This document shows, one piece after another, positions 1-64,000 of a DNA stretch of 64,000 bases. The notes under the pieces were generated by a model that had not been told where the DNA came from, did not search any database, and saw nothing but the letters and a program-made list of their open reading frames with translations. The DNA is from Salmonirosea aquatica (GTDB lineage: Bacteria; Bacteroidota; Bacteroidia; Cytophagales; Spirosomataceae): contig NZ_WHLY01000002.1 in the NCBI RefSeq assembly GCF_009296315.1, positions 3,702,501 through 3,766,500 on the forward strand, read 5' to 3'. The number at the start of each line of letters is the position of its first letter. Position 1 is the first letter of the stretch. A program made the position numbers and the translations under genes.

Positions 1-50
1 TAGAAACACTCATCTTCGAATTCGACGAAATAATGCTCGGTTTTAGCCAT
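1..50 (-). CDS. N-terminal fragment of an unidentified protein (runs off left edge)
   Basis: An ATG on the minus strand at 50-48 opens a frame that stays open to the window edge and reads MAKTEHYFVEFEDECF. Only 16 codons are visible, so the product cannot be identified. The acidic start followed by Cys-Phe-Tyr resembles the beginning of some IS200-like/REP-associated transposases of Bacteroidota, whose next residues are usually His-Val-Tyr-Asn-Arg, but this is a guess. A long perfect palindrome lies just upstream, which would fit such a transposase acting on REP-like hairpins. The rest of the gene is outside the window. Confidence 0.45.
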   Translation of the reverse strand, partial: MAKTEHYFVEFEDECF

Positions 51-75
51 ACATACTTTTGAGGTATAGGATTTG

Positions 76-108
76 AGATTTGACAACTTTTTAAAAGTTG
101 TCAAATCT
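76..108. repeat. Perfect 16-bp inverted repeat, REP- or terminator-like hairpin
   Basis: The arms AGATTTGACAACTTTT and AAAAGTTGTCAAATCT (76-91 and 93-108) are exact reverse complements around a single central base. It lies in the 196-bp gap between the leftward partial gene and the rightward gene at 247. These two genes diverge, so a simple terminator role is not obvious. A REP-like or transposase-recognised hairpin is an alternative. The remaining bases up to 246 show nothing else that I recognise. Confidence 0.7.
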
Positions 109-246
109 AATGGAAACCAGCCAATGCGCTACATCCTCGGCGGATCAGTGCGTTAATTCTCAATCTATTCAATGTATCCAAACGACTATCAAATTTCCTT
201 ATAGTGTACAAGCCAACCCTATGGGGTCGCACTATTCCTTCTGACC

Positions 247-588
247 ATGATTAACTACCACAACAAACGCTTCCGCCCGGTCCAGAATACTGAAAACGGC
301 GAAACTTCGGCGGAAACGATTTTCCTGTACCAGCAGGAAGGCACCCTGCTTACTTCTGAATATGCTGGCGGAAAAATAAAAAAAGGCCACCTGATCGGAC
401 TGGTCGACGAAGCGGGGAACATCGATATGCGCTACCATCAGGTTAACGAGCAGGGTGAACTGATGACGGGTACCTGCCAGTCGAAGCCCGAAATATTGTC
501 CGATGGGCGGATTCGACTGCACGAAACCTGGCGCTGGACGTCCGGTGATTGTTCGCAAGGGCAGTCTGTTATTGAAGAGATCCGGTAA
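247..588 (+). CDS. Conserved hypothetical protein, about 113 aa
   Basis: A 113-residue soluble protein without signal peptide or membrane segment. The sequence alternates short polar and hydrophobic stretches, suggesting an antiparallel beta structure. It contains the clear blocks GHLIGLVDEAGNIDMRYHQV (about residues 58-77) and a C-terminal TSGD...SVIEEIR. Similar proteins in Bacteroidota are often carried in databases under the name n-acetylglutamate synthase, but nothing here resembles an acetyl-CoA-binding GNAT fold, so I would not transfer that function. The start ATG is preceded by no Shine-Dalgarno, which is normal in this phylum. It contains one GGTACC site, consistent with resident DNA. 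Confidence 0.8.
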   Translation: MINYHNKRFRPVQNTENGETSAETIFLYQQEGTLLTSEYAGGKIKKGHLIGLVDEAGNIDMRYHQVNEQGELMTGTCQSKPEILSDGRIRLHETWRWTSGDCSQGQSVIEEIR

Positions 589-674
589 CCCCAGCCAAGT
601 AATTACGGTACACATAGGGGTACCTTGAACTCAAAAATCTTATAATTCATATCTCATAACTCATATCAAAATCT

Positions 675-682
675 TACCTTTG
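675..682 (+). promoter_or_regulatory. Bacteroidota -7 box (TACCTTTG) of the aminotransferase gene
   Basis: TACCTTTG matches the Bacteroidota sigma-A -7 consensus TAnnTTTG and sits 47 bp before the ATG at 730, giving a predicted leader of about 40 nt. No clear TTG is present 19 bp upstream. The AT-rich stretch before it (648-667) shares the string CATATCTCATAA with the region upstream of pdhA. Confidence 0.6.
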
Positions 683-729
683 CGGGCAATTTGTTGATAC
701 CGTTTCAATTAACTTAATTTTTTATTGCA

Positions 730-1947
730 ATGTCCGCAGTAGCAGAGCAAACCCAGTTGTTGGCCGACCGCATCAATGCCCTCGAAGAATCTTCGACCCT
801 GGCGATGACCAAGAAAGCCCGTGAATTGGCCGCCGAAGGCCACAAAGTCATCAGCCTGAGCGTTGGTGAACCCGATTTCAAGACTCCCGCCCACATTTGT
901 GAGGCTGCCAAGAAAGCCATCGACGATGGTTTCCACGGCTACTCGCCGGTGGCAGGGTACCCCGACCTGCGCAAAGCCATTGCCGACAAACTGAAACGCG
1001 ACAACAACATAGACTGGAAACCCGAGAATATCGTGGTATCTACGGGCGCCAAGCATTCCCTGGCCAATGTCATTCAGGTACTGGTCAATCCCGGCGACGA
1101 GGTACTGATTTTTGCACCGTACTGGGTAAGCTACTCGGAAATGGTAAAACTGGCCGAAGGCAAATCGGTGATCGTGGATGGTACCTTCGAGAATGACTTC
1201 AAGGTGACTCCCGAACAACTCGAGGCGGCCATCACGCCCCGCACCAAGATCGTAATGTACGCCTCGCCCAACAACCCGACGGGGTCGGTGTACTCGGAGG
1301 CCGAACTGCGGGCTTTGGCGGCGGTCATCGAGAAACATGAAAATATTTACGTGCTGGCTGACGAGATTTATGAATATATCAATTTTACGGACGAAGGCCA
1401 TTTCAGCATGGGGTCTATTCCGGCGCTGAAAGACCGCGTCATTACCGTCAACGGCGTAGCCAAGGGCTTCGCCATGACCGGCTGGCGGATCGGCTTTATC
1501 GGAGCCGCCAAGTGGATCGCCGAAGGTGTGGAGAAATTGCAGGGTCAGGTAACGTCTGGTACCAATTCCATCGCGCAGAAGGCGGCCGTAGCGGCCTTCA
1601 ATGGTACCCTGGAGCCTACCAGAGAAATGGCCGAAGCCTACGCTCGTCGCCGTGATTTGGTGGTAGGGCTTTTAAAAGAAATTCCGGGCTTCAAAGTCAA
1701 TGTACCCCAGGGAGCTTTCTATGCCTTTCCGGATGTGAGCTACTATTTCGGAAAATCCGACGGCAAGAATCTTATCAAGGATTCGGACGATTTCTCGCTG
1801 TGGTTGCTCAACAATTCGTACGTATCCACCGTAGCCGGGTCAGGATTCGGAGCACCTAATTGCATTCGGATTTCTACTGCGGCCTCTGATGAAGCTCTGA
1901 CCGAAGCCGTGCAGCGGATTAAGGAGGCGGTAGCTACCCTAAAATAG
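730..1947 (+). CDS. aspC: Aspartate aminotransferase, class I/II PLP-dependent
   Basis: The 405-residue protein has the full length of a subgroup-Ib aspartate aminotransferase, which swaps amino groups between aspartate/2-oxoglutarate and oxaloacetate/glutamate in the cytoplasm. Visible landmarks are the N-terminal SVGEPDFKTP segment (about 44-53), the cofactor-contact motif NNPTG (about 181-185), a Tyr-containing DEIYEY segment, and the PLP lysine in NGVAKGFAMTGWRIGF (Lys near 245). The start ATG follows a consensus -7 box and gives the usual N-terminus. It appears monocistronic and is closed by a hairpin at 1988. Substrate range (aspartate, prephenate or aromatic amino acids) cannot be settled from sequence alone. 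Confidence 0.93.
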   Translation: MSAVAEQTQLLADRINALEESSTLAMTKKARELAAEGHKVISLSVGEPDFKTPAHICEAAKKAIDDGFHGYSPVAGYPDLRKAIADKLKRDNNIDWKPENIVVSTGAKHSLANVIQVLVNPGDEVLIFAPYWVSYSEMVKLAEGKSVIVDGTFENDFKVTPEQLEAAITPRTKIVMYASPNNPTGSVYSEAELRALAAVIEKHENIYVLADEIYEYINFTDEGHFSMGSIPALKDRVITVNGVAKGFAMTGWRIGFIGAAKWIAEGVEKLQGQVTSGTNSIAQKAAVAAFNGTLEPTREMAEAYARRRDLVVGLLKEIPGFKVNVPQGAFYAFPDVSYYFGKSDGKNLIKDSDDFSLWLLNNSYVSTVAGSGFGAPNCIRISTAASDEALTEAVQRIKEAVATLK

Positions 1948-1987
1948 CGGTAGCATACGAGCCTAAACAGTAGACCATTCCTGATGC

Positions 1988-2024
1988 CAAGGCCCCGCAA
2001 GAGTTCGCTGCGGGGCCTTGTCTT
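1988..2024 (+). terminator. GC-rich hairpin after aspC
   Basis: Perfect 12-bp arms CAAGGCCCCGCA (1988-1999) and TGCGGGGCCTTG (2009-2020) with a 9-nt loop, followed by TCTTT. It starts 40 bp past the aspC stop. The U-tract is weak but stem strength and position fit an intrinsic terminator. Confidence 0.75.
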
Positions 2025-2173
2025 TGGTGAGAAATAAAGTGAGACGCCGCAGAACGAATCAAACTTTGCGGTTTCTGCTTCTGTTATAGAGAAGTAAAAA
2101 CAGAAGCAAATCTCCTATTGGTACCAACCGGTACGTTAGCCCAAAATCGCCGATCGTCGGTTCAAATTTTAGA

Positions 2174-3268
2174 ATGAGCAAATATTATTTTTTAAAGGTA
2201 AAAGAGGTCATACACGAAACGCCCGATGCCGTTACCATCCATTTTTGGCACCCTTTCAACGAAGTAATCAAATACAAGCCGGGACAATTTCTGACGCTGC
2301 TCCTGCCTCAGGGCGATACCAAAATCCGCCGTTCCTACTCCATGTCGAGTTCGCCCTACACCGATGTATCGCTGGCCGTTACGGTAAAGCGGCTCCCGGG
2401 TGGTTTCGCGTCGGAGTACCTTACCTCGACGGTAAAGGAAGGTGACGTACTGGAAGTCATGGAGCCGCTGGGGCACTTCGTTCCCGAACTCGACGCAGAC
2501 CAAAAACGTAGCGTTGTATTAATTGGGGCTGGAAGCGGCATTACGCCGCTGATTTCCATTGCGAAGTCGGTGCTGATGGTGGAGCCCGAGAGCGAGGTGT
2601 ATCTACTCTACGGCAATCGGAATGAGAACAGTATTATTTTCAAGAACCAGCTGGATACTCTGAAAGCCAAATACGGTGAACGGTTCCGGTTGGTTTATAC
2701 CCTGAGTCAGCCTTCCGCGGCGTGGGCGGGCGAAAGCGGGCGTTTGAATAAATCCCAGATTCTGAAAATAATGGAAGGGCTACCCAAGCCACCTCCCGCC
2801 AGGACCGATTACTACCTCTGTGGCCCCGACGACATGATGGAAGAGGCCAAACGGGCGCTGGACATTCTGGCCGTACCCGCTGAGCGCGTTCACAAAGAAA
2901 GTTTCCTTACCGCCACCACTGCCAAAGCCCACGGTGACGTGACCGAGGTACCCTCAGAAAGCGGTGCTGATTCGCCAGGCGACGATTCGCCCAAAGGTTA
3001 CGAAGTCACGGTACTCTACGAAGGCAGCGAGTACAAGTTTCGGGTAGAGCCCCACCAGACTGTGCTGGAAGCGGCGCTGGATCTGGACATCGACCTACCT
3101 TACTCCTGCCAGGCGGGGATGTGCACGGCCTGCATGGGACGCTGCGTGTCGGGCAAGGTGCATCTGGACGAAGAGGATGCACTATCCAAAGCAGAGCTTG
3201 AAGCGGGCTTCATTCTGACCTGTGTGGCCCACCCCATGAGCGACGATGTAGTGCTGGAAGTGGAGTGA
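2174..3268 (+). CDS. Ferredoxin--NAD(P)H reductase with C-terminal 2Fe-2S domain (PaaE/HCP-reductase type)
   Basis: A 364-aa flavin oxidoreductase passing electrons from NAD(P)H through FAD to a plant-type 2Fe-2S cluster. Three modules are visible: a FAD-binding barrel with RRSYSMSSSP (about 52-61), a nucleotide-binding domain starting at LIGAGSGITP (about 117-126), and a C-terminal ferredoxin domain with cluster cysteines in SCQAGMCTACMGRC (about 311-324) and a fourth cysteine in LTCVAHP. A Ser/Gly/Asp-rich linker (about 255-275) joins the last two. This is the architecture of PaaE, but no paaABCD genes are nearby, so the electron acceptor is unknown. A paralogue with the same order of domains lies at 61825-62871. 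Confidence 0.85.
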   Translation: MSKYYFLKVKEVIHETPDAVTIHFWHPFNEVIKYKPGQFLTLLLPQGDTKIRRSYSMSSSPYTDVSLAVTVKRLPGGFASEYLTSTVKEGDVLEVMEPLGHFVPELDADQKRSVVLIGAGSGITPLISIAKSVLMVEPESEVYLLYGNRNENSIIFKNQLDTLKAKYGERFRLVYTLSQPSAAWAGESGRLNKSQILKIMEGLPKPPPARTDYYLCGPDDMMEEAKRALDILAVPAERVHKESFLTATTAKAHGDVTEVPSESGADSPGDDSPKGYEVTVLYEGSEYKFRVEPHQTVLEAALDLDIDLPYSCQAGMCTACMGRCVSGKVHLDEEDALSKAELEAGFILTCVAHPMSDDVVLEVE

Positions 3269-3294
3269 TAAAAATCAGGTGCGAATGGATTCGT

Positions 3295-4053
3295 TTATTC
3301 GCACTTGGCCAGTACCTCTTTGGCTAGTTTCTTGGCCAGCTCCAGATTCACATCTTTGTCTTTGCTCACACTAGCGATGACCTGAAACGTCGTCGCGCCG
3401 ACCAGCACCGTGAGGTAATTGTCTTTTTTGTTAAAAGATGCGGCGTTCCCGATTCCCGGCACATCTTCAAACTTGTCCGTGGTGCTCATGCCCTTGGCCA
3501 TGTCTGCGGCTGCCTCGGCCTGTTCTTTCGAATAGTTAGGGTCGTTTTTTAACCGCGCTTCGGCTACTTTGAAAGCCTGATCCAGTTCCTCTTGGGTGGG
3601 GTTTCGGTAAAATGCCTTGAAATTCTCGAGGGGTGTGGCTTTTTTATTGATCATAAACAAATCACTACCTACCCACATCACGCCTATTTCGTTCTGAAGC
3701 GGAATCTCCATCGTCGAATTTCCCATCTTCATCGTACGGGTACGGTCGCTTTTCCAGGAGTGGACGTACTTGTCGGTATTGGCCTTGCGCTCGGGCGCGC
3801 TTTTATCGTATTTCATTTTAGCATCGGGCATTTCTTCGGAATAATGCTTTTTGATCACTTCCAGGGGTAGCAGCTCGTCCAGCTTGCGCTGGTAGGAAAG
3901 GATGCAATCGCCCTGGCCCGATGAGCTGGCCGGGGATAGGGTTTCCGTTGTCGGGGTATCTGAGTCAGTGCTGACGCTTTCAGCACCGCCACCGCAGGAA
4001 AAAGCCAGGGTAGTGCTAACCACCATAATAATCGAAATAAAGGTTTTTTTCAT
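3295..4053 (-). CDS. Predicted lipoprotein, unknown function (252 aa)
   Basis: The N-terminus is a type II signal peptide with the lipobox LAFSC followed by GGG, which in Bacteroidota often marks surface or outer-membrane lipoproteins. A Ser/Thr-rich linker (about residues 24-50) precedes a folded domain rich in Lys and acidic residues with no motif I recognise. The text around ADMAKGMSTTDKFEDVPGIG and ASFNKKDNYLTVLVG suggests a beta-containing module that measures or binds something rather than an enzyme. It converges with the reductase gene at 3268, 26 bp away. It was probably transcribed alone, since a strong hairpin separates it from blaR1. Confidence 0.8.
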   Translation of the reverse strand: MKKTFISIIMVVSTTLAFSCGGGAESVSTDSDTPTTETLSPASSSGQGDCILSYQRKLDELLPLEVIKKHYSEEMPDAKMKYDKSAPERKANTDKYVHSWKSDRTRTMKMGNSTMEIPLQNEIGVMWVGSDLFMINKKATPLENFKAFYRNPTQEELDQAFKVAEARLKNDPNYSKEQAEAAADMAKGMSTTDKFEDVPGIGNAASFNKKDNYLTVLVGATTFQVIASVSKDKDVNLELAKKLAKEVLAKCE

Positions 4054-4237
4054 AAGTACCGATTGAGGTAGGAGTGAAGAGGTAGGTTGATTAGGACGTA
4101 ATGCCAGACTTTGTGGTAAAGCAAGCGTATTTTTTGCTATTCAACATAAATTGATTAGCCATCGGGTAAAGCGGGGCATTCACCTGACAGCGCCGCCTAG
4201 TAATCGGATTCATCAATCCATGTGTTCTTAACAATAA

Positions 4238-4286
4238 AAACCGCCACCTACCTCAGAATTTCAAATTCTGAGGTAGGTGGCGGTTT
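4238..4286 (-). terminator. Very long perfect hairpin terminator after blaR1
   Basis: Two exactly complementary 24-nt arms (4238-4261 and 4263-4286) flank a single C. The minus-strand transcript leaving blaR1 runs through the stem into five U residues, so it should act as an intrinsic terminator in that direction. The long perfect arms are unusual and could also form a cruciform. Nothing else was seen in 4054-4237. Confidence 0.85.
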
Positions 4287-4308
4287 CACTTTTACCAAAG
4301 AAAAAGCG

Positions 4309-6261
4309 CTACTTTTTCTTCGGTGGTACGGGTGCCGCCGCCGGAGCAGGCGCTACTTTTCCCTGCACGGCTGCGGGGGCTTTGGGTGATCGGGCAGCGG
4401 GTGGAGGCGTTGGGGCTACTTTACCTACCCCTTTTACTTTGGCGGGCCGCTCCACGGGTGGCGGTGGCGGGAGTAGACTGTTTATTTTTTGGGCTTCCAA
4501 TTCCATTTTTCGACCAATTATTTCCATCTTTCCACTAATCGCCTCCATTTTTTGGTCAAATACCTCCGTCTCCTGGTTGAGTTTCTCCATTTCCGCATTC
4601 AGATTATTCAGCGGCTTTTCTGCTTCATTCATCTGTTTGCGGCTTTGGGCGATCTGCTCATTCAGGCTGGTAATTTCCTGCTCCTTTGCTTTGATTTGCG
4701 CCTCGATATCAGCCAGTTGTTTCTCCATATCGGCGGGGGCCGGTTTTGCCTGGCCATTCTTGGGATACATTACCGCCGATCGCTTTTCCATCAGCTTCTG
4801 CCGGGCTTCCTGCGCGTTCTGCTTTTTCCACTCGATTTTTTCCTGCTCCCGCTGAAAACGCTCTACCTCGAACTGCTCTTTTTCGGTTTTCAACTGCAAT
4901 TCGGCCATCCGCTGGTGCAGAGGTTGCAATTGCTGTTGCAGAGCCTGTATTTCTTTGTGATAAGGCTGCATCTGTTGCTGATATTCCTGCATCCTGGCGT
5001 GAAATTCAGCCATCTTTTTCTGGGTAGAATCATTCGAGTAAATAGCTATCGACTCCTCAATCTCTAGGTCCATAGGAACTTCAAGTGGCTCTTCTACCAT
5101 CACAGCGATCTCTTTTTCAATAACGGTATCCGCTATGGTTGCGTTTTTCACAGGAGCGACGACAGACACTTCAGTGTCCCCATTATGTTTTGTGATTTTG
5201 TCGGTTTGTTCTTTCTTCTTCTTGATATCACCCTTCTGAAAAGCATAGACCGATGCACCGACCAATAAGGAAAGCAGCACAATAGCCATAGGCAAATACC
5301 CCGACAACCGCCGCCCAGCAGGTTCGGCTACACCCAAAACCCGACGTACCCGGCGCAGCAACAGGGGCTTGTTGGCCGCAAAAGCTACCACGAGGGAAGA
5401 TTCGTGCCGGAACTCAGCTACCCTTACCAGAGCGTGGGCTAGCGACAGGCGGTCGTCACACACGGCCATCGCCAGGTCGTCGCAGCAATGCTCGCGCTCG
5501 GTGCGAATGCGGTCGGATAACCACCAGAGTGCCGGATGAAAAAAATACACCACTTCCACGAATGATTGCACCAGATTGACGAAATAATCGTGTCGGCGAA
5601 TGTGGGCAAGCTCATGCGCCAGAACGGCTTCCACTTCTTTTACGGAAAGGCCGGTCATAAGTCCAATCGGAACCAGTACTACGGGCTGCAAAACTCCTAC
5701 CACCATAGGCGTAACGATGCGGGCCGTTTCGCGCAGCTCCACCGAACGGCCAATATTCAGCTTGGCCACCAATACGCCAAACCGTGTGTGCCAGACCGCA
5801 TTTTTGACGGGTCTTGAAACGAAGCGGAGCCTTTCCAGATAAAACCATCCGCCCGCAAAGCGTAGCAGCAAAATACCTACCCCAATGAACCAGCAGACGA
5901 CCAGTTCGTTCAAGTGCGCAGCCAACCACAGTTGGATTCTTAGCAAGGTAGGCAAAGGTGCGACCGAGCTATTAAGACCAGCCAGGGTACCCCCTGCTGT
6001 GTAGGGTACCAGCGCCGAAACTGCCGTTTTTTCTATGGTAGCAGGTAGGTAGTATAGGTAGGTAGCCACGGACGCCAGAATTTGGGTACCCAGCATCGTC
6101 ACGCCGAGCGTGTAGCGGGACTGGGCCGAGTGGGAGCGCAGCAGGTAAAAACCCAGCGCGGCTATCGTACATAACAAAGCAGCCTGCCAAACGGAATGCA
6201 GCAAAGTCCAGCCGAGGGCCGACACCTGCGGGGAAGGAATGAGGTCAAGGAGATTTTTCAT
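4309..6261 (-). CDS. BlaR1/MecR1-family membrane metallopeptidase sensor (M56) with long coiled-coil tail
   Basis: A 650-aa membrane protein. The N-terminal half has several membrane helices and the M56 zinc-protease motif HELAH (about residues 215-219) in VLAHELAHIRRHDY, with a downstream TEREHCCDDLA segment supplying the third zinc ligand. A further helix near 320-340 precedes a large C-terminal region (about 400-590) of Gln/Glu/Lys-rich heptads that is strongly coiled-coil. The extreme C-terminus is Pro/Ala/Lys-rich. Unlike staphylococcal BlaR1 there is no penicillin-binding sensor domain, so the signal is unknown. The gene starts 2 bp after blaI, and the family mechanism is signal-triggered cleavage of the cognate BlaI-type repressor. 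Confidence 0.88.
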   Translation of the reverse strand: MKNLLDLIPSPQVSALGWTLLHSVWQAALLCTIAALGFYLLRSHSAQSRYTLGVTMLGTQILASVATYLYYLPATIEKTAVSALVPYTAGGTLAGLNSSVAPLPTLLRIQLWLAAHLNELVVCWFIGVGILLLRFAGGWFYLERLRFVSRPVKNAVWHTRFGVLVAKLNIGRSVELRETARIVTPMVVGVLQPVVLVPIGLMTGLSVKEVEAVLAHELAHIRRHDYFVNLVQSFVEVVYFFHPALWWLSDRIRTEREHCCDDLAMAVCDDRLSLAHALVRVAEFRHESSLVVAFAANKPLLLRRVRRVLGVAEPAGRRLSGYLPMAIVLLSLLVGASVYAFQKGDIKKKKEQTDKITKHNGDTEVSVVAPVKNATIADTVIEKEIAVMVEEPLEVPMDLEIEESIAIYSNDSTQKKMAEFHARMQEYQQQMQPYHKEIQALQQQLQPLHQRMAELQLKTEKEQFEVERFQREQEKIEWKKQNAQEARQKLMEKRSAVMYPKNGQAKPAPADMEKQLADIEAQIKAKEQEITSLNEQIAQSRKQMNEAEKPLNNLNAEMEKLNQETEVFDQKMEAISGKMEIIGRKMELEAQKINSLLPPPPPVERPAKVKGVGKVAPTPPPAARSPKAPAAVQGKVAPAPAAAPVPPKKK

Positions 6262-6263
6262 GG

Positions 6264-6635
6264 CTAACGGTTGTTTTCGAGGTTGTTCAGTAGGGTACGG
6301 ATTTCGTCCAGTTCTTCAGCGGAGGTCTCGTGGTTGCCCAGGGCCTGCATCACCAGCCGGGCCGCCGAGCCCCGGAACGTAGTTTCGACGAAACGGCCCA
6401 GCAACGACTGCTGTGTTTCTTCTTCGTTTACCTGAGCCGTGTACACGTGGGATCGACCTTCTTCAATGCGGCTTAGCAACCCCTTCTCGTGCATAATTTG
6501 CATCAATTTCAGCGTGGTCGTATAGCCCGCCTCTTTGGTTTGAGCCAGGTGGTCGTGTACCTGCCGGACGGTACTCTGGCCATTCTGCCATAGATAGGCC
6601 AGGATTTCTAGTTCGGAGTCGGTGGGCTTTATCAT
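6264..6635 (-). CDS. BlaI/MecI-family transcriptional repressor
   Basis: A 123-aa winged-helix repressor of typical family length. The N-terminal half (IKPTDSELEILAYLWQNG, then TTLKLMQIMHEKGLL) is the DNA-binding wing-helix pattern of BlaI/MecI/CopY proteins; the C-terminal half is the helical dimerisation domain. It is the first gene of a two-gene operon with the M56 protease downstream. Three copies of a TACGA-N6-TCGTA palindrome lie 47-119 bp upstream, strongly suggesting autorepression. The regulated process is not evident because no beta-lactamase is adjacent; the nearest serine-hydrolase gene is at 23.9 kb. Confidence 0.92.
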   Translation of the reverse strand: MIKPTDSELEILAYLWQNGQSTVRQVHDHLAQTKEAGYTTTLKLMQIMHEKGLLSRIEEGRSHVYTAQVNEEETQQSLLGRFVETTFRGSAARLVMQALGNHETSAEELDEIRTLLNNLENNR

Positions 6636-6681
6636 GGGTTAGGGTACCTGGTAGGGAATTATTTTGATGAATATAAGTTTC

Positions 6682-6754
6682 TACGAAGATCTTCGTAACA
6701 AAAGTGTACGAAATAATTCGTAGATGCAAATATTAACTACGATTTTTTTCGTAG
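6682..6754 (-). promoter_or_regulatory. Three tandem 16-bp operators for the BlaI-type repressor
   Basis: Three palindromes with the same frame, TACGA-N6-TCGTA, occur at 6682-6697 (spacer AGATCT), 6707-6722 (AATAAT) and 6738-6753 (TTTTTT). Their centres are 25 and 31 bp apart. The half-site is related to the TAC/GTA-type operators of BlaI/MecI repressors. They lie directly upstream of blaI, covering the expected promoter, so cooperative autorepression is the natural reading. The promoter itself is not clear-cut; TACACTTTTG between the first two operators is the best -7-like stretch. Confidence 0.8.
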
Positions 6755-6842
6755 ATGAGCTCATAAGGAATCGGTGAACTACCTTTTAAGTTTTAAAATA
6801 TTTGGCAAAAGTTTGATAATGAGTGCTTAATGAAGAAAACCT

Positions 6843-7931
6843 CTACTGATTACCGATTTCAAAAAAACGTACCTCGGCTTTTACTGCTTCCAGAATACGG
6901 CGCGAACGCTCGGGACGAGCATCGGTGATAAAGACTTGGCCAAGGGAGCCGTCGTCGATGAGTTCGATGAGTTTTTGGATGCGCTTGTCGTCGAGCTTGT
7001 CAAAGATATCATCGAGGAGCAGGATGGGTTGAGTTTCTTTCTCTGCGGCCAGGAGTTCGTACTGGGCCAGTTTGAGAGCAATCACAAACGACTTCTGCTG
7101 GCCTTGCGAGCCAAATTTTTTCAAGACTACCCCATCGATTTCAAATACGTAGTCGTCCTTGTGGATACCCTTCACGGTACGTTGCGCATGCAGGTCGCGG
7201 GAGCGGTGCTTGCGGAATTCGGCGGGAAAATCGTCGGTGGCCACTTCGCTTTCGTAAATCACGGCGACGGTTTCTTTCTCATTACTCAGAAAAGCGTAAT
7301 ACTTCTGAAAGAGGGGCACGAACCGATCCATAAAGGCCGAGCGCCGGGCGTGGATGCGGATGCCAAGATCAATCAGGGGATCGTTATAGGTTTCGAGCAG
7401 GTCTTCATCAAGGTAGTTGCGCTCGGCGAAGAGCTTCAGAAGTCCGTTGCGCTGGGTGAGAATGCGGTTATATTGCAGGAAATCTTCCAGATAGTGCGGG
7501 TCGAGTTGTGAAAGTACCCCATCGAAAAAGCGTCGCCGTTCCTCGCTGCCTTCGCGTACCAGGTAGGTGTCGTCAGGGGCGATGAGCACCACCGGGAAAC
7601 GTCCGATGTGGTCGCTCAACCGCTCGTAAGGTTTCTTGTCCGACATAAGTACCTTGCGTTGCCCGCGCTGTAGGCTGCAGGTGATCTGGATGCGTTCGTT
7701 CTGCTGGTGGAAGACCCCATCAAGCACGAAGAAATCGGCATCGTGCCGAATGCTCAGGGCATCCTGATTGTGGAAGGCACTCTTGGTCAGGGCCAGAAAA
7801 TAGAGGGCATCCAGCAGGTTGGTTTTTCCGCTACCGTTCTCGCCCACCAGACAATTCACGCGTTCGCCAAACGTAAAACTCCCTTCCTCATAGCTTTTAA
7901 AATTCGTAAGGTGGAGTTTTTCGAGCCACAT
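6843..7931 (-). CDS. recF: DNA replication and repair protein RecF
   Basis: A 362-aa SMC-like ATPase that helps load RecA at gaps and stalled forks. The Walker A motif GENGSGKT lies at residues 30-37. The signature region FGSQGQQKSF and the Walker B ILLLDDIFDKLD (about 300-311) are near the C-terminus, the arrangement expected for RecF. Length and both ends match the family. Unlike many bacteria it is not next to dnaA or dnaN, which is common in Bacteroidota. The start ATG is 176 bp from the divergently transcribed pdhA. No clear promoter was seen. Confidence 0.95.
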   Translation of the reverse strand: MWLEKLHLTNFKSYEEGSFTFGERVNCLVGENGSGKTNLLDALYFLALTKSAFHNQDALSIRHDADFFVLDGVFHQQNERIQITCSLQRGQRKVLMSDKKPYERLSDHIGRFPVVLIAPDDTYLVREGSEERRRFFDGVLSQLDPHYLEDFLQYNRILTQRNGLLKLFAERNYLDEDLLETYNDPLIDLGIRIHARRSAFMDRFVPLFQKYYAFLSNEKETVAVIYESEVATDDFPAEFRKHRSRDLHAQRTVKGIHKDDYVFEIDGVVLKKFGSQGQQKSFVIALKLAQYELLAAEKETQPILLLDDIFDKLDDKRIQKLIELIDDGSLGQVFITDARPERSRRILEAVKAEVRFFEIGNQ

Positions 7932-8107
7932 GCACTTCTTTGTTAGGGAGTTTATGCTTAATTTCGCAGTTCGTTCGGAGGAATAAACGCCCGAACCGGG
8001 GTTCTAATCCAACAAATACAAAGATGTAAAGTTCCTAAGTGAAAGTTATCAATAGCTCCGGCACTTTATCCCATATCTCATAATTTATATCTCAGATCTA
8101 TACCCGT

Positions 8108-9163
8108 ATGGCTACCGTAAAAGAGAAGAAAGAACCCGCTAAGAAGGAAACTGCTAAGAAAGAGTCTGCCCCAAAGTTGCAGTACCCCAAGGAACAATAT
8201 ATGTTCTGGTACGAAAACATGTTACTGCAGCGCCGCTTTGAGGAAAAGGCCGGGCAGCTGTACGGCCAGCAGAAAATCCGGGGGTTCTGCCACCTTTACA
8301 TTGGCCAGGAAGCTTGCTCATCGGGCACGGCTACGGCACTCACTCCCGACGATAAGTACATCACCGCTTACCGCGACCACGGCATGCCGCTGGCGCTAGG
8401 TACCAGCCCGAACGCCATCATGGCGGAACTGTACGGCAAAGAAACCGGCACCACCAAGGGCAAGGGCGGCTCGATGCACATCTTTGATAAGGAGCGTAAC
8501 TTCATGGGCGGCCACGGGATCGTGGGCGCTCAGATTCCGCTCGGAGCGGGCATCGCCTTTGCCGAAAAATACAACGAGACCAGCAACGTGTGCATCTGCT
8601 TTTTTGGTGATGGAGCCGTACGGCAGGGTGCTTTTCACGAAGCCTTGAACATGGCCATGACCTGGAAACTGCCCGTGATTTTTGTGGTTGAAAACAATGG
8701 CTACGCCATGGGTACCTCCGTAGGCCGCAGCTCCAACGTGACCGAACTCTATACTTTGGGCGAAGCCTACGACATTCCTTCGGAGCCCGTAGACGGCATG
8801 AATGTGGAGGCCATCCATGAAGCCGTGAGCCGTGCCGCCGAGCGTGCACGCAAGGGCGAAGGACCTACCTACCTTGAATTCCGTACCTACCGCTACCGGG
8901 GGCACTCCATGTCGGATCCGCAGAAGTACCGCACCAAAGAGGAAGTTGAGGAATACAAGATGCGCGATCCGATCGAGCAGGTGAAGGATACCATTCTTAA
9001 GAACAAACTTGCCACAGAAGAAGAACTCGCCGACCTGGATAAGAAGATCAAGGAAACTGTAGCCGAAGCGGTACAGTTTGCCGAAGAATCGGCTTTCCCT
9101 GATCCCAAGGAGGCCTACACCGATGTGTACGCCCAAGAGGACTATCCGTTTATTATGGAGTAG
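8108..9163 (+). CDS. pdhA: Pyruvate dehydrogenase E1 component, alpha subunit
   Basis: A 351-aa thiamine-diphosphate enzyme subunit that decarboxylates pyruvate in the pyruvate dehydrogenase complex. The TPP motif starts at GDGAVRQGAFHEALNMA (about 166-182) and ends with ENNGYAMGTS; the phosphorylation-loop-like YRYRGHSMSDP is also present. A Lys/Glu-rich N-terminal extension of about 25 residues precedes the core domain. The beta subunit is not in this window, so it must be encoded elsewhere, as often occurs in Cytophagales. The upstream region lacks a consensus -7 box but has the AT-rich CATATCTCATAA element also seen before aspC. Confidence 0.93.
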   Translation: MATVKEKKEPAKKETAKKESAPKLQYPKEQYMFWYENMLLQRRFEEKAGQLYGQQKIRGFCHLYIGQEACSSGTATALTPDDKYITAYRDHGMPLALGTSPNAIMAELYGKETGTTKGKGGSMHIFDKERNFMGGHGIVGAQIPLGAGIAFAEKYNETSNVCICFFGDGAVRQGAFHEALNMAMTWKLPVIFVVENNGYAMGTSVGRSSNVTELYTLGEAYDIPSEPVDGMNVEAIHEAVSRAAERARKGEGPTYLEFRTYRYRGHSMSDPQKYRTKEEVEEYKMRDPIEQVKDTILKNKLATEEELADLDKKIKETVAEAVQFAEESAFPDPKEAYTDVYAQEDYPFIME

Positions 9164-9355
9164 GTTTCATTTCGGGGCTGAAATGTTTAAGCGTTGGAAA
9201 GTTTAGATTTTGGTGTTTGATTACCTCGTCGTTTCCTGATCAATTTGGTTGCTACGTGTTTTCAAAGGCCTAACACCCTAGGGCTGATTGTGATAAAACA
9301 CCTTAATAGTTAAATTAAACCCTGCAACCCTTCAACTTTTAAACAAATTTTCTCC

Positions 9356-9363
9356 TACCTTTG
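9356..9363 (+). promoter_or_regulatory. -7 box TACCTTTG of the TPR protein gene
   Basis: TACCTTTG matches TAnnTTTG and lies 24 bp before the ATG at 9388. Its position decides the start: a TTG at 9361 is inside the promoter box, so the ATG at 9388 must be the real initiation codon. Confidence 0.65.
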
Positions 9364-9387
9364 CGTTCCAAAAATGATTTAATACGC

Positions 9388-10089
9388 ATGAGCAAGAAAA
9401 ACACGGCCAATTCCGGGCTGGAAATCATTGAAAGTCCGGAAGCGCTGGCGGGGCAGATTAACAAGGCGGAAACTTTCTTCCGCCGGAACCAGAAGATAAT
9501 TATTGGTGTAGGCGTAGCTATCGTGGTAGCGGTGGCGGCCTTCGCAGGGTACCGCCTGTATATCGACAGTCAGGAAAGCAGCGCCCAGGTAGCCCTTTCC
9601 AATGCGGTGTATGACTTTGAAGCGGATTCATTGCGCCGGGCTCTCAACGGGAGCGGTGGAAATGAAGGCTTGCTGGCGATTGCCGATGGGTACACCGGAA
9701 CAGACGCCGCCAATCTGGCTGACTTGTACGCAGGTATTGCTCTGATGAAACAGGGGCAGTTCGATCAGGCCATCGAGCGCCTGAAAGCCTTCTCTTCGTC
9801 GGATTTATTGATGCAGGGCCGCGCCGATGCGCTTCTGGGCGATGCCTACATGGAAAAAAATCAGCCTGCCGAAGCCGTAAGTTACTATAAAAAAGCCGCG
9901 GACTATAAATCGAATGAGTTCTTCACGCCTATCTACCTCATGAAGTTGGGCATAGCGCAGGAGAAGGCTAATCAACCGAAGGACGCGTTGGCTTCTTACA
10001 ATAAGATTATCGAAGAGTACCCCCTTTCGGCGGAAGTAACCAACGCCAAAAAATACAAGGGGCTTCTGGAAGGGCAAGTCGGCGAGTAA
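9388..10089 (+). CDS. Membrane-anchored tetratricopeptide-repeat protein (YfgM-like)
   Basis: A 233-aa protein with a short cytoplasmic N-terminus, one membrane helix (about residues 35-57, IIIGVGVAIVVAVAAFAGY) and a periplasmic domain of TPR-type helical pairs, including YAGIALMKQGQFDQAIERLK and ALLGDAYMEKNQPAEAVSYY. The topology and size match YfgM/ancillary SecYEG-translocon-type TPR proteins, but sequence alone cannot prove that partner. I chose the ATG at 9388 because a longer frame beginning with TTG would overlap the promoter. An intrinsic terminator follows at 10115. Confidence 0.82.
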   Translation: MSKKNTANSGLEIIESPEALAGQINKAETFFRRNQKIIIGVGVAIVVAVAAFAGYRLYIDSQESSAQVALSNAVYDFEADSLRRALNGSGGNEGLLAIADGYTGTDAANLADLYAGIALMKQGQFDQAIERLKAFSSSDLLMQGRADALLGDAYMEKNQPAEAVSYYKKAADYKSNEFFTPIYLMKLGIAQEKANQPKDALASYNKIIEEYPLSAEVTNAKKYKGLLEGQVGE

Positions 10090-10114
10090 TGGGCAACCAG
10101 CACACGTAGCTCTG

Positions 10115-10152
10115 AAAAGGATAAAGCCGACACCGGTTTTATCCTTTTTTTT
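10115..10152 (+). terminator. Intrinsic terminator after the TPR gene
   Basis: A 14-bp stem AAAAGGATAAAGCC / GGTTTTATCCTTTT (10115-10128 and 10135-10148), with one G-U pair that is only stable in the plus-strand RNA. The arm ends in a run of eight T residues (10145-10152). Confidence 0.85.
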
Positions 10153-10230
10153 ATAAGCCATCGCCTGTGAAATTTTTAAGGGCTTATTACTGAATAGAGA
10201 ATCCAAAGTCTTACATCCAGAATCCTTTTT

Positions 10231-10710
10231 ATGTCAAGTACCGACAAAAACCTCAGTGAATTTTCTACCAATGATCTACCCGACATCAGCGGACGTACCT
10301 TTGCCATTGTCGTGGCTGAGTGGAACCATGAAGTGACGGAAAAGCTCTTTGATGGAGCCTACCAAACATTAGTGGATTACGGAGCAAAGCCCGAAAATAT
10401 CATCCGTGCCAACGTTCCGGGTAGCTATGAATTGAGTTTTGGTGCCCAGGTATTTGCCCGCAAGCAAAACGTGGATGCCGTGATTGCCCTGGGCTGCGTA
10501 ATTCAGGGAGAAACCAAGCACAACGACTATATCAACCATGCCGTGGCGCAGGGGCTGACGCAGGTGAGCCTGGAATGCCACAAGCCGGTTGTTTTCGGGG
10601 TACTCACGCCCAACACCCAGGAGCAGGCCTTGGACCGGGCGGGCGGCAAACATGGAAATAAGGGGGATGAAGCGGCCATGACGGCCATCAAGATGTTAAA
10701 ATTAGTGTAG
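10231..10710 (+). CDS. ribH: 6,7-dimethyl-8-ribityllumazine synthase
   Basis: A 159-aa subunit of lumazine synthase, which condenses 5-amino-6-ribitylamino-uracil with dihydroxybutanone phosphate in riboflavin synthesis and assembles into pentamers or icosahedral shells. The substrate loop SYEL and the motif GCVIQGETKHNDYI (from about residue 88) with the catalytic histidine are clear. The full length fits the family, with a short N-terminal extension. No FMN riboswitch is visible upstream. A small membrane-protein gene follows after 12 bp and is probably co-transcribed. Confidence 0.95.
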   Translation: MSSTDKNLSEFSTNDLPDISGRTFAIVVAEWNHEVTEKLFDGAYQTLVDYGAKPENIIRANVPGSYELSFGAQVFARKQNVDAVIALGCVIQGETKHNDYINHAVAQGLTQVSLECHKPVVFGVLTPNTQEQALDRAGGKHGNKGDEAAMTAIKMLKLV

Positions 10711-10722
10711 TCTACTTTCGCT

Positions 10723-10977
10723 ATGGACGAAAAATTCTGGTACGACGCCATTGGATGGATTGGATCAATACTGATCGTGGCCGCCTATGCCCTCAGCATC
10801 AGCGGACGTTTGCGGTCGGATGCTCCTTTCTACTTATGGGGCAATATTCTGGGCAGTTTTAGTTTGGTGCTCAATACCTTGTATGTAGGTGCCTATCCGT
10901 CGGCGGCTGTCAATATAATCTGGGTGGTAATTGGCCTGTGGGGCATTGCCAGAAACCGCAGGAAGGTTTTTTCCTAA
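10723..10977 (+). CDS. Small membrane protein, CBU_0592-like
   Basis: An 84-aa protein with three predicted membrane segments (AIGWIGSILIVAAYALSI, LWGNILGSFSLVLNTLYVG and AAVNIIWVVIGLWGIA) and a basic C-terminus. The pattern W-x-G-x-x-x-x-x-x-AY near the start and the Asn-rich middle helix are those of the CBU_0592 family of small membrane proteins, distant relatives of PnuC/MtN3-type transporters, with no known function. It begins 12 bp after ribH. Confidence 0.75.
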   Translation: MDEKFWYDAIGWIGSILIVAAYALSISGRLRSDAPFYLWGNILGSFSLVLNTLYVGAYPSAAVNIIWVVIGLWGIARNRRKVFS

Positions 10978-11093
10978 CAAAAAATCATTCAAATCCTGTT
11001 ACCGTCTTGTCAGGAAGCGATTTCGAAAAGTAAGGATAACGGACATTTTCTACGTAGTATAATTTTCAACTATCAATTGTCAATAAAATAAAA

Positions 11094-12452
11094 ATGCAAG
11101 TCTGGAAATTTGGTGGTACCTCGGTCGGAAAACCCGAGCGCATGCATTCTATTCGCCAACTGATTACATCTACCGATTCGCGCAAAATCGTGGTGCTTTC
11201 GGCGCTGTCCGGTACGACCAACGCCCTGCTTTCCATTGGTGAATCGGCAAAAGCCAACCAGGACGCCGAAGCGGTGGAGAAAATCAAGGCGCTGCGGGAT
11301 CATTACGACACCTTCATTCAGGAACTTTACTCGACCGAAGCAGGGCTGGCGCAGGGAAAAGAAATCGTAGAAAAGGAATTTTCGTTCATCCGGTCTTTGG
11401 TCAATATCAAACCCTTCACCAGCAAGCAAGATAAGGAGCTGGTGGCTGAGGGCGAATTGCTCAGTACGCAGATGTTCGAGGCCTATCTGGCCGAGCAGGG
11501 TGAGAATTCCATCCTGCTGCCCGCTCTGGAATTCATGCGCATCGATGCCGAAGGCGAACCCGAGTTGGCGGTAATAGAAGAACGACTGACTACGATTCTG
11601 GGACAACATCCCGAAAGGCAACTGATTATCACCCAGGGATTCATCTGTCGCAATCCACGTGGCGAGGTAGACAACCTTAAGCGGGGCGGGTCGGACTATA
11701 CGGCTTCGCTGATCGGCGGTGCCATTCGGGCTGAGGAAATACAGATTTGGACGGATATTGACGGGATGCACAACAATGATCCCCGCATCGTCAAACGTAC
11801 CTTCCCAATCCGGCAGTTGACGTTTGAGGAAGCAGCGGAGCTGGCGTACTTTGGGGCCAAGATCCTGCACCCCAGCACCATCACGCCTGCCAAAATGCGC
11901 GGGGTACCTGTGCGTCTGAAAAACACCATGCAGCCTGATGCGCCGGGTACCCTAATCGCCACCAGTAGTACCGACCGCGAGATCAAGGCCATTGCGGCCA
12001 AGGACAACATCACGGCTATTTACGTACACTCGACGCGTATGCTGAATGCCTACGGTTTTTTACGACGTGTGTTCGAAATTTTTGAAAAATACAAAACGCC
12101 GGTGGACATGGTGACCACGTCTGAAGTTTCGGTTTCGGTGACGATTGATAACAGCGAACACCTGGATGCCATTACCGCCGAACTGCGGGAGATCGCCGAC
12201 CTGGAAGAGCACGACCGCGACCAAACCATCGTGTGCATCGTGGGTAATTTCAGTGCCGATAAGGAGGGCGTGGCTATCAAGGTACTGGATGCCTTGAAAA
12301 ATATTCCGTTGCGGATGATTTCCTACGGTGCCTCGGAACATAACCTTTCGATTCTGATTCATTCCAGTTTGAAAGAACAAGCCTTGAATGCCCTGAACGA
12401 GCGATTGTTTTATTATGAGGATGCTATGAAGGATATTTTTACGGCTCCCTGA
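11094..12452 (+). CDS. lysC: Aspartate kinase (monofunctional)
   Basis: A 452-aa kinase that phosphorylates aspartate, the first step to lysine, threonine, methionine and diaminopimelate. KFGGTSVG at residues 5-12 binds ATP; GGSDYTASLIGGAIRAEEIQIWTDIDGM is the aspartate/ATP-binding core; FGAKILHP follows. The C-terminal 140 residues form two ACT regulatory domains expected to bind lysine or threonine. There is no homoserine dehydrogenase fusion. It is 36 bp upstream of serS and could share its transcript. No lysine riboswitch is visible upstream. Confidence 0.94.
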   Translation: MQVWKFGGTSVGKPERMHSIRQLITSTDSRKIVVLSALSGTTNALLSIGESAKANQDAEAVEKIKALRDHYDTFIQELYSTEAGLAQGKEIVEKEFSFIRSLVNIKPFTSKQDKELVAEGELLSTQMFEAYLAEQGENSILLPALEFMRIDAEGEPELAVIEERLTTILGQHPERQLIITQGFICRNPRGEVDNLKRGGSDYTASLIGGAIRAEEIQIWTDIDGMHNNDPRIVKRTFPIRQLTFEEAAELAYFGAKILHPSTITPAKMRGVPVRLKNTMQPDAPGTLIATSSTDREIKAIAAKDNITAIYVHSTRMLNAYGFLRRVFEIFEKYKTPVDMVTTSEVSVSVTIDNSEHLDAITAELREIADLEEHDRDQTIVCIVGNFSADKEGVAIKVLDALKNIPLRMISYGASEHNLSILIHSSLKEQALNALNERLFYYEDAMKDIFTAP

Positions 12453-12488
12453 AACGCGCACTTTTTACATTTCTATTGACCAAGCCTC

Positions 12489-13763
12489 ATGCTACAGACC
12501 ACCTTCATCCGCGATAATAAGGAACTGACAATCGCCGGACTTAATAAAAAGTACTTCCGCGACGCCGAAACCGCTGTGGAACTGATTATAAAACTGGATC
12601 GCCTGCGCCGCGAAACGCAGCAGGAACTGGATCAGGTACTTACGCAATCCAACGCTATGGCGAAGGAAATCGGCGGCCTGATGAAACAGGGCAAAAAGCA
12701 GGAGGCCGAAGTCGCCAAAGCCGAAACGGCCAGCTTGAAGGAACGTTCCAAAGAACTGGATGAACAACTCAAAAGAGTCGAGGCCGAGTTGCACGATGAA
12801 CTAGTCAAGCTGCCCAACCTACCCCACGAAAGCGTACCTGTAGGCCGCACGCCCGAAGAAAACGTAACGGTACTGGAAAAGGGTGAAAAACCTACTCTGC
12901 CCGAGGGAGCTCAGCCACACTGGGAGTTGACCAAAAAACTGGACATCATAGATTTTGAACTAGGCAACAAAATCAGTGGCGCAGGTTTTCCGGTGTACAA
13001 AGGGAAAGGAGCACGGCTGCAACGGGCCATGATTTCGTTTTTTCTAAATGAAGCCACCGAAGCAGGGTACCTCGAAATTCAGCCCCCACTGTTAGTTAAT
13101 GCGGATTCGGGTTATGGCACCGGGCAACTTCCCGACAAAGAGGGACAGATGTACCACGCCACGGCCGATGATCTGTACCTGATACCTACCGCTGAGGTAC
13201 CCATCACGAACCTGTACCGCGATGTGATTTTGCAGGAAAGCGACCTACCCGTAAAAAATACCGGTCACACGCCCTGTTTCCGGCGCGAAGCGGGTAGCTG
13301 GGGCGCGCACGTGCGCGGGCTGAATCGCCTGCATCAGTTTGATAAAGTCGAGCTCGTGCAGATCCGGAAACCCGAAGAGTCGTATGCGGCCCTGGACGAA
13401 ATGGTGGCGCATGTGCAGGGGCTACTGGAAAAGCTCAACCTACCCTACCGCATTCTGCGCCTGTGTGGCGGCGACATGGGCTTCACCTCGGCTCTGACCT
13501 ACGATTTTGAGGTGTGGTCGGCCGCGCAGGAGCGCTGGCTCGAATGTAGCTCTGTATCCAATTTCGAAACCTACCAGGCCAATCGCCTGAAGCTGCGCTA
13601 CAAAACCGAAGGGAAAACCCAGCTGCTGCATACCCTGAACGGTTCGGCGCTGGCCTTGCCGAGAATTCTGGCGGCATTGCTGGAAAACAACCAGCAGGCC
13701 GGCGGTAGCATTCGGATTCCAGAAGTACTGGTTCCTTACTGCGGGTTTGAGACAATTGGTTGA
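12489..13763 (+). CDS. serS: Seryl-tRNA synthetase
   Basis: A 424-aa class II aminoacyl-tRNA synthetase charging tRNA-Ser. The N-terminal domain (about 30-105) is a long antiparallel coiled coil rich in Lys/Glu that binds the tRNA variable arm. Motif 2 is TPCFRREAGSWG; motif 3 is NGSALALPRILAALLENNQ near the C-terminus. Full length for the family. Located between lysC and a ThuA-like gene, all on the same strand. Confidence 0.96.
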   Translation: MLQTTFIRDNKELTIAGLNKKYFRDAETAVELIIKLDRLRRETQQELDQVLTQSNAMAKEIGGLMKQGKKQEAEVAKAETASLKERSKELDEQLKRVEAELHDELVKLPNLPHESVPVGRTPEENVTVLEKGEKPTLPEGAQPHWELTKKLDIIDFELGNKISGAGFPVYKGKGARLQRAMISFFLNEATEAGYLEIQPPLLVNADSGYGTGQLPDKEGQMYHATADDLYLIPTAEVPITNLYRDVILQESDLPVKNTGHTPCFRREAGSWGAHVRGLNRLHQFDKVELVQIRKPEESYAALDEMVAHVQGLLEKLNLPYRILRLCGGDMGFTSALTYDFEVWSAAQERWLECSSVSNFETYQANRLKLRYKTEGKTQLLHTLNGSALALPRILAALLENNQQAGGSIRIPEVLVPYCGFETIG

Positions 13764-13876
13764 TCGACAGAAGAGTGAGGAAATAGGGGAGTAGGACGTT
13801 GAGTAAGCATCTGGCCGCCGGGACTTATAGTAGGAAAAACCAATAGCTCGCTGCTTACCCAAACCCTTTAACCCTC

Positions 13877-14737
13877 ATGCTACGCAAACTATTCAAGGCC
13901 CTGGCCATTGTGGCCGGAATTGCGCTTGTTGCCCTGGGCGGCTTCTATGTGTACGCAATGTACCTTACCCGCAAACTCCCCTGGCAACATCCTGTATTCG
14001 ATACCGAGCGGCCGGCCGATCCGGGTTCCATTGGGCCTAAAGGTGTCTTGGTTTTTACCAAAACCAACGGTTTTAGGCACGAGGATTCCATTCTGGCGGG
14101 GCCGGCCAAGTATAAGGAAATCGCGCCCAAAAAAGGCTGGGATGTAGTGACTACCGAAAATGGCGCCTTCTTCAACGACGACTACCTGTCCCGCTTCAAA
14201 GTAGTCGTGTTTCACTGTACCACGGGCGATGTGCTCACGCCTGAGCAGCAGGCCGCTTTTGAAAAATTCGTAACCCAGGGTGGGGGGTATGTAGGCATCC
14301 ACTCGGCGGCCGATACCGAATACGAGTGGGATTGGTACGACCGCCTGCTGGGTACCCACTTCCGGGATCACAGCATTTTTCCACATACGCCCATAGCAAC
14401 CGTCGTGACGGAGATCAAAACGCATCCTGCCACGGTGCACTTGCCCGATAATTTCCGGCGGGCCGATGAATGGTACAACTACAAGCGCAGTGTACGGGGC
14501 GTAGCGGGTATACAGGTACTCCTTTCGCTCGACGAAAACAGCTATGATGTGGGCGAAACCAAAGGCATGGGCAAGGATCATCCTATCTCGTGGGTCAATC
14601 AGATAGGGCAGGGGCGGGTGTTTTACACAGGCATGGGCCACACCGCCGAGACCTTTGAAGAGCCTCTTTCCCTGCTGCATATCGTCAAGGCTATCGAATG
14701 GGCCGGGAAGTTCGACGATGCATCAGCGATGCCCTAG
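13877..14737 (+). CDS. ThuA-like domain protein with N-terminal membrane anchor
   Basis: A 286-aa protein with an uncleaved-looking N-terminal hydrophobic segment (about residues 8-30) followed by a ThuA/trehalose-utilisation fold, related to class I glutamine amidotransferases. Typical ThuA blocks are seen: VFTKTNGFRHEDS, VVFHCTTGDVLTPEQQAAF, GGGYVGIHSAADTEYEW and GRVFYTGMGHTAETF. Members are widespread in Bacteroidota and linked to sugar metabolism, but their reaction is uncertain. No sugar genes are adjacent here, so no substrate is proposed. Confidence 0.85.
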   Translation: MLRKLFKALAIVAGIALVALGGFYVYAMYLTRKLPWQHPVFDTERPADPGSIGPKGVLVFTKTNGFRHEDSILAGPAKYKEIAPKKGWDVVTTENGAFFNDDYLSRFKVVVFHCTTGDVLTPEQQAAFEKFVTQGGGYVGIHSAADTEYEWDWYDRLLGTHFRDHSIFPHTPIATVVTEIKTHPATVHLPDNFRRADEWYNYKRSVRGVAGIQVLLSLDENSYDVGETKGMGKDHPISWVNQIGQGRVFYTGMGHTAETFEEPLSLLHIVKAIEWAGKFDDASAMP

Positions 14738-14788
14738 TACGGTGGCTCAATAATCCTGGCCTGCGTGCCGTCCTTTCGGGATATTGCC

Positions 14789-14796
14789 TATTTTTG
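14789..14796 (+). promoter_or_regulatory. Candidate -7 box (TATTTTTG) for the glycosyltransferase genes
   Basis: TATTTTTG fits TAnnTTTG and is 31 bp from the ATG at 14827. The upstream -33 region has no clear TTG at the usual spacing, so this is tentative. Confidence 0.4.
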
Positions 14797-14826
14797 CCTT
14801 TCTAACTTCGCGCCTTTGACCGGTAT

Positions 14827-15837
14827 ATGGACGTATCCATCATTATTATAAACTACAAGACTCCCCAACTCTTAATCAATTGCCTGAACTCCATCTACGC
14901 CCACACTACCGGTGTTACATTCGAGCTGATCGTAGTCGATAACGATCCCGAACACTGTGACGGAGAGCAAATTCGTAGTTTATTCCCCGCAGTGCAATGG
15001 ATCGATATGGACTATAATGCTGGTTTTGGCCGGGCTAATAACCGGGGTATGTCCGTGGCCAAAGGAAAGTATTTCTTGCTGTTAAATGCGGATACTCTCC
15101 TGACAGATAACATAATCGGTCGTTGCTTCGAGCGACTTAATCAGCGAACCGACATCGTAGCTTGTGGAGCGCTGCAGCAGTATGCAGACGGAAGCCCAAT
15201 GCCTTTTTACCAGAGCTTCAACGACTTTCGTCGCACATTTTTCATCTTACCACCCAGCCGGTTAGTCGATCGGGTCATGGAGACCCTATACCCCGAACCC
15301 CGGTACGCCGACCCCAACCAGTACGACTGGCTGGTCGGGGCCTTCGTGTTCGTAAGGCGCGAGGGCTATGAGCGTACCGGGGGATTCAGTGAGGATTTTT
15401 TCATGTACGGTGAAGATGTGGAATGGTCGGGACGGCTGGGTAAGTTGGGTAAGCTTTGCATTTTTGATGATTGCAGGTATATTCACTTGGAAAACAAGAA
15501 TCCATTCCGCCGGACCAATATCTCTTGGATCAACCGATTCAGTACGCAGATGCAGGTTTCTAATTTTCTCTGGGTCAGGAAACAATATGGCGTTCTTGCT
15601 TACTTAACCTTGATAGTCAATTATTTAGTCATGATTCCGGTGATTCTGATTTGGCGGATGACGTTGAATGTTAAAGAATCGGGCAACCCTTTTTCAAAGA
15701 TGGGTACCCAGCGGATTTTCCTGCAGAAAACCCGCGTTCTGTTTAAATATTTCTGGAAAACCCTATTCCTGAAGAAAAGCCTGTACAAAATAGATCCCGC
15801 CGATAATATAGATTTGCTGACTGACTCCGAAAATTAG
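14827..15837 (+). CDS. Glycosyltransferase family 2 (rhamnosyltransferase-like)
   Basis: A 336-aa GT-A enzyme. The start DVSIIIINYKTPQLLINCL is the classic GT2 nucleotide-sugar-binding beginning; GFGRANNRGM and LLLNADT supply the donor-site and metal-binding acidic motifs; GAFVFVRREGYERTGGFSEDFFMYGEDVEW is typical of rhamnosyl- and related transferases for cell-surface polysaccharide. A C-terminal hydrophobic helix (YLTLIVNYLVMIPVILIW) may anchor it to the inner membrane. A GT4 gene follows after 26 bp. The two genes hold only one GGTACC palindrome, far below the local norm, which may point to different origin. Confidence 0.88.
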   Translation: MDVSIIIINYKTPQLLINCLNSIYAHTTGVTFELIVVDNDPEHCDGEQIRSLFPAVQWIDMDYNAGFGRANNRGMSVAKGKYFLLLNADTLLTDNIIGRCFERLNQRTDIVACGALQQYADGSPMPFYQSFNDFRRTFFILPPSRLVDRVMETLYPEPRYADPNQYDWLVGAFVFVRREGYERTGGFSEDFFMYGEDVEWSGRLGKLGKLCIFDDCRYIHLENKNPFRRTNISWINRFSTQMQVSNFLWVRKQYGVLAYLTLIVNYLVMIPVILIWRMTLNVKESGNPFSKMGTQRIFLQKTRVLFKYFWKTLFLKKSLYKIDPADNIDLLTDSEN

Positions 15838-15863
15838 TACCCTATCCACACAACTCTTCTGCC

Positions 15864-16979
15864 ATGAAACCCTCCAAGAAACGTATCCTGTTCTTCACTC
15901 CCTTTGCCACCCGAACGGGTTCGGAGATGATGCTCCTGTACATTCTGCAAAACATCGACCGTAGCCGCTTCGACGTCGGGATCGTGAGTTTTGCCCGGGG
16001 CGAATTACTCAGCGAGTTTCCGGCCGACATTCCTGTGTTCATTGTACCCAGGATATTCAGCATCTTCCAAAAAGTACAATTTCATTTGGGCCATAACCCT
16101 ACTCTGAACGCCCTGCGGAGGATAGCCCGGGACTTCAAGGCCGATTTGTGGTACGTGAACACTACCATGCTACCCGAAACAGTGACGATTGCCAAAGAAT
16201 TTTCCATAAAACTGGTTACCCATTTTCACGAACTTCCCCTGACCTACATTTACTTAAACGGGTCAGATATGAAGGACATCATCACCTACTCGCACACCCT
16301 GATCGGCTGCTCGGAGGTGACGTGTGAGGCCATCCGGCAGGCCGGAGGAAAAAATGTGGAATTACTGTATGAATTCATTGACCCGGCCAAGCTGTCGGGC
16401 AATCCCGAACGAACGGCGCAGATACGCCGAGAATTAGGTATTGCTGAATCGGACTATGTATGGATAGGATCGGGCATGACCTCGGAGCGTAAGGGCTTTG
16501 ACATGTTACCCGACCTGGCCGAAGAGCTTGACGACCCTTCTGTGCATCTGGTGTGGGTAGGAGGCCGGATCGACGATGGTCTGGTGTACTATACCGAGCA
16601 GCGATGCCGCAACACAAAGTCGAAAACCCGAATTCATTTGGTGGGAAAGCAGAAAGAAGATTACGGCAACTACCTCAATGTGGGCAACGGTTTCTTGCTA
16701 ACATCAAGGCAAGACCCCTTTCCCCTGGTCATGATCGAAGCCGCACTACTGGGCAAACCCATAGTTTCCTTCCCTTCCGGTGGCGTTTCGGAATTTGTCA
16801 GAGAGGGCATGGGAATAGTAACTGATGATATTAGTGTCAAACAGATGGTGAACGCCATGCGTGAAATCATGGATGGCCGCATTGCGACGGATTCTGCCAA
16901 AAGCAAAGAGCGGGCCAGTCGGTTTAACGTGGAAAATGGTTATCGCAGCTGGTCCGAAATCATTGACCGCATAGGGTAG
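15864..16979 (+). CDS. Glycosyltransferase family 4 (GT-B fold)
   Basis: A 371-aa protein. The N-terminal domain opens with KRILFFTPFATRTGSEMML, with a Gly-Ser in the acceptor loop as in family 4 retaining transferases. The C-terminal donor domain has SGMTSERKGFDML and the nucleotide-sugar motif EAALLGKPIVSFPSGGVSEF (about 290-309). Probably acts with the preceding GT2 in building a surface glycan. No flippase or polymerase genes are nearby, so the product is unknown. It has no GGTACC site. Confidence 0.87.
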   Translation: MKPSKKRILFFTPFATRTGSEMMLLYILQNIDRSRFDVGIVSFARGELLSEFPADIPVFIVPRIFSIFQKVQFHLGHNPTLNALRRIARDFKADLWYVNTTMLPETVTIAKEFSIKLVTHFHELPLTYIYLNGSDMKDIITYSHTLIGCSEVTCEAIRQAGGKNVELLYEFIDPAKLSGNPERTAQIRRELGIAESDYVWIGSGMTSERKGFDMLPDLAEELDDPSVHLVWVGGRIDDGLVYYTEQRCRNTKSKTRIHLVGKQKEDYGNYLNVGNGFLLTSRQDPFPLVMIEAALLGKPIVSFPSGGVSEFVREGMGIVTDDISVKQMVNAMREIMDGRIATDSAKSKERASRFNVENGYRSWSEIIDRIG

Positions 16980-17019
16980 AAACGGCAGGGGCATTCGCTT
17001 TGCTTTCATAAACTATTCC

Positions 17020-19413
17020 ATGCGCCGTTCCGGAATTTTTCTTCTTTTTCTGATCCCGCTTCAGGCTTGCTTCGGCCAGACGATAACGGTCAAAGGCCTG
17101 CAAAAAACCGTAGAGGTTTTCCGCGATCAGTGGGGTGTTTCACACATCTACGCCCAAAACGAGCACGATCTTTTCTTTACCCAGGGGTACGTGGCGGCCT
17201 CCGATCGGCCCTTTCAGCTGGAGATGTGGCGGCGGCAGGCTACGGGTACCGTAGCCGAACTGATGGGTCCCTCAGAAATAAAGCGGGACATCGGTACGAA
17301 GCTATTCAGGTACCGGGGCGATATGGAACAGGAAATGGCCCATTATCATCCTCACGGCAAAGCCATTCTCAACGCTTATGTCGAGGGAATTAACGCCAAG
17401 GTGGTCGAGCTCCGGGCAGATCCGGCGCACTTGCCCTTCGAGTTCAAAACCCTGAATACCCTTCCCGGCTACTGGACGCCGGAAATTGTGGTGAGCCGGC
17501 ATCAGGGACTTGTGGCCAATGTGATCGATGAGTTGAATTTCGGCCGGGAAGTACATCTGATGGGCGAAGAAAAAACGCGGGAGCTCAACTGGTTTCATCC
17601 GACCCGCCAGGCTGCTACGGAGCCCAGACTAACTCTCGAAAAAGGGGTAGATGGCGAGGCGCTGATGCAGGATATTCTGGAACTCTACACCGCGCACCGC
17701 AGCCCCGTCCGGTTCGAATCCGGGGACAAGCGCAGCGGGCAGATATACCGAAAAGAGGAGTTTGATTTTCAGGAGTGGTATGCTGTCGAGAAACAGTACG
17801 TAGGCTCTAACAATTGGGTTATTGATGGTTCATTGGCACAAAGTGGCTTTCCAATGCTGGCCAATGATCCGCACCGGGTCATCGCCGGGCCTTCGCTCCG
17901 GTACATGATTCATCTCAATGCTCCCGGCTGGAACGTAGTCGGCGCGGGCGAACCCTCACTCCCCGGCGTATCCATCGGACATAACGACTACGGTGCCTGG
18001 GGATTGACGGTTTTTGAAACCGACAACGAAGATCTGTACGTGTACGAAACCAACCCAGCCAATCCCAATCAGTACCGTTACAAAGGACAATGGGTAAACA
18101 TGCGCATCCTGACCGACTCAGTGAGAGTCAAGGGACAACCCACGCAGGTGGTTCAGCTAAAATATACCCGGCATGGCCCGGTGGTATTTGAAGATAGGGG
18201 TAAAAACAAAGCCTATGCCGTTCGCGCCGGATGGCTGGAGGTGGGTAGCTCTCCTTATTTGGCCAGTCTGCGCATGAATCAGGCTCGAAATTGGGACGAG
18301 TTTCGGGAGGCCTGCTCGTACAGCCGTCTGCCGGGTGAGAACATGATCTGGGCCGAACGCACCGGACACATTGGCTGGCAGGCGGTCGGCTTGGCTCCCA
18401 TTCGCCCTAATTGGTCGGGCTTGGTACCTGTGCCGGGCGACGGCCGTTTCGAGTGGGCGGGGTACCTTCCCATCAAGCAACTCCCCCATAGTAGCGATCC
18501 GAAAGAAGGTTTCATTGCCACGGCGAACAACAACCTTATTTCACCGGATTTTCCTTACCGCAATGCCATCGGCTGGGAATGGGCCACGCCCTACCGCGCC
18601 CAGCGGATCGCAGAGGTACTGGGTTCGGGCAAACGGTTCAATCTGTTTGACTTCACCCAGCTTCAAACCGACTACCTATCGGTCCCCGCCCGTTCATTGG
18701 TACCCATGCTCACGCGGCTGGAATTCGACAATAAGGAGGAAAAAGAAGCCATCGAGCGGCTGAAAAACTGGAATTACCAATTGGAGCCCGAGTCCATACC
18801 GGCGGCTATTTATGCCGAATGGGAAAACAGGCTCCGGGAAGCGGTGTACACCCACGTGGTACCCGAAGCTGCCCGACCTTACCTGAAAAGGCTTTCTACC
18901 AAATTACTTTTAGACGATCTGATTATCCCATCGGCAGATTTTGGCAAGGCACCCGTCAAAATCCGAGACGAACTCCTGCAAACTACATTTCGGGAAACCC
19001 TGACGATACTTTCCCAACGCCTGGGCCGTGACCAAGATAAGTGGCAGTATGGGCAGGTCGCCAATAAACATATTGCCATCAGGCACCCCCTGAGTGCATT
19101 GGTCAGTGAAGAAATGCGGAAACGAATTGATTTTGACCCCCTACCCCGCGGCGGCTACGGTGAAACCGTAAACAGTACCGGCAACAGTCCTAATCAAACC
19201 CATGGGGCCTCATTCCGGATACTGATGGATACCGAAAGCTGGGACAAGACACTGGGTATCAATGCTCCCGGGCAATCGGGCAATCCCGACGATCCACACT
19301 ATGGCGATCTGTATGAACGCTGGGCGAAGGATGAGTACTTTCCAATCTATTTTTCAAAGGACAAAATCAAGGCGGTTGCGGATCGTACCTGGACACTTAC
19401 GCCGGAAAAGTAA
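17020..19413 (+). CDS. Penicillin acylase (penicillin amidase) family N-terminal nucleophile hydrolase
   Basis: A 797-aa secreted precursor of the penicillin amidase / acyl-homoserine-lactone acylase family (S45). The family cleaves itself to free a catalytic serine at the beta-subunit N-terminus; here that is Ser263 in YVGSNNWVIDG. The preceding alpha part contains the usual DQWGVSHIYAQNEHDLFFTQG block, and later GHNDYGAWGLTVFETDNEDLY and NSPNQTHGASFR match family regions. The signal peptide ends near LQACFGQ; because it contains Leu-Gln-Ala-Cys it might be a lipoprotein instead. Substrate (beta-lactams, N-acyl amino acids or quorum lactones) cannot be assigned. Confidence 0.92.
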   Translation: MRRSGIFLLFLIPLQACFGQTITVKGLQKTVEVFRDQWGVSHIYAQNEHDLFFTQGYVAASDRPFQLEMWRRQATGTVAELMGPSEIKRDIGTKLFRYRGDMEQEMAHYHPHGKAILNAYVEGINAKVVELRADPAHLPFEFKTLNTLPGYWTPEIVVSRHQGLVANVIDELNFGREVHLMGEEKTRELNWFHPTRQAATEPRLTLEKGVDGEALMQDILELYTAHRSPVRFESGDKRSGQIYRKEEFDFQEWYAVEKQYVGSNNWVIDGSLAQSGFPMLANDPHRVIAGPSLRYMIHLNAPGWNVVGAGEPSLPGVSIGHNDYGAWGLTVFETDNEDLYVYETNPANPNQYRYKGQWVNMRILTDSVRVKGQPTQVVQLKYTRHGPVVFEDRGKNKAYAVRAGWLEVGSSPYLASLRMNQARNWDEFREACSYSRLPGENMIWAERTGHIGWQAVGLAPIRPNWSGLVPVPGDGRFEWAGYLPIKQLPHSSDPKEGFIATANNNLISPDFPYRNAIGWEWATPYRAQRIAEVLGSGKRFNLFDFTQLQTDYLSVPARSLVPMLTRLEFDNKEEKEAIERLKNWNYQLEPESIPAAIYAEWENRLREAVYTHVVPEAARPYLKRLSTKLLLDDLIIPSADFGKAPVKIRDELLQTTFRETLTILSQRLGRDQDKWQYGQVANKHIAIRHPLSALVSEEMRKRIDFDPLPRGGYGETVNSTGNSPNQTHGASFRILMDTESWDKTLGINAPGQSGNPDDPHYGDLYERWAKDEYFPIYFSKDKIKAVADRTWTLTPEK

Positions 19414-19540
19414 CGGTAAAAATGGACAGGGTACCTACCGTTCCGATTTAGCCAGGAAAAACCAATACGGGTGCTAAACCAACTTTTTCCATTCAAAAAA
19501 GAACCCGGATCGTTCAAAATCAGCTTTACGGCAAGGGGTG

Positions 19541-19888
19541 CTATTTTCTCGGCCTCTTTTTTGAAGCCTTGGCTTTTTTGTTGAAATCCAGAGCCAGATC
19601 AATCCAGTAGTCAAAATCCTTTTGGGTTTTTAGGGCCAGTTCATCCACCAGCACGTAGCCTTTCAGGGGCCTTCCCGTAAACTCCATGGGATGGCAGCCC
19701 TCTTTTTCAAGTAGGGTTTCGTACAAAGCGGGATCGATGCGGCACATGAGATCGTCTTTGATAATCCCGACGCACATTTTTCCATTGTACATCACCGTCC
19801 AGCCACCCATCATTTTTTTCTCCTCCACCTGGGGTAGGTCTGCAAACCTTTCGCGGATTCGATCGGCAAGTTGCTCGTTGTAGGCCAT
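19541..19888 (-). CDS. TfoX N-terminal domain protein
   Basis: A 115-aa protein with only the N-terminal domain of TfoX/Sxy. Landmarks: ADRIRERF near the start, EEKKMMGGWTVMYNGKMCVGIIKDDLMCRID, then a C-terminal helix ending in a very basic tail (KKAKASKKRPRK). In gammaproteobacteria full TfoX promotes competence; stand-alone TfoX-N proteins of Bacteroidota are common and uncharacterised, so competence should not be assumed. Downstream is convergent with the acylase gene. Confidence 0.85.
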   Translation of the reverse strand: MAYNEQLADRIRERFADLPQVEEKKMMGGWTVMYNGKMCVGIIKDDLMCRIDPALYETLLEKEGCHPMEFTGRPLKGYVLVDELALKTQKDFDYWIDLALDFNKKAKASKKRPRK

Positions 19889-19946
19889 TGGAATCGTTTT
19901 TTGACGAGTAATTTACGAAAAATTGGGGGTACCTTGACACGCCCTT

Positions 19947-21374
19947 TCAACACTCACTCAGGCTGATCGGAATGCGTAGCGCCAGTCCGCCTTCGGAGGT
20001 TTCCTTGTAGCGGTGATTCATGTTCAGGGCGGTTTCCCACATAGTCGACACCACGTCGTCCAGCGTTACCCGCGCGGTTTCGGGATCACTCTGCAAAGCA
20101 AGTTGGGAGGCGGTAATGGCCTTGATGGCTCCCATCGTATTGCGCTCGATGCAGGGAATCTGCACCAGTCCGCCCACCGGGTCGCAAGTCATGCCCAAGT
20201 GATGTTCCATCGCGATTTCGGCCGCCATCAGGCATTGCCCCACCGTTCCGCCGGATACCTCCGTCAGGCCCGCCGCGGCCATGGCGGCCGACACGCCGAT
20301 TTCGGCCTGGCAGCCGCCCATCGCCGCCGAGAGCGTAGCGCCTTTCTTGAAAATGCTCCCGATTTCGCCCGCGGTAAGCAGGAAACGGAACACATCTTCG
20401 GGGGTACCATTGCAAAAAGTAAGGAAGTACTGGATTACGGCCGGAATGACTCCCGCCGAACCGTTGGTGGGCGCAGTAACCACTCGACCGAACGCGGCGT
20501 TCTGCTCATTGACGGCCAGTGCGAAACAACTCACCCAGTCGAGGGTGTGCTGGAAACTGTTACCCCCCGCCCGCACCAGGGTAAGCCATTCGGCGTAGTG
20601 GACATAGTCCTGCCCTTTGAGCAATTTTTGGTGTAGCTCCCCCGCGCGGCGTTTCACATTTAAGCCACCGGGTAGGTGACCGCCCGTGCGGCAACCCGAA
20701 AAAATACTTTCCTGCATTACCGACCAGATGTTCATGAGCCCGGCGCGCACGTCGGCTTCGTCGCGCCAGACTTTTTCGTTTTCCAGCACAATTTCCCAGA
20801 TTGGCTTCGCCGTTTCGTGATGCCAGCGGAGCAGGTCGGCGGCGGTGTCGATGGGGTAGGGGAGCCGGGCCATTTCCTGGTTGGTGTTTTCTGTAAAATC
20901 TTCCTGCACCACAAAGCCACCGCCGATGGAAAAGTAGGTTTCGCGCACCTCATTCTCCATACCGTCGTTGGCCACAAAGGTCAGGCCATTGGGGTGGAAG
21001 GGTAAGGATTCATCGCGGTGAAAAACGAGGTCTTTTTTGGGATTAAATGAAAGGGGTACCTGGCCGGCCAGAAGTATGGTTTCGTGGCTGGTGATGTCCG
21101 CCAGAATCGGGTCGATGGTGTTCGTTGCCATTGTGATGGGATCGTAGCCTGCCAGGCCGAGAATCAGGGCCAGGTCGGTGCCATGGCCTTTGCCGGTTTT
21201 GGCCAACGAGCCGTAAAGATGAACTTGCACCGACTGTACCCGCTCAAAACCCAGCCTATTTTCCAATACTCCCAGGAACAGCTGCGCCGCCCGCCACGGC
21301 CCCAGCGTGTGCGAACTCGACGGGCCGATGCCGATCTTGAAAATGTCAAAAACCGAAATGCGTTCTTCTTTCAT
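19947..21374 (-). CDS. sdaA: L-serine ammonia-lyase (iron-sulfur type)
   Basis: A 475-aa single-chain L-serine dehydratase that converts serine to pyruvate and ammonia using a 4Fe-4S cluster. The beta domain begins at [20 protein letters not shown]; the alpha domain has [23 protein letters not shown], and near the end [19 protein letters not shown] with the cluster-binding cysteines. I placed the start at the ATG at 21374 ([13 protein letters not shown]); a longer frame adds about 18 residues of no family similarity. It diverges from the GH95-like gene across about 190 bp. Confidence 0.93.
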
Positions 21375-21502
21375 GGTCAAAGGTAGCGGGAATTTTTTAT
21401 TGACAGGATGGCGACCGTGGTAACCCAACGCTTTTTAAGCCCCTACCCGTATGTGCCTTACCGTCAGTTTTTACCCATAGCTGCCGGGGGTAAAGTGCGT
21501 GC

Positions 21503-21510
21503 TATTTTTG
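21503..21510 (+). promoter_or_regulatory. Candidate -7 box (TATTTTTG) of the GH95-like gene
   Basis: TATTTTTG lies 51 bp before the chosen ATG at 21561, inside a frame that would otherwise extend the protein upstream. This supports the internal signal-peptide start. No TTG at the ideal distance was seen. Confidence 0.5.
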
Positions 21511-21560
21511 CTTTATCAAAAATGAAATACATACCCGTTCTCGCCCGAATGATACGAATA

Positions 21561-23858
21561 ATGAAAATATCCTTGAGGTACCTATTCGTTTGCGTCAGCT
21601 TTTGGGCGACTGATTCCCTCGTAGCCCAACCTTTACCCAAACACGATCTGCGGTTCGATTCTCTGGCTCGAAGCTGGGACGAAGGCGTTCCGCTGGGTAA
21701 TGGTACGGTGGGCAGTCTGGTGTGGCAAAAAAATGACAAACTCCGGTTTTCGCTCGACCGCGCCGACATCTGGGATATGCGCCCGATGAAAGGGCTGCAC
21801 CGGGACGAATTTAGCTATCAGTGGGTACAGGAGCAGGTCAAAAAGAAGGACTACAAACCCGTACAGCAGTATTTCGACGCTCCTTACGACCGCGAACCCG
21901 CGCCCTCCAAAATTCCGGCCGGGGCCCTTGAATTTGATTTGGAGGAAGCTGGGAAGGTGAAATCCGTGCGGTTGGATGTAGCCAAAGCACTCTGTATCGT
22001 TCAGTGGGATACGGGTATGAGCCTTGAAACCTTCGTCCATGCCACCGAGCCGATGGGATGGTTTCGCTTTACGAATGCCAGCAACGCGATCGTCCCCGAG
22101 CTAATCGCTCCCAAATACCAGGGTACCCTGGCGAAGAGTGGAGAAGTGAATTCATTGGTAGGCGATGATTTGGCAAGACTTAACTATCAGCAGGGTACCA
22201 TTGATAAAAAGAAGAACGCTATTGTATACCGTCAGGAAGGGTATAACGGCTTTATCTACGAAATTGCGGTGCGCTGGAAAGAAACAAAAAAAGGTACCCT
22301 GGAAGGTATGTGGAGTATTTCTTCGCACTACCCCGACCACGCTCCTCAACCCAAAGCTGAGCAACTTGTCGATGCCGCCGTCAAAAGTAGCTTTGCCAAA
22401 AACTTCGCCAGCCATGTCCACTGGTGGGAGGCGTTCTGGTCAAAATCGGCGATTAAGGTACCCGATGAACTTCTTGAAAAGCAATGGTACCTTGAACAAT
22501 ACAAGTTTGGCTCGGCGGCCCGACGCGGTGCGCCACCCATTTCGTTACAGGCCGTCTGGACGGCGGATAACGGCCGCATTCCGCCCTGGAAGGGCGACTT
22601 TCACCATGACCTCAACACGCAACTGAGCTACTGGCCTTCGTACAGCGGCAATCATCTGGAAGAAGCCCTAGGGTACCTCGACCATCTTGATGAAAATAAG
22701 GAAAACTACAAACGCTACACCAAACTGTATTTTGGGGTGGATGGTCTTGCGGTACCGGGTGTTACGACCCTCGATGGCACCGAAATGGGCGGCTGGATTC
22801 AGTACTCGCTTTCTCCCACGGTATCGTCCTGGCTGGCGCAGCACTATTATTTGCAATGGAAGTACAGCGGGGATATTGATTTTTTGCGGGAACGGGCCTA
22901 CCCCTGGGTCAAAGACGTATGTACCTTTATCCAGAATATCACGATCCTCGACGACAAGGGAAAGCGGCAGCTACCCATTAGCTCCAGCCCCGAAATTCGG
23001 AATAATAGTCTGGAAGCCTGGTTCCCTGAAAATACCAATTACGACCTCGCCCTGATGAAGTTTACCCTGAAAGCGGGAACCGAAATGGCCAGCGTGCTGG
23101 GCAAGTCCACCGAGGCGGATCATTGGAACCAGCTGGGCGCAGAATTCGGAGACTTTGCCCTGACCGATAATAAGGAATTGATGTTTGCGCCTTCGCTGCC
23201 CTACAACGAATCACACCGGCATTTTTCCCATCTGATGGCCATTCATCCGTTGGGATTGATCAAGTGGGAAGATGGCGAAGCAGCGCAGGCAATTATCACC
23301 AATACGATCCGGCAACTGGACGCCATCGGCCCCGATTGGTGGTGCGGATACTCCTACGCCTGGCTGGGTAGTGTGAAAGCACGGGCCAAAGACGGGGAAG
23401 GTGCGGCCAACGCCCTGGGTACCTTCGCCCGGGCCTTTTGCCTGCCCAATAGTTTTCACGTCAACGGCGACCAAACCAAGTCGGGTTTGTCGAAGTTTAC
23501 CTACCGCCCCTTTACCCTAGAAGGTAACTTCGCTTTCGCCGCCGGGTTGCAGGAAATGTTGCTTCAAAGCTACGCCGGGTTTATCGACGTCATGCCCGCC
23601 ATTCCGGCTGACTGGACGGAAGCTTCCTTTGAAAACCTGCGGGCTGAGGGAGCGTTTCTGGTCAGTGCCAAAAGGAAAAATGGACAACTTTCCGAAATTT
23701 CGATACTTTCAGAGAAAGGAGGTACTACCCGCTTGAAGGTACCCTATGAACAGTGGAAAGTGAAGTCTGCGAGCCAAATCGAAATTACCGCCGCTGAACC
23801 GGACTTTATCGAGCTTAGCTGCCAGCCGGGAGGCACCCTTACCTTACTTGCCCGCTGA
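21561..23858 (+). CDS. Secreted glycoside hydrolase, family 95-like (alpha-L-fucosidase/galactosidase type)
   Basis: A 765-aa exported protein: signal peptide MKISLRYLFVCVSFWATDSL then VAQ. The N-terminal beta domain has the family start (SWDEGVPLGNGTVGSLVW), the middle is an (alpha/alpha)6 barrel, and the end has LLQSYAGFIDVMPAIPADW followed by a small beta domain, the typical GH95/GH65-like ending. GH95 members remove alpha-1,2-linked fucose or L-galactose. It is somewhat divergent, so I give the clan more confidence than the substrate. Not linked to a SusCD pair here. A longer frame beginning at 21408 is rejected because it has no signal and spans a promoter. Confidence 0.75.
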   Translation: MKISLRYLFVCVSFWATDSLVAQPLPKHDLRFDSLARSWDEGVPLGNGTVGSLVWQKNDKLRFSLDRADIWDMRPMKGLHRDEFSYQWVQEQVKKKDYKPVQQYFDAPYDREPAPSKIPAGALEFDLEEAGKVKSVRLDVAKALCIVQWDTGMSLETFVHATEPMGWFRFTNASNAIVPELIAPKYQGTLAKSGEVNSLVGDDLARLNYQQGTIDKKKNAIVYRQEGYNGFIYEIAVRWKETKKGTLEGMWSISSHYPDHAPQPKAEQLVDAAVKSSFAKNFASHVHWWEAFWSKSAIKVPDELLEKQWYLEQYKFGSAARRGAPPISLQAVWTADNGRIPPWKGDFHHDLNTQLSYWPSYSGNHLEEALGYLDHLDENKENYKRYTKLYFGVDGLAVPGVTTLDGTEMGGWIQYSLSPTVSSWLAQHYYLQWKYSGDIDFLRERAYPWVKDVCTFIQNITILDDKGKRQLPISSSPEIRNNSLEAWFPENTNYDLALMKFTLKAGTEMASVLGKSTEADHWNQLGAEFGDFALTDNKELMFAPSLPYNESHRHFSHLMAIHPLGLIKWEDGEAAQAIITNTIRQLDAIGPDWWCGYSYAWLGSVKARAKDGEGAANALGTFARAFCLPNSFHVNGDQTKSGLSKFTYRPFTLEGNFAFAAGLQEMLLQSYAGFIDVMPAIPADWTEASFENLRAEGAFLVSAKRKNGQLSEISILSEKGGTTRLKVPYEQWKVKSASQIEITAAEPDFIELSCQPGGTLTLLAR

Positions 23859-23867
23859 CAACTTCCT

Positions 23868-25421
23868 TTACCGCACCTCTTCCCTGATTTGGAACGCCTG
23901 GATCAGGGGCTGGTTTTCGGGGGTCAGGGTAAAGAATATTCTCAGGTTTCCCTTTTCACCTTCCAGCAGATAGGTACCCCGTAGCTGATTTTCGGGTACG
24001 ATTTCGTGCGTTTTTACAATCCTACCCACTTTCTCAAACAGGCTGTTTGTTTCCTGTTTCAGAGCGTCCAGGGAGTAATCATCAAAGAAATTATCTGCGA
24101 AAAGCCCACTGCTTTCGGCGTCTTTCCAGGCGGGCAGGAGTTGGCTCAATTCCTGCTGCCGCTGTTTCAGAATAGCCGAAGCGGGGAGCTGCCGCGGTTT
24201 GAGTTTGGCCTGTATGATGAGTGTATCGAGTACCTGCAGGTTGATGGGCGTGGTAGGCGCGTAGGTAAGATTCGCGAAGCACACCACGCCGATGCCGTAC
24301 TCGGGCAGAAACCGCCAGTTGCTGCCAAAACCCGGCAGACCCCCGCTGTGACTTACGTATTCGCGTCCTTCACAATCACGCATCCAGCCCAGTCCGTAGG
24401 CATAGGCCGAAACAGTGCCGCAGACCCGGCCACCGGGGTAGGTGAAATTGGGATTCATCCCGCTGAAATTCCAGGGATGGTGCATCTCCCGCAGCGAGCT
24501 GCGTTTCAGCGGACCGTTGTCGGCTCCATCGCGCACGGGCCAGGCCGCCATGTGGTAGGTTACGTACCTGGCATAATCCTCGATGGAAGAAATCAAACCG
24601 CCCATCGCGCCGTAAACACCATCGTGAAGGAGGGGTACCTCTGTCCAGGTACCTTCGCGCCAGCGGTAGCCGTGGGCGAGTTGGGCGGCGGGTACCTCGG
24701 CGTATTCCCACTTCGTGTGCGTCATGCCGAGTGGCGTCAGGATGTTTTCGTTGATGTACTGCTGGTAGGTTTTCCCTGATACTTTTTCGATGATGTTGCC
24801 CAGCAGCGCGAAGCCCAGGTTGCTGTACTCGTAAGCCACGCCGGGCGCATTGGAAAACGAAAGCGGATTTTGCAGGAATTTAACAAACTCCTCGTGGCTG
24901 ACGTCCAGCTGGCGGTCGCCCCAAGGATTGTCTTCCGGAAATCCGGCTGCGTGGGTAAGCAGGTGGCGTAGCGTGATGGGTGGCGAGTCCGCCGTGAGTA
25001 GTTTGGCGTTTTTCAGCTCGGGGATGTATCGGTCGGCGCGGTCGTCGAGGCTGAGTTTACCTGCGTCGCGCAGTTGAAGAATCGCCATCGCCGTGAAACT
25101 CTTGCTCATGGATGCTACCCTGAATAGCGACTGGGGGGTGGCGGGCGTCTTTTTTTCCACATCGGTATATCCCATGCTACCCGTATGGACGAGCTTTCCG
25201 TCCACCACCAGCCCGTAGGTGAAGCCGGGAAAATGGTTCTTTTCGGCGTAGTCGTGGTAGAGTTTGTCGAGGGTGGGCAGGGCGGCCTCGATTTTTTTCA
25301 GGCGGGCCGCATCGGTGAAAACAGGCGGTTGGTACGACTGCGCACGAGCGGGCGCAACGAGGTCGGGGGCTACAAGGATCGTGGTCACAAGCAAGGCTGA
25401 GAAGAGGGGTACTTTTTTCAC
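23868..25421 (-). CDS. Secreted serine hydrolase, beta-lactamase/PBP4* family
   Basis: A 517-aa class C beta-lactamase-fold hydrolase with an N-terminal signal peptide ending ARAQ. The catalytic SxxK is SMSK (about 104-107) in FRVASMSKSFTAM; the tyrosine motif is YSN in YEYSNLGF; the third motif is HSGG in YVSHSGGLPGFGS. A C-terminal domain of about 110 residues follows. Such proteins are usually esterases or D-aminopeptidases rather than true beta-lactamases, and the Bacteroidota have many. It converges with the GH95-like gene 9 bp away. Confidence 0.9.
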   Translation of the reverse strand: MKKVPLFSALLVTTILVAPDLVAPARAQSYQPPVFTDAARLKKIEAALPTLDKLYHDYAEKNHFPGFTYGLVVDGKLVHTGSMGYTDVEKKTPATPQSLFRVASMSKSFTAMAILQLRDAGKLSLDDRADRYIPELKNAKLLTADSPPITLRHLLTHAAGFPEDNPWGDRQLDVSHEEFVKFLQNPLSFSNAPGVAYEYSNLGFALLGNIIEKVSGKTYQQYINENILTPLGMTHTKWEYAEVPAAQLAHGYRWREGTWTEVPLLHDGVYGAMGGLISSIEDYARYVTYHMAAWPVRDGADNGPLKRSSLREMHHPWNFSGMNPNFTYPGGRVCGTVSAYAYGLGWMRDCEGREYVSHSGGLPGFGSNWRFLPEYGIGVVCFANLTYAPTTPINLQVLDTLIIQAKLKPRQLPASAILKQRQQELSQLLPAWKDAESSGLFADNFFDDYSLDALKQETNSLFEKVGRIVKTHEIVPENQLRGTYLLEGEKGNLRIFFTLTPENQPLIQAFQIREEVR

Positions 25422-25482
25422 CGTTTCGGAATGTTTTATTTCTGCTTCCGAAGATAGCGAGAGTTGGCGTAAGTACCTCAGG

Positions 25483-26085
25483 CTATTCCGCTTCTTTCAG
25501 TTCGGCCAGAAAAGATTGCGCTTCCTGCAATCGCTTACTCGGAAATTTTTTCAGTAGGTACACCACCACCAGAGCAACAACCATACTTCCTAGGGTACCG
25601 TAGGCCAGCCAGGCGCTGTGCCGGTAGAGGTCGTAGCCGGCTACGACTTTGGCGATGACGATCATAAAGGGCGCGTAGAAAAGTGGGATGGCCACGTAAA
25701 GCAGATTGGTGCCGAGCAGCTCGAGGTACCTTAGCCGGGCTACCTTGCGTTGGGTTTGCACCACTGAGAATCCCGCCTGAATTCCGTAGTAAAGTGTGAG
25801 TTTGTAGGTACTGAAAATCAGACTGACGGCGGTCAGGGCAAACAGCAGCAGGCCCGGCACGAAAAACTTCATTTCGGAGAAATTATCCACCAGGTACCTA
25901 CCCATGAATTGCACAAATAGTAAGTTGACGGCTAGTTCGAAATAACTGGTCCACTTGATTTCAGCCAGATGTACCCTCACCTGGCGCATGCTTGCTTCTT
26001 TCACCAGTTTCTGCTTTATCTCAATCTGTTGGCTGATTTCCTGATCGTTACTGTTCCATAAGGTACTCAATTCCTGAAAGTCCAT
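25483..26085 (-). CDS. Membrane protein paired with ECF sigma factor (putative anti-sigma)
   Basis: A 200-aa protein with a soluble N-terminal part of about 55 residues (DFQELSTLWNSNDQEISQQI) and four predicted membrane helices. It starts 12 bp after the ECF sigma gene, the position normally taken by a membrane anti-sigma factor. No zinc-anti-sigma motif (HxxxCxxC) is present, so the role in sigma control is inferred from position only. It ends with a short coiled, charged tail. Confidence 0.75.
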   Translation of the reverse strand: MDFQELSTLWNSNDQEISQQIEIKQKLVKEASMRQVRVHLAEIKWTSYFELAVNLLFVQFMGRYLVDNFSEMKFFVPGLLLFALTAVSLIFSTYKLTLYYGIQAGFSVVQTQRKVARLRYLELLGTNLLYVAIPLFYAPFMIVIAKVVAGYDLYRHSAWLAYGTLGSMVVALVVVYLLKKFPSKRLQEAQSFLAELKEAE

Positions 26086-26097
26086 TTCTTTGGTATT

Positions 26098-26592
26098 TTA
26101 AGTTGTGACAAATGATTTTAGCTGCTCCCTGATCCGGTGCAACCTGGATGATACATTACTTGGCGACAAACCCATTACCTCCGCGATTTCGGTGTTTTTG
26201 CATCCTTCCAGACTTAGGATGATGATCGCTTTATCGAGAGGTTTTAGCTGGTCGATGATCCTGTAAAGTTGCTCGAGCCTTTCGTCCAACAGGGGGTTAT
26301 GCCATTCCAGAATATCCCGCTCCCGGTGGTACCGCTCCTCGCGCTGCTTTCGGGAGGTTTCTTTCCGCAGAAACGAGATCGAAACATTGAGCGCAATGCG
26401 GTACGTCCAGGTCGAAAGGGCGACGCGGGCGTCGTAGTTGGGGTAGGCTTTCCAGAGCTGCAGACTGATTTCCTGAATTAAATCCTTCCGGTCTTCGGGG
26501 TCAGAGCAGTAGGCGCCCGCTACTTTGACGATGAGTTTCTTATACCCGTCGAGGTAGGTAATGAACCGTTCCTGTGTTCCTGAATCATCCAA
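26098..26592 (-). CDS. ECF-type RNA polymerase sigma factor
   Basis: A 164-aa extracytoplasmic-function sigma factor. Region 2 is represented by DRKDLIQEISLQLWKAYPNYD and STWTYRIALNVSISFLR; region 4 by LDKAIIILSLEGCKNTEIAEVMGLSPSNVSSRLHRIREQL, a typical helix-turn-helix. The downstream 200-aa membrane protein is probably its regulator. No SusCD genes adjoin, so it is not a PUL sigma of the usual sort. Confidence 0.92.
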   Translation of the reverse strand: MDDSGTQERFITYLDGYKKLIVKVAGAYCSDPEDRKDLIQEISLQLWKAYPNYDARVALSTWTYRIALNVSISFLRKETSRKQREERYHRERDILEWHNPLLDERLEQLYRIIDQLKPLDKAIIILSLEGCKNTEIAEVMGLSPSNVSSRLHRIREQLKSFVTT

Positions 26593-26745
26593 CGCTTTAT
26601 CCGGTATCGTTTCCAGTGCTTGTTTGTCTCATTATTCGCAGCGGCTAACCAAATGTCACAGTTTTGCGAGATTTTTTGAGGTACCTCTTTCGAAATCGAC
26701 GTCGGCTATCGTTTCTTTTAACATGAACTATATATTGATAATTGA

Positions 26746-26792
26746 CAATAAATAATTGTTTTTTGGTAATTATTTATTGTTTTTCAATAAAT
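26746..26792 (+). promoter_or_regulatory. Operator cluster upstream of the DUF2975/XRE operon
   Basis: Three half-sites: CAATAAATAATT (26746-26757), its exact reverse complement AATTATTTATTG (26768-26779), and CAATAAAT (26785-26792), which pairs again with ATTTATTG. The second half-site overlaps the -33 TTG (26777-26779) of the promoter for the operon, so binding would block RNA polymerase. The encoded XRE protein is the obvious candidate ligand. Confidence 0.7.
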
Positions 26793-26806
26793 ATAAAATA
26801 CATTTG
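26777..26806 (+). promoter_or_regulatory. Consensus Bacteroidota promoter TTG-N19-TACATTTG
   Basis: TTG (26777-26779) and TACATTTG (26799-26806) with a 19-bp spacer are a near-ideal match to the phylum's primary sigma consensus. The ATG of the DUF2975 gene is 25 bp downstream. Confidence 0.8.
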
Positions 26807-26830
26807 TAGCGAACAAAATAACTACTTACC

Positions 26831-27349
26831 ATGAAAACAGAACAAATCTTGCCACTTCTGCGCGTGGGTGCTTGGATCGTGTACGTCGGCGCCATTGTCC
26901 AATCGGTTATGCTTCCGGTCAGTTTTGTCCTGAGCCGCCTCAGAGGTGAAAACGATTTTCAATCCCATCATTTTTGGTCGGCTCTAGGAATTGTTTCGTT
27001 GCTGTGGGCTATCTCGATTCTCCACGTGCAGGTGTGGGAAAAAGTCAAGGACATCCTGACTGAAATTAACCTGAAAAATCCGTTTACAATGTTGACGGCT
27101 CATCGACTCATCAGTACAGGGTACCTGCTGCTGTCCATCTGGATCGTCAGCTTCATCGGAAAAAACTATATACATTTCCCGCAAAAGAGCCTGACAGGTA
27201 CTAACGAGTTTGTAGAAAGCTTTGATTTCGCCCTGACTGGTTTTGATGCCGATGGCGTGTACCTGCTCAACGCGGGGATCGTCTACATCATCGGGCAGAT
27301 TTTTAAGCGGGGAGTCGAATTACAGCAGGAAAACGAGTTAACGATCTAG
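26831..27349 (+). CDS. DUF2975 membrane protein
   Basis: A 172-aa integral membrane protein with four predicted helices (near residues 9-30, 50-70, 92-115 and 140-158). Its pattern and its fixed pairing with a small XRE regulator 2 bp downstream identify the DUF2975 family, whose function is unknown. The pair resembles bacterial two-gene units in which a tiny HTH protein controls its own operon. A strong promoter with overlapping operator half-sites precedes it. Confidence 0.85.
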   Translation: MKTEQILPLLRVGAWIVYVGAIVQSVMLPVSFVLSRLRGENDFQSHHFWSALGIVSLLWAISILHVQVWEKVKDILTEINLKNPFTMLTAHRLISTGYLLLSIWIVSFIGKNYIHFPQKSLTGTNEFVESFDFALTGFDADGVYLLNAGIVYIIGQIFKRGVELQQENELTI

Positions 27350-27351
27350 CC

Positions 27352-27576
27352 ATGCCGATTGTAGTCAATGTAGATGTGATGATGGCGCGGCGTAAAATGT
27401 CCCTGACCGAACTGGCCGAGAAAGTGGACATCACCATGGCCAACCTGTCCATTCTGAAAACCGGCAAAGCCAAGGCCATCCGGTTTTCGACGCTGGAAGC
27501 AATATGCACGGCGCTGGATTGTCAGCCGGGCGACCTGCTCGAGTACGTTTCCGAACCCCTGGATACCGAGGCCTAG
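27352..27576 (+). CDS. Small XRE-family transcriptional regulator (YozG-like)
   Basis: A 74-aa helix-turn-helix protein. VDVMMARRKMSLTELAEKVD followed by ITMANLSILKTGKAKAIRFS and TLEAICTALDCQPGDLLEYV is the standard five-helix Cro/C1 fold with the conserved ending. It starts 2 bp after the DUF2975 gene, so translation is likely coupled. Autoregulation through the inverted repeats at 26746-26792 is a reasonable inference. Confidence 0.9.
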   Translation: MPIVVNVDVMMARRKMSLTELAEKVDITMANLSILKTGKAKAIRFSTLEAICTALDCQPGDLLEYVSEPLDTEA

Positions 27577-27637
27577 CCCGATTTTCGCCTAGGGTACCCT
27601 GCCTAGCAAGGCTTTGTTTATCAAGTATTTGAAAAAA

Positions 27638-27665
27638 GCCGATAGCCGATAGCCGACTGCCGACC
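27638..27665. repeat. Four tandem heptamers (GCCGATA-like)
   Basis: GCCGATA, GCCGATA, GCCGACT, GCCGACC in direct tandem, located just upstream of the promoter of the helicase gene. It is short and imperfect; comparable GCCGAY heptamers could be slippage products. Confidence 0.55.
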
Positions 27666-27674
27666 GTCAAAGCG

Positions 27675-27682
27675 TACCTTTG
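27675..27682 (+). promoter_or_regulatory. -7 box TACCTTTG almost touching the helicase start codon
   Basis: TACCTTTG ends only 4 bp before the ATG at 27687. With initiation about 5-7 nt after the box, the mRNA would be leaderless or nearly so. Confidence 0.6.
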
Positions 27683-27686
27683 CGGA

Positions 27687-29018
27687 ATGGAAACCCAACC
27701 CAACTTATTCGAGCCGTTCAAACTCAACCGCCAGCTACTCAATGCCATCGAGGATGCGGGCTATACCGAACCTACCCCCATTCAGCAGCAGGCCATTCCA
27801 CTGGCCATGGCGGGCCACGATGTACTAGGCATTGCTCAGACGGGTACCGGCAAAACGGCAGCCTTCGTATTGCCACTACTGATGAAGGTGAAATACGCGC
27901 AGGGCGAGCATCCGCGGGCGCTGATTCTGGCACCCACGCGCGAACTGGTGATGCAGATCGCGAAAGCAGCTACGGAACTAAGTAGCCATACCGATATTCG
28001 TATCGTGGCGCTGTACGGGGGTATTGGTCCCAAGTCTCAGATCGAGGCCGTGCGGCAGGGCGTGGATATTCTGGTCAGTACCCCACAGCGGTTTCTGGAT
28101 ATTTACCTGAAAGGGGAGATTACGTTGAAGCAGATCCAGACGATGGTACTCGACGAGGCCGACAAAATGCTGGACATGGGCTTTATGCCACAGATCCGGC
28201 GGATTCTGGAAGTGATTCCGCGCAAGCGGCAGAACTTGCTTTTCTCGGCTACCTTTCAGGAAAAAGTGGAAAAATTCTCGCACGAATTTCTGGAATTCCC
28301 GATGCGCGTAGAAGTGACACCACAGGCTACCACCGCCGAAATGGTGACGCAGTCGCTGTATGAGGTACCTAACTTCTTGACCAAAATCCATTTATTAGAA
28401 TGGCTGTTGACCAAGTCCGAAGAACTGAACCGCGTGTTGATTTTTACGCGCAGCAAGGAGAACGCCGACAATGTGTATAAATTCCTGCTGCGGAAGGTAG
28501 TCGGAGAAGAAGATATCCGGGTGATTCATGCCAACAAGGGACAAAATACCCGCATCAACGCCATGGAAGCCTTCAAAGAAGGTAGTGTGCGCGTGCTGGT
28601 GGCCACGGATGTGGCTTCGCGCGGTATCGATGTGACGGAAGTAAGCCATGTGATCAATTTCGACGTGCCGCTTATTTACGAAGATTACGTCCATCGCATC
28701 GGGCGCACCGGCCGGGCCAATCATACCGGGGAGGCGATCACCTTTCTGACGCCGCCCGACGAGTACCATATCAAAAACATCGAAGGGTTGATCCGGCAGG
28801 AAATCCCCCGCAAGCGCTTGCCTGAGGGACTGGACGTGGTGTCGACACCTTTTGTCGAGAACCAGGACCATCTGCGTGAGATCGACCAGCAGCGCCGCCA
28901 CGAAGATCCTACGTTTCAGGGTGCATTTCATGAAAAGAAGAAACCGCCCCGCACTTTTTCGCCGCCCAAACGCGATGCACGTAAGAAAAATCCCGCCAAA
29001 CGCCGTACCCGTCGTTAG
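27687..29018 (+). CDS. DEAD-box ATP-dependent RNA helicase (RhlE-like)
   Basis: A 443-aa helicase for RNA unwinding. In order: Q motif with PTPIQQQAIP (about 31-40), Walker A AQTGTGKT (about 50-57), PTREL, Walker B with DEAD in VLDEADKMLD (about 155-158), SAT (about 187), and HRIGRTGR (about 336-343). The last 60 residues are rich in Lys/Arg, as in RhlE-type proteins that contact RNA or ribosome precursors. The start Met gives the expected N-terminus yet lies only 4 bp after a promoter box. Confidence 0.95.
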   Translation: METQPNLFEPFKLNRQLLNAIEDAGYTEPTPIQQQAIPLAMAGHDVLGIAQTGTGKTAAFVLPLLMKVKYAQGEHPRALILAPTRELVMQIAKAATELSSHTDIRIVALYGGIGPKSQIEAVRQGVDILVSTPQRFLDIYLKGEITLKQIQTMVLDEADKMLDMGFMPQIRRILEVIPRKRQNLLFSATFQEKVEKFSHEFLEFPMRVEVTPQATTAEMVTQSLYEVPNFLTKIHLLEWLLTKSEELNRVLIFTRSKENADNVYKFLLRKVVGEEDIRVIHANKGQNTRINAMEAFKEGSVRVLVATDVASRGIDVTEVSHVINFDVPLIYEDYVHRIGRTGRANHTGEAITFLTPPDEYHIKNIEGLIRQEIPRKRLPEGLDVVSTPFVENQDHLREIDQQRRHEDPTFQGAFHEKKKPPRTFSPPKRDARKKNPAKRRTRR

Positions 29019-29095
29019 ACAATAATTCATGTACGGTCGCGTTTCATTTTGTACGACTTTCCTGCTTTTTCAAAAGACCCTGGTTCGACCTCACT

Positions 29096-29830
29096 ATGAA
29101 GTTTTTAGTTCGATTATCCTGCCTGTTGCTGATACCCGCCATCAGTTGGTCGCAAACGTTACAATATGCTAGTGCGACCCGCTCGCTGGATACCAACGGA
29201 GCACGTACCCTAACTCTCGCCGAACGCGAAACGATACCGTTTTTTGGCGAACAACGTAAGACCTCCGAGCAAATTGATAAGGAAATCCGGTTTTTGAGCG
29301 ATTGCGACAAGATGTTCACCAACCGCGAGGAAGCGAGCAATTTCTTTGCTGCCCGCGCGTGGGAGTACGTCCAGGAAGGTCAACTTGATACCGCAGCCTA
29401 CCGTTTCAACCTGGCCTATCTGCTCAATGAAAAAAACGTGGATGCCTACTGGGGACTCGGCGTCGTAAGCTACCAGAAGAACCAGCTGGAAGAAGCCGCC
29501 AGCATTTTGCGTCGGGGCGTGGAGTTGGCACCCAACAACGTGCCACTCATGGTGGATCTTTCGACCATAGAATTACGGAACTATACCCAAACGGCTAAAC
29601 CGGAGGATTTGGAGGAATCCTACCGGATATTGAAGCACGCCGCTTCGCTGGACTCTACTTACTCGCTGACTTTCTTCAATCTGGCTACGGTCGAGTACTA
29701 CCGCGCCGACTATCCCAAAGCCTGGGAAGCCCTGCATACCGGACGTAGGCTCAATTTTCCGCAGGTTGATTTCGAGTTTGTAAACCTCCTGCGCACCAAA
29801 CTCCCCGATCCCGAAGGGTTTTTTAAGTAA
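29096..29830 (+). CDS. Secreted tetratricopeptide-repeat protein
   Basis: A 244-aa exported protein with signal peptide LLLIPAISWSQ followed by TPR-like helical repeats (AYRFNLAYLLNEKNVDAYWG, LEEAASILRRGVELAPNNVP, AWEALHTGRRLNFPQV). No catalytic residues were seen. The role is likely scaffolding or binding in the periplasm. It faces btuG and the two share a bidirectional hairpin. Confidence 0.82.
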   Translation: MKFLVRLSCLLLIPAISWSQTLQYASATRSLDTNGARTLTLAERETIPFFGEQRKTSEQIDKEIRFLSDCDKMFTNREEASNFFAARAWEYVQEGQLDTAAYRFNLAYLLNEKNVDAYWGLGVVSYQKNQLEEAASILRRGVELAPNNVPLMVDLSTIELRNYTQTAKPEDLEESYRILKHAASLDSTYSLTFFNLATVEYYRADYPKAWEALHTGRRLNFPQVDFEFVNLLRTKLPDPEGFFK

Positions 29831-29901
29831 GGGAACAGTTTACAATTGGCCAGGTGCTGAGTTCAATGGCCTGGGACTTTGGCCCTGGCTTAGAACAATA
29901 A

Positions 29902-29947
29902 AGCCCCTTCTTTCTTTGGCATCAAAAGGCTCAAGAAAGAAGGGGCT
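29902..29947. terminator. Hairpin between convergent TPR and btuG genes
   Basis: Perfect 15-bp arms AGCCCCTTCTTTCTT (29902-29916) and AAGAAAGAAGGGGCT (29933-29947) around a 16-nt loop. Followed by TATTAATTTT on plus and by TTTATTG on minus, so it can serve both convergent operons. Confidence 0.8.
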
Positions 29948-29964
29948 ATTAATTTTAACTACTC

Positions 29965-31050
29965 CTATTTGAACATAAAGCCCGAGGGCGCAATGTCCAC
30001 CTTGATCGAATCGACCAGCGAGCCATCGGTGCGGTAGCGTACTACGTAGCCCGCCTGTTTGTAGGAGGGGGTTACGGCTCCGTAGATCAATAACTGGAGC
30101 GGATCTACGCCCAGGCCAGAAAAAATACGATTCACGAAAGGTTTGGTCGTGTTGATTTTGGTATCGTTGATGCTGAAATAATACGTTTCTCCTTTGTTAG
30201 CATTGGAGGTAGGATCGTAGTAGGAGTAGACAAAATAAAACCCCTGACCATCGGGCGCGATGGCAAAATTAGAGGGAGTCCGGAGGGGATCACTGCCTAC
30301 GGGCAAGGTAGCCTCGATGGCGAAAGTCCGGGGATTGAGCCTGACGACCGAAAAGTCGGTTTTCACCCACAATTTGCCGTTGGCATCCAGGGCAATCGGT
30401 TCGGGAAGGTTGCCAATTGTCACATTACCTTTCACGGCATCAGTGGTAGCATCGATCACCAGCAGGTCTTTGCTCTTGTTCGCATTGCCTACGTATACAT
30501 CATCGCCTACTTTCACCATGCGCTCGGCACCACTGGGCGTGGGAATTTTCTTGATGACTTTGAAAGTATTCAGGTCTATGACCGCGACATAGCCGGGATT
30601 TACGAAGAAATCGGGATAGGACCCCGTAGCTCCCCAGCACGATACATAAGCCTTGGTAGGGCTTATGCCCACTACCGAGCGGGGGTTCTCGATGTCGGGC
30701 GAACCTAGGGTTGCTTCCGATTTCCAGGTACCGAAATTGATAATCTCTACATTGTCCAGCCCGGCCGTGCTGTTATCTACCAGTACGAGGGAATGCCCGC
30801 CTATCTCGGCGTAATCCTGCACACTTCCCTTGAACGAGCGCCCATTTTCCTTAAAAAACAGGTCGTTTTCGGCTACGGTCTTTTCGCGACGTAAGAAGGA
30901 AATGCTACCGTTATTGTCGAAGTAGTTGCCGGCGTTCTTGACAATGACACCCAGCTCGTACACTTCGGGAGTAGGGTCTTTTTCACGGCATGCATTAAGA
31001 AACCCCACCAGCGCCAAACCGCCCAACACTTTAAGAAACTGTCCTCTCAT
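29965..31050 (-). CDS. btuG: BtuG-like cobalamin-binding surface lipoprotein (beta-propeller)
   Basis: A 361-aa lipoprotein: signal peptide and lipobox LNAC (cysteine near residue 21), followed by a YncE/DUF5074-type seven-bladed propeller with repeated segments such as KAYVSCWG, GYVAVIDLNTFKVIKKI, DVYVGNANKSKDLLVIDATT and KLWVKTDFSVVRLNPRT. It overlaps btuB by 4 bp (ATGA) and is under the same cobalamin riboswitch. In Bacteroides, BtuG is a surface propeller that captures vitamin B12 very tightly and passes it to BtuB; the operon position makes this the natural assignment. Sequence similarity to BtuG itself could not be measured here. Confidence 0.8.
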   Translation of the reverse strand: MRGQFLKVLGGLALVGFLNACREKDPTPEVYELGVIVKNAGNYFDNNGSISFLRREKTVAENDLFFKENGRSFKGSVQDYAEIGGHSLVLVDNSTAGLDNVEIINFGTWKSEATLGSPDIENPRSVVGISPTKAYVSCWGATGSYPDFFVNPGYVAVIDLNTFKVIKKIPTPSGAERMVKVGDDVYVGNANKSKDLLVIDATTDAVKGNVTIGNLPEPIALDANGKLWVKTDFSVVRLNPRTFAIEATLPVGSDPLRTPSNFAIAPDGQGFYFVYSYYDPTSNANKGETYYFSINDTKINTTKPFVNRIFSGLGVDPLQLLIYGAVTPSYKQAGYVVRYRTDGSLVDSIKVDIAPSGFMFK

Positions 31051-32981
31051 TTTGATTCAGAATTATAGATAAGTAAAAGATTCAACGAAAAACTGCGGCC
31101 CGGCATGGCGTTCCGCTTCACATTTAAGTATAAAATGTCAAAGATATTGTTCACCTGAGCCTGTACATTCGCCTGCCAATGACCCCGCTGCCAGGTGCTT
31201 TCGGCCAGTAGGTTGGCCAGTACATAGCCGGGTAAGTACCTTGAATTATCAAAAGTATAAAAACTCCGGGTTACGCCACGTACCTGAGCTGTCAGGCGGC
31301 TTGATCCGCGTTGGACATACGTGCTAAGGGTACCCTGGTGTAGGGGTACGTACACCAATTGCTTCCCCACCTCATCGGTGGCATAGGCATTGTAGACCCG
31401 TTCCTGCGAGGAGCGATTGAGGGCGTACCCCAGGGTAGCGCCGGTTTTCCAGGGCGCCTGGGTAGCCTGCCACTGCATTAGAGCTTCCAGGCCACGAGCT
31501 ATCACCAGCTGCAGGTTTTCGACCCGGTAGTTGCGGTCGGGATTCCAGTAAGTCCAGTCGTCCACTCGGTTGTGGTAGGCCGTCAGCGAAGCAATGATTT
31601 GCTGTTCTTTTGTAGGCTGCCACGTAGTTTCCAGACCCACTTCTTTATTGAATCCGCTTTCGGGACGAATGTCGGGATTGCCCAACGTTTTCCAATAGCG
31701 TTCGTTGAGGGTAGGTACCCGGTAGCTCCGACCCAGGGAGCCTTTGGCGGTAAGTTTGTAAGCCGATTGGTCAATCAGGCGGTATTCGGTGCCCAGCGAA
31801 GGGGTAAGAGGAGGGCTGAAGCGGGTCACGAAGGCCTGCCGGACCGTAGCGGACACCAGCCAGCGCGGTATGATCTGCCAGCGGCTCAACACAAATAAGT
31901 CTGCCCGGTTTTCGGTGATGATAGGCTCTGTGTAGCCATCCACCTGCGTGCGGTAGTGGGCTACTTCGCCGCCCACGCGCAGGTTTAGTCTGGCTCCGGA
32001 GGTGCCCAATGGAAACTCCAATTCCTTTTCCAGCCGGGTCAAAAAGCGGTCGGTGCCCGTATGTTCCATAGTTTGATAGTCTCCTCCCCCAAAGTCAATC
32101 AGGTCGCGGGTCCAGGCGGTACGCCAGGTCCAGGTGTTGGTTTGATACTGAAGCATCGCGCGCCGGGATTGGGTGCGGGTGAGCTGCCGGGCATCGGGAT
32201 TTTCGGGAGCGATGGTACTTTTATTGTCGGTGAACCACAGATGCGCCGACAATTGTCTGCCTTTTCTACCCGCCAGTGTCAAATCCTGCACGAGCCCCCG
32301 CTGCTCGGCGTTGGCGGGCTCTACAAAGTACCCCTGCCGCTGAGCGTACGGGTAGCGGTTGTTCATGCGCCCGTCGTAGTATAGCGTTTTGCCCGACAAG
32401 CGTAGCGTTTCCTTGATGTGGGTGCCGTAGCTGGCCCCAGCTTGCGTCTGTTGATTACCGAAGCTACCCTGCCGTCTGCCCAAAAGTACTTTCAGGCCTA
32501 CGGGTTGTAGGCTGCTGCTTTCCAGCAGAATGCTTCCACCCACGGCATCGGTGCCGACCACACTGGCTGAGGAGCCGTACTGTACCGATAAACGATCGAA
32601 GCCCGCCACGGGTAGGGTCGAAAAATCAGTTTGTCCCAGATTGGGTTGATTGATATTCAGGCCATTCCATAGCACGGCCGTATGCTGGGCTGAGGTACCC
32701 CGGAACGAAACGGTGTTGAGCTGGCTGGGCCCGTAGTTCTTGAAGGCCAAAGGCGTATGGAAAGCCAGTAGATCGCTGATGTTCTGGAAGCGGAATTGCT
32801 GGAGCGTGGCCGAATCGATGCGCTGGATTTTCAGGCCCGCCATGAAACGCTCGGGGGCGAAACCCACAACGGTTACGGGAGCCAGCACGATACTGTCCCG
32901 CTGCGCAAAGGCCGCGGTGTGCAAGACTAAAACGAGAATGAGGTACGGGAGAAATGCCCGTCTAACCGCTCGTGACCACAT
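31047..32981 (-). CDS. btuB: TonB-dependent vitamin B12 receptor BtuB
   Basis: A 644-aa outer-membrane transporter. The signal peptide ends AFAQ; the plug domain (about 30-155) contains LNTVSFRGTSAQHTAVLWNG and YGSSASVVGTDAVGGSI; the remainder is a 22-strand barrel ending FSLNLLLIYNSESK. A cobalamin riboswitch lies directly upstream, which defines its substrate. I start at the ATG at 32981, because the longer frame from 33059 begins inside the riboswitch and its extra 26 residues would come ahead of a complete signal peptide. btuG overlaps its stop codon. Confidence 0.92.
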   Translation of the reverse strand: MWSRAVRRAFLPYLILVLVLHTAAFAQRDSIVLAPVTVVGFAPERFMAGLKIQRIDSATLQQFRFQNISDLLAFHTPLAFKNYGPSQLNTVSFRGTSAQHTAVLWNGLNINQPNLGQTDFSTLPVAGFDRLSVQYGSSASVVGTDAVGGSILLESSSLQPVGLKVLLGRRQGSFGNQQTQAGASYGTHIKETLRLSGKTLYYDGRMNNRYPYAQRQGYFVEPANAEQRGLVQDLTLAGRKGRQLSAHLWFTDNKSTIAPENPDARQLTRTQSRRAMLQYQTNTWTWRTAWTRDLIDFGGGDYQTMEHTGTDRFLTRLEKELEFPLGTSGARLNLRVGGEVAHYRTQVDGYTEPIITENRADLFVLSRWQIIPRWLVSATVRQAFVTRFSPPLTPSLGTEYRLIDQSAYKLTAKGSLGRSYRVPTLNERYWKTLGNPDIRPESGFNKEVGLETTWQPTKEQQIIASLTAYHNRVDDWTYWNPDRNYRVENLQLVIARGLEALMQWQATQAPWKTGATLGYALNRSSQERVYNAYATDEVGKQLVYVPLHQGTLSTYVQRGSSRLTAQVRGVTRSFYTFDNSRYLPGYVLANLLAESTWQRGHWQANVQAQVNNIFDILYLNVKRNAMPGRSFSLNLLLIYNSESK

Positions 32982-33057
32982 GAAAACAAAAAGTATAAAT
33001 AAAGCGATTGTCGCAACGCTACTACGGCTTTTCCTCCGAAAGCCACAACAGCGGATC

Positions 33058-33240
33058 ATCTTCGGCAGGTCTCCTGACTCGTCTCGCGGGTTCCGGGCCT
33101 TCCCGCTCCCGGAAGGAAGCAGTGGCGAGTGGAATCGAACCAGCTGATATTATGAGACTTACAGTTGCGGGGACAGTTCCCGTTTCACACGGGATTCCCT
33201 TTTAAGCCTTAAAAACTCCTACGAAAGAGCATGAGGCACC
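33058..33240 (-). promoter_or_regulatory. Cobalamin (adenosylcobalamin) riboswitch
   Basis: Read on the minus strand, the region holds the conserved core of a B12 riboswitch: AAGGGAATCCCGTGTGAAAC, then CTGTCCCCGCAACTGTAAG (rc of 33158-33176), GCCACTG (33120-33126), and the B12 box AGTCAGGAGACCTGCCG (rc of 33064-33080). It lies between a consensus promoter and btuB. A short hairpin GGCTTT...AAAGCC with GGAGG in its loop follows and may be the expression platform. High cobalamin should switch off btuB-btuG. Confidence 0.95.
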
Positions 33241-33251
33241 GAAAACTTGGG

Positions 33252-33259
33252 CAAAGGTA
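33252..33259 (-). promoter_or_regulatory. -7 box TACCTTTG of the btuB leader
   Basis: On the minus strand TACCTTTG ends about 12 nt before the first conserved riboswitch nucleotides, as expected for a leader that starts with the aptamer. Confidence 0.7.
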
Positions 33260-33383
33260 GGTAAGTTAATTAAAAACGGAGAATTAAAAATTGAAAATTA
33301 GCTAATTCATTAGAAATGAGCAATGTATAATCTTTGCGCGATTCGTACCCTCCGTTCCGTCTCTCAACTTTCAATTCATTAAC

Positions 33384-33391
33384 TACCTTTG
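33384..33391 (+). promoter_or_regulatory. -7 box TACCTTTG of the EamA transporter gene
   Basis: TACCTTTG occurs 32 bp before the TTG start codon at 33424. The interval 33260-33380 is AT-rich and shows no other element. Confidence 0.6.
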
Positions 33392-33423
33392 GTTGAAGGC
33401 TATTTATTTCAAGATACGATCTT

Positions 33424-34332
33424 TTGAGCAATACCGCCACTTCCGAACTACCTCCCGTTTCCCAAAAGGGTATCCTCTTCATGCTGGCCGCCGTGGTATG
33501 TTTCGGTACCGTAGGTGCCATGGCTAAGTGGCTCGGCCGCGACTTCGACACCGTGGAGCTGGTGTTTTTTCGCAATCTGGTAGGGGTCGTTTTTGTGCTG
33601 GTCAGTCTGCTCAACCGACCCTTGCAGCAGACGGGAGGGCGCCCCTTCCTGCTCATTTTCCGGGGCGTGATCGGTACCCTGTCGCTCTACCTGTTCTTCT
33701 ACGCCGTTCAGACTCTCGGGCTGGGCGCGGCCACTACGTACCAGTACAGCTACCCCATTTTTCTGGCCGTGCTTTCCTGGCTATTTGTAGGCGAAACGCT
33801 CAGTAGGCGCGAATGGCTGGCGGTGTTCGTGGGTTTTGCGGGTATACTGTTTGTCTTCCGCCCCGATCTCACTGCCCCACTTGGTCATCACGCCATCGGC
33901 CTCAGCAACGCGCTGTTTACGGCCATTGCCTACCTGTCCATCCGGCAGTTGAGTACCTATTACGACACGCGGGCCATTATTCTGTCGTTCATGTTGTCGG
34001 GCATTCTGATGCCCATCGTTTCCATGCTGGCCGGTGAGTACCTGGCCATTGATGGCTACGAATTCCTGATCGGGCATTTCGTCTGGCCCGTGACCTTGAC
34101 TCATTGGCTAGGATTTCTGGGGCTGGGCATTATCGCCATGCTGGGACAGTACTTCCTGACCGTGGCCTTCACGTTCGATAAAGCCGGCCGCGTGGCCTCG
34201 GTGGGGTACTCCAATATTATTTTTGCCGGTCTGCTGGGCCTGTGGCTCGGCGACCCGTTCCCCGGTATGCTCACGCTGATTGGCATGGCGCTGATTATTG
34301 GCGGCGGGGTACTGGTGTCGTGGCGTGCGTAG
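33424..34332 (+). CDS. EamA/DMT-family transporter
   Basis: A 302-aa protein with ten predicted membrane helices arranged as two EamA repeats (GILFMLAAVVCFGTVGAMAK begins the first; GLSNALFTAIAYLSIRQL the second). These proteins export or exchange small metabolites such as amino acids or nucleosides; no substrate can be stated. The start codon is TTG (33424): the promoter lies just before it, and the next ATG would remove part of helix 1. Confidence 0.87.
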   Translation: MSNTATSELPPVSQKGILFMLAAVVCFGTVGAMAKWLGRDFDTVELVFFRNLVGVVFVLVSLLNRPLQQTGGRPFLLIFRGVIGTLSLYLFFYAVQTLGLGAATTYQYSYPIFLAVLSWLFVGETLSRREWLAVFVGFAGILFVFRPDLTAPLGHHAIGLSNALFTAIAYLSIRQLSTYYDTRAIILSFMLSGILMPIVSMLAGEYLAIDGYEFLIGHFVWPVTLTHWLGFLGLGIIAMLGQYFLTVAFTFDKAGRVASVGYSNIIFAGLLGLWLGDPFPGMLTLIGMALIIGGGVLVSWRA

Positions 34333-34389
34333 CGTATAGGCGTATAGTAGGAATTGGCGAATGTTTTGGAGCCAACCTTAGGCCCGGCT

Positions 34390-34423
34390 TTTGGTGCTTC
34401 ATCGATATATTTTCGTTATTTTT
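34390..34423 (+). promoter_or_regulatory. Promoter TTG-N23-TATTTTTG of the thioredoxin-like gene
   Basis: TTG (34390-34392) and TATTTTTG (34416-34423) are separated by 23 bp, at the long end of the accepted range. The start ATG at 34492 follows after 68 bp. It lies inside the upstream extension of the open frame, supporting the later start. Confidence 0.55.
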
Positions 34424-34491
34424 GTTTAGAGCGCTTCCTTGCCTGCCGATCAGATCTAATACGGTACTATATCCTAAACCAGTTCTACTTT

Positions 34492-35913
34492 ATGAAAAAG
34501 TCAGTTAGCCTACTTCCCTGCCTGTTTTTCTTTGTTCTTGCCACCGCGCAGACGCCTACTCGGCCCTTGGAATCACCGTCTGATTACTTTAATAAATTCC
34601 AGCATTTTACCGGTCAAGAATCTTTCAATGCTGATTCTGCACTTTTTTTTGTCCGAAAACTGGCATCAAATGCACGGTACCAACCGCTTCTTGGTGATTT
34701 GATCCATAATTCGTTTGCTCAAGATTTTATTCCGGGCGATCAGCAAAATGAAGCAGATTCTGATAAAGTCAAAGCCCAAGAGATTCGCAAAGCATTACAT
34801 CAGGAACTTCTGGCGAAAATGGTAGCGGACACCAACGAGCGCCTTCGCGGAACTGTGAAACCCGTATTTCTGTGGACCGAAGTGCAGAAGCACCAGGACG
34901 ACAACGTGCTTCTGACAAGCCTCGTTAATGAGTTTTTAGCGCAAAAACCCGGATCCTTGCCCTATAAAAAGAATCGGATGGATCGTTACGGACTGATGAT
35001 CTACCAACTCATCGCCGAAAAAGAAGCTTTGAAGCCCTTGTCGACAAAACTTTTTGCCTCCATTGAAACCAATCTTAAAAAAAATCAAATCACGGCCACG
35101 GATTCTTCTTCCCGCCTGGAACTGGATCAAAGAGCTTACTACAGGTACCTTTATGCGTATGTGAATTATCTGAAAGCCAAGGCAACTTCGGAGGCTAGTC
35201 AAAAGGAAATTTTTTTGAAAAACGCGTTCGACTATAGTCCGGATCTGATCGACAAAAACCGTCAAGCCGCCTATTTTTACGATATGATTTTTGCGCTTTC
35301 CGGGGCACAAAAGGATTCTTTCCAGGATGATTATCTGGACTTTTTAACGAATCAAGTTGAAGATAAAAATCAGGTTTTGTCTACACTCCGCAAAATGGCA
35401 TTGGACAATCCCGACCACAAAATGCAATTACGGCAATACTACGAAGATCATCACGCAACGGGAAAGGATTTTGGTCAATACTGGCAGGAGGCAATCAATA
35501 GTAGTGCCAAAATAGCCCCGCCCATTTCGCTTGCTCTGCTCGACAAGGCAGTGTTTTCAACTGAAAATCTGAATGGAAAGTGGGTACTCGTCGATTTCTG
35601 GGGTACCTGGTGCGCTCCCTGCCGCAAAGAACATCCGGACATGCAAAAATTCTACGATTCTACGGTCGTAAAAAATCCCGGGAAAATTTCTTTGCTGACA
35701 GTAGCTTGTAACGATACGGAGCAAAAGGTTTTGACCTACATGGAGCAGAAGAAGTATTCGTTTCCCGTCGCGATGTCTGATAACAAAATTCAGAAAACGT
35801 ACACCGTGCAAGGGTACCCTACCAAGGTTTTGATAACGCCCCAGGGGAAATATGTTACCGTACCGTTCAATGTCGATTGGGTGAGTTTTGTGAAAGATTA
35901 CAGTGATTTGTAA
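34492..35913 (+). CDS. Secreted TlpA-like thiol-disulfide protein with long N-terminal domain
   Basis: A 473-aa exported protein with signal peptide MKKSVSLLPCLFFFVLATAQ. The first 340 or so residues form a mostly helical domain of unknown role. The C-terminal 125 residues are a thioredoxin/TlpA fold with the redox motif WCAPC (about 373-377) in FWGTWCAPCRKEHPDMQKFY and the cis-proline region VQGYPTKVLI. Similar proteins in Bacteroidota are thought to reduce periplasmic disulfides. Start selected by signal peptide and promoter position. Confidence 0.87.
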   Translation: MKKSVSLLPCLFFFVLATAQTPTRPLESPSDYFNKFQHFTGQESFNADSALFFVRKLASNARYQPLLGDLIHNSFAQDFIPGDQQNEADSDKVKAQEIRKALHQELLAKMVADTNERLRGTVKPVFLWTEVQKHQDDNVLLTSLVNEFLAQKPGSLPYKKNRMDRYGLMIYQLIAEKEALKPLSTKLFASIETNLKKNQITATDSSSRLELDQRAYYRYLYAYVNYLKAKATSEASQKEIFLKNAFDYSPDLIDKNRQAAYFYDMIFALSGAQKDSFQDDYLDFLTNQVEDKNQVLSTLRKMALDNPDHKMQLRQYYEDHHATGKDFGQYWQEAINSSAKIAPPISLALLDKAVFSTENLNGKWVLVDFWGTWCAPCRKEHPDMQKFYDSTVVKNPGKISLLTVACNDTEQKVLTYMEQKKYSFPVAMSDNKIQKTYTVQGYPTKVLITPQGKYVTVPFNVDWVSFVKDYSDL

Positions 35914-35922
35914 AAAAGCGGC

Positions 35923-36297
35923 TCATTCTGTCAGTGCCTCACTGAACAGCAGTTTGTTCCCAAACGGATCGTTGACTTCCATCGTCAGCGCATTCCAGAA
36001 AGCCTTCTCCAGCCCCGGACGGTTGTACTTGTACTTCTTGCCGATCAGTTCGGTGTGAAATTCAGCCAGACCTGTACAGGCTACGAATACCTTGGCTCCC
36101 GGCGTGCAGTCGCCGTGGTGCTCGGTGAGGTGTAGCGTGAGGGTACCTTGGGTGATTTGCATGTAAAGGGGGGTACCTGGCTCGAAGCGGTGCGTCCAGT
36201 CTACAGTAAAACCCAACCAGTCGATATAGAATTCGTAGGCCTTGGCTTCGTCAAAAACGCGGAGCAGCGGAATGGTACGTTGAATTTGGAAAGACAT
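35923..36297 (-). CDS. Glyoxalase/bleomycin-resistance (VOC) family protein
   Basis: A 124-aa protein with the paired beta-alpha-beta modules of the vicinal-oxygen-chelate fold. IPLLRVFDEAKAYEFYIDWLGFTVDW is the standard first module and TMEVNDPFGNKLLFSE the last, with the metal-ligand-like His in TLHLTEHHGD. It is related to bleomycin-binding proteins, but this does not show resistance. I used the ATG at 36297; a longer frame adds 26 unlikely residues. It diverges from the MarR-GNAT gene, sharing a palindromic operator region. Confidence 0.85.
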   Translation of the reverse strand: MSFQIQRTIPLLRVFDEAKAYEFYIDWLGFTVDWTHRFEPGTPLYMQITQGTLTLHLTEHHGDCTPGAKVFVACTGLAEFHTELIGKKYKYNRPGLEKAFWNALTMEVNDPFGNKLLFSEALTE

Positions 36298-36390
36298 GGG
36301 TTGAGTCCTAAAAGAGGTTGCATCTTGGCGGTTTGATTGATCAAAAATAGCAAAAGATGCGGGTAAATCTGCCAAGTCGGATTGCTTCTG

Positions 36391-36423
36391 GAAAATATAG
36401 TTGCTTTTGTCAACTATATTTTC
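36391..36423 (+). promoter_or_regulatory. Perfect 13-bp inverted repeat, probable MarR operator
   Basis: GAAAATATAGTTG (36391-36403) and CAACTATATTTTC (36411-36423) are exact reverse complements with the 7-nt spacer CTTTTGT. It lies 36 bp before the MarR-GNAT start and 94 bp before the divergent VOC gene. Inverted repeats built on TAGTTG/CAACTA are typical for MarR-family regulators. Confidence 0.75.
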
Positions 36424-36458
36424 TTTTTTTCGAAAAAACTGTTCAACTCCGATTCATC

Positions 36459-37385
36459 ATGGCTTTACCCGTAACCCAGCAGGTCAGGTCCTTCAGCCGC
36501 TTCTACACCAATTTCCTGGGGCTGCTGAACAACCAGATTCTAGACAGCCCGCTTTCTCTTTCCGAGTCACGCATTCTTTATGAACTGGCCAAGAATGAAG
36601 GTACCACGTCCAACCAACTCGTGGCTACCCTTAGCATTGACAAGGGGTACCTTAGCCGTATTTTGAAGAAATTCGAAAAGGAGAAACTACTCCTGAAAGT
36701 ACCTTCCGTCCAAGATAAACGGGTGAGAATCCTGTCCCTGTCGGCAAAGGGTGAGAAGATTTTCCGGCACATCAACGAAAAGTCGGAGCAGCAGGTTGCC
36801 GAGCGCATCGGTCATCTGACCGAAGACGCGAAGCACGAATTAGGGACTATCCTGCAAAAAACGGAACGACTGCTGGATACGCAAAGAGCCCAACCGATAA
36901 CCCTGGAAGATATCGTCATCCGTACGGATCTGCGCCCCGGCGATGTGGGGTTCGTCATCATGGCACATGGCGAACTTTACCAGAAAGAATACCAGTACGG
37001 TATCAACTTCGAAACTTACGTGGCCAAAGGAATGGCCGAGTTCTACGAACGCTACGACCCCGATAGAAGCCGGGTGTGGGTTTGCGAGCATTTAGGTCGC
37101 CGGGTGGGTTTTCTACTGTTGATGGCTCGGGGAAACGCCGCTCAACTCCGCTATTTTTTTCTCTCTCCGGAGTACCGTGGCGTTGGTTTAGGAAAAAAAC
37201 TGATGCAGCTATACATGGATTTCCTGCGCGAAAAGGGGTACCTATCTTCCTACCTCTGGACCACGCACGAACTATTCACCGCCGCCAGTCTGTACAAAAG
37301 AGCCGGTTTCAAGCTGGTCGAGGAAATGCCCTCAAACGCTTTCGGTAAGGTACTTACGGAGCAAAAGTATGAATTGATACTGTAG
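36459..37385 (+). CDS. Bifunctional MarR-type regulator / GNAT N-acetyltransferase
   Basis: A 308-aa fusion. Residues about 1-140 form a MarR winged helix (SESRILYELAKNEGTTSNQL, IDKGYLSRILKKFEKEKLL, SVQDKRVRILSLSAKG). Residues about 150-305 form a GNAT acetyltransferase with the acetyl-CoA loop YRGVGLGKKLM (about 239) and the C-terminal SLYKRAGFKL. Fusions of this type occur in many bacteria; the acetylated substrate is unknown. The start is the ATG at 36459, right after the operator; upstream in-frame codons would read through it. Confidence 0.92.
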   Translation: MALPVTQQVRSFSRFYTNFLGLLNNQILDSPLSLSESRILYELAKNEGTTSNQLVATLSIDKGYLSRILKKFEKEKLLLKVPSVQDKRVRILSLSAKGEKIFRHINEKSEQQVAERIGHLTEDAKHELGTILQKTERLLDTQRAQPITLEDIVIRTDLRPGDVGFVIMAHGELYQKEYQYGINFETYVAKGMAEFYERYDPDRSRVWVCEHLGRRVGFLLLMARGNAAQLRYFFLSPEYRGVGLGKKLMQLYMDFLREKGYLSSYLWTTHELFTAASLYKRAGFKLVEEMPSNAFGKVLTEQKYELIL

Positions 37386-37518
37386 CGTGGTAGCGAGAGG
37401 GGGGTAGGTAGGCAGACGGAATTAGGTTTATGCTCCAGCTAGGCCGGTGGGCTTGATACGGCATATTGCGCCGAATTATTTAACTTGCTTTCGCCAACTT
37501 AACCTGACTACCCGATCC

Positions 37519-40500
37519 ATGCAAAAACACTACGCCCTTACTCTTTTCGCCGTACTCCTTCTTACCACCGCTTTTGCCCAACGCGCAAGGAAAGTTAAAA
37601 CATCCGAAGCACCCGCCGCCACCGTGACGCCGATGTCCGCCGACAGCCTGTACCTGGGCATGAAATGGCGCAACATCGGCCCCTTCCGGGGAGGCAGGAG
37701 TGTAGCTTCCGTGGGGGTACCCGGCAATCCCATGCTGTACTATATGGGTAGCGTGGGCGGAGGCGTGTGGAAAACCGAAGATGCAGGGCTGAGTTGGAAA
37801 AACATCACCGACGGGCAGCTGAAAACCAGTTCGGTGGGAGCCATTGCCGTAGCGGCTTCCGATCCCAATGTCATGTATGTAGGCATGGGCGAGCATCCGA
37901 TCCGGGGTGTGATGACCTCCCATGGTGACGGAGTCTATAAGTCCACGGATGCGGGCAAGACCTGGAAGCACCTCGGCCTGCCCGCCTCACGGCATATCGC
38001 GGCGGTGCGCATTCATCCTCAAAATCCCGACCTGGTGTATGTCGCCGTGCAGGGCGCTGCCTACGGGGCCACCGCCGAGCGCGGCATCTACCGCTCGGCG
38101 GACGGTGGCAAGTCGTGGCAGAAAATACTGTATGTTGATGAAAACACTGGCTGCGCCGATCTGAGTATGGACGCCACTAATCCGCGCATCCTCTACGCCG
38201 GTATGTGGGATCATCGCCGCCTTCCCTGGAAAGTCGTGAGCGGGGGCCAGGGTTCGGCGTTGTACAAATCCACCGATGGGGGTGACACCTGGACCAAGCT
38301 CACGAAAGGCTTGCCCAAAACAATGGGCAAGGTGGCCGTGTCGGTATCACCTGCCAATCCTGAGCGCGTCTACGCCAACATCGAGGCCGAGGGAGAAAAA
38401 GGCGGGATTTATCGCTCCGATGATGCCGGCAAAACCTGGACCCAAACCTCCAACGCCCGCGTAACAGTGGCCCGCGCCTGGTACTACATTGAGATTGAAG
38501 CTGATCCGCAGAATGCCGATGTGGTGTACTGCATCAACGCGCCCGTGCTGAAATCCAGTGACGGCGGCAGGACTTTCAAGCCCATGGGTACCCCCACGGC
38601 GACAACCATTCGCTGTGGATCAATCCCACCAACCCCCTGAATATGATTAACTCCAACGATGGCGGAGCCAATATCACCTTCAACGGGGGCGAGTCGTGGA
38701 GTACCCAGGAGAACCAGCCTACGGCGCAATTCTACCGCGTCATTGCCGACCGGCAGTTTCCCTATTGGGTCTACGGCGGTCAGCAGGACAATACTTCGGT
38801 CATGATTGCCAGCCGCACCAACATTGCGGGGGTAGGGTGGAAGGACTGGTCGGCGGGGCCGGGCGGTGAGAGCGCTTTCATAGCCTTTGATCCTGACCGG
38901 CCCGAGCTGATTTACGGAGGATCATACCAAGGGAATATTTCGGTACTGGACAAGAAGACGGGGGAGGAAAAAGACATCATGGCTTATCCGACCATCGGCC
39001 TGGCTGAGGTACCCAAGGAGCAGAAGTACCGCTTTAACTGGAATGCGCCCATCGTGGCTTCGCCCCAAATCCCGTCGGTCGTATACCACGGAGCCAATGT
39101 GGTGCTGCGGACCAAAGATCAGGGCCATAGCTGGGACGTGATCAGTCCTGACCTCACCCGTAACGACACCACCAAACAGGAGGCCGGTGGTGGGCCTTTT
39201 ACCAACGAGGGCGCGGGCGGCGAAGTGTACAATACACTGGCCTACATCGCTACTTCGCCCCACCGCTACGGGGTAGTGTGGACCGGCAGCGACTGCGGCC
39301 TCGTACACGTGACGCAGAATGACGGCCAAAGCTGGCAGAACGTCACGCCGCCCGATTTGGGTGAGTGCCTGATCAACTGCATTGAGGTATCGCCGCACGA
39401 TGCGGCCACGGCTTACGTAGTAGCTACCAAATACCGTTTCAACGACTTCGCCTCCTACGTGTTCGTGACCAAGGATTATGGTAAATCCTGGAAGAAAATC
39501 GTGCAGGGCGTAGCGCCCGAGAGTTACGTACGTACGGTACGCGAGGACCCCACGCGCAAAGGCCTACTGTACGGAGGTACCGAACTGGGCATGTACCTTT
39601 CGTACGACGGAGGAGAAAATTGGGCACCCCTGCAACTGAACCTGCCCCTGACTCCCATCAACGACCTGTTCATTCGCGACAACGACCTCATTGCTGCCAC
39701 GTCGGGTCGGGCGTTCTGGATTCTGGATGATCTGAGTCCGTACCAGCAGGTACAGACGCCCCTGGGTACCGAGGCCAAAGCCCGGCTGATCATGCCTGCC
39801 AAAGCCATCCGACTGGATGCGCCTTCCTCCTCCCAACCCGTCCCTGGCTATGGTCAGAACCCACCGACTGGTGTGACGGTAAGCTATTTTTTGCCAGAGA
39901 ATCTGGACAGCGCTACCGTAACGCTCGACGTGATGGATGCCACCGGAAAAATAATTCGAACTTACACCAATCAGAAAGACAAGACCTACGAGAAATACGA
40001 CGGCGGACCCGCGCCGAAACTGCTATTACCGAGCAAAAAAGGCCTCAATCGCCTGGCGTGGGATATGCGCCGCGAAGCGTTGCCGGGCGTCAATAAAGTC
40101 TTTGTCAACGGCGACTACCGGGGCAGCCTGGTGGGGCCGGGTACCTACACTTTGAAACTGACCACCGACAAAGACACCTCTATGACCACGGCCGTCATCC
40201 TGCCCGATCCGCGTCTGGATGCCACGATGGCCGACTTCGAAGCCCAGCAAAAAATCCTGACTCAAACCGAGGACGCCGTGCGCGAAATTCACGAAGCCGT
40301 GAACACGATGCGGAACGCAAAGCAACAAATCGAGGCCCTGCGGGCGACCTGGAAGAGCGATACAACCATGAATCAGTGGCTGGGGCAGGGAAAGGATTTG
40401 GTGAAAAAAATCACGGACTGGGAAGATAACCTGATTACCCCCAAACAGCAGACTTTTCAGGATGTCATCAACTTCCCCAATCGGCTCAACGCCGGCCTGC

Positions 40501-40691
40501 TGGACCTACGCGGACGCGCCAGTACCCACGATCCACGGCCTACCGCGGGGGTAGAGGACCGACTGCGCGAATTACTGGCTGAGTGGCAGATCCATAAAGC
40601 CGCCATGCAGAAAATCGTGCATGAGGATGTGGCCAAATTCAACGCCGATTACAAAGCGAAGCAATTGCCAGCAGTCTATATCAAGCCCTGA
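37519..40691 (+). pseudogene. Sortilin/VPS10-like BNR-propeller protein, split by a 1-base frameshift at about 38595
   Basis: Two open frames, 37519-38640 and 38643-40691, together encode one secreted protein of about 1057 aa with signal peptide ending AFAQ. The first half has repeated Asp-box/BNR motifs (SDGGKSW-type: [40 protein letters not shown]); the second continues [18 protein letters not shown] and ends with an Ig-like/helical tail. The run at 38591-38595 has five C; a sixth C would restore [19 protein letters not shown] and join the frames. The family (VPS10/glycosyl-hydrolase-like propellers) is common in Bacteroidota and its function is unclear. The break may be a true mutation, phase-variable slippage or a sequencing error. 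Confidence 0.9.
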
Positions 40692-40916
40692 GCTGATGGC
40701 GAGCGAGAACGGCTATTGGAGATTGTCAGGGTACCCTGGTACGTTTTAGAAGATGATTTCGTTATGAAGTCAACAGAATTTTTACCCTTTGGATCAGGGC
40801 AATGGCTACTTTTTCGTAAATTCATCGTTTCAAATTAGGAAGAAACGCCGCCGAAAACCACACGCTGCGCTTTTTCACTTTTCTGTAAATTCTACTTTCT
40901 AGCTTCCAGTACCCGT

Positions 40917-41483
40917 ATGATACGCTTATTCGTCGGTGCCGTTCTGGCCATCACCTTGATCTTTATCTTCACCGCTTTACGTTCTGAAACGGTGGTACCC
41001 CGGGTGAAACCTGCCAAAATCGAGTGGCTGACCGTAGAACAGGCTTTTGCTCTGAATCAGAATCAGCCGCGTAAGATACTCATCGATGTGTACACCGACT
41101 GGTGTGGCTGGTGCAAAGTCATGGATCGTGAAACCTACACCGATCCTAAGGTAGTGGAGTATATCAACAAAAATTACTACCCCGTGAAGTTCAACGCCGA
41201 ACAGCGCGAGGAAGTAACGCTGGGAGGACAGAAATTCAAGTTCGTGCCGCAGGGCAACGGTGGTGTGCACGAGTTCGCAGCCAGCCTTTTACAAAACAAA
41301 CTCAGCTACCCCAGCACGGTTTTTCTGGACGAAAAACTGCAAATGATCCAGCCCCTCCCCGGCTATCTGAAAGCCAAAGAATTCCTTGAGATCATCACGT
41401 TCTTCGGGGGGGATTTTTACAAAAGTGTTCCATTCGAGAAATTCAAGACAGAGACCTATCCGCAGCAGTTCGGAAGTGAATAA
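40917..41483 (+). CDS. Membrane-anchored thioredoxin-fold protein
   Basis: A 188-aa protein with an N-terminal hydrophobic helix (residues 3-21) as signal anchor and a thioredoxin-like domain. The redox motif WCGWC is at about 61-65 in VYTDWCGWCKVMDRETYTD, and SYPSTVFLDE contains the cis-Pro. It belongs to the DUF255/thioredoxin_7-like group; likely acts on periplasmic disulfides. The 225-bp gap upstream (40692-40916) holds nothing I recognise. Confidence 0.88.
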   Translation: MIRLFVGAVLAITLIFIFTALRSETVVPRVKPAKIEWLTVEQAFALNQNQPRKILIDVYTDWCGWCKVMDRETYTDPKVVEYINKNYYPVKFNAEQREEVTLGGQKFKFVPQGNGGVHEFAASLLQNKLSYPSTVFLDEKLQMIQPLPGYLKAKEFLEIITFFGGDFYKSVPFEKFKTETYPQQFGSE

Positions 41484-41522
41484 AAAAGTAACCTATCGTT
41501 ATATTTTCAATTCTTTGCGACT

Positions 41523-41551
41523 TTGATAAGGGGAAAAATCATGTATTTTTG
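41523..41551 (+). promoter_or_regulatory. Promoter TTG-N18-TATTTTTG of the histidine kinase gene
   Basis: TTG (41523-41525) and TATTTTTG (41544-41551) with an 18-bp spacer match the phylum consensus. The kinase ATG is 38 bp downstream. Confidence 0.7.
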
Positions 41552-41589
41552 TCTGTTCAAATTGTCTTCTGCTAATTGACATTATCTTT

Positions 41590-43386
41590 ATGAATAAACT
41601 TTCCCCATTTCTGGGGTACCTACTGCTCTTTGCAACCTACTCAACTGCCCCGGCCCAGGTACCTGATACTGTGGCCCGTCTCCCGAATGATTCGGTACGG
41701 GCATTGGCTATCGGTAAATTAGCGGTTGACAACGCCGTAGAGAAACGAGATTTTGCCGCCGCCGATTACCTGCTGTCGCAGGCCCGAAAAAGCAATAGTA
41801 AGCTGAAGTCCGAGTTTGTGCAGGCCCGACTTCTGCGCGATGCCGGCATCATCGAGCAGGCCCGCGAGGATAATCCATCCGCTATCCGGCACCTGCAGAA
41901 AGCCTACGAGGGGTTCAAGAAGCTTAAGAACCCCAAGATGCAGGTAGACGCCCTCACGCGCCTGGAACAGGTCTATTTCAACGAAGACGAATTTCAACTG
42001 GCCGAGAAATACGCCTTGCAGGCGCTGGGCATTTTTCAGGAAAATCCTACGCTGCCCCTCGGGATGCTGGGTGACTGTTACAACGAACTTTCGAACATCT
42101 ACGGCGAAAAAGGCGATCAGCCCAAATCGCTCAAATACATTAACCTGGCGCGCGCGACTTATGAAAAAGCCGGAGAAGAGCAATCGGTTCAAACGGCGAA
42201 TTTTAACTCGTCGATCGTTCTTCGTAAGATGGGACGTTTCAAGGAATCTGTCGCGCGGTTAAAAGAAGTGGAGGCCTACGCTGTTCGCACAAAAAACGAC
42301 TATTATCTCGTGCATGTGTACATGAATCTGGGCAAAGGGTTTATGAAATTAGATAAGTACGCCGAAGCATTAGAGGTGAATACCAAAGCCCTCGAAATGG
42401 TACAGGCCGATAAGTCGCTGAATGAATTCAGCATCTTACAAGAAATTCACACGAATTTCCATGAAATGTATGCCGCCCTGAACGATTACAAACCGGCCTA
42501 CGAGCATTTCAAGCTGGCCGAGCAATACGGCGACAGTCTGACCGATCTTGAGAAAAAACGGGAAATCGCCCGCCTTGAAACGCAGTTTGCCACCCGGCAG
42601 AAAGAAGAAAAAATTGAAGAACTCGGCGACGATAACCAGGCCAAGCAGCAGCAGCTTTTGATTCTGGCAATTTTTGTGGCGGGTATGGCGGCACTTCTGA
42701 TTGGGTTGGTGTGGCAGTACCTTCGCTTGCGACGCAGTCGGGCAACTATTAGTGCGCAATCGGAGCAACTGAAACTGCTGATGAGAGAACTGCACCACCG
42801 GGTGAAAAACAACCTGGCTATCGTGTCGAGCCTACTCAAGCTACAGTCCAACCGCATCGAAGATCAGTCGGCGGCCAAGGCGGTGCGCGAAGGGCAGCAG
42901 CGCGTCGAAGCCATGTCGCTCATCCACCAACGCCTCTACCAGACCGACGACCGGCTTACTTCGATCAACATGCGGGAGTATGTCGTGGATCTGACCGAAA
43001 ACCTGATGCTGGCCTATGGGTACTCGCTGGACAATTTTGACCTAAGGATCGATATTGAACAGGAGGAACTGGATGTGGATCTGGCGATTCCGGTCGGTCT
43101 GATCCTGAATGAGCTGCTTACCAATTCGTTCAAATATGCCTATCAGCACGTGCAGATTCCGATGCTTTCCGTATCGCTTACCGGAAAGCAAGGGGTTACG
43201 CTGGAAATCAAAGACAATGGTCCGGGAATCAACGAATTGCAGTGGAAGCAAAAAGGAGGTTCGTTTGGGAAACGACTCATCAAGAATCTGAGTGAACAAA
43301 CCGGCGGCGAGTACCAGATATGCACGGACAATGGTACCTGTTACAAACTGCACATCGACGAGCAGGCGCTTCGGAAAGTGGCTTAA
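41590..43386 (+). CDS. TPR-containing sensor histidine kinase (HisKA_2/HWE type)
   Basis: A 598-aa sensor. A signal peptide (ends APAQ) is followed by a periplasmic array of TPR repeats (about 30-320), a helix with charged coiled-coil character, one membrane segment (about 354-377) and a cytoplasmic kinase. The phospho-acceptor His is in MRELHHRVKNNLAIVSSLL (about 401), typical of HisKA_2, and the ATPase has LLTNSFKYA (N box) and IKDNGPGI (G box). It lies 95 bp upstream of a LytTR response regulator, its likely partner. Confidence 0.92.
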   Translation: MNKLSPFLGYLLLFATYSTAPAQVPDTVARLPNDSVRALAIGKLAVDNAVEKRDFAAADYLLSQARKSNSKLKSEFVQARLLRDAGIIEQAREDNPSAIRHLQKAYEGFKKLKNPKMQVDALTRLEQVYFNEDEFQLAEKYALQALGIFQENPTLPLGMLGDCYNELSNIYGEKGDQPKSLKYINLARATYEKAGEEQSVQTANFNSSIVLRKMGRFKESVARLKEVEAYAVRTKNDYYLVHVYMNLGKGFMKLDKYAEALEVNTKALEMVQADKSLNEFSILQEIHTNFHEMYAALNDYKPAYEHFKLAEQYGDSLTDLEKKREIARLETQFATRQKEEKIEELGDDNQAKQQQLLILAIFVAGMAALLIGLVWQYLRLRRSRATISAQSEQLKLLMRELHHRVKNNLAIVSSLLKLQSNRIEDQSAAKAVREGQQRVEAMSLIHQRLYQTDDRLTSINMREYVVDLTENLMLAYGYSLDNFDLRIDIEQEELDVDLAIPVGLILNELLTNSFKYAYQHVQIPMLSVSLTGKQGVTLEIKDNGPGINELQWKQKGGSFGKRLIKNLSEQTGGEYQICTDNGTCYKLHIDEQALRKVA

Positions 43387-43481
43387 CGAACCTTTGTTCC
43401 GATGATGATGAAAATGCCTGTATGCCTGGCATAGTTCTTTCACGGCCCTAGCACTTAGTCAATCTCCCAAAAAGCCAGTGT

Positions 43482-44261
43482 ATGTCCATTCGTATTTTGC
43501 TTGTTGAAGATGAAGCCATTCTGGCAATGGAGATGAGTGAAACCCTGGAAAACGAAGGATACGAAGTGGTAGGAACGGCTAACAATGGGCGCCATGCCCT
43601 GGAAATCTTTCATCAGGAGCCCGTCGACCTGCTGATTTGCGACATCAACATCAAGGGCGATTGGGATGGCATCGAAACCGTGCAGCGCCTGATTGCCGTG
43701 CGGCCCGTGCCGGTCATCTACATGACTGCGCTTTCTGACCGCGATACCATCGAGCGTGCTAAAAGTACCTATCCGGCCGCCTATATTCCCAAACCCTACA
43801 ATCTGACAAGTCTGCGCATTTCCATTGAAATGGCCATCAATAATTTTGCGCTACGCAGTCTCACGCCCGCGGCCGAAACGGGTGACTACAGCCGAGGCCC
43901 AACGTTAGAAAGCCGCGAAAGCCCAACGCGTGACTCCATTCTACGGGTCGACGATCATATTTTTGTCAAAAGCAACTACCGCTTTATAAAAATCACGCTG
44001 AGTGATATTCTGTACATGGAGGCGGACAACAATCATACGGTGATTCAGGCCAGCCAGCAGAAACTAGCCATCCGGCAGTCGCTGAGCGCGATTTTGGAGC
44101 GCCTGGCCATGCCCCGCCTGGTCCGTACGCACCGTTCCTTTGCCGTGAATCTCGACCGTGTCGACTCATTCAACGATTATGAAGTTCGGGTAGGGGAGTT
44201 TGATATTCCCTTGGGACGAAATTATAAGGAATCCTTTCTGCGCTATTTTGACTTTCGGTAA
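43482..44261 (+). CDS. LytTR-family response regulator
   Basis: A 259-aa two-component regulator. The receiver has the acidic pair near residues 9-11 (VEDEA), the phospho-Asp54 in LLICDINIKG, Thr in YMTAL and Lys in PKPYNL. A linker (about 125-150) leads to a LytTR DNA-binding domain with NYRFIKITLSDILYMEADNN and LVRTHRSFAVNLDRVDSF. It is expected to bind direct repeats in promoters. Partner of the preceding kinase. Confidence 0.93.
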   Translation: MSIRILLVEDEAILAMEMSETLENEGYEVVGTANNGRHALEIFHQEPVDLLICDINIKGDWDGIETVQRLIAVRPVPVIYMTALSDRDTIERAKSTYPAAYIPKPYNLTSLRISIEMAINNFALRSLTPAAETGDYSRGPTLESRESPTRDSILRVDDHIFVKSNYRFIKITLSDILYMEADNNHTVIQASQQKLAIRQSLSAILERLAMPRLVRTHRSFAVNLDRVDSFNDYEVRVGEFDIPLGRNYKESFLRYFDFR

Positions 44262-44490
44262 CTACGTTTACCCCCCATTTTAGGTTTTCTACCAGCCGGG
44301 TAGCTCCATTAGACACTTATTGTGAGAAGTGTTTACGCTTTTCCCCTAAGTTCGGGCATTAATAGCATTCAGTAGGGCGAGCCGGCTGAAAACCCCCGTT
44401 GGCTCATCAAGCATATTACCGACTTTGCACTATACACACTCTATCTGTTTTTCGTAGCATTACCTCCCCTCCTCCAAATTGTTCCACACC

Positions 44491-44532
44491 ATGCACTATT
44501 ACTCTTACCTCGAAAAGCGTAGGAGGTACTAA
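44491..44532 (+). CDS. 13-residue micro-ORF followed by a terminator
   Basis: ATG at 44491 opens MHYYSYLEKRRRY and stops with TAA at 44530-44532. Four tyrosines and a KRRR cluster give an unusual composition. The stop is 3 bp before an intrinsic terminator, so the unit looks like an independent tiny transcript. It resembles leader peptides in form, but the next gene downstream (prfA) is on the other strand, so attenuation of a following gene is excluded. Expression is unproven. Confidence 0.35.
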   Translation: MHYYSYLEKRRRY

Positions 44533-44535
44533 GTG

Positions 44536-44573
44536 AAAATGGCGGAAAAGCGATCAGTCTTCTCCGCCATTTT
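44536..44573 (+). terminator. Terminator after the micro-ORF; also between convergent transcripts
   Basis: AAAATGGCGGA (44536-44546) and TCCGCCATTTT (44563-44573) form an 11-bp stem with a 16-nt loop, followed by ATTTTAC. It lies 30 bp beyond the prfA stop on the other strand and is nearly symmetrical (A-tract and T-tract), so it could also end the prfA transcript. Confidence 0.75.
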
Positions 44574-44602
44574 ATTTTACCCCAAGGTACCCCCTTGAAT
44601 TC

Positions 44603-45676
44603 CTAAGCCGTTTCTCCTTCCTGCATCCGTTCGGCGTTTTCAGCAATGCGGAGTTGCTCAATAAAATCGCCAATCTCACCTTCCATCACGGTAGGTAGGT
44701 TATAGACCGTGTAGCCGATCCGGTGGTCGGTCACGCGGCTCTGGGGGTAGTTGTAGGTACGGATCTTGTCGGAGCGGTCGCCGGTGCCGACCATCGATAG
44801 CCGCTGCGAACTGATGGCGTCGTTGTGCTTTTTGAGTTCTATTTCGTAAAGGCGTGCGCGCAACACTTCCAGGGCCTTGGCTTTGTTTTTGAGCTGCGAA
44901 CGCTCATCCTGGCAACTCACCACCAACCCCGACGGAATGTGTGTGAGCCGCACGGCCGAGTAGGTCGTGTTCACCGATTGTCCACCCGCACCCGAGGAGT
45001 TGAAGGTATCCACGCGCACATCGTTCATGTTGATTTCTACATCCACCTCTTCGGCCTCGGGCAGTACGGCTACCGTGGCGGCCGAAGTATGCACGCGGCC
45101 TTGTGATTCGGTGGCAGGTACCCGCTGCACGCGGTGCACGCCCGACTCGAACTTAAGCTTGCCATACACGTCCTCGCCCTCTACTTTGGCCACAATTTCC
45201 TTATAGCCGCCGTTGGTACCTTCGGTGAAATCCAGGATGGACAGCCGCCAGTTCATTTTCTCGCAAAACCGCTGGTACATGCGGAAGAGGTCGCCCGCAA
45301 AAATGGCCGCTTCATCGCCTCCGGTACCCGCCCGTACTTCCAGAATACTATTGCGGCTGTCGTTCGGATCTTTGGGAATCAGCATTTCCTTGATGGCCTT
45401 TTCCAGCACCTCTTTCTGCGGTTGCAGTTCGTTGAGTTCTTCCTTGGCCATTTCGCGCATCTCTTCGTCCTTCTCGGTGGTGATGAGTTCCTTGGCTCCG
45501 GCGATGTCTTTGAGGAGTTTCTGGTAGGCGTCGTACTGCGTCACGATCCGCTCCAGGTCTTTGTACTCTTTGCTGAGTTTGGAATAACGCTGCGCGTCCA
45601 TGACCACCTCGGGCTGAATGATCTGCTGCCCTACCTCGTGAAAGCGCTCCTTTAAAGCTTCTAATTTATCCTGCAT
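44603..45676 (-). CDS. prfA: Peptide chain release factor 1
   Basis: A 357-aa translation terminator recognising UAA/UAG. The catalytic GGQ is at 231-233 in SSGAGGQSVNTTYSAVR. The stop-codon-recognition region and C-terminal domain are full length, with no frameshift site, so it is RF1 rather than RF2. The promoter TATCTTTG lies 36 bp upstream. Confidence 0.96.
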   Translation of the reverse strand: MQDKLEALKERFHEVGQQIIQPEVVMDAQRYSKLSKEYKDLERIVTQYDAYQKLLKDIAGAKELITTEKDEEMREMAKEELNELQPQKEVLEKAIKEMLIPKDPNDSRNSILEVRAGTGGDEAAIFAGDLFRMYQRFCEKMNWRLSILDFTEGTNGGYKEIVAKVEGEDVYGKLKFESGVHRVQRVPATESQGRVHTSAATVAVLPEAEEVDVEINMNDVRVDTFNSSGAGGQSVNTTYSAVRLTHIPSGLVVSCQDERSQLKNKAKALEVLRARLYEIELKKHNDAISSQRLSMVGTGDRSDKIRTYNYPQSRVTDHRIGYTVYNLPTVMEGEIGDFIEQLRIAENAERMQEGETA

Positions 45677-45711
45677 GGTATATTTGTTGCATTGGGGGAC
45701 GCAAAGATACG

Positions 45712-45719
45712 TAATTTAG
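45712..45719 (-). promoter_or_regulatory. -7 box TATCTTTG of prfA
   Basis: On the minus strand TATCTTTG fits TAnnTTTG. It is 36 bp upstream of the prfA ATG at 45676. Confidence 0.6.
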
Positions 45720-45781
45720 CGTCACGGCGATTTGGTAAACCAACGCGTCAGGGCTCGTGTTGTTTAATCAAAATCCGCATG

Positions 45782-46387
45782 ATGCTACAGAAAAACTTGA
45801 CTTCGTTCACGACTATGACCCAATCCACGGCCCTGCTTCTCCTTACGACACTCCTGCTGGCAGGTTGTAATACCGACAACCGGATCCAGCAGACCGCAGC
45901 CCTCAAACAGGAAATGAATGCGGCGGAAATCAAGCGCGTAACCAACCCGCAGCTGATTGCTACGGTAGACGAATGGGGAAAGGAATTGGTAGCCGAAGCC
46001 CGGAAAGCACTCGAAAAAGAACTGGGCCGTAATCCGCAACAAGCCACCGCTTTGTGTCAGGATTCACAAAAGGTACCCCTCATCGCAGCGATGGACCGTG
46101 CCTATGGAGTCAAAATCCAGCTGATGGGACCGGCTGATGTAAAAAACCAGAGCCTGGCTCCCAAAGAGCGCGAACTGCTGGATGCCTACCTGTACAACGC
46201 CGAAAACAACCTACCCCAATCCGATAATGTTCAGAAGCTGAACGACACGCTGCTCCTCTACACTGCCCCGGTTCCTCTGGAGAGTCTGATTTGTAAAACG
46301 TGCTTCAAAGACCAGCAGGTGACCTTCGCCGTATGGCGGGTACTTTTTGACCGGAAGGCAGTGATCCGGAAAATGAATGCCAAGTAG
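45782..46387 (+). CDS. Predicted lipoprotein, DUF3365-like
   Basis: About 201 aa. Hydrophobic signal and lipobox LLAGC (in TLLLAGCNTDNR) mark a lipoprotein. The mature part is mostly helical with TALCQDSQKVPLIAAMDRAY, and a C-terminal CKTC; the pattern suggests the DUF3365/Tll0287 heme-binding-like group, but no typical CxxCH is present, so heme is not claimed. Start codon is uncertain among 45779, 45782 and 45815; I chose 45782 because it supplies a Lys before the hydrophobic stretch. The frame upstream of 45779 lies over the prfA promoter. Confidence 0.75.
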   Translation: MLQKNLTSFTTMTQSTALLLLTTLLLAGCNTDNRIQQTAALKQEMNAAEIKRVTNPQLIATVDEWGKELVAEARKALEKELGRNPQQATALCQDSQKVPLIAAMDRAYGVKIQLMGPADVKNQSLAPKERELLDAYLYNAENNLPQSDNVQKLNDTLLLYTAPVPLESLICKTCFKDQQVTFAVWRVLFDRKAVIRKMNAK

Positions 46388-46412
46388 GTGAAGCAGGGGA
46401 AGATTGTTTTTT

Positions 46413-46468
46413 GTTGAATTGTTGAATTGTTGAATTGTTGAATTGTTGAATTGTTGAATTGTTGAATT
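46413..46468. repeat. Tandem repeat: GTTGAATT x 7
   Basis: Seven perfect copies of the 8-mer GTTGAATT occupy 46413-46468. It lies between the lipoprotein gene and the xylulokinase stop, and is not within a gene. Confidence 0.95.
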
Positions 46469-46536
46469 GTTTTTTGATTTATTTGAAATCAGGTGACTGA
46501 TTACCAGTAGGATATGTAAGAATTCAAGTTTCCTTT

Positions 46537-46599
46537 ACACAAAACACAAAACACAAAACACAAAACACAAAACACAAAACACAAAACACAAAACACAAA
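46537..46599. repeat. Tandem repeat: ACACAAA x 9, abutting the xylB stop codon
   Basis: Nine perfect copies of the heptamer ACACAAA occupy 46537-46599. The last base adjoins the stop codon of the kinase gene, which starts at 46600 on the minus strand, so in that transcript the 3' UTR begins with TTTGTGT repeats. Confidence 0.95.
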
Positions 46600-48081
46600 C
46601 TACCCAACTCTCAGTGAATCCTTCCAACGCCCGTAGGCCTGCTGGTACCGTTCGGCCTGCGCGGTATCCGGTTCGATGGTATGCGTAGCCGTCAGCCCCA
46701 CAAACGTCTCTTCCCGGTTTTTGTAATAGCCCAGCCCCATGCCCGCGCCGCGGGCCGCGCCCTGGGCACCATCGGTGTTGTATAGCTCCACCGTCGCGCC
46801 CGAGATGCTGGCGAAGGTTTCACGGAAAATAGGACTCAGGAACATATTCGCCTCACCAGCGCGAATATTTTTGAGCGACACGCCCAGCGTTTCCATGAGC
46901 TGCATGCCGTAGTATAAGGCAAAGACGATGCCTTCCTGCGAAGCCCGAACCAGGTGGCTCAGGCCGTGGCGGTTGAATTGCAAACCTTCAAAATTGGCAC
47001 CGGGATCGGCATTGCAGAGCATCCGCTCGGCTCCGTTGCCGAAGGGCAGACACAGGAGTCCGTCGGAACCAATAGGGGCCTGGGCGGCCAGGTCGTTCAT
47101 ATCGGCGTAGGACATACGCCGTTGCAGGATGGTGTTCCGCAGCCAGCTATTGACAATACCCGTACCATTGACGCACAGCAGCACCCCGTAGCGGGGGGTA
47201 CCCAGCACGTGGTTGACGTGCAGGAAGGTATTCACGCGCGACTCCACGTCGAATTTGGACTGGTCGCTCACGCCGTAGACTACGCCCGAGGTACCTGCCG
47301 TGGCGGCGACTTCGCCCGGTTCGAGTACATTGAGCGAGAAAGCGTTGTTGGGCTGATCTCCCGCCCGGTACGTGACGGGGGTACCTTGCGCCAGGCCCAG
47401 GGCTTCGGCGGCCTGAGTCGTGAGCTCCCCCTGATCACCAAAGGTAGGAAACACCTGGGGGAGCAGGTCAGCGTCAAAACCGAAGTAATCCAGCAGGAAG
47501 CCAGCGGGTTGCTCGTCCAGAAAATCCCAGAAAATCCCTTCCGACAAACCCGAAGGCGTAGTAGCTACTTCATTCGTCATGCGAGCGGCCAGATAGTCGC
47601 CGGGTAGCATGAATTTATGAACTTTGGCGTATACCGCCGGTTCGTTCTGCTTGACCCACGCCAGCTTGGAAGCCGTAAAATTGCCGGGCGAATTCAGCAA
47701 GTGCGGCAGAGCCACTTCGGGTCCCATGGCTTCCAGGGCGGCATTGCCCACGGCAACGGCCCGGCTGTCGCACCAGATGATGGCCGGCCGCAGTACATTC
47801 ATTTCTTTATCCACCACCACCAGGCCGTGCATCTGGTACGAAATCCCGATGGCTTTTACATCGGCAGGGGCGATTCCGGCTTTCTGCATGACGGCCCGGG
47901 AAGCCAGGCAGGCGTTTTGCCACCACTGCTCGGGCTGCTGCTCGGCGTAGCCGGGCTGCGGGGCGTCCATCGGCATTTCGGTTTCGGGAAAAAAAGCCGA
48001 AGCTACAACCTGGCCCGTATCGGCGGCCAGCAGGCAGGCTTTCACAGATGAACTGCCCACATCAAATCCAAGGAAATACAT
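46600..48081 (-). CDS. xylB: FGGY-family carbohydrate kinase, xylulokinase-type
   Basis: A 493-aa kinase that phosphorylates a ketopentose, most likely D-xylulose. FLGFDVGSSSVKACL (about 3-17) is the phosphate-1 motif; IGISYQMHGLVVVDKE and PAIIWCDSRA are the xylulokinase sugar-site blocks; TAGTSGVVYGVS is the adenosine/phosphate region. The first ATG of the frame is 24 nt upstream but MYFLGFDVGSSS at 48081 is the natural start. No xylose isomerase gene is adjacent, so linkage to xylose is by family only. The tandem repeat directly downstream is odd. Confidence 0.85.
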   Translation of the reverse strand: MYFLGFDVGSSSVKACLLAADTGQVVASAFFPETEMPMDAPQPGYAEQQPEQWWQNACLASRAVMQKAGIAPADVKAIGISYQMHGLVVVDKEMNVLRPAIIWCDSRAVAVGNAALEAMGPEVALPHLLNSPGNFTASKLAWVKQNEPAVYAKVHKFMLPGDYLAARMTNEVATTPSGLSEGIFWDFLDEQPAGFLLDYFGFDADLLPQVFPTFGDQGELTTQAAEALGLAQGTPVTYRAGDQPNNAFSLNVLEPGEVAATAGTSGVVYGVSDQSKFDVESRVNTFLHVNHVLGTPRYGVLLCVNGTGIVNSWLRNTILQRRMSYADMNDLAAQAPIGSDGLLCLPFGNGAERMLCNADPGANFEGLQFNRHGLSHLVRASQEGIVFALYYGMQLMETLGVSLKNIRAGEANMFLSPIFRETFASISGATVELYNTDGAQGAARGAGMGLGYYKNREETFVGLTATHTIEPDTAQAERYQQAYGRWKDSLRVG

Positions 48082-48183
48082 AAGGGTAAGGATTAAGGAA
48101 GACACAAAGGTACAATGGGGCAGCGCGACAATGCAAATGGCGGGAGAAAGGAGCCACTCCGACCCAAAAGGCTGCCTGTCCGC

Positions 48184-49026
48184 TTACCTCAAGATCACCT
48201 TCGCTATCACAGGTTGATGATCTGAGGGGTACCTTTGCTCTTTGGCGTCGGTCAAAACGCCGTATTTCAAGACATCAAAGTCTTTGCTCACAAAAATGTA
48301 GTCGATGCGATTGTTCATCGGGGCGTCAAACTTGAAGCTATTGAAGGTACCCTCTGGGCCGTAAGGCGGCTGCTTGGTCACATTGTGGGCATCCTGTAGC
48401 AGGGTTTGCATGGCTTTGATCTGTTCCGTTTCGGGCGTGGAGTTGAAGTCACCCACGCAAATGGCGGGGGTACTTTTGGCAATTTCTTTGATTTTCTTTA
48501 CCATTAATTTGCCGGATTCCTGCCGGGCCTTCACGCCCTGATGGTCGAAGTGGACGCTGAATAAGTAAAACTGCTTCTTCGTTTTCAAATCCTGAAACTT
48601 GGCCCAGGAACAAATCCGGTTGCAGCAGACAGCATCCCAGCCCTTGCCGGGTACGTCGGGGGTTTCGCTCAGCCAGAAATCGCCGGAATCAAGTACCTTG
48701 AAGCGGTCTTTGCGGTAAAAAATCGCCGAGTGCTCGCCTGCCTGCTTGCCATCGTCGCGGCCCTTGCCCAGAAACGCAAACTCTTTCAGTTCGGCCACAT
48801 CGTCCAGCTGCCCGCGCAGGGCTTCCTGGGTACCAAAGAGATCAAACTCGTGAAACTGAATCAGCGACTTCACCATTTCCTTGCGGTTGGGCCAGGCATT
48901 CACGCCATCGTTGGGGGTATTGTAGCGGAGGTTGTAGGTGGCTACGTTGATGGGCGTATTACTTTGAGAAAAGGTACCCTGCATGACGCAGAGGCTTAGG
49001 AACAGGAATACAATACTGGTTTTCAT
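48184..49026 (-). CDS. Secreted endonuclease/exonuclease/phosphatase-family protein
   Basis: A 280-aa protein with a signal peptide MKTSIVFLFLSLCVMQGTFS then Q. The EEP fold is marked by VATYNLRYNTPNDG, GTQEALRGQL (catalytic Glu), FSVHFDHQG, CVGDFNSTP and PSDHQPVIAKV (Asp-His pair). It could hydrolyse phosphoesters or nucleic acid outside the cytoplasm. 48082-48183 contains nothing else recognised. Confidence 0.9.
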   Translation of the reverse strand: MKTSIVFLFLSLCVMQGTFSQSNTPINVATYNLRYNTPNDGVNAWPNRKEMVKSLIQFHEFDLFGTQEALRGQLDDVAELKEFAFLGKGRDDGKQAGEHSAIFYRKDRFKVLDSGDFWLSETPDVPGKGWDAVCCNRICSWAKFQDLKTKKQFYLFSVHFDHQGVKARQESGKLMVKKIKEIAKSTPAICVGDFNSTPETEQIKAMQTLLQDAHNVTKQPPYGPEGTFNSFKFDAPMNNRIDYIFVSKDFDVLKYGVLTDAKEQRYPSDHQPVIAKVILR

Positions 49027-49168
49027 GAAAGAGTTTAGAGGTTGAAGTACTTAAACTGACTCCTGCAAAGTAAGGGAATTTGGGCGGGATGAGGGTGTTA
49101 AATTTGTTTGAAGTTGCGAGAAGCAGGGTACGTCATGACCGGAATGGGCAGTTTTCTCGCGCTCGTAC

Positions 49169-49316
49169 CAATTTATGATAGAGACGGTTCCTCGCTGGGA
49201 TACTATTTTCCCACATTTGTAACGACAACGGCCGACCGTGCGTATGCCCTCATGCGTGGCTCGCGTTAGTAACATGAAGTAGATGCTAACCCCAATTTGT
49301 AATCGGGGTTAGCGGG
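49169..49316 (+). repeat. Intergenic repeat, copy A
   Basis: This stretch matches copy B (51005-51135) in the same orientation. Shared blocks include ACGGTTCC-CGCTGGGAT, ATGCCCTCATGCG-GGCTCG and AATCGGGGTTAGCGGG. Copy A carries an extra stretch of about 16 nt near 49225-49240. No coding frame is conserved. The rest of the 429-bp gap 49027-49455 shows nothing recognisable. Confidence 0.75.
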
Positions 49317-49455
49317 TTCAGGGCTTGGCGATGGAGGGGCAATAGAATTCCGTCAGCCGAACCTGGCAACAAAACCAAATTGGAAAAATGAAGTTGAGCC
49401 TTTGTTCGTCAAGCCCCACTACTACAAAACCCATGTTGGCTGCTGTGCTTGTTGT

Positions 49456-49932
49456 CTACTGACAAATAGTACTGTTTTGTCGTGCTATTAATTGCCACGA
49501 TTTTTTATATCGTCTGTAAATATTGGTATAAGCTCTTTTGTTCAACGGCTTGCCGTCAGGCGTGGTGGCTGTTGCATCAGGTACATCCTGTCCCATTACA
49601 ATTGCAATATCCTGGTTGATGGTTATTTTATCGATAACGTGTTCAATGTGCGGAGGTGTTCCTTTCATCGCTGCATTGCTTTTTTTCCACAGGGCCAAAA
49701 GCTCTATAAGCCCCTCAAACCCATGAATTTTTTGATTTGGGTTCATTACCACATAGTCGGGCGAAACATATTGATGCATAAAAAGCGTATCCTGTGTATT
49801 CATCGCTATCACGCTAAGTTCTTCTATCTTGCGAACAGCGGCTTCGTCGGCCTGGGCTTTCGCAGTGGTTTGAGCTTGACTAATTGTAGCAATGCCTACA
49901 AAAAGCATAGAGCTAATAAGTTTTTTCATCAT
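49456..49932 (-). CDS. Secreted DUF4440/SnoaL-like (NTF2 fold) protein
   Basis: About 158 aa with signal peptide ending SQAQ and a single NTF2-like domain (VRKIEELSVIAMNTQDTLFM, HQYVSPDYVVMNPNQKIHG, WQLIARQNSTI). Such proteins are usually small-molecule binders or subunits of enzymes of unknown action. Base composition is lower in GC than the flanking genes, there is no GGTACC site, and it lies in the segment bounded by the two repeat copies. The AraC gene next to it may be its regulator. Start is the ATG at 49932 or 49941. Confidence 0.8.
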   Translation of the reverse strand: MMKKLISSMLFVGIATISQAQTTAKAQADEAAVRKIEELSVIAMNTQDTLFMHQYVSPDYVVMNPNQKIHGFEGLIELLALWKKSNAAMKGTPPHIEHVIDKITINQDIAIVMGQDVPDATATTPDGKPLNKRAYTNIYRRYKKSWQLIARQNSTICQ

Positions 49933-50023
49933 ATTTTGCATACGTTCCCACGTTGGCTAAATTATTTATCGTGTAAAGGTGCGACGGGGAACGAATTGTA
50001 GCCTAGTAAAAAATCGACATTCT

Positions 50024-50809
50024 TTAATAAATGATGGCATTGTCAAAGTCAAATGTGGTAGGAACGGTGTTTGTAAATTGCTTAAAATCCCGCAACAAAT
50101 GCATTTGATCAAAATAGCCAACTGAATGGGTAATGTTAGTCCAGGTTTGATTGGATTCTTCTTTTTTTAACTTCATAGCCTGGTTAAACTTCAAAATCCT
50201 TTGGTACATTTTGGGGGTTACTCCGGTTCTGGCAAGAAAATTCCTTTCAAATTGGCGGTTGCTCAAACAAGCATCAGAAGCTAATTGGTCCAGCGAATAT
50301 TGATATAAATGAGCCTGGTTGATTACAAAATCGATAGGCTGTTGCTTTATCCTGAGATTAGAAACCTTATTCATCAAATACTTTTCAGCATATAAAACCA
50401 TTTCTTCAAAACTTGTTGAATTGATTATTTGCTCATTTAATTCTTTGATAGAGTTTCCCAAGACACAAACCGTTTCAACATGCCCGTTGGAAAACACCGA
50501 TAACGGAATATCAAATAAACGATGAAAGCCACCCGTTTTAAAAATGATTTTGAACATCAAATAATCATTTGGAATAAGCATATCGACCCTTTCGGTTTGT
50601 TGACGAATGATAACCGTATCAGGTGTTTTGCTGAATTCTCCGTCTAAAAATACTGCAGGTTTGTTTTTTGGATAAAAATAAATGGCTTCCTCTGGGGTTG
50701 GAGTGTTAGAAAGCGGGTTTGGATTACCTATCGATGTGAACAAATACCAGTATTCTCTAACCAACTGTTTCAGAGCCGGGTGCGGCGTTTTTTTAAGTAG
50801 CTGGTACAT
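50024..50809 (-). CDS. AraC-family transcriptional regulator
   Basis: A 261-aa protein with an N-terminal ligand-type domain (about 1-150) and a C-terminal AraC DNA-binding domain (about 165-255: YSLDQLASDACLSNRQFERN, then ITHSVGYFDQMHLLRDFKQ). The arrangement is like DUF6597-type AraC regulators of Bacteroidota. It is AT-rich relative to its surroundings and lies 83 bp upstream of the DUF4440 gene on the same strand, a likely target. Confidence 0.88.
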   Translation of the reverse strand: MYQLLKKTPHPALKQLVREYWYLFTSIGNPNPLSNTPTPEEAIYFYPKNKPAVFLDGEFSKTPDTVIIRQQTERVDMLIPNDYLMFKIIFKTGGFHRLFDIPLSVFSNGHVETVCVLGNSIKELNEQIINSTSFEEMVLYAEKYLMNKVSNLRIKQQPIDFVINQAHLYQYSLDQLASDACLSNRQFERNFLARTGVTPKMYQRILKFNQAMKLKKEESNQTWTNITHSVGYFDQMHLLRDFKQFTNTVPTTFDFDNAIIY

Positions 50810-51004
50810 CTTTATGTTTTAAAAATCAAATCAATACTATTTGTTAATTTGTCCCGGTCTGTATTTAGCAGGCAACTCTTATATCTTGTTGTGCGTAGTC
50901 TTCCGAAGGGAGACTGCGTACCATACATAGTAGGCAGTCTGAGACTGCCCTCATGCTCAAACGCTTCTTTCCATCAGAATCTCAAAGCAACCTTGCACTC
51001 GTCT

Positions 51005-51135
51005 CGATTTGTAATCGGGACGGTTCCCCGCTGGGATGCTATCTTCTCGCGTTTTTAACGCGAATGCCCTCATGCGCGGCTCGTGTTACAAACGGGAAGT
51101 GGACGCAACCCTGATTGCAAATCGGGGTTAGCGGG
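51005..51135 (+). repeat. Intergenic repeat, copy B
   Basis: Diverged direct copy of 49169-49316. It ends with AATCGGGGTTAGCGGG like copy A, and has GATTTGTAATCGGGA near its start. To the left (50890-50965) is a hairpin-rich stretch, including GGCAGTCT-G-AGACTGCC. Within the gap 50810-51190 no gene was found. Confidence 0.75.
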
Positions 51136-51190
51136 GGGCACAACTGTCAGCCCTACTGTTGCCAATACGATGTTAGTGGTTCGGTTTTCT

Positions 51191-51859
51191 TTATTGGTAA
51201 TTCGCATTGTCCCAAATTAAAAGTCTACCAATGTTGTCAATATTTAGTTTTTCGTCTTGATTAATCTTTTCAAGTCGTTGTTCAAACTTGTCTAGTTCAG
51301 TTTTTACAATTTCAATTGCCTTCCTTAACGAAGCAATGTCAAACTGAACTACGTTTTCACTTGGTGTCGGGGCAAAGTGTTCGTCAAATTCGCCAACTGT
51401 AAAGTCAAAAGTTATTTTGTCTCCTTGAATTTTAACTTCTGGCTCTGGGTGTCCGGCATAAAATCCTTTTTCTTTTCCATTCCCAAGGTTTTCCCAATAT
51501 TGAAGGTCAGCAAGGTCTCCGCAACATTGGGGGAAGTATTTGTCTTGTCCGTCAATACGAAGAACGTAACCACCGAATAATGCACTTGCTTGTTCTCTTT
51601 CGTATTTTCCGTCTCTAAGTTCTTGTGTATGGTCAGATATAAGTTTCTTTAAATTGTTGTCAGTAACTTCAGAAAGACGGTAAAAAGATGAACCTTTCAA
51701 ATAGGGTTTCAAATCGTCAATAAAGCCTGCTTTATTATAACTGTCGCTTTTATATTTGTCCCACAATTCAGGATACTCCCAGTACGGAAATTTTTCAGGT
51801 GTCGGTACGTCCTGGTTGTTATATCCAATTTCTATTACTGGTATCAATTCTACTATCAT
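51191..51859 (-). CDS. Orphan hypothetical protein, 222 aa, low GC
   Basis: I do not recognise this protein. It is soluble, rich in Asp, Glu, Asn, Tyr and Phe, with no signal. Notable parts: EKFPYWEYPELWDKYKSD near the N-terminus, an FPQCCGDLADLQYWENLG block with adjacent cysteines, and a coiled C-terminal helix. The gene has markedly lower GC than its neighbours and no GGTACC site. Motifs GTTAGTGG (51171-51178) and CCGCTAAC (51892-51899) lie on either side in inverted orientation. This, with its lack of context, suggests an acquired cassette-type gene, but that is inference. Confidence 0.7.
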   Translation of the reverse strand: MIVELIPVIEIGYNNQDVPTPEKFPYWEYPELWDKYKSDSYNKAGFIDDLKPYLKGSSFYRLSEVTDNNLKKLISDHTQELRDGKYEREQASALFGGYVLRIDGQDKYFPQCCGDLADLQYWENLGNGKEKGFYAGHPEPEVKIQGDKITFDFTVGEFDEHFAPTPSENVVQFDIASLRKAIEIVKTELDKFEQRLEKINQDEKLNIDNIGRLLIWDNANYQ

Positions 51860-52145
51860 TTTCTGTCTGTGGCGTGTCGCTCGTTAAACTGACCGCTAAC
51901 TCCTGTATATACGCAAGTTTTGCAGTACTTTTTGTATTTATTTGTACTTTATAAATATTTCACGATACTTCTATGGCAGTATATATCCAAAAAACCACAC
52001 AAGCTATACACTCAATAAATGTAAGCTAGGTACAAATTACTCCCTTCACCGCTTCCTTACATCAAACAGGCGCGAAATATTATCGTACGGTAGGTAGTTT
52101 GGGTACCCCTCGCGGAAGGACTGCAATCTGGTTTTGAAAGGCCAT

Positions 52146-53552
52146 TTACTTTACCTCCTTCGGCTTAGCCGTCTCTTTCGTCATCGTGTAGGGCAATTCC
52201 CATACGGTACCCTTGCTATCGCCAAAGTACATGTGTGAGGGGCTGAGTTTGCCGGGATCGCCGTCGGCCCAGAAGTAGAAGAAAGGATCGTGGCCATCCA
52301 CCACTTTCCGGATGTAGTTGTGGTTGCGGGGGCTGTTGTGGGTAATTTGTTTGGCACGCGTCCAGGTTTTGCCCTGGTCGGTACTTTTCCATTGTACTAC
52401 TTCGCCGCCGCCGCCCCAGGGTTGGGGCGTGTTTTCGGTGGGCGCTACTACCATCCAGGTATTCCCTTTTACAAACAAACTACCCATGTCGTAGTTGTGG
52501 TCGGAGGTCGTTACGGGGTGGTTTTCCCAGGCGGTGCCATTCCAATGCGCTATCGCCCACTGGCGCAGGCCATTTTTGGGGCCGGGCTGATGACCAGGGC
52601 CGGATAGGTACAGGGCGATGGGGTACCCTTGCTCATCAAAATTCACATCCTTGACGTACACGTTTTGTCCCTGGCTGAAAAACTCCTTTACCAGCGTCGG
52701 CGAGGCTACATCGGTTACGGGAACGGCTATTTCTTTGCCGTCCGCCGTCGTCCAGGTTTTACCCATATCGGTAGTTTGCAGGTAGTATAGGTTGGTCCGT
52801 TTGTCCACGTCGCCGTTGGGATGCCAGTTGAAGAAAGTAACGACCTTGTCGCCCAATTGCCCGCTGACCTGGTAGTGGCCGCTATTTTTGTCTTCGGGGC
52901 GTTTCATGTCCGCCAGTTTCCGGTCTTCGGTCCAGGTGACGCCGTCGGGGCTGGTTTCAAAGTACAGCTCCCGCACACCGGTGTACTTGGTAAACAGGTG
53001 CAGGAAACCCTTGCCCGGAATGTACTTCGGCTGGGGGTAGGTCATGATTTCCTGAGTGATCTGATCGAAACCGTCGATGCTGTACGGCTGCTTGCTGCGG
53101 TACTTGAAACCGGGGCGACTGGTGTTGCGGCCACTCACGAATACCCAAAGGTACCCCTGGTCGTCCATGGCGAGGCTGGGGTTGTCGTGCGGATCGTCCA
53201 CGCCTTTTTTGTCGTACACTACCGTAGGGCGCGAAACCGTCTTTTTTTTATGGTCGTAGCTGCCAATCATACACAGCAGGTAGCGGTCCTGCTCGCCGGT
53301 GGTACCTCCGTACACGAAGAAGGTTTTGTTCACCTTCGGCGCGTAGATAGCCAGCGGAATATGCTTGGCGGTGTAGGTACCCAAACCGCCCGAGTACTTG
53401 TCGCCGTACTCGGAGAATTGCCCCAGCGTGAACCAAATTCCCTTGTAGCCGTCGGCTTGCTGGTTGTTACGGCTGGGTTGGGTTTCTGTATTCTGGGAAA
53501 AGGTGATTCCCACACTGAATAGAAACAGGAAGCTGGTAAGCAGGAATTTCAT
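52146..53552 (-). CDS. Secreted BNR_4 repeat protein of the PUL
   Basis: A 468-aa exported protein (signal peptide ending ITFSQ) forming a beta-propeller of BNR/Asp-box repeats, such as SPDGVTWTEDRK, TTDMGKTWTTADG and STDQGKTWTRAK. The start GYKGIWFTLGQFSEYGDKYSGG and the PHDNPSLAMDDQGYLWVF block are those of BNR_4 proteins, some of which are polysaccharide lyases or sialidase-like hydrolases. It is the last gene of the PUL, 107 bp after the isomerase gene, and follows a 17-bp tandem duplication covering its start region. Confidence 0.85.
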   Translation of the reverse strand: MKFLLTSFLFLFSVGITFSQNTETQPSRNNQQADGYKGIWFTLGQFSEYGDKYSGGLGTYTAKHIPLAIYAPKVNKTFFVYGGTTGEQDRYLLCMIGSYDHKKKTVSRPTVVYDKKGVDDPHDNPSLAMDDQGYLWVFVSGRNTSRPGFKYRSKQPYSIDGFDQITQEIMTYPQPKYIPGKGFLHLFTKYTGVRELYFETSPDGVTWTEDRKLADMKRPEDKNSGHYQVSGQLGDKVVTFFNWHPNGDVDKRTNLYYLQTTDMGKTWTTADGKEIAVPVTDVASPTLVKEFFSQGQNVYVKDVNFDEQGYPIALYLSGPGHQPGPKNGLRQWAIAHWNGTAWENHPVTTSDHNYDMGSLFVKGNTWMVVAPTENTPQPWGGGGEVVQWKSTDQGKTWTRAKQITHNSPRNHNYIRKVVDGHDPFFYFWADGDPGKLSPSHMYFGDSKGTVWELPYTMTKETAKPKEVK

Positions 53553-53586
53553 TTTAAACTTCTTGTGAATTTAAACTTCTTGTGAA
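53553..53586. repeat. 17-bp perfect tandem duplication at the BNR_4 start codon
   Basis: TTTAAACTTCTTGTGAA occurs twice in direct tandem (53553-53569 and 53570-53586), directly upstream of the BNR_4 gene's ATG (minus strand). In the mRNA it places AAGAAG twice ahead of the start. Confidence 0.9.
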
Positions 53587-53659
53587 TTGGAATGGCTGGA
53601 TTTATTTTTTTGCAAAAGTGGTCGGCTTTTTGGTGCGGAGTGAATCAGGCCCGCGCTAC

Positions 53660-54604
53660 TTACGCCTGCGTCCACAACTCTTTTACTTTTTTCAAATCGC
53701 GCTTCATGGCGTCGTAGATTACCTGCTTATCCACCGAAGGTGTTTTGGAGCCGTGCTCGGCTCCGCCCAGGTCGTACTCATAGTGCATCGAGATGGGTAC
53801 CTGCACGCCATACTTTTTCAACAGTTGGAAGTAGATAGTAAAATCGACCATACCCTCACCCAGCGGAACGTTTTTCACTACGTACTTTCCTTTTTCCTGC
53901 GCCCACACAAAATCCTTGATGGCCAGTACTTTAATATAAGAATGTAGAAGACGTAACCCATTTTCCCACGACATACCGCCCTCCACGGTGGCGTGGCGGA
54001 TGTCGTATTGCAGGCCCATGTATTCGGTGTTGGCTTTTTGCAATAGCTGATACAACTCCCAGACCGACGCGCCGATGAGTTTGCCGGCATGATTCTGGTA
54101 ACAGCCGATCAGCCCCAGCTTGCTGTTGAGCTGACTCAGGGCAGCTACCTGCTTCTGAAACTTTTCGAGTGAAGCGGGCATGGATTCATTTTCGTTGTAC
54201 TTGTACCAGTTCATGCGGTAGTACTTGATGCCCTGTTCGGCGGCGGTGCGCAGTACCACTTCGTCGGTACCTTGGGCGTCTTCCACCGCGGTAGTCATCA
54301 TCAGGGGTTGCAGACCCGCTTTTTTGATCGCTTCCACGGCTTTGGGCAGGTCGGTTTTTACGCGCTCGGGCAGCACGTGCCCGCCCGGCCTGACGGTCAG
54401 ATCGATGCCATCGAAGCCAATTTCCTTTGCTTTTTCGGCCATTTCCTGGTAATCCAGAAATTGCAGGTGCTTGGAAAAAACAATAATGGGCGGTAGGGCA
54501 GCCACTGATGAGGCAGAGGTATCAGAAAAGGACAAAAAGGGCAGCGCACCCGCGGTGAGAGCTGCTTTCTGGATAAAGTCACGCCTGGAAGGATTGTTTT
54601 GCAT
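53660..54604 (-). CDS. Sugar phosphate isomerase/epimerase-like TIM barrel with Tat signal
   Basis: A 314-aa protein. The N-terminus MQNNPSRRDFIQKAAL has the twin-arginine export motif SRRDFIQ and is followed by a hydrophobic stretch. The mature part is an AP-endonuclease-2 TIM barrel (EIGFDGIDLTVRPGGHV, GLQYDIRHAT, HYEYDLGG), with metal-binding Glu/His residues typical of xylose-isomerase-like epimerases. It is in the PUL, 263 bp after susD, so may process the imported or periplasmic sugar. A longer frame from 54733 adds 43 residues before the Tat motif and is rejected. Confidence 0.87.
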   Translation of the reverse strand: MQNNPSRRDFIQKAALTAGALPFLSFSDTSASSVAALPPIIVFSKHLQFLDYQEMAEKAKEIGFDGIDLTVRPGGHVLPERVKTDLPKAVEAIKKAGLQPLMMTTAVEDAQGTDEVVLRTAAEQGIKYYRMNWYKYNENESMPASLEKFQKQVAALSQLNSKLGLIGCYQNHAGKLIGASVWELYQLLQKANTEYMGLQYDIRHATVEGGMSWENGLRLLHSYIKVLAIKDFVWAQEKGKYVVKNVPLGEGMVDFTIYFQLLKKYGVQVPISMHYEYDLGGAEHGSKTPSVDKQVIYDAMKRDLKKVKELWTQA

Positions 54605-54814
54605 GGCAGGGCTAGGTTGAATAAGCTGGGAAGGATTGACAGAGGGGGTACCTTTGGACTCAGGCCTCTTGCTCCAAGACGAGTAAGTACCCCGGCCAAC
54701 CCCTACGCTGAAATTTAGGGTACCTGAAATCATTTAGGAAAGGACCAGCAGGTGCATTCATGCCGGACGGGTCGGGAGCTTTTGAGCGCGGCAAATCTCG
54801 TATTTATTTTAAAC

Positions 54815-54855
54815 ACCAATGCCCCGCTTTGGATAAAAACAAGCGGGGCATTGGT
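54815..54855 (-). terminator. Hairpin after susD
   Basis: Perfect 15-bp arms ACCAATGCCCCGCTT (54815-54829) and AAGCGGGGCATTGGT (54841-54855), 11-nt loop. It begins 12 bp past the susD stop. This may separate the susCD message from the two downstream genes or act as a stabilising 3' end. Confidence 0.8.
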
Positions 54856-54866
54856 ACTTTGAAGAC

Positions 54867-56390
54867 TCAATAGCCGGGGTTCTGCGGACCAAGGTTAGGA
54901 TTCACCTGCAATTCAATCCTCGGTAGGGGCATCAAATAGTCCCGGTTGGGATCGAAGTTAGGATGCGGTTCCAGAGAGTTGGGACCTGTGAAGGCGGCTT
55001 GCCCCAATTTACGCCGCTTGATGTCGTACCAGCGCTTGTATTCGAAAGCCAGTTCGAGTCGTCTTTCCTCCAGCACCAGATTGATAAAGGCATCTTTGCT
55101 CAATCCAGAGTTCACGTCCTCGGGGAAACTGGTTTGCTTTCCCGCCCAATTCCGGGCCCGACTCCGGATCTGATTTATATAGCCAATGGCTTCCGCATTG
55201 GGACCGCCATTCACTTCGGTCAACGCCTCGGCGGCAATCAACAGTACCTCAGCGTAGCGCATGGCGGCGTAGTTATGGTCGGAGTAGCGCCCTTCGGTAT
55301 TGGAATTACCCGCGTAGCGGGCGTACTTGGCAATATGAGGGCGCTTGGTATTGTCGAATACGGTATAGGGCTGTAGGATTCCCTTGATCAAAATTGAATC
55401 CGTAAAGCTCACCTGCTTGCGGTAGTCGCGGGAATCCCAGGTATTGTAGACAGCCATCGACGGTACCGCCACGCTCCAGCCGCTGCGGGGCGCGTCGGCA
55501 CCCCGAACGCCCGTCATGGGGGGCATGATATCGTCGTTAGCTCCGCCGCCGCCGTTCTGCTGTCCCAGGAAATCAATGGCAAACAGGTGCTCTTTCAAGT
55601 TGTTGGGCTCAGGGGCCCGGAAAAGATCCTGAAAATCAGCGACCAAACCGTACCCGAACTTTGCCTCATTGTCGATGACGAATTTGGCTTCGGCATAGGA
55701 TTTCTGGTAATCGGCCAGCGTCAGGTACACCGAGGCCAGGTAAGCGGCCGCCGTCCCTTTGGAAGGCCGACTCCGCACGCTGTTGGGCTGCTGGTCGGGC
55801 AGCCACTGCTTGGCGAATTGGAGATCGGCGATGATGTTCTGGTAAACGGTGGCAGCGGACGTCTTGGAAATATCCTTCACCGAAGTGGGGTCCGTTATAA
55901 AGCGATCGAGGTAGGGAATATCGCCGAATGTCCGAACCAGATGATAGTAGGAAAAGGCCCGGACGAAGCGGGCTTCGGCAATCAGGGGATTGCCTTCGTT
56001 TTCAGGCAATCCCAAGCCTTCTGCTCCCGAAATAGCCGCGTTGACCGCGCTGATCGTCTGATACCAGTAGGGCCAGAATTGCCGTACCATGTTGTTGTTA
56101 TCATCCATGTTGAAGTCGTTGACCTGCTGCCGTTCAGCCGGGGTACCCCGGTCGCCGATGTCGGCCATGTCGCCGCGCAACAGCAGGGCCGTGACGAATT
56201 GCCGACCATACAACCGCTCGCTGGCGATCCAGCCATAGGCCCCGAAAATGGCCGTTTGTACATCTTTTGGCGTTTTGAAAAGAGATTCCGGCGCCAGGAT
56301 ACCGACGGGGTCCTCTTCCAGATCGGTGCAACCCAGAAAGAGGGTACCCACCAGGGAAATTAAGAAATATTTTACTGCACGATTTTTCAT
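54867..56390 (-). CDS. susD: SusD/RagB-family glycan-binding lipoprotein
   Basis: A 507-aa outer-membrane lipoprotein (lipobox LFLGC, Cys near residue 21). The TPR-like SusD fold begins at EDPVGILAPESLFKTPKDVQ; EARFVRAFSYYHLVRTFGDI is the conserved first-helix block; the C-terminal RRLELAFEYKRWYDIKRRKL is family signature. It works with SusC as the binding lid for glycan import. The start is 32 bp after the susC stop. The sugar bound cannot be inferred. Confidence 0.94.
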   Translation of the reverse strand: MKNRAVKYFLISLVGTLFLGCTDLEEDPVGILAPESLFKTPKDVQTAIFGAYGWIASERLYGRQFVTALLLRGDMADIGDRGTPAERQQVNDFNMDDNNNMVRQFWPYWYQTISAVNAAISGAEGLGLPENEGNPLIAEARFVRAFSYYHLVRTFGDIPYLDRFITDPTSVKDISKTSAATVYQNIIADLQFAKQWLPDQQPNSVRSRPSKGTAAAYLASVYLTLADYQKSYAEAKFVIDNEAKFGYGLVADFQDLFRAPEPNNLKEHLFAIDFLGQQNGGGGANDDIMPPMTGVRGADAPRSGWSVAVPSMAVYNTWDSRDYRKQVSFTDSILIKGILQPYTVFDNTKRPHIAKYARYAGNSNTEGRYSDHNYAAMRYAEVLLIAAEALTEVNGGPNAEAIGYINQIRSRARNWAGKQTSFPEDVNSGLSKDAFINLVLEERRLELAFEYKRWYDIKRRKLGQAAFTGPNSLEPHPNFDPNRDYLMPLPRIELQVNPNLGPQNPGY

Positions 56391-56422
56391 AGTATATGCT
56401 ATTTTTTCTGTTTATCAGATTA

Positions 56423-59400
56423 TTAAAAGCCAATATTCAAGCCTACGGTATAAGATTTGGCATTAGGATAGCTACCGTAATCAAGGCCCAGGTTGCGGTT
56501 GCTATCGGTGGCACCCGACGAAGCGTAGTTGACCTCCGGATCATATCCCGGGTATTTGGTAAAAGTCAGTATATTCTGGGCGCTGGCGTAAAGGCGCAGC
56601 TTGGTCATGCCCAGTTTCTTGATCACGGAGGTTGGGAAGTTGTAGCCCAGAGCCAGGTTTTTCAGGCGCACGTAACTGCCGTCATAAATCCAGCGGGTCG
56701 ATACCCGGCGGGAACGGCCGGCAAAGGCTTTGGGAACATCGGTATTCGTATTGGTGGGAGTCCAGCGGTTGAGGGCCTCCGTAGTGGCGTTGTTGTTGCC
56801 CGACAGCAGGTTGAGTTCCATGAGCGAATAACTCAGGATATCGTTCCCCTGGGAGCCCTGAAAGAACAAATTCAAATCAAACCCCTTGTAGTTCAATTCG
56901 TTATTGAGTCCCCAGATGAAGTCCGGATTGGGATTCCCAATGATAGCACGGTCGTTGCTATTGAGGGTACCATCTTCGTTGATATCCCGGAACCTCTCGC
57001 CCCCGGCGGCCTGTTCAAAACCTCCACCAGGCAGGTAAGTATCCCCTTCCTGGTACACACCGTCGTATATCCAGCCAAAGAAACTACCCACCGGATAGCC
57101 TTCCCGCAACACATGGGTGTTGCCCAGCCCCACCAGGTGGCCGGGGGCGGCGCTGTATTCCAGGTCGGTGCCGCCCGGCAGCGCGAGTACCTTGTTACGG
57201 TTCATGGAGAAGTTGACGTCCGTGGTCCATTTCAGGTCACCCACCAGATTGCGGGTGTTGAGCGTTAATTCAAATCCCTTGTTTTCCACCGAACCGATGT
57301 TCTGCAATTGGGTGGCATACCCCGAGTATTGGGGCAACTGAACGCTGAAAAGCAGGTCACGGGTGACCATCCGGTAGTAGTCCAGCACCAGATTGATCCG
57401 GTTTTTGAAAAGGCTGATGTCCGTCCCCACGTCAAACTGAGCGGTGGTTTCCCAAGTCAGGTCGTTGTTGGCCACGGTGGTGGGCCGCACGGCGTTGACC
57501 GGTACCCCGTCAATGACGGTGAATACATTGGAGAAGCGCGCCAGGGTTTGGTAGGGCGAAATGGCCTGGTTGCCCGTCAACCCGTAGCTGACCCGCCACT
57601 TCCACTGGCTGATGAGGTTGCTGTTTTGCATGAAGGGTTCGTTGGACATTTTCCAGGCAAATGCGCCCGATGGAAAAGTGGCGAACTTATGGTTCCGGCT
57701 GAAGTTAGACGAACCGTCGCGGCGGATATTGGCCGTGAACAGGTACCGGTCCAGCAGGGAGTAATTCAGGCGCGCGTAAAACGACTTGATCTGTGACTCG
57801 GTGAGGCCGGAAGTGGGGCTTTGCCACACCGCCGAGCCGTCCAGGTTCCAGTACGACACGGCGTCGGTGATGAACGACTGTCCGGTGCCGCTCCAGCTTT
57901 CGCTCGACGAGCTTTGGTAGGAATAGCCCCCCAATAGGGTGAGGTCGTGAATCCCGCCGAATATCCGGGAATAGGTCAGGTAGTTTTCGTTCAGCAACTG
58001 TGTGCTTTTAGAACCGCTGACCGACGCCTCCCCCCCAACTGAGCGTCCGGAATTGAGGGTCGTGGGAGCGAAGTACCCCGCCCGCCCGCTGTTGGTCGTG
58101 GCTCCCAGAGTAGTGCGGAACTTAAGATGGTCGATGATTTCGTATTCCGCGAAAAGGTTGCCCTGAACCCGGTCGTTCACCGATTCATTCTGTAGCTGGG
58201 TGGCTACGGCATAGGGATTGTCGGTTGGGTCGTTGACGCGGGAAACGGTGAAGCGGCCCGTTTGCGGATCGCGGATCGTCTGATCGGGTTCGAATTTGAA
58301 GGCCGCCGCCACTACACCCGGCGTCAGGCCCCCGGAACCTTCCTGGGTGTAGGCCTGCTGCTTGGAACTGCGCTGCGCAAACAGGTTGAGACCGATCCTG
58401 AGCTTACTATTGGCTTTCACCTCCACGTTGCTGGTGACGGAAAACCGCTTGAAGCCCGAGTTCAGAATGACGCCTTTTTGGTCGTACAAGGCACCGGACA
58501 GGTAGTAGCTGACGGCGTCGCTGCCGCCCGAAATGGAAAGCTGGTGGTTCTGGATGCCGCCCGTTCTGAAAATCTGGTCTTGCCAGTCGGTGCTGGCTCC
58601 CGGCGACGTGTAGGTAGGCCGCGCCTCTTTAATGTAATCGACAAATTGGGTGGCATTCAACAAATCCAGCCGATTGATTTCGTTTTGGCTCGAAATAGAC
58701 GTATTGAGTTCGATCCGTGGCTTACCGGATTTTCCCCGCTTGGTGGTGATCATGATGACCCCGTTGGCACCCCGCGAACCGTAGATGGCCGTGGCCGACG
58801 CATCCTTGAGTACTTCCAGCGATTCGATGTCTTCGGGAGGGGGAATGGCCCCGCCCACGAAGCCGTCCACCACGTAGATGGGGTCGCTGCTGGCGTTGAT
58901 CGAAGTACCCCCCCGGATCCTGACCTTGTAGGCCGCGCCGGGTTCTCCGTTGTTGGCCTGAATCTGTACCCCGGCAGCCCGGCCCTGCAAAGCCTGCACG
59001 GCCCCCGTAGCCGGGTAAGCGGTCATTTCCTCCGCACTCACCGACGACACCGAACCTGTGATGTCACTTTTCTTGACCGTACCGTAGCCTACCACGACCA
59101 CCTCGCTCAATGCTTTGATGTCTGCATCCAGACTTACGTCAAGCTGCTGGCGGTTGCCCACCGTGATTTCGCGTGAGAGGTACCCCACAAAACTAAATAC
59201 CAGCACGGAACCGGGGCCGGGCACGGTCAGCTGGTATACCCCGGAAGTATTGGTGGTGGTACCCAGACTGGTACCTTTCACCACCACACTCACACCGGGG
59301 AGGGGCTGATTGTTGTCGGCTCCGGTGACGGTACCCGTCACTGTAACGTCCAGCGGCTGCACGCGCTCCGAAAGGCGAGTACCCAATAGGCGCCGGGGCG

Positions 59401-59782
59401 TATTGATCGCCAGGCGTTTCGACTTCGACAGCAGAATCTGGTCGTCTACTACCCGGTATTCGATATGCAGCGGTAGCAGCAGCCTGTCCAGTACCGAAGA
59501 CAGAGGTTCTTTCCGAGCGCTTATGTCCACCGGCTGGGAAAGCCGGATGACATCGCGACTATACGCAAATTTGACCTGCGTGGTGTTCGCAAGCTGGGAG
59601 AGGGCCTCCCGAAGCGTAGCTTTGGATAGACTGAGGGTGACGCCCCGGTCAAGGAGTTCCTGCGCCGGCGCAGTATGGGCGTACGCCATGGCCGACATAA
59701 AACTTACACACAACAGCTGACAAAAGGTAATTCTCATGATTGTGAATAAGACTCCACGTTTGGAATACAGATGTTTCTTCAT
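56423..59782 (-). CDS. susC: SusC/RagA-family TonB-dependent transporter with STN domain
   Basis: A 1119-aa outer-membrane importer. After the signal peptide comes an STN domain (about 45-115, TLREALSQLANTTQVKFAYS) for signalling to the anti-sigma factor FecR, then a carboxypeptidase-D-like beta domain (VTGTVTGADNNQPLPGVSVV), the TonB-box/plug (SEVVVVGYGTVKKSDITGSV) and the barrel ending YTVGLNIGF. The STN domain fits the adjacent FecR and ECF sigma genes. A 195-bp gap separates fecR from susC, holding a plus-strand terminator. Confidence 0.95.
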   Translation of the reverse strand: MKKHLYSKRGVLFTIMRITFCQLLCVSFMSAMAYAHTAPAQELLDRGVTLSLSKATLREALSQLANTTQVKFAYSRDVIRLSQPVDISARKEPLSSVLDRLLLPLHIEYRVVDDQILLSKSKRLAINTPRRLLGTRLSERVQPLDVTVTGTVTGADNNQPLPGVSVVVKGTSLGTTTNTSGVYQLTVPGPGSVLVFSFVGYLSREITVGNRQQLDVSLDADIKALSEVVVVGYGTVKKSDITGSVSSVSAEEMTAYPATGAVQALQGRAAGVQIQANNGEPGAAYKVRIRGGTSINASSDPIYVVDGFVGGAIPPPEDIESLEVLKDASATAIYGSRGANGVIMITTKRGKSGKPRIELNTSISSQNEINRLDLLNATQFVDYIKEARPTYTSPGASTDWQDQIFRTGGIQNHQLSISGGSDAVSYYLSGALYDQKGVILNSGFKRFSVTSNVEVKANSKLRIGLNLFAQRSSKQQAYTQEGSGGLTPGVVAAAFKFEPDQTIRDPQTGRFTVSRVNDPTDNPYAVATQLQNESVNDRVQGNLFAEYEIIDHLKFRTTLGATTNSGRAGYFAPTTLNSGRSVGGEASVSGSKSTQLLNENYLTYSRIFGGIHDLTLLGGYSYQSSSSESWSGTGQSFITDAVSYWNLDGSAVWQSPTSGLTESQIKSFYARLNYSLLDRYLFTANIRRDGSSNFSRNHKFATFPSGAFAWKMSNEPFMQNSNLISQWKWRVSYGLTGNQAISPYQTLARFSNVFTVIDGVPVNAVRPTTVANNDLTWETTAQFDVGTDISLFKNRINLVLDYYRMVTRDLLFSVQLPQYSGYATQLQNIGSVENKGFELTLNTRNLVGDLKWTTDVNFSMNRNKVLALPGGTDLEYSAAPGHLVGLGNTHVLREGYPVGSFFGWIYDGVYQEGDTYLPGGGFEQAAGGERFRDINEDGTLNSNDRAIIGNPNPDFIWGLNNELNYKGFDLNLFFQGSQGNDILSYSLMELNLLSGNNNATTEALNRWTPTNTNTDVPKAFAGRSRRVSTRWIYDGSYVRLKNLALGYNFPTSVIKKLGMTKLRLYASAQNILTFTKYPGYDPEVNYASSGATDSNRNLGLDYGSYPNAKSYTVGLNIGF

Positions 59783-59789
59783 ACTTTTA
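59760..59789 (+). promoter_or_regulatory. Candidate antisense promoter (TTG-N19-TACTTTTA)
   Basis: On the plus strand, TTG (59760-59762) and TACTTTTA (59782-59789) are 19 bp apart and match the consensus at all but the last position. This would start an RNA near 59796, running opposite to susC and across its leader. Confidence 0.4.
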
Positions 59790-59795
59790 GAATGA

Positions 59796-59909
59796 ATTGG
59801 TTAAAGGTTAGAAATAGGTTTTCCGGGCTACGCTGGCCGGCGAATTCACCCGGGGAACAACAGTTAGCCATTCGGATCGGGGATGTTGGTAGCATCTCCG
59901 ATTTTTTTT
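59796..59909 (+). ncRNA. Candidate cis-antisense small RNA of the susC leader
   Basis: Inferred from the plus-strand promoter-like boxes at 59760-59789 and a terminator ending at 59909, giving an RNA of about 115 nt complementary to the susC 5' leader. PUL-associated antisense RNAs (for instance DonS in Bacteroides fragilis) sit in the same place and repress their PULs. Not proven here; the start is approximate. Confidence 0.4.
59876..59909 (+). terminator. Intrinsic terminator oriented opposite to the PUL
   Basis: ATCGGGGATG (59876-59885) pairs with CATCTCCGAT (59893-59902), 7-nt loop, followed by eight T (59902-59909). One pair is G-U in the plus-strand RNA but would be an A-C mismatch in the minus-strand RNA, and only the plus strand has the T-run. 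So it terminates a rightward transcript although fecR and susC are both leftward. Confidence 0.75.
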
Positions 59910-59977
59910 GCTAACCATCTCTGCACTGGCATTATCTTTATTTATTCATATAGCGAGTTTAAGGATTTTGTCATGGA

Positions 59978-61000
59978 TCAGTCGGAACACCCATCGCCGA
60001 AAATACGAATCGTATCGCCTTCCAACTCGTAGGTACTCCCCAGCAAAGTATTGATCATATTGAGAATTTCGGGCAGTCGCTGCTTGTTGAAATCGACCGT
60101 GAGCCGACAGGTATTGAGGGCCGGGTTGGCCAGTTCAATGTGTATCTGAAACGCTTTTTGCAGTTGTGCCGCAGCTTCCGACAAAGGTGTATCGTTGAAC
60201 ACCAGGGATGCCGGTCGCCAGGCTTGCTTTATTTCGGGTTTCGCAGCAGCCGTTTCAAGGGTTAGGCTCCTGGTGGCATTTTGGTAGGTGGCCTGCTCGT
60301 TGGTTTTTAGTACCAGTACCTCCTCATCGTGTGTCGGAGAAGCCGGGGCGCTTACGGCCACGCTACCGGTTAGCACCGATACATGATAGGAGGAGTCGTT
60401 TTCGTAGGCCCGTACATTGAAACTCGTACCCAGTACCTGGGTTTTGAGCGCGCCGCTATAAATAATGAAGGGATGCAGGGTATCGCGGACCACCTCAAAG
60501 AATCCCTCTCCGGCAAAGCGTACTTCACGATGGGGGGCGGGCGCAAAAGCAGCGGGATGAGAGAGCCGCGCGCCCGGCTGAAGCCACACTACACTCTGAT
60601 CCGGAAAAAGGTAGCGCTCGATTTTTTTGGTGGTGTTGGTATGAACAGTCCAGTCCGGGGTACCCGATGTCGCAGCGGAGGACGAATCCGTTGCCGGCCG
60701 ATTCCAGGCAAGGTACCCTACGCCCAGCAACAGAAGCAGGCTTGCCGCAATCCCGCTCAGATACAGCCACCGCCGTCTGTTCAGTGGAACAACAGGAGCC
60801 TCCTCACGCGGTGGCAACGTGTGGGCTATGTCCGCCCGAATGCGTTGCAGTAATGCGTGTTCATCGATGGAAAAAGGGGCAGCTTCCTGCTCCCGGTCGA
60901 GCCGGAGGTACCATTCGTCCACCACCCGCCGCTCCGCTTCGGTGCAGGTATTTGTGAGGTACCTTTTGAGCAAATCGGCAGGTAAAGCTTTTCCCTTCAT
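59978..61000 (-). CDS. FecR-family anti-sigma factor
   Basis: A 340-aa inner-membrane protein: an N-terminal cytoplasmic part with DLLKRYLTNTCTEAERRVVDEW binds sigma; one membrane helix (about 80-100, WLYLSGIAASLLLLLGVGYLAW); then the FecR periplasmic domain (LFPDQSVVWLQPGARLSHP, FAGEGFFEVVRDTLHPFII, VLGTSFNVRAYEND) and a C-terminal STN-like DUF4974 region. The start is the ATG at 61000; a TTG 33 bp upstream would add non-family residues. It sits between sigma and susC, the usual order. Confidence 0.92.
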   Translation of the reverse strand: MKGKALPADLLKRYLTNTCTEAERRVVDEWYLRLDREQEAAPFSIDEHALLQRIRADIAHTLPPREEAPVVPLNRRRWLYLSGIAASLLLLLGVGYLAWNRPATDSSSAATSGTPDWTVHTNTTKKIERYLFPDQSVVWLQPGARLSHPAAFAPAPHREVRFAGEGFFEVVRDTLHPFIIYSGALKTQVLGTSFNVRAYENDSSYHVSVLTGSVAVSAPASPTHDEEVLVLKTNEQATYQNATRSLTLETAAAKPEIKQAWRPASLVFNDTPLSEAAAQLQKAFQIHIELANPALNTCRLTVDFNKQRLPEILNMINTLLGSTYELEGDTIRIFGDGCSD

Positions 61001-61100
61001 TTTTTTGTTTAATAAACCCCCGGATAAGTACAACCTATATACTACTGTCTGTAGATAGCGGCAAAATCCCTTATCCGGAAATGAAAATTTTACAAAAAAA

Positions 61101-61691
61101 TCAGAGGAGCGAGCCCAAGGTGCTGGTTATTAGGGCAAAAACAATGTAGTCTTTCATCTCGATTCGCAGAATCCGGAGCGCCTTCCCAATGTGAGCCTCG
61201 ACGGTTTTTTCAGAAATCGCCAGCGAACGGGCAATTTCTTTCTGACTATAGCCTTTGCGGCTCAAAACGAATACCTCCCGACATTTTTCAGGCAGTTTCT
61301 GAAGCGATTGCTCGTACAGATCGTTGAGCGTGTCGAACTGGATTTGCTCACCGGTGATGTTATCGGAAAGCTGCGTGGCGTATTCCAGGGCGGTCGGTTG
61401 CCGCGCCTGCTCCTGGTGGTAGTGGGTAATAATCAGGTTCCGGAGCATCCCGTTGAAATAAGCCGCTACGGTTTTATGAATGGTACAGGTGTGGCGGTTG
61501 AGCCAGAATTTGACAAACAACTCCTGCACAAGATCTTGAGCAGCGGCGCTGTCGCCGGTTTTTCGCACTGCCGTATGGAGCAATGTATGAACATAGCGGC
61601 CATACAACGCATCAAAGGCCCTATCATCATCATGCTCGCGCATAAGACGAAGTAGCTCATTGTCGGTGTAGTTCTTATACGATTGGTCCAC
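61101..61691 (-). CDS. ECF sigma factor of the PUL (FecI-like)
   Basis: A 196-aa sigma factor. Region 2: RAFDALYGRYVHTLLHTAVR and DLVQELFVKFW; region 4: LQKLPEKCREVFVLSRKGYSQKEIARSLAISEKTVEAHIGKAL. The C-terminus is hydrophobic (DYIVFALITSTLGSLL). The frame extends upstream to 61862 without a natural start and would overlap the divergent gene at 61825, so I take GTG at 61691, giving VDQSYKNYTDNELLRLMREH and the usual length. Controlled by FecR and the STN domain of SusC. Confidence 0.9.
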   Translation of the reverse strand: MDQSYKNYTDNELLRLMREHDDDRAFDALYGRYVHTLLHTAVRKTGDSAAAQDLVQELFVKFWLNRHTCTIHKTVAAYFNGMLRNLIITHYHQEQARQPTALEYATQLSDNITGEQIQFDTLNDLYEQSLQKLPEKCREVFVLSRKGYSQKEIARSLAISEKTVEAHIGKALRILRIEMKDYIVFALITSTLGSLL

Positions 61692-61824
61692 TCTTTTGTC
61701 GAAACTCCTGAAAAGGATGCCGGTAATCCCTATTTTTACTCCAATAGCCCACGGACTGGCAGCAGGCAAGCGATTGGTTGCCGGTACGTTAAAGTTATGA
61801 AATTGCCCATTAAAAATAGTACCC

Positions 61825-62871
61825 ATGCAAGAAAATGTGCTCTCCCTCCGCATCAGGAACATTATTTCCGAAACTTCCGATACCCGTACCTTCGTGCTCG
61901 AACTGGCTGAGGGCGGGGCCTTATCCTACGAACCCGGCCAGTTTCTTACCTTTCTGCTGCATGTCCAGGGACACGAGGTACGTCGCTCGTACTCCATGAG
62001 CTCGACACCGGGTGTGGATGAGTTTCCGGCCGTTACCATCAAGCGCGTGACGAATGGCGAAATATCCCGTTACTGGCACGATCACGTGGAGGTGGGTACC
62101 CGGCTCACTGCCCTGCCGCCCGCGGGTAGGTTTGTGCTGGAACCTGCGGAAGGCCAGCCCCGCGATGTGGTATTGATTGGCGCAGGAAGCGGAATCACCC
62201 CTTTGTTTTCTATTCTTAAGTACGTACTGACCAACGAACCCGAAAGCCGCGTGACGCTGCTTTACGCCAGTCGCCGGGAGCGGAGCATCATATTTGGCAG
62301 GCAGTTGGCGGAGTGGCAGCGGGGGTACCCTGATCGGCTGGAAATCGTCCATGTGCTGAGTCAGCCGACCGATGACTGGCTGGGAACGCGGGGCCGGATC
62401 AACAATTTCCGGTTGGAGCGCATGATTGGGAGGTACCTTCATTTCCCGGCCGAGCGGGCGCGTTTTTTCTTATGCGGGCCCTTTGAATTGATGCGCACGA
62501 CCGAGATTACGCTTCGGTTTATGGGTTTTGAAGACGATCAGATTCGTAAAGAGAATTTCGTAATAGACCCCGCCCCGCCGCCACCGAAGCATTCGGAGCC
62601 ACACACGATCCAACTTACTTTCCGATCAAAAACCTATGCGCTGGAGGTACCTGCCTACACCACCATTCTGCAAGCCGGCCTCGAGCAGGGTATCCCGATT
62701 CCGTACAGTTGCCGGGGCGGCCGCTGCGCCACCTGCGCGGCCCTCTGCCGGTCGGGTACCGTACGGATGAGTATCAACGATGTGCTGACCGATCGCGATT
62801 TGGCGCAGGGCTGGGTGCTAACCTGCACGGCCTATGTGGAGAGTGAGGGTGTGGTGGTGGAGGTGGTGTAG
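61825..62871 (+). CDS. Ferredoxin--NAD(P)H reductase with C-terminal 2Fe-2S domain (second copy)
   Basis: A 348-aa paralogue of the protein at 2174-3268, with the same domain order: FAD motif RRSYSMSSTP (about 53-62), LIGAGSGITPLFS (about 117), and a ferredoxin domain with SCRGGRCATCAALC cysteines (about 296-309) plus LTCTAY near the C-terminus. The linker is shorter than in the first copy. Divergent from the PUL sigma gene and not part of the PUL by function. The partner oxygenase or reductase is not in this window. Confidence 0.87.
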   Translation: MQENVLSLRIRNIISETSDTRTFVLELAEGGALSYEPGQFLTFLLHVQGHEVRRSYSMSSTPGVDEFPAVTIKRVTNGEISRYWHDHVEVGTRLTALPPAGRFVLEPAEGQPRDVVLIGAGSGITPLFSILKYVLTNEPESRVTLLYASRRERSIIFGRQLAEWQRGYPDRLEIVHVLSQPTDDWLGTRGRINNFRLERMIGRYLHFPAERARFFLCGPFELMRTTEITLRFMGFEDDQIRKENFVIDPAPPPPKHSEPHTIQLTFRSKTYALEVPAYTTILQAGLEQGIPIPYSCRGGRCATCAALCRSGTVRMSINDVLTDRDLAQGWVLTCTAYVESEGVVVEVV

Positions 62872-63045
62872 TTGTTGAAAGGCTGATTTGTATAATTGTT
62901 GAACTGCTTGTACTACTAACCTAGGTTATTAGCCTTACGTATGAGGTGTGATACATTTATATTATACATATATTTTTTGTATATCATTTGTATATTACAA
63001 GGTCACCTATTACATTTGTAATGGATTGGGGTGTCCCCGGTCGGC

Positions 63046-63080
63046 AAATGAGTTAACTAGACTATCTAGTTAACTCATTT
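63046..63080. terminator. Perfect 16-bp hairpin between convergent genes
   Basis: Arms AAATGAGTTAACTAGA (63046-63061) and TCTAGTTAACTCATTT (63065-63080) with a 3-nt loop; followed by GTTTTTAG on the plus strand. It can close both the reductase and the DUF3800 transcripts. The preceding 62872-63045 is AT-rich without genes; it has the 12-bp palindrome TAACCTAGGTTA (62917-62928). Confidence 0.8.
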
Positions 63081-63084
63081 GTTT

Positions 63085-63825
63085 TTAGGGGAATATTTTT
63101 AGTCCAACGCCTTGCCATTTCCCTGCTTTGGTGTAAAATTTAGGAACAATTACGTCGAAAGCGGGATTAGCCCTCTCTTTATCCATTACATACCTTGCGA
63201 TTGGATAGGCTACCAAGTCAGATAATTGAAGACCATTTATGTTGTCTTTCTTATCCTTAAATTCGATTTCTACCTCGTAAGAAGCAAGTCGCTCAGGAGT
63301 CACGTAATAAGTGCCTAGGCTTCTGAGTTTCAAAAAATGCGATTTGAGTGCTTCATCTTCCCTTTTCCCTCTTTTCTCGATTACAATTGAAAGTGTCTTA
63401 CTGTTTGCGTAAATGCTATCGAGGTAAAATATAGCCCGTTCAATAATAAAAGATAAGGCTATCTCATATGGACCAGTAGCCAATCGTCCATATTTCTTAA
63501 TGTGAGCCTGCTTATCAATAGCCGCAGCAATGATCCGATAATCTTGCTCTATCATAATAGTGTTTAGCTCAGAGTAGAATCGGGCTTTAGTATCGTAGTC
63601 AAGAAGAATTTGAAACTCCTTCTCACATTTTCGGATGTCTCTTGAATGTAGTATAACCTTCTTATCTGCCCAAAACGCTTCCTTAACAAGGTTTATAGAA
63701 GATTTGAAACGAGTGTAATTTTCTTCTGAGAACATTACCCCACAGAGCACAAAAACGGGGAAACCAGAATCAATCTTAGCAAGTCCGTGGTCACCGCTTT
63801 CATCAAGGAATAAAATATAATTCAT
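63085..63825 (-). CDS. DUF3800 protein (RNase H-like fold)
   Basis: A 246-aa protein with the family start YILFLDESGDHG (residues 3-14, acidic Asp/Glu pair), mid-protein acidic residues in IVIEKRGKREDEAL and the end GLQLSDLVAYPIARYV with a conserved Asp. DUF3800 proteins have an RNase H-like core and are often found in mobile or defence regions, but no partner gene is present here. The gene has lower GC than the window norm and lacks GGTACC, hinting at acquisition. Start codon ATG at 63825; no promoter recognised. Confidence 0.9.
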   Translation of the reverse strand: MNYILFLDESGDHGLAKIDSGFPVFVLCGVMFSEENYTRFKSSINLVKEAFWADKKVILHSRDIRKCEKEFQILLDYDTKARFYSELNTIMIEQDYRIIAAAIDKQAHIKKYGRLATGPYEIALSFIIERAIFYLDSIYANSKTLSIVIEKRGKREDEALKSHFLKLRSLGTYYVTPERLASYEVEIEFKDKKDNINGLQLSDLVAYPIARYVMDKERANPAFDVIVPKFYTKAGKWQGVGLKIFP

Positions 63826-63897
63826 GCAGAAGTTTAGGTAGGATGTCCTTTTGAAGTAAGATTTAGAGGTAATTCCTTTGAGAAATCAACAACTTTA

Positions 63898-64000
63898 TCA
63901 CTCCGCTACCTTATAAACCCCTAACTCACTCAGCACCACCACTTCGGGCGTTTTGGTGAACCGTACCCGTAGCTTGGTCGTAGTGACAGGCGCATCGAAT
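63898..64000 (-). CDS. C-terminal end of a gene running off the right edge, probably a secreted glycosidase
   Basis: The frame enters at the window edge and ends in TGA at 63898-63900. Visible residues are FDAPVTTTKLRVRFTKTPEV followed by VVLSELGVYKVAE. The block resembles the last strands of a F5/8-type (discoidin) domain as found at the end of Bacteroidota alpha-L-fucosidases and similar enzymes. Only 34 codons are present, so the enzyme family is a guess. Confidence 0.65.
   Translation of the reverse strand, partial: FDAPVTTTKLRVRFTKTPEVVVLSELGVYKVAE

Follow-up and report, generated by a model that had tools for sequence, protein, structure and literature searches.

The window, a 64,000-nucleotide stretch of the Salmonirosea aquatica genome, contains a SusC/SusD locus in which all genes run leftward, and the gap between fecR and susC carries a hairpin with a T tract on the opposite, plus strand. 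The question is what a terminator of this orientation is for, and whether an antisense RNA ends at it. In the Pfam analysis, the locus was found to encode an ECF sigma factor, FecR (including FecR_C), SusC (including STN and plug domains), SusD, a xylose-isomerase-like TIM barrel and, separately, a BNR_4 protein; this set makes it a sigma/anti-sigma-controlled PUL. The genes and the gap are as follows:

54867..56390, minus strand: susD, downstream of susC and in the same direction
56423..59782, minus strand: susC, with STN, carboxypeptidase-regulatory, plug and barrel domains; presumed target of the RNA
59783..59977, minus strand: fecR-susC gap, the susC-proximal part of which is the susC leader, also a presumed target
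59913..59951, minus strand: conserved block (35 of 39 positions identical in Persicitalea jodogahamensis), putatively the susC (ECF sigma) promoter region
59978..61033, minus strand: fecR, anti-sigma factor; exact start uncertain
61101..61862, minus strand: ECF sigma factor; exact start uncertain

The plus-strand hairpin consists of the stem ATCGGGGATG (59876-59885), the loop TTGGTAG (59886-59892) and the arm CATCTCCGAT (59893-59902), with eight T at 59902-59909; the terminator scanner assigned 14 pairs to it over 59874-59904, further A-U and G-U pairs included. The original prediction held that this terminator works on the plus strand only, and the two strands do differ accordingly: the G·U pair and T8 belong to the plus strand, whereas the minus strand has an A·C mismatch in place of G·U and lacks a T tract. 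A near-consensus plus-strand promoter over the susC start codon, claimed as well, was recovered as TTTG, a spacer of 19 nt and TACTTTTA, the final letter of which is A, not G, and the first T of which (59782) is the complement of A in the susC ATG. The housekeeping promoter of Bacteroidetes is described as TTTG around -33 and TAnnTTTG at -7 (PMC7366714). The plus-strand elements are:

59759..59762, plus strand: TTTG, located opposite susC codons 7-8, the candidate -33 element of the antisense promoter
59782..59789, plus strand: TACTTTTA, candidate -7 element of the same promoter, with 7 of the 8 letters of TAnnTTTG
59795..59909, plus strand: predicted antisense RNA of about 115 nt with complementarity to the susC leader
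59874..59909, plus strand: intrinsic terminator (stem, loop TTGGTAG, T8), identical in P. jodogahamensis

The predicted RNA has the expected length of about 115 nt if its 5' end is assumed 6 nt past the -7 box and its 3' end is placed at T8. With a 5' end that would lie about 13 nt before the susC ATG, the predicted RNA spans the leader and does not include the start codon.

Folding of 59860-59925 was equaled by none of 200 shuffles on either strand (z -4.87 for plus, -3.95 for minus), and folding of the predicted RNA (114 nt as scored) by one of 200 (z -3.88). The generic terminator scan found five terminator-like sites in 4 kb, which is not above chance (4.9 in shuffles); no E. coli-type promoter was returned by the generic scan of the 4-kb region, and Rfam 15 models gave no match at E<=5 in 59000-60600 and none at gathering in 18 related loci. 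Since a single site does not exceed chance in the generic scan, comparison with the ortholog, with other loci of the same genome and with relatives is decisive.

The closest relative found, P. jodogahamensis, is 82% identical over 3.17 kb. The hairpin region 59869-59912 is identical at 43 of 44 positions, compared with 722 of 923 in fecR; most of the gap (59783-59951) is identical at 156 of 169 positions, and the fecR-proximal 59952-59977 at just 10 of 26. Codons 1-28 of susC are identical at 83 of 84 positions; their third positions match in 28 of 28 cases against 518 of 894 in 56500-59182 (p=2e-7). An outer helix, GTTAGC/GCTAAC, encloses the hairpin (59863-59915); in P. jodogahamensis it keeps pairing on the minus strand via G·U and acquires A·C on the plus strand. 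As a separate observation, every third position of susC codons 9-28 (59699-59758), which extend past the antisense promoter, is identical between the two genera, and in the signal-peptide region DNA similarity extends to further genera; an overlapping signal in codons 9-28 is likely.

Search of the S. aquatica genome yielded 25 FecR matches. Other fecR-susC gaps of this genome had been proposed as the place to look for plus-strand-type terminators, and antisense terminators were found at 13 of the 25 fecR loci, namely, 12 with loops of up to 9 nt and locus L031, added at longer loops. The same scan detected no sense terminators in the gaps of these 13 loci; over the fecR loci, it gave two sense-strand matches, both weak (-6.0 and -6.5), 291 and 359 nt after fecR. 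The gap to the longest susC frame exceeds 100 nt at 15 fecR loci (leaving aside L023, where the start of susC is unclear), and the element is present at 13 of them, with the exception of L009 and L029. Shorter gaps lack the element, except at L032, where the longest frame extends to a hairpin whose T tract is poor, and where the box lies at a later start. At L023 (G000:C2:1324200-1331400), the susC N-terminus is apparently in a different frame from the remainder, which seems to be a frameshift or a sequencing error.

The SusC list of this genome comprises at least 56 genes (56 of the 145 candidates scored), 34 of them not beside the fecR genes. Three susC genes of this latter kind have an antisense terminator: L095 and L107, both with the -7 box and with the terminator located 113-114 nt before the start, and L232, added by the covariance model and absent from the 56-gene list; the predicted RNAs in the genome total 16. 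Further hairpins at the 34 genes were left uncounted, both antisense (L099, 227 nt; L102, 245 nt, two-way; L100, inside coding sequence) and sense (L093 and L102).

Among 57 placed susC starts, 14 have both the terminator and the antisense -7 box, 2 only the terminator, 1 only the box and 40 neither (p=2e-10); in other words, the box TAnnTTT[GA] is located at the start of 14 of the 16 susC genes with an antisense terminator and of 1 of the 41 without. TTG at a spacer of 19 or 20 nt was found at 8 of 15 antisense-terminator loci compared with 22 of 388 background starts, so the -33 element is absent from about half of the loci. The predicted RNAs at 15 loci are 98-132 nt long. For the control set, ORFs were called crudely in 26 stretches of 20 kb, giving 115 codirectional gaps and 388 starts. 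Antisense terminators are present in 10 of these gaps and sense terminators in 22; 7 of the 10 carry both, and none of the 3 antisense-only gaps is at a SusC gene. The box TAnnTTT[GA] occurs at 8 of the 388 background starts; its sense-strand form, CAAAnnTATG, could partly reflect the composition of translation starts.

Another motif was observed on the sense strand, immediately before the hairpin: [GC][CG][CT]ATG (59938-59949 in the window) is present at 12 of 17 loci of this genome (500 shuffles: mean 1.6, maximum 6 of 17), and ATG followed by a stop within three codons, e.g., ATGTAA or ATGAAGTAA, at 11 of 17 (shuffles: mean 4.4, maximum 10). The exact GCCTATG, on the sense strand only, occurs at 4 of the 25 fecR loci of this genome and at 4 of the 17 from the plasmid collection, and some of its further matches in loci of named relatives look to be inside fecR. 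The motif may be a start-stop mini-ORF or part of the susC promoter. The search for a sense-strand promoter motif shared by all loci was only partly successful.

The hairpins share a feature at the apex. The pattern [AG]TG-[TCG]T-N(1-6)-CA[CT] was found in 9 of 14 PUL hairpins of this genome (L020 and L232 were left out of the count) and in none of 124 background terminators; since the pattern was derived from these very hairpins, the value p=5e-11 is descriptive only. Covariance model R1 was built from 38 hairpins, including that of the window, which as a training-set member scored 39.9 bits. In the S. aquatica genome, R1 gave 15 hits at E<0.1, of which 12 are antisense to susC starts (3 of the 12 outside the training set); the other three are a palindrome matched on both strands and a further hairpin.

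Search of 36 relatives' genomes with R1 at E<=0.003 gave hits in 18, S. aquatica included. Of 53 hits outside S. aquatica, 28 were examined, in 17 genomes, at least two of them (L298 and L319) repeating training-set hairpins; 27 lie on the strand opposite to a SusC gene, 31-111 nt from the start of the longest SusC frame, and the 28th is on a 1786-nt stretch without such a gene. The -7 box is present at the longest-frame start in 19 of the 27; another 6 have it at a different, more likely start, which is 85-101 nt away from the hairpin (25 of 27 altogether). Across the phylum (118 genomes, E<=0.01), 17 hits outside S. aquatica were obtained, two of which are the strands of one place; 5 of the 17 are antisense to SusC, all with the box, and the other 12 are not. 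Judging by 27 of 28 versus 5 of 17 hits at SusC, R1 is specific in the vicinity of this family, and its specificity is much lower over the phylum as a whole. A strong R1 hit at L257 (G312:C19), GTAATG-TTGCAG-CATTAC followed by a T tract, has no gene start opposite within 230 nt and is possibly a free-standing relative of these hairpins.

The set also shows strand polarity: over the 38 hairpins, G·U pairs number 68 on the antisense strand against 5 on the sense strand, the antisense fold is the more stable one in 33 of 38, and covariation is strong by count, partly circularly, all these counts being inflated because the hairpins were chosen as antisense-strand hairpins.

Relatives, likewise proposed for comparison, were sampled by a SusC protein search, from which the best 80 of 383 loci were taken, 78 of them usable. 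The FecR protein search of genome contigs gave 38 stretches matching a pattern and no relatives; FecR alignment A1 was too diverse as a query. Both elements were found at 35 of the 78 loci, the terminator only at 4, the box only at 12 and neither at 27; the association (p=1e-7) involves many loci that are near relatives of each other. L210 is the sole locus of the 78 with a sense terminator as well, and TTG at a spacer of 18-21 nt is present at 10 of the 35. Both elements occur, among others, in Dyadobacter, Persicitalea, Rhabdobacter, Pseudarcicella, Flexithrix, Cyclobacterium, Arenibacter, uncultured Allomuricauda and MAGs named Emticicia, Pseudopedobacter, Croceivirga and Bacteroidales. They are absent from those Telluribacter SusC orthologs for which no fecR was found in 1.9-2.0 kb upstream, and the element is absent from Dyadobacter loci with fecR close to susC (L152, L161).

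In the plasmid collection (20 loci, 17 with a FecR match scanned for antisense terminators), such terminators are present at 8 of 17 loci: 5 of Parabacteroides distasonis, 2 of Spirosoma oryzicola and 1 of Bacteroides finegoldii. The box was found at 7 of these 8; in L276, L279 and L284 the start that carries it lies upstream of the annotated start. The Parabacteroides loop at L274, TTGGTAG, is the same as that of the window, and the B. finegoldii loop at L284 is TTGGCAG, both in the fecR-susC gap. No antisense terminator was counted at the other nine (L275, L277, L285, L286, L287, L289, L290, L292, L293); in Segatella L287, the gap contains a sense terminator, and the antisense ones, found among alternative starts, are all weak. 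L278 and L280 have no terminator, and a weak one at L283 was not counted. By its DNA elements, the arrangement extends well beyond Cytophagales.

Several other explanations of the hairpin were weighed. It may be an insulator, stopping stray antisense transcription that leaves susC, with no dedicated small RNA: a terminator so oriented would do this whatever the promoter, and antisense transcription is reported to be common in bacteria, F. psychrophilum among them (PMC9723704). For such a role, however, neither a partner promoter nor a recurring loop is needed, and the terminator co-occurs with a box in a fixed place (14/2/1/40), with a rightly spaced -33 TTG at 8 of 15 loci and a spacing that gives RNAs of 98-132 nt; an insulator without a dedicated small RNA is unlikely. 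The hairpin could instead work in the sense susC mRNA, as a leader structure, in stability or in sensing, the T tract of the opposite strand being incidental. The sense strand of 59860-59925 does fold well, and the outer helix in P. jodogahamensis pairs on this strand, by G·U, with A·C on the plus strand; but the T tract is on the antisense side, as are most G·U pairs and the stabler folds (counts biased by the choice of hairpins), and the antisense promoter would be left without explanation. We consider this reading quite improbable.

Still less is to be said for a chance resemblance, in which an AT-rich translation start mimics a promoter near an unrelated hairpin: it agrees with the generic scan, where shuffles contain as many terminator-like sites as the region, and is made very improbable by recurrence and specificity in the S. 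aquatica genome and relatives and by conservation in P. jodogahamensis. A plus-strand mRNA for a 40-aa protein (59792-59914) has in its favor a frame that is open in S. aquatica from ATG 59792 to TAA 59914. This ATG, however, falls slightly before the predicted 5' end of the RNA, and the ortholog in P. jodogahamensis, despite 92% DNA identity, has an in-frame stop after codon 18; the frame is not conserved as open, so the small protein was rejected, its probability being close to nil.

The observation of a plus-strand terminator together with a promoter at the susC start was confirmed, and its first reading is supported at the level of DNA sequence. Pairing of the two plus-strand elements, their recurrence, conservation and strand polarity point to a probable DonS-type cis-antisense RNA, which would be made from its own promoter, end at its own terminator, repress susCD and be overridden by transcription driven by the sigma/FecR pair. 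The housekeeping-type promoter TTTG-N19-TAnnTTT inside the start of susC would drive the plus-strand RNA of approximately 59795-59909, to be stopped by its own terminator. This RNA may pair with the complementary susC leader beside the translation start and keep susCD off by blocking translation, by promoting decay of the mRNA and/or by interfering head-on with susC transcription; as an alternative to pairing, the two promoters may interfere with each other head-on. The adjacent ECF sigma/FecR pair, once activated by substrate, would drive sense transcription sufficient to override the RNA.

A further conjecture, which we regard as rather doubtful, is that these RNAs form one ancient Bacteroidota family, the apical loop (UUGGYAG and variants) of which would be a shared recognition site, either for kissing contacts with susC leaders or for a common protein; the RNA of one PUL might then damp others, resulting in a hierarchy of glycan use across the genome. 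Such PUL cross-talk becomes directly testable with the recurring loop and the start-codon promoter, which together with the covariance model also provide a signature for finding RNAs of this kind in unannotated genomes. Antisense control of SusC/SusD operons has been studied in gut Bacteroides; if the RNAs are made, the same layer of control would act in this environmental bacterium at 13 of 25 fecR loci, or about half, as well as on SusC genes of other Bacteroidota.

Among known systems, the predicted RNA is closest to the DonS family of B. fragilis, the source paper for which is reportedly Cao et al. 2016, J Bacteriol 198:2410. It lies opposite the 5' region of a susC homolog; its 115 nt, with ends taken from sequence elements, fall within the 78-128 nt of that family, and by sequence it has its own promoter of the sigma-ABfr type (-7 box, 7 of 8 letters) and an intrinsic terminator. 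The DonS RNAs are described as cis-antisense RNAs, divergent to susC homologs and lowering their expression (PMC7366714); asRNAs are reported for 15 PULs of B. fragilis (PMC9723704), a number similar to the 16 predicted here, and the 98-132 nt predicted at 15 own loci are similar to the DonS lengths. The differences are the host, which belongs here to Cytophagales, and the predicted status of the RNA, DonS being compared by its description only.

The view that Bacteroides PULs carry cis-antisense RNAs in this place agrees with DonS and with B. thetaiotaomicron, for which 10 and later 32 PUL-associated asRNAs of DonS-like orientation are reported (PMC7366714, PMC10994844). According to the same sources, 52% of all cis-antisense candidates of that species carry a sigma-ABfr promoter. 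Its asRNAs were mapped by RNA-seq and partly by Northern blotting, whereas the S. aquatica RNA is predicted. The 32 asRNAs are described as correlating both negatively and positively with their PULs (PMC10994844); given the positive pairs, repression need not be general.

The sRNAs FopS/GibS offer another comparison: FopS RNAs likewise act at the susC translation start and have sigma-ABfr promoters and an intrinsic terminator, but, as described, are about 65-70 nt long and act on many PULs through a short 5' seed rather than through full complementarity to an opposite gene; 9 FopS genes are intergenic, 4 antisense and 1 3'UTR-derived (PMC11697453). General intrinsic terminators are alike in stem and T tract and differ by the recurring apex, absent from the 124 background ones. 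In F. psychrophilum, 287 transcribed regions antisense to 281 CDSs are reported, a list that could include susC genes (PMC9723704). Among the literature matches listed, from a collection with few subscription papers and with supplements left aside, no antisense RNA at susC was described outside Bacteroides. The class of RNA is already known, and its distribution across the phylum, the recurring apex and the promoter embedded in the start codon seem to be new.
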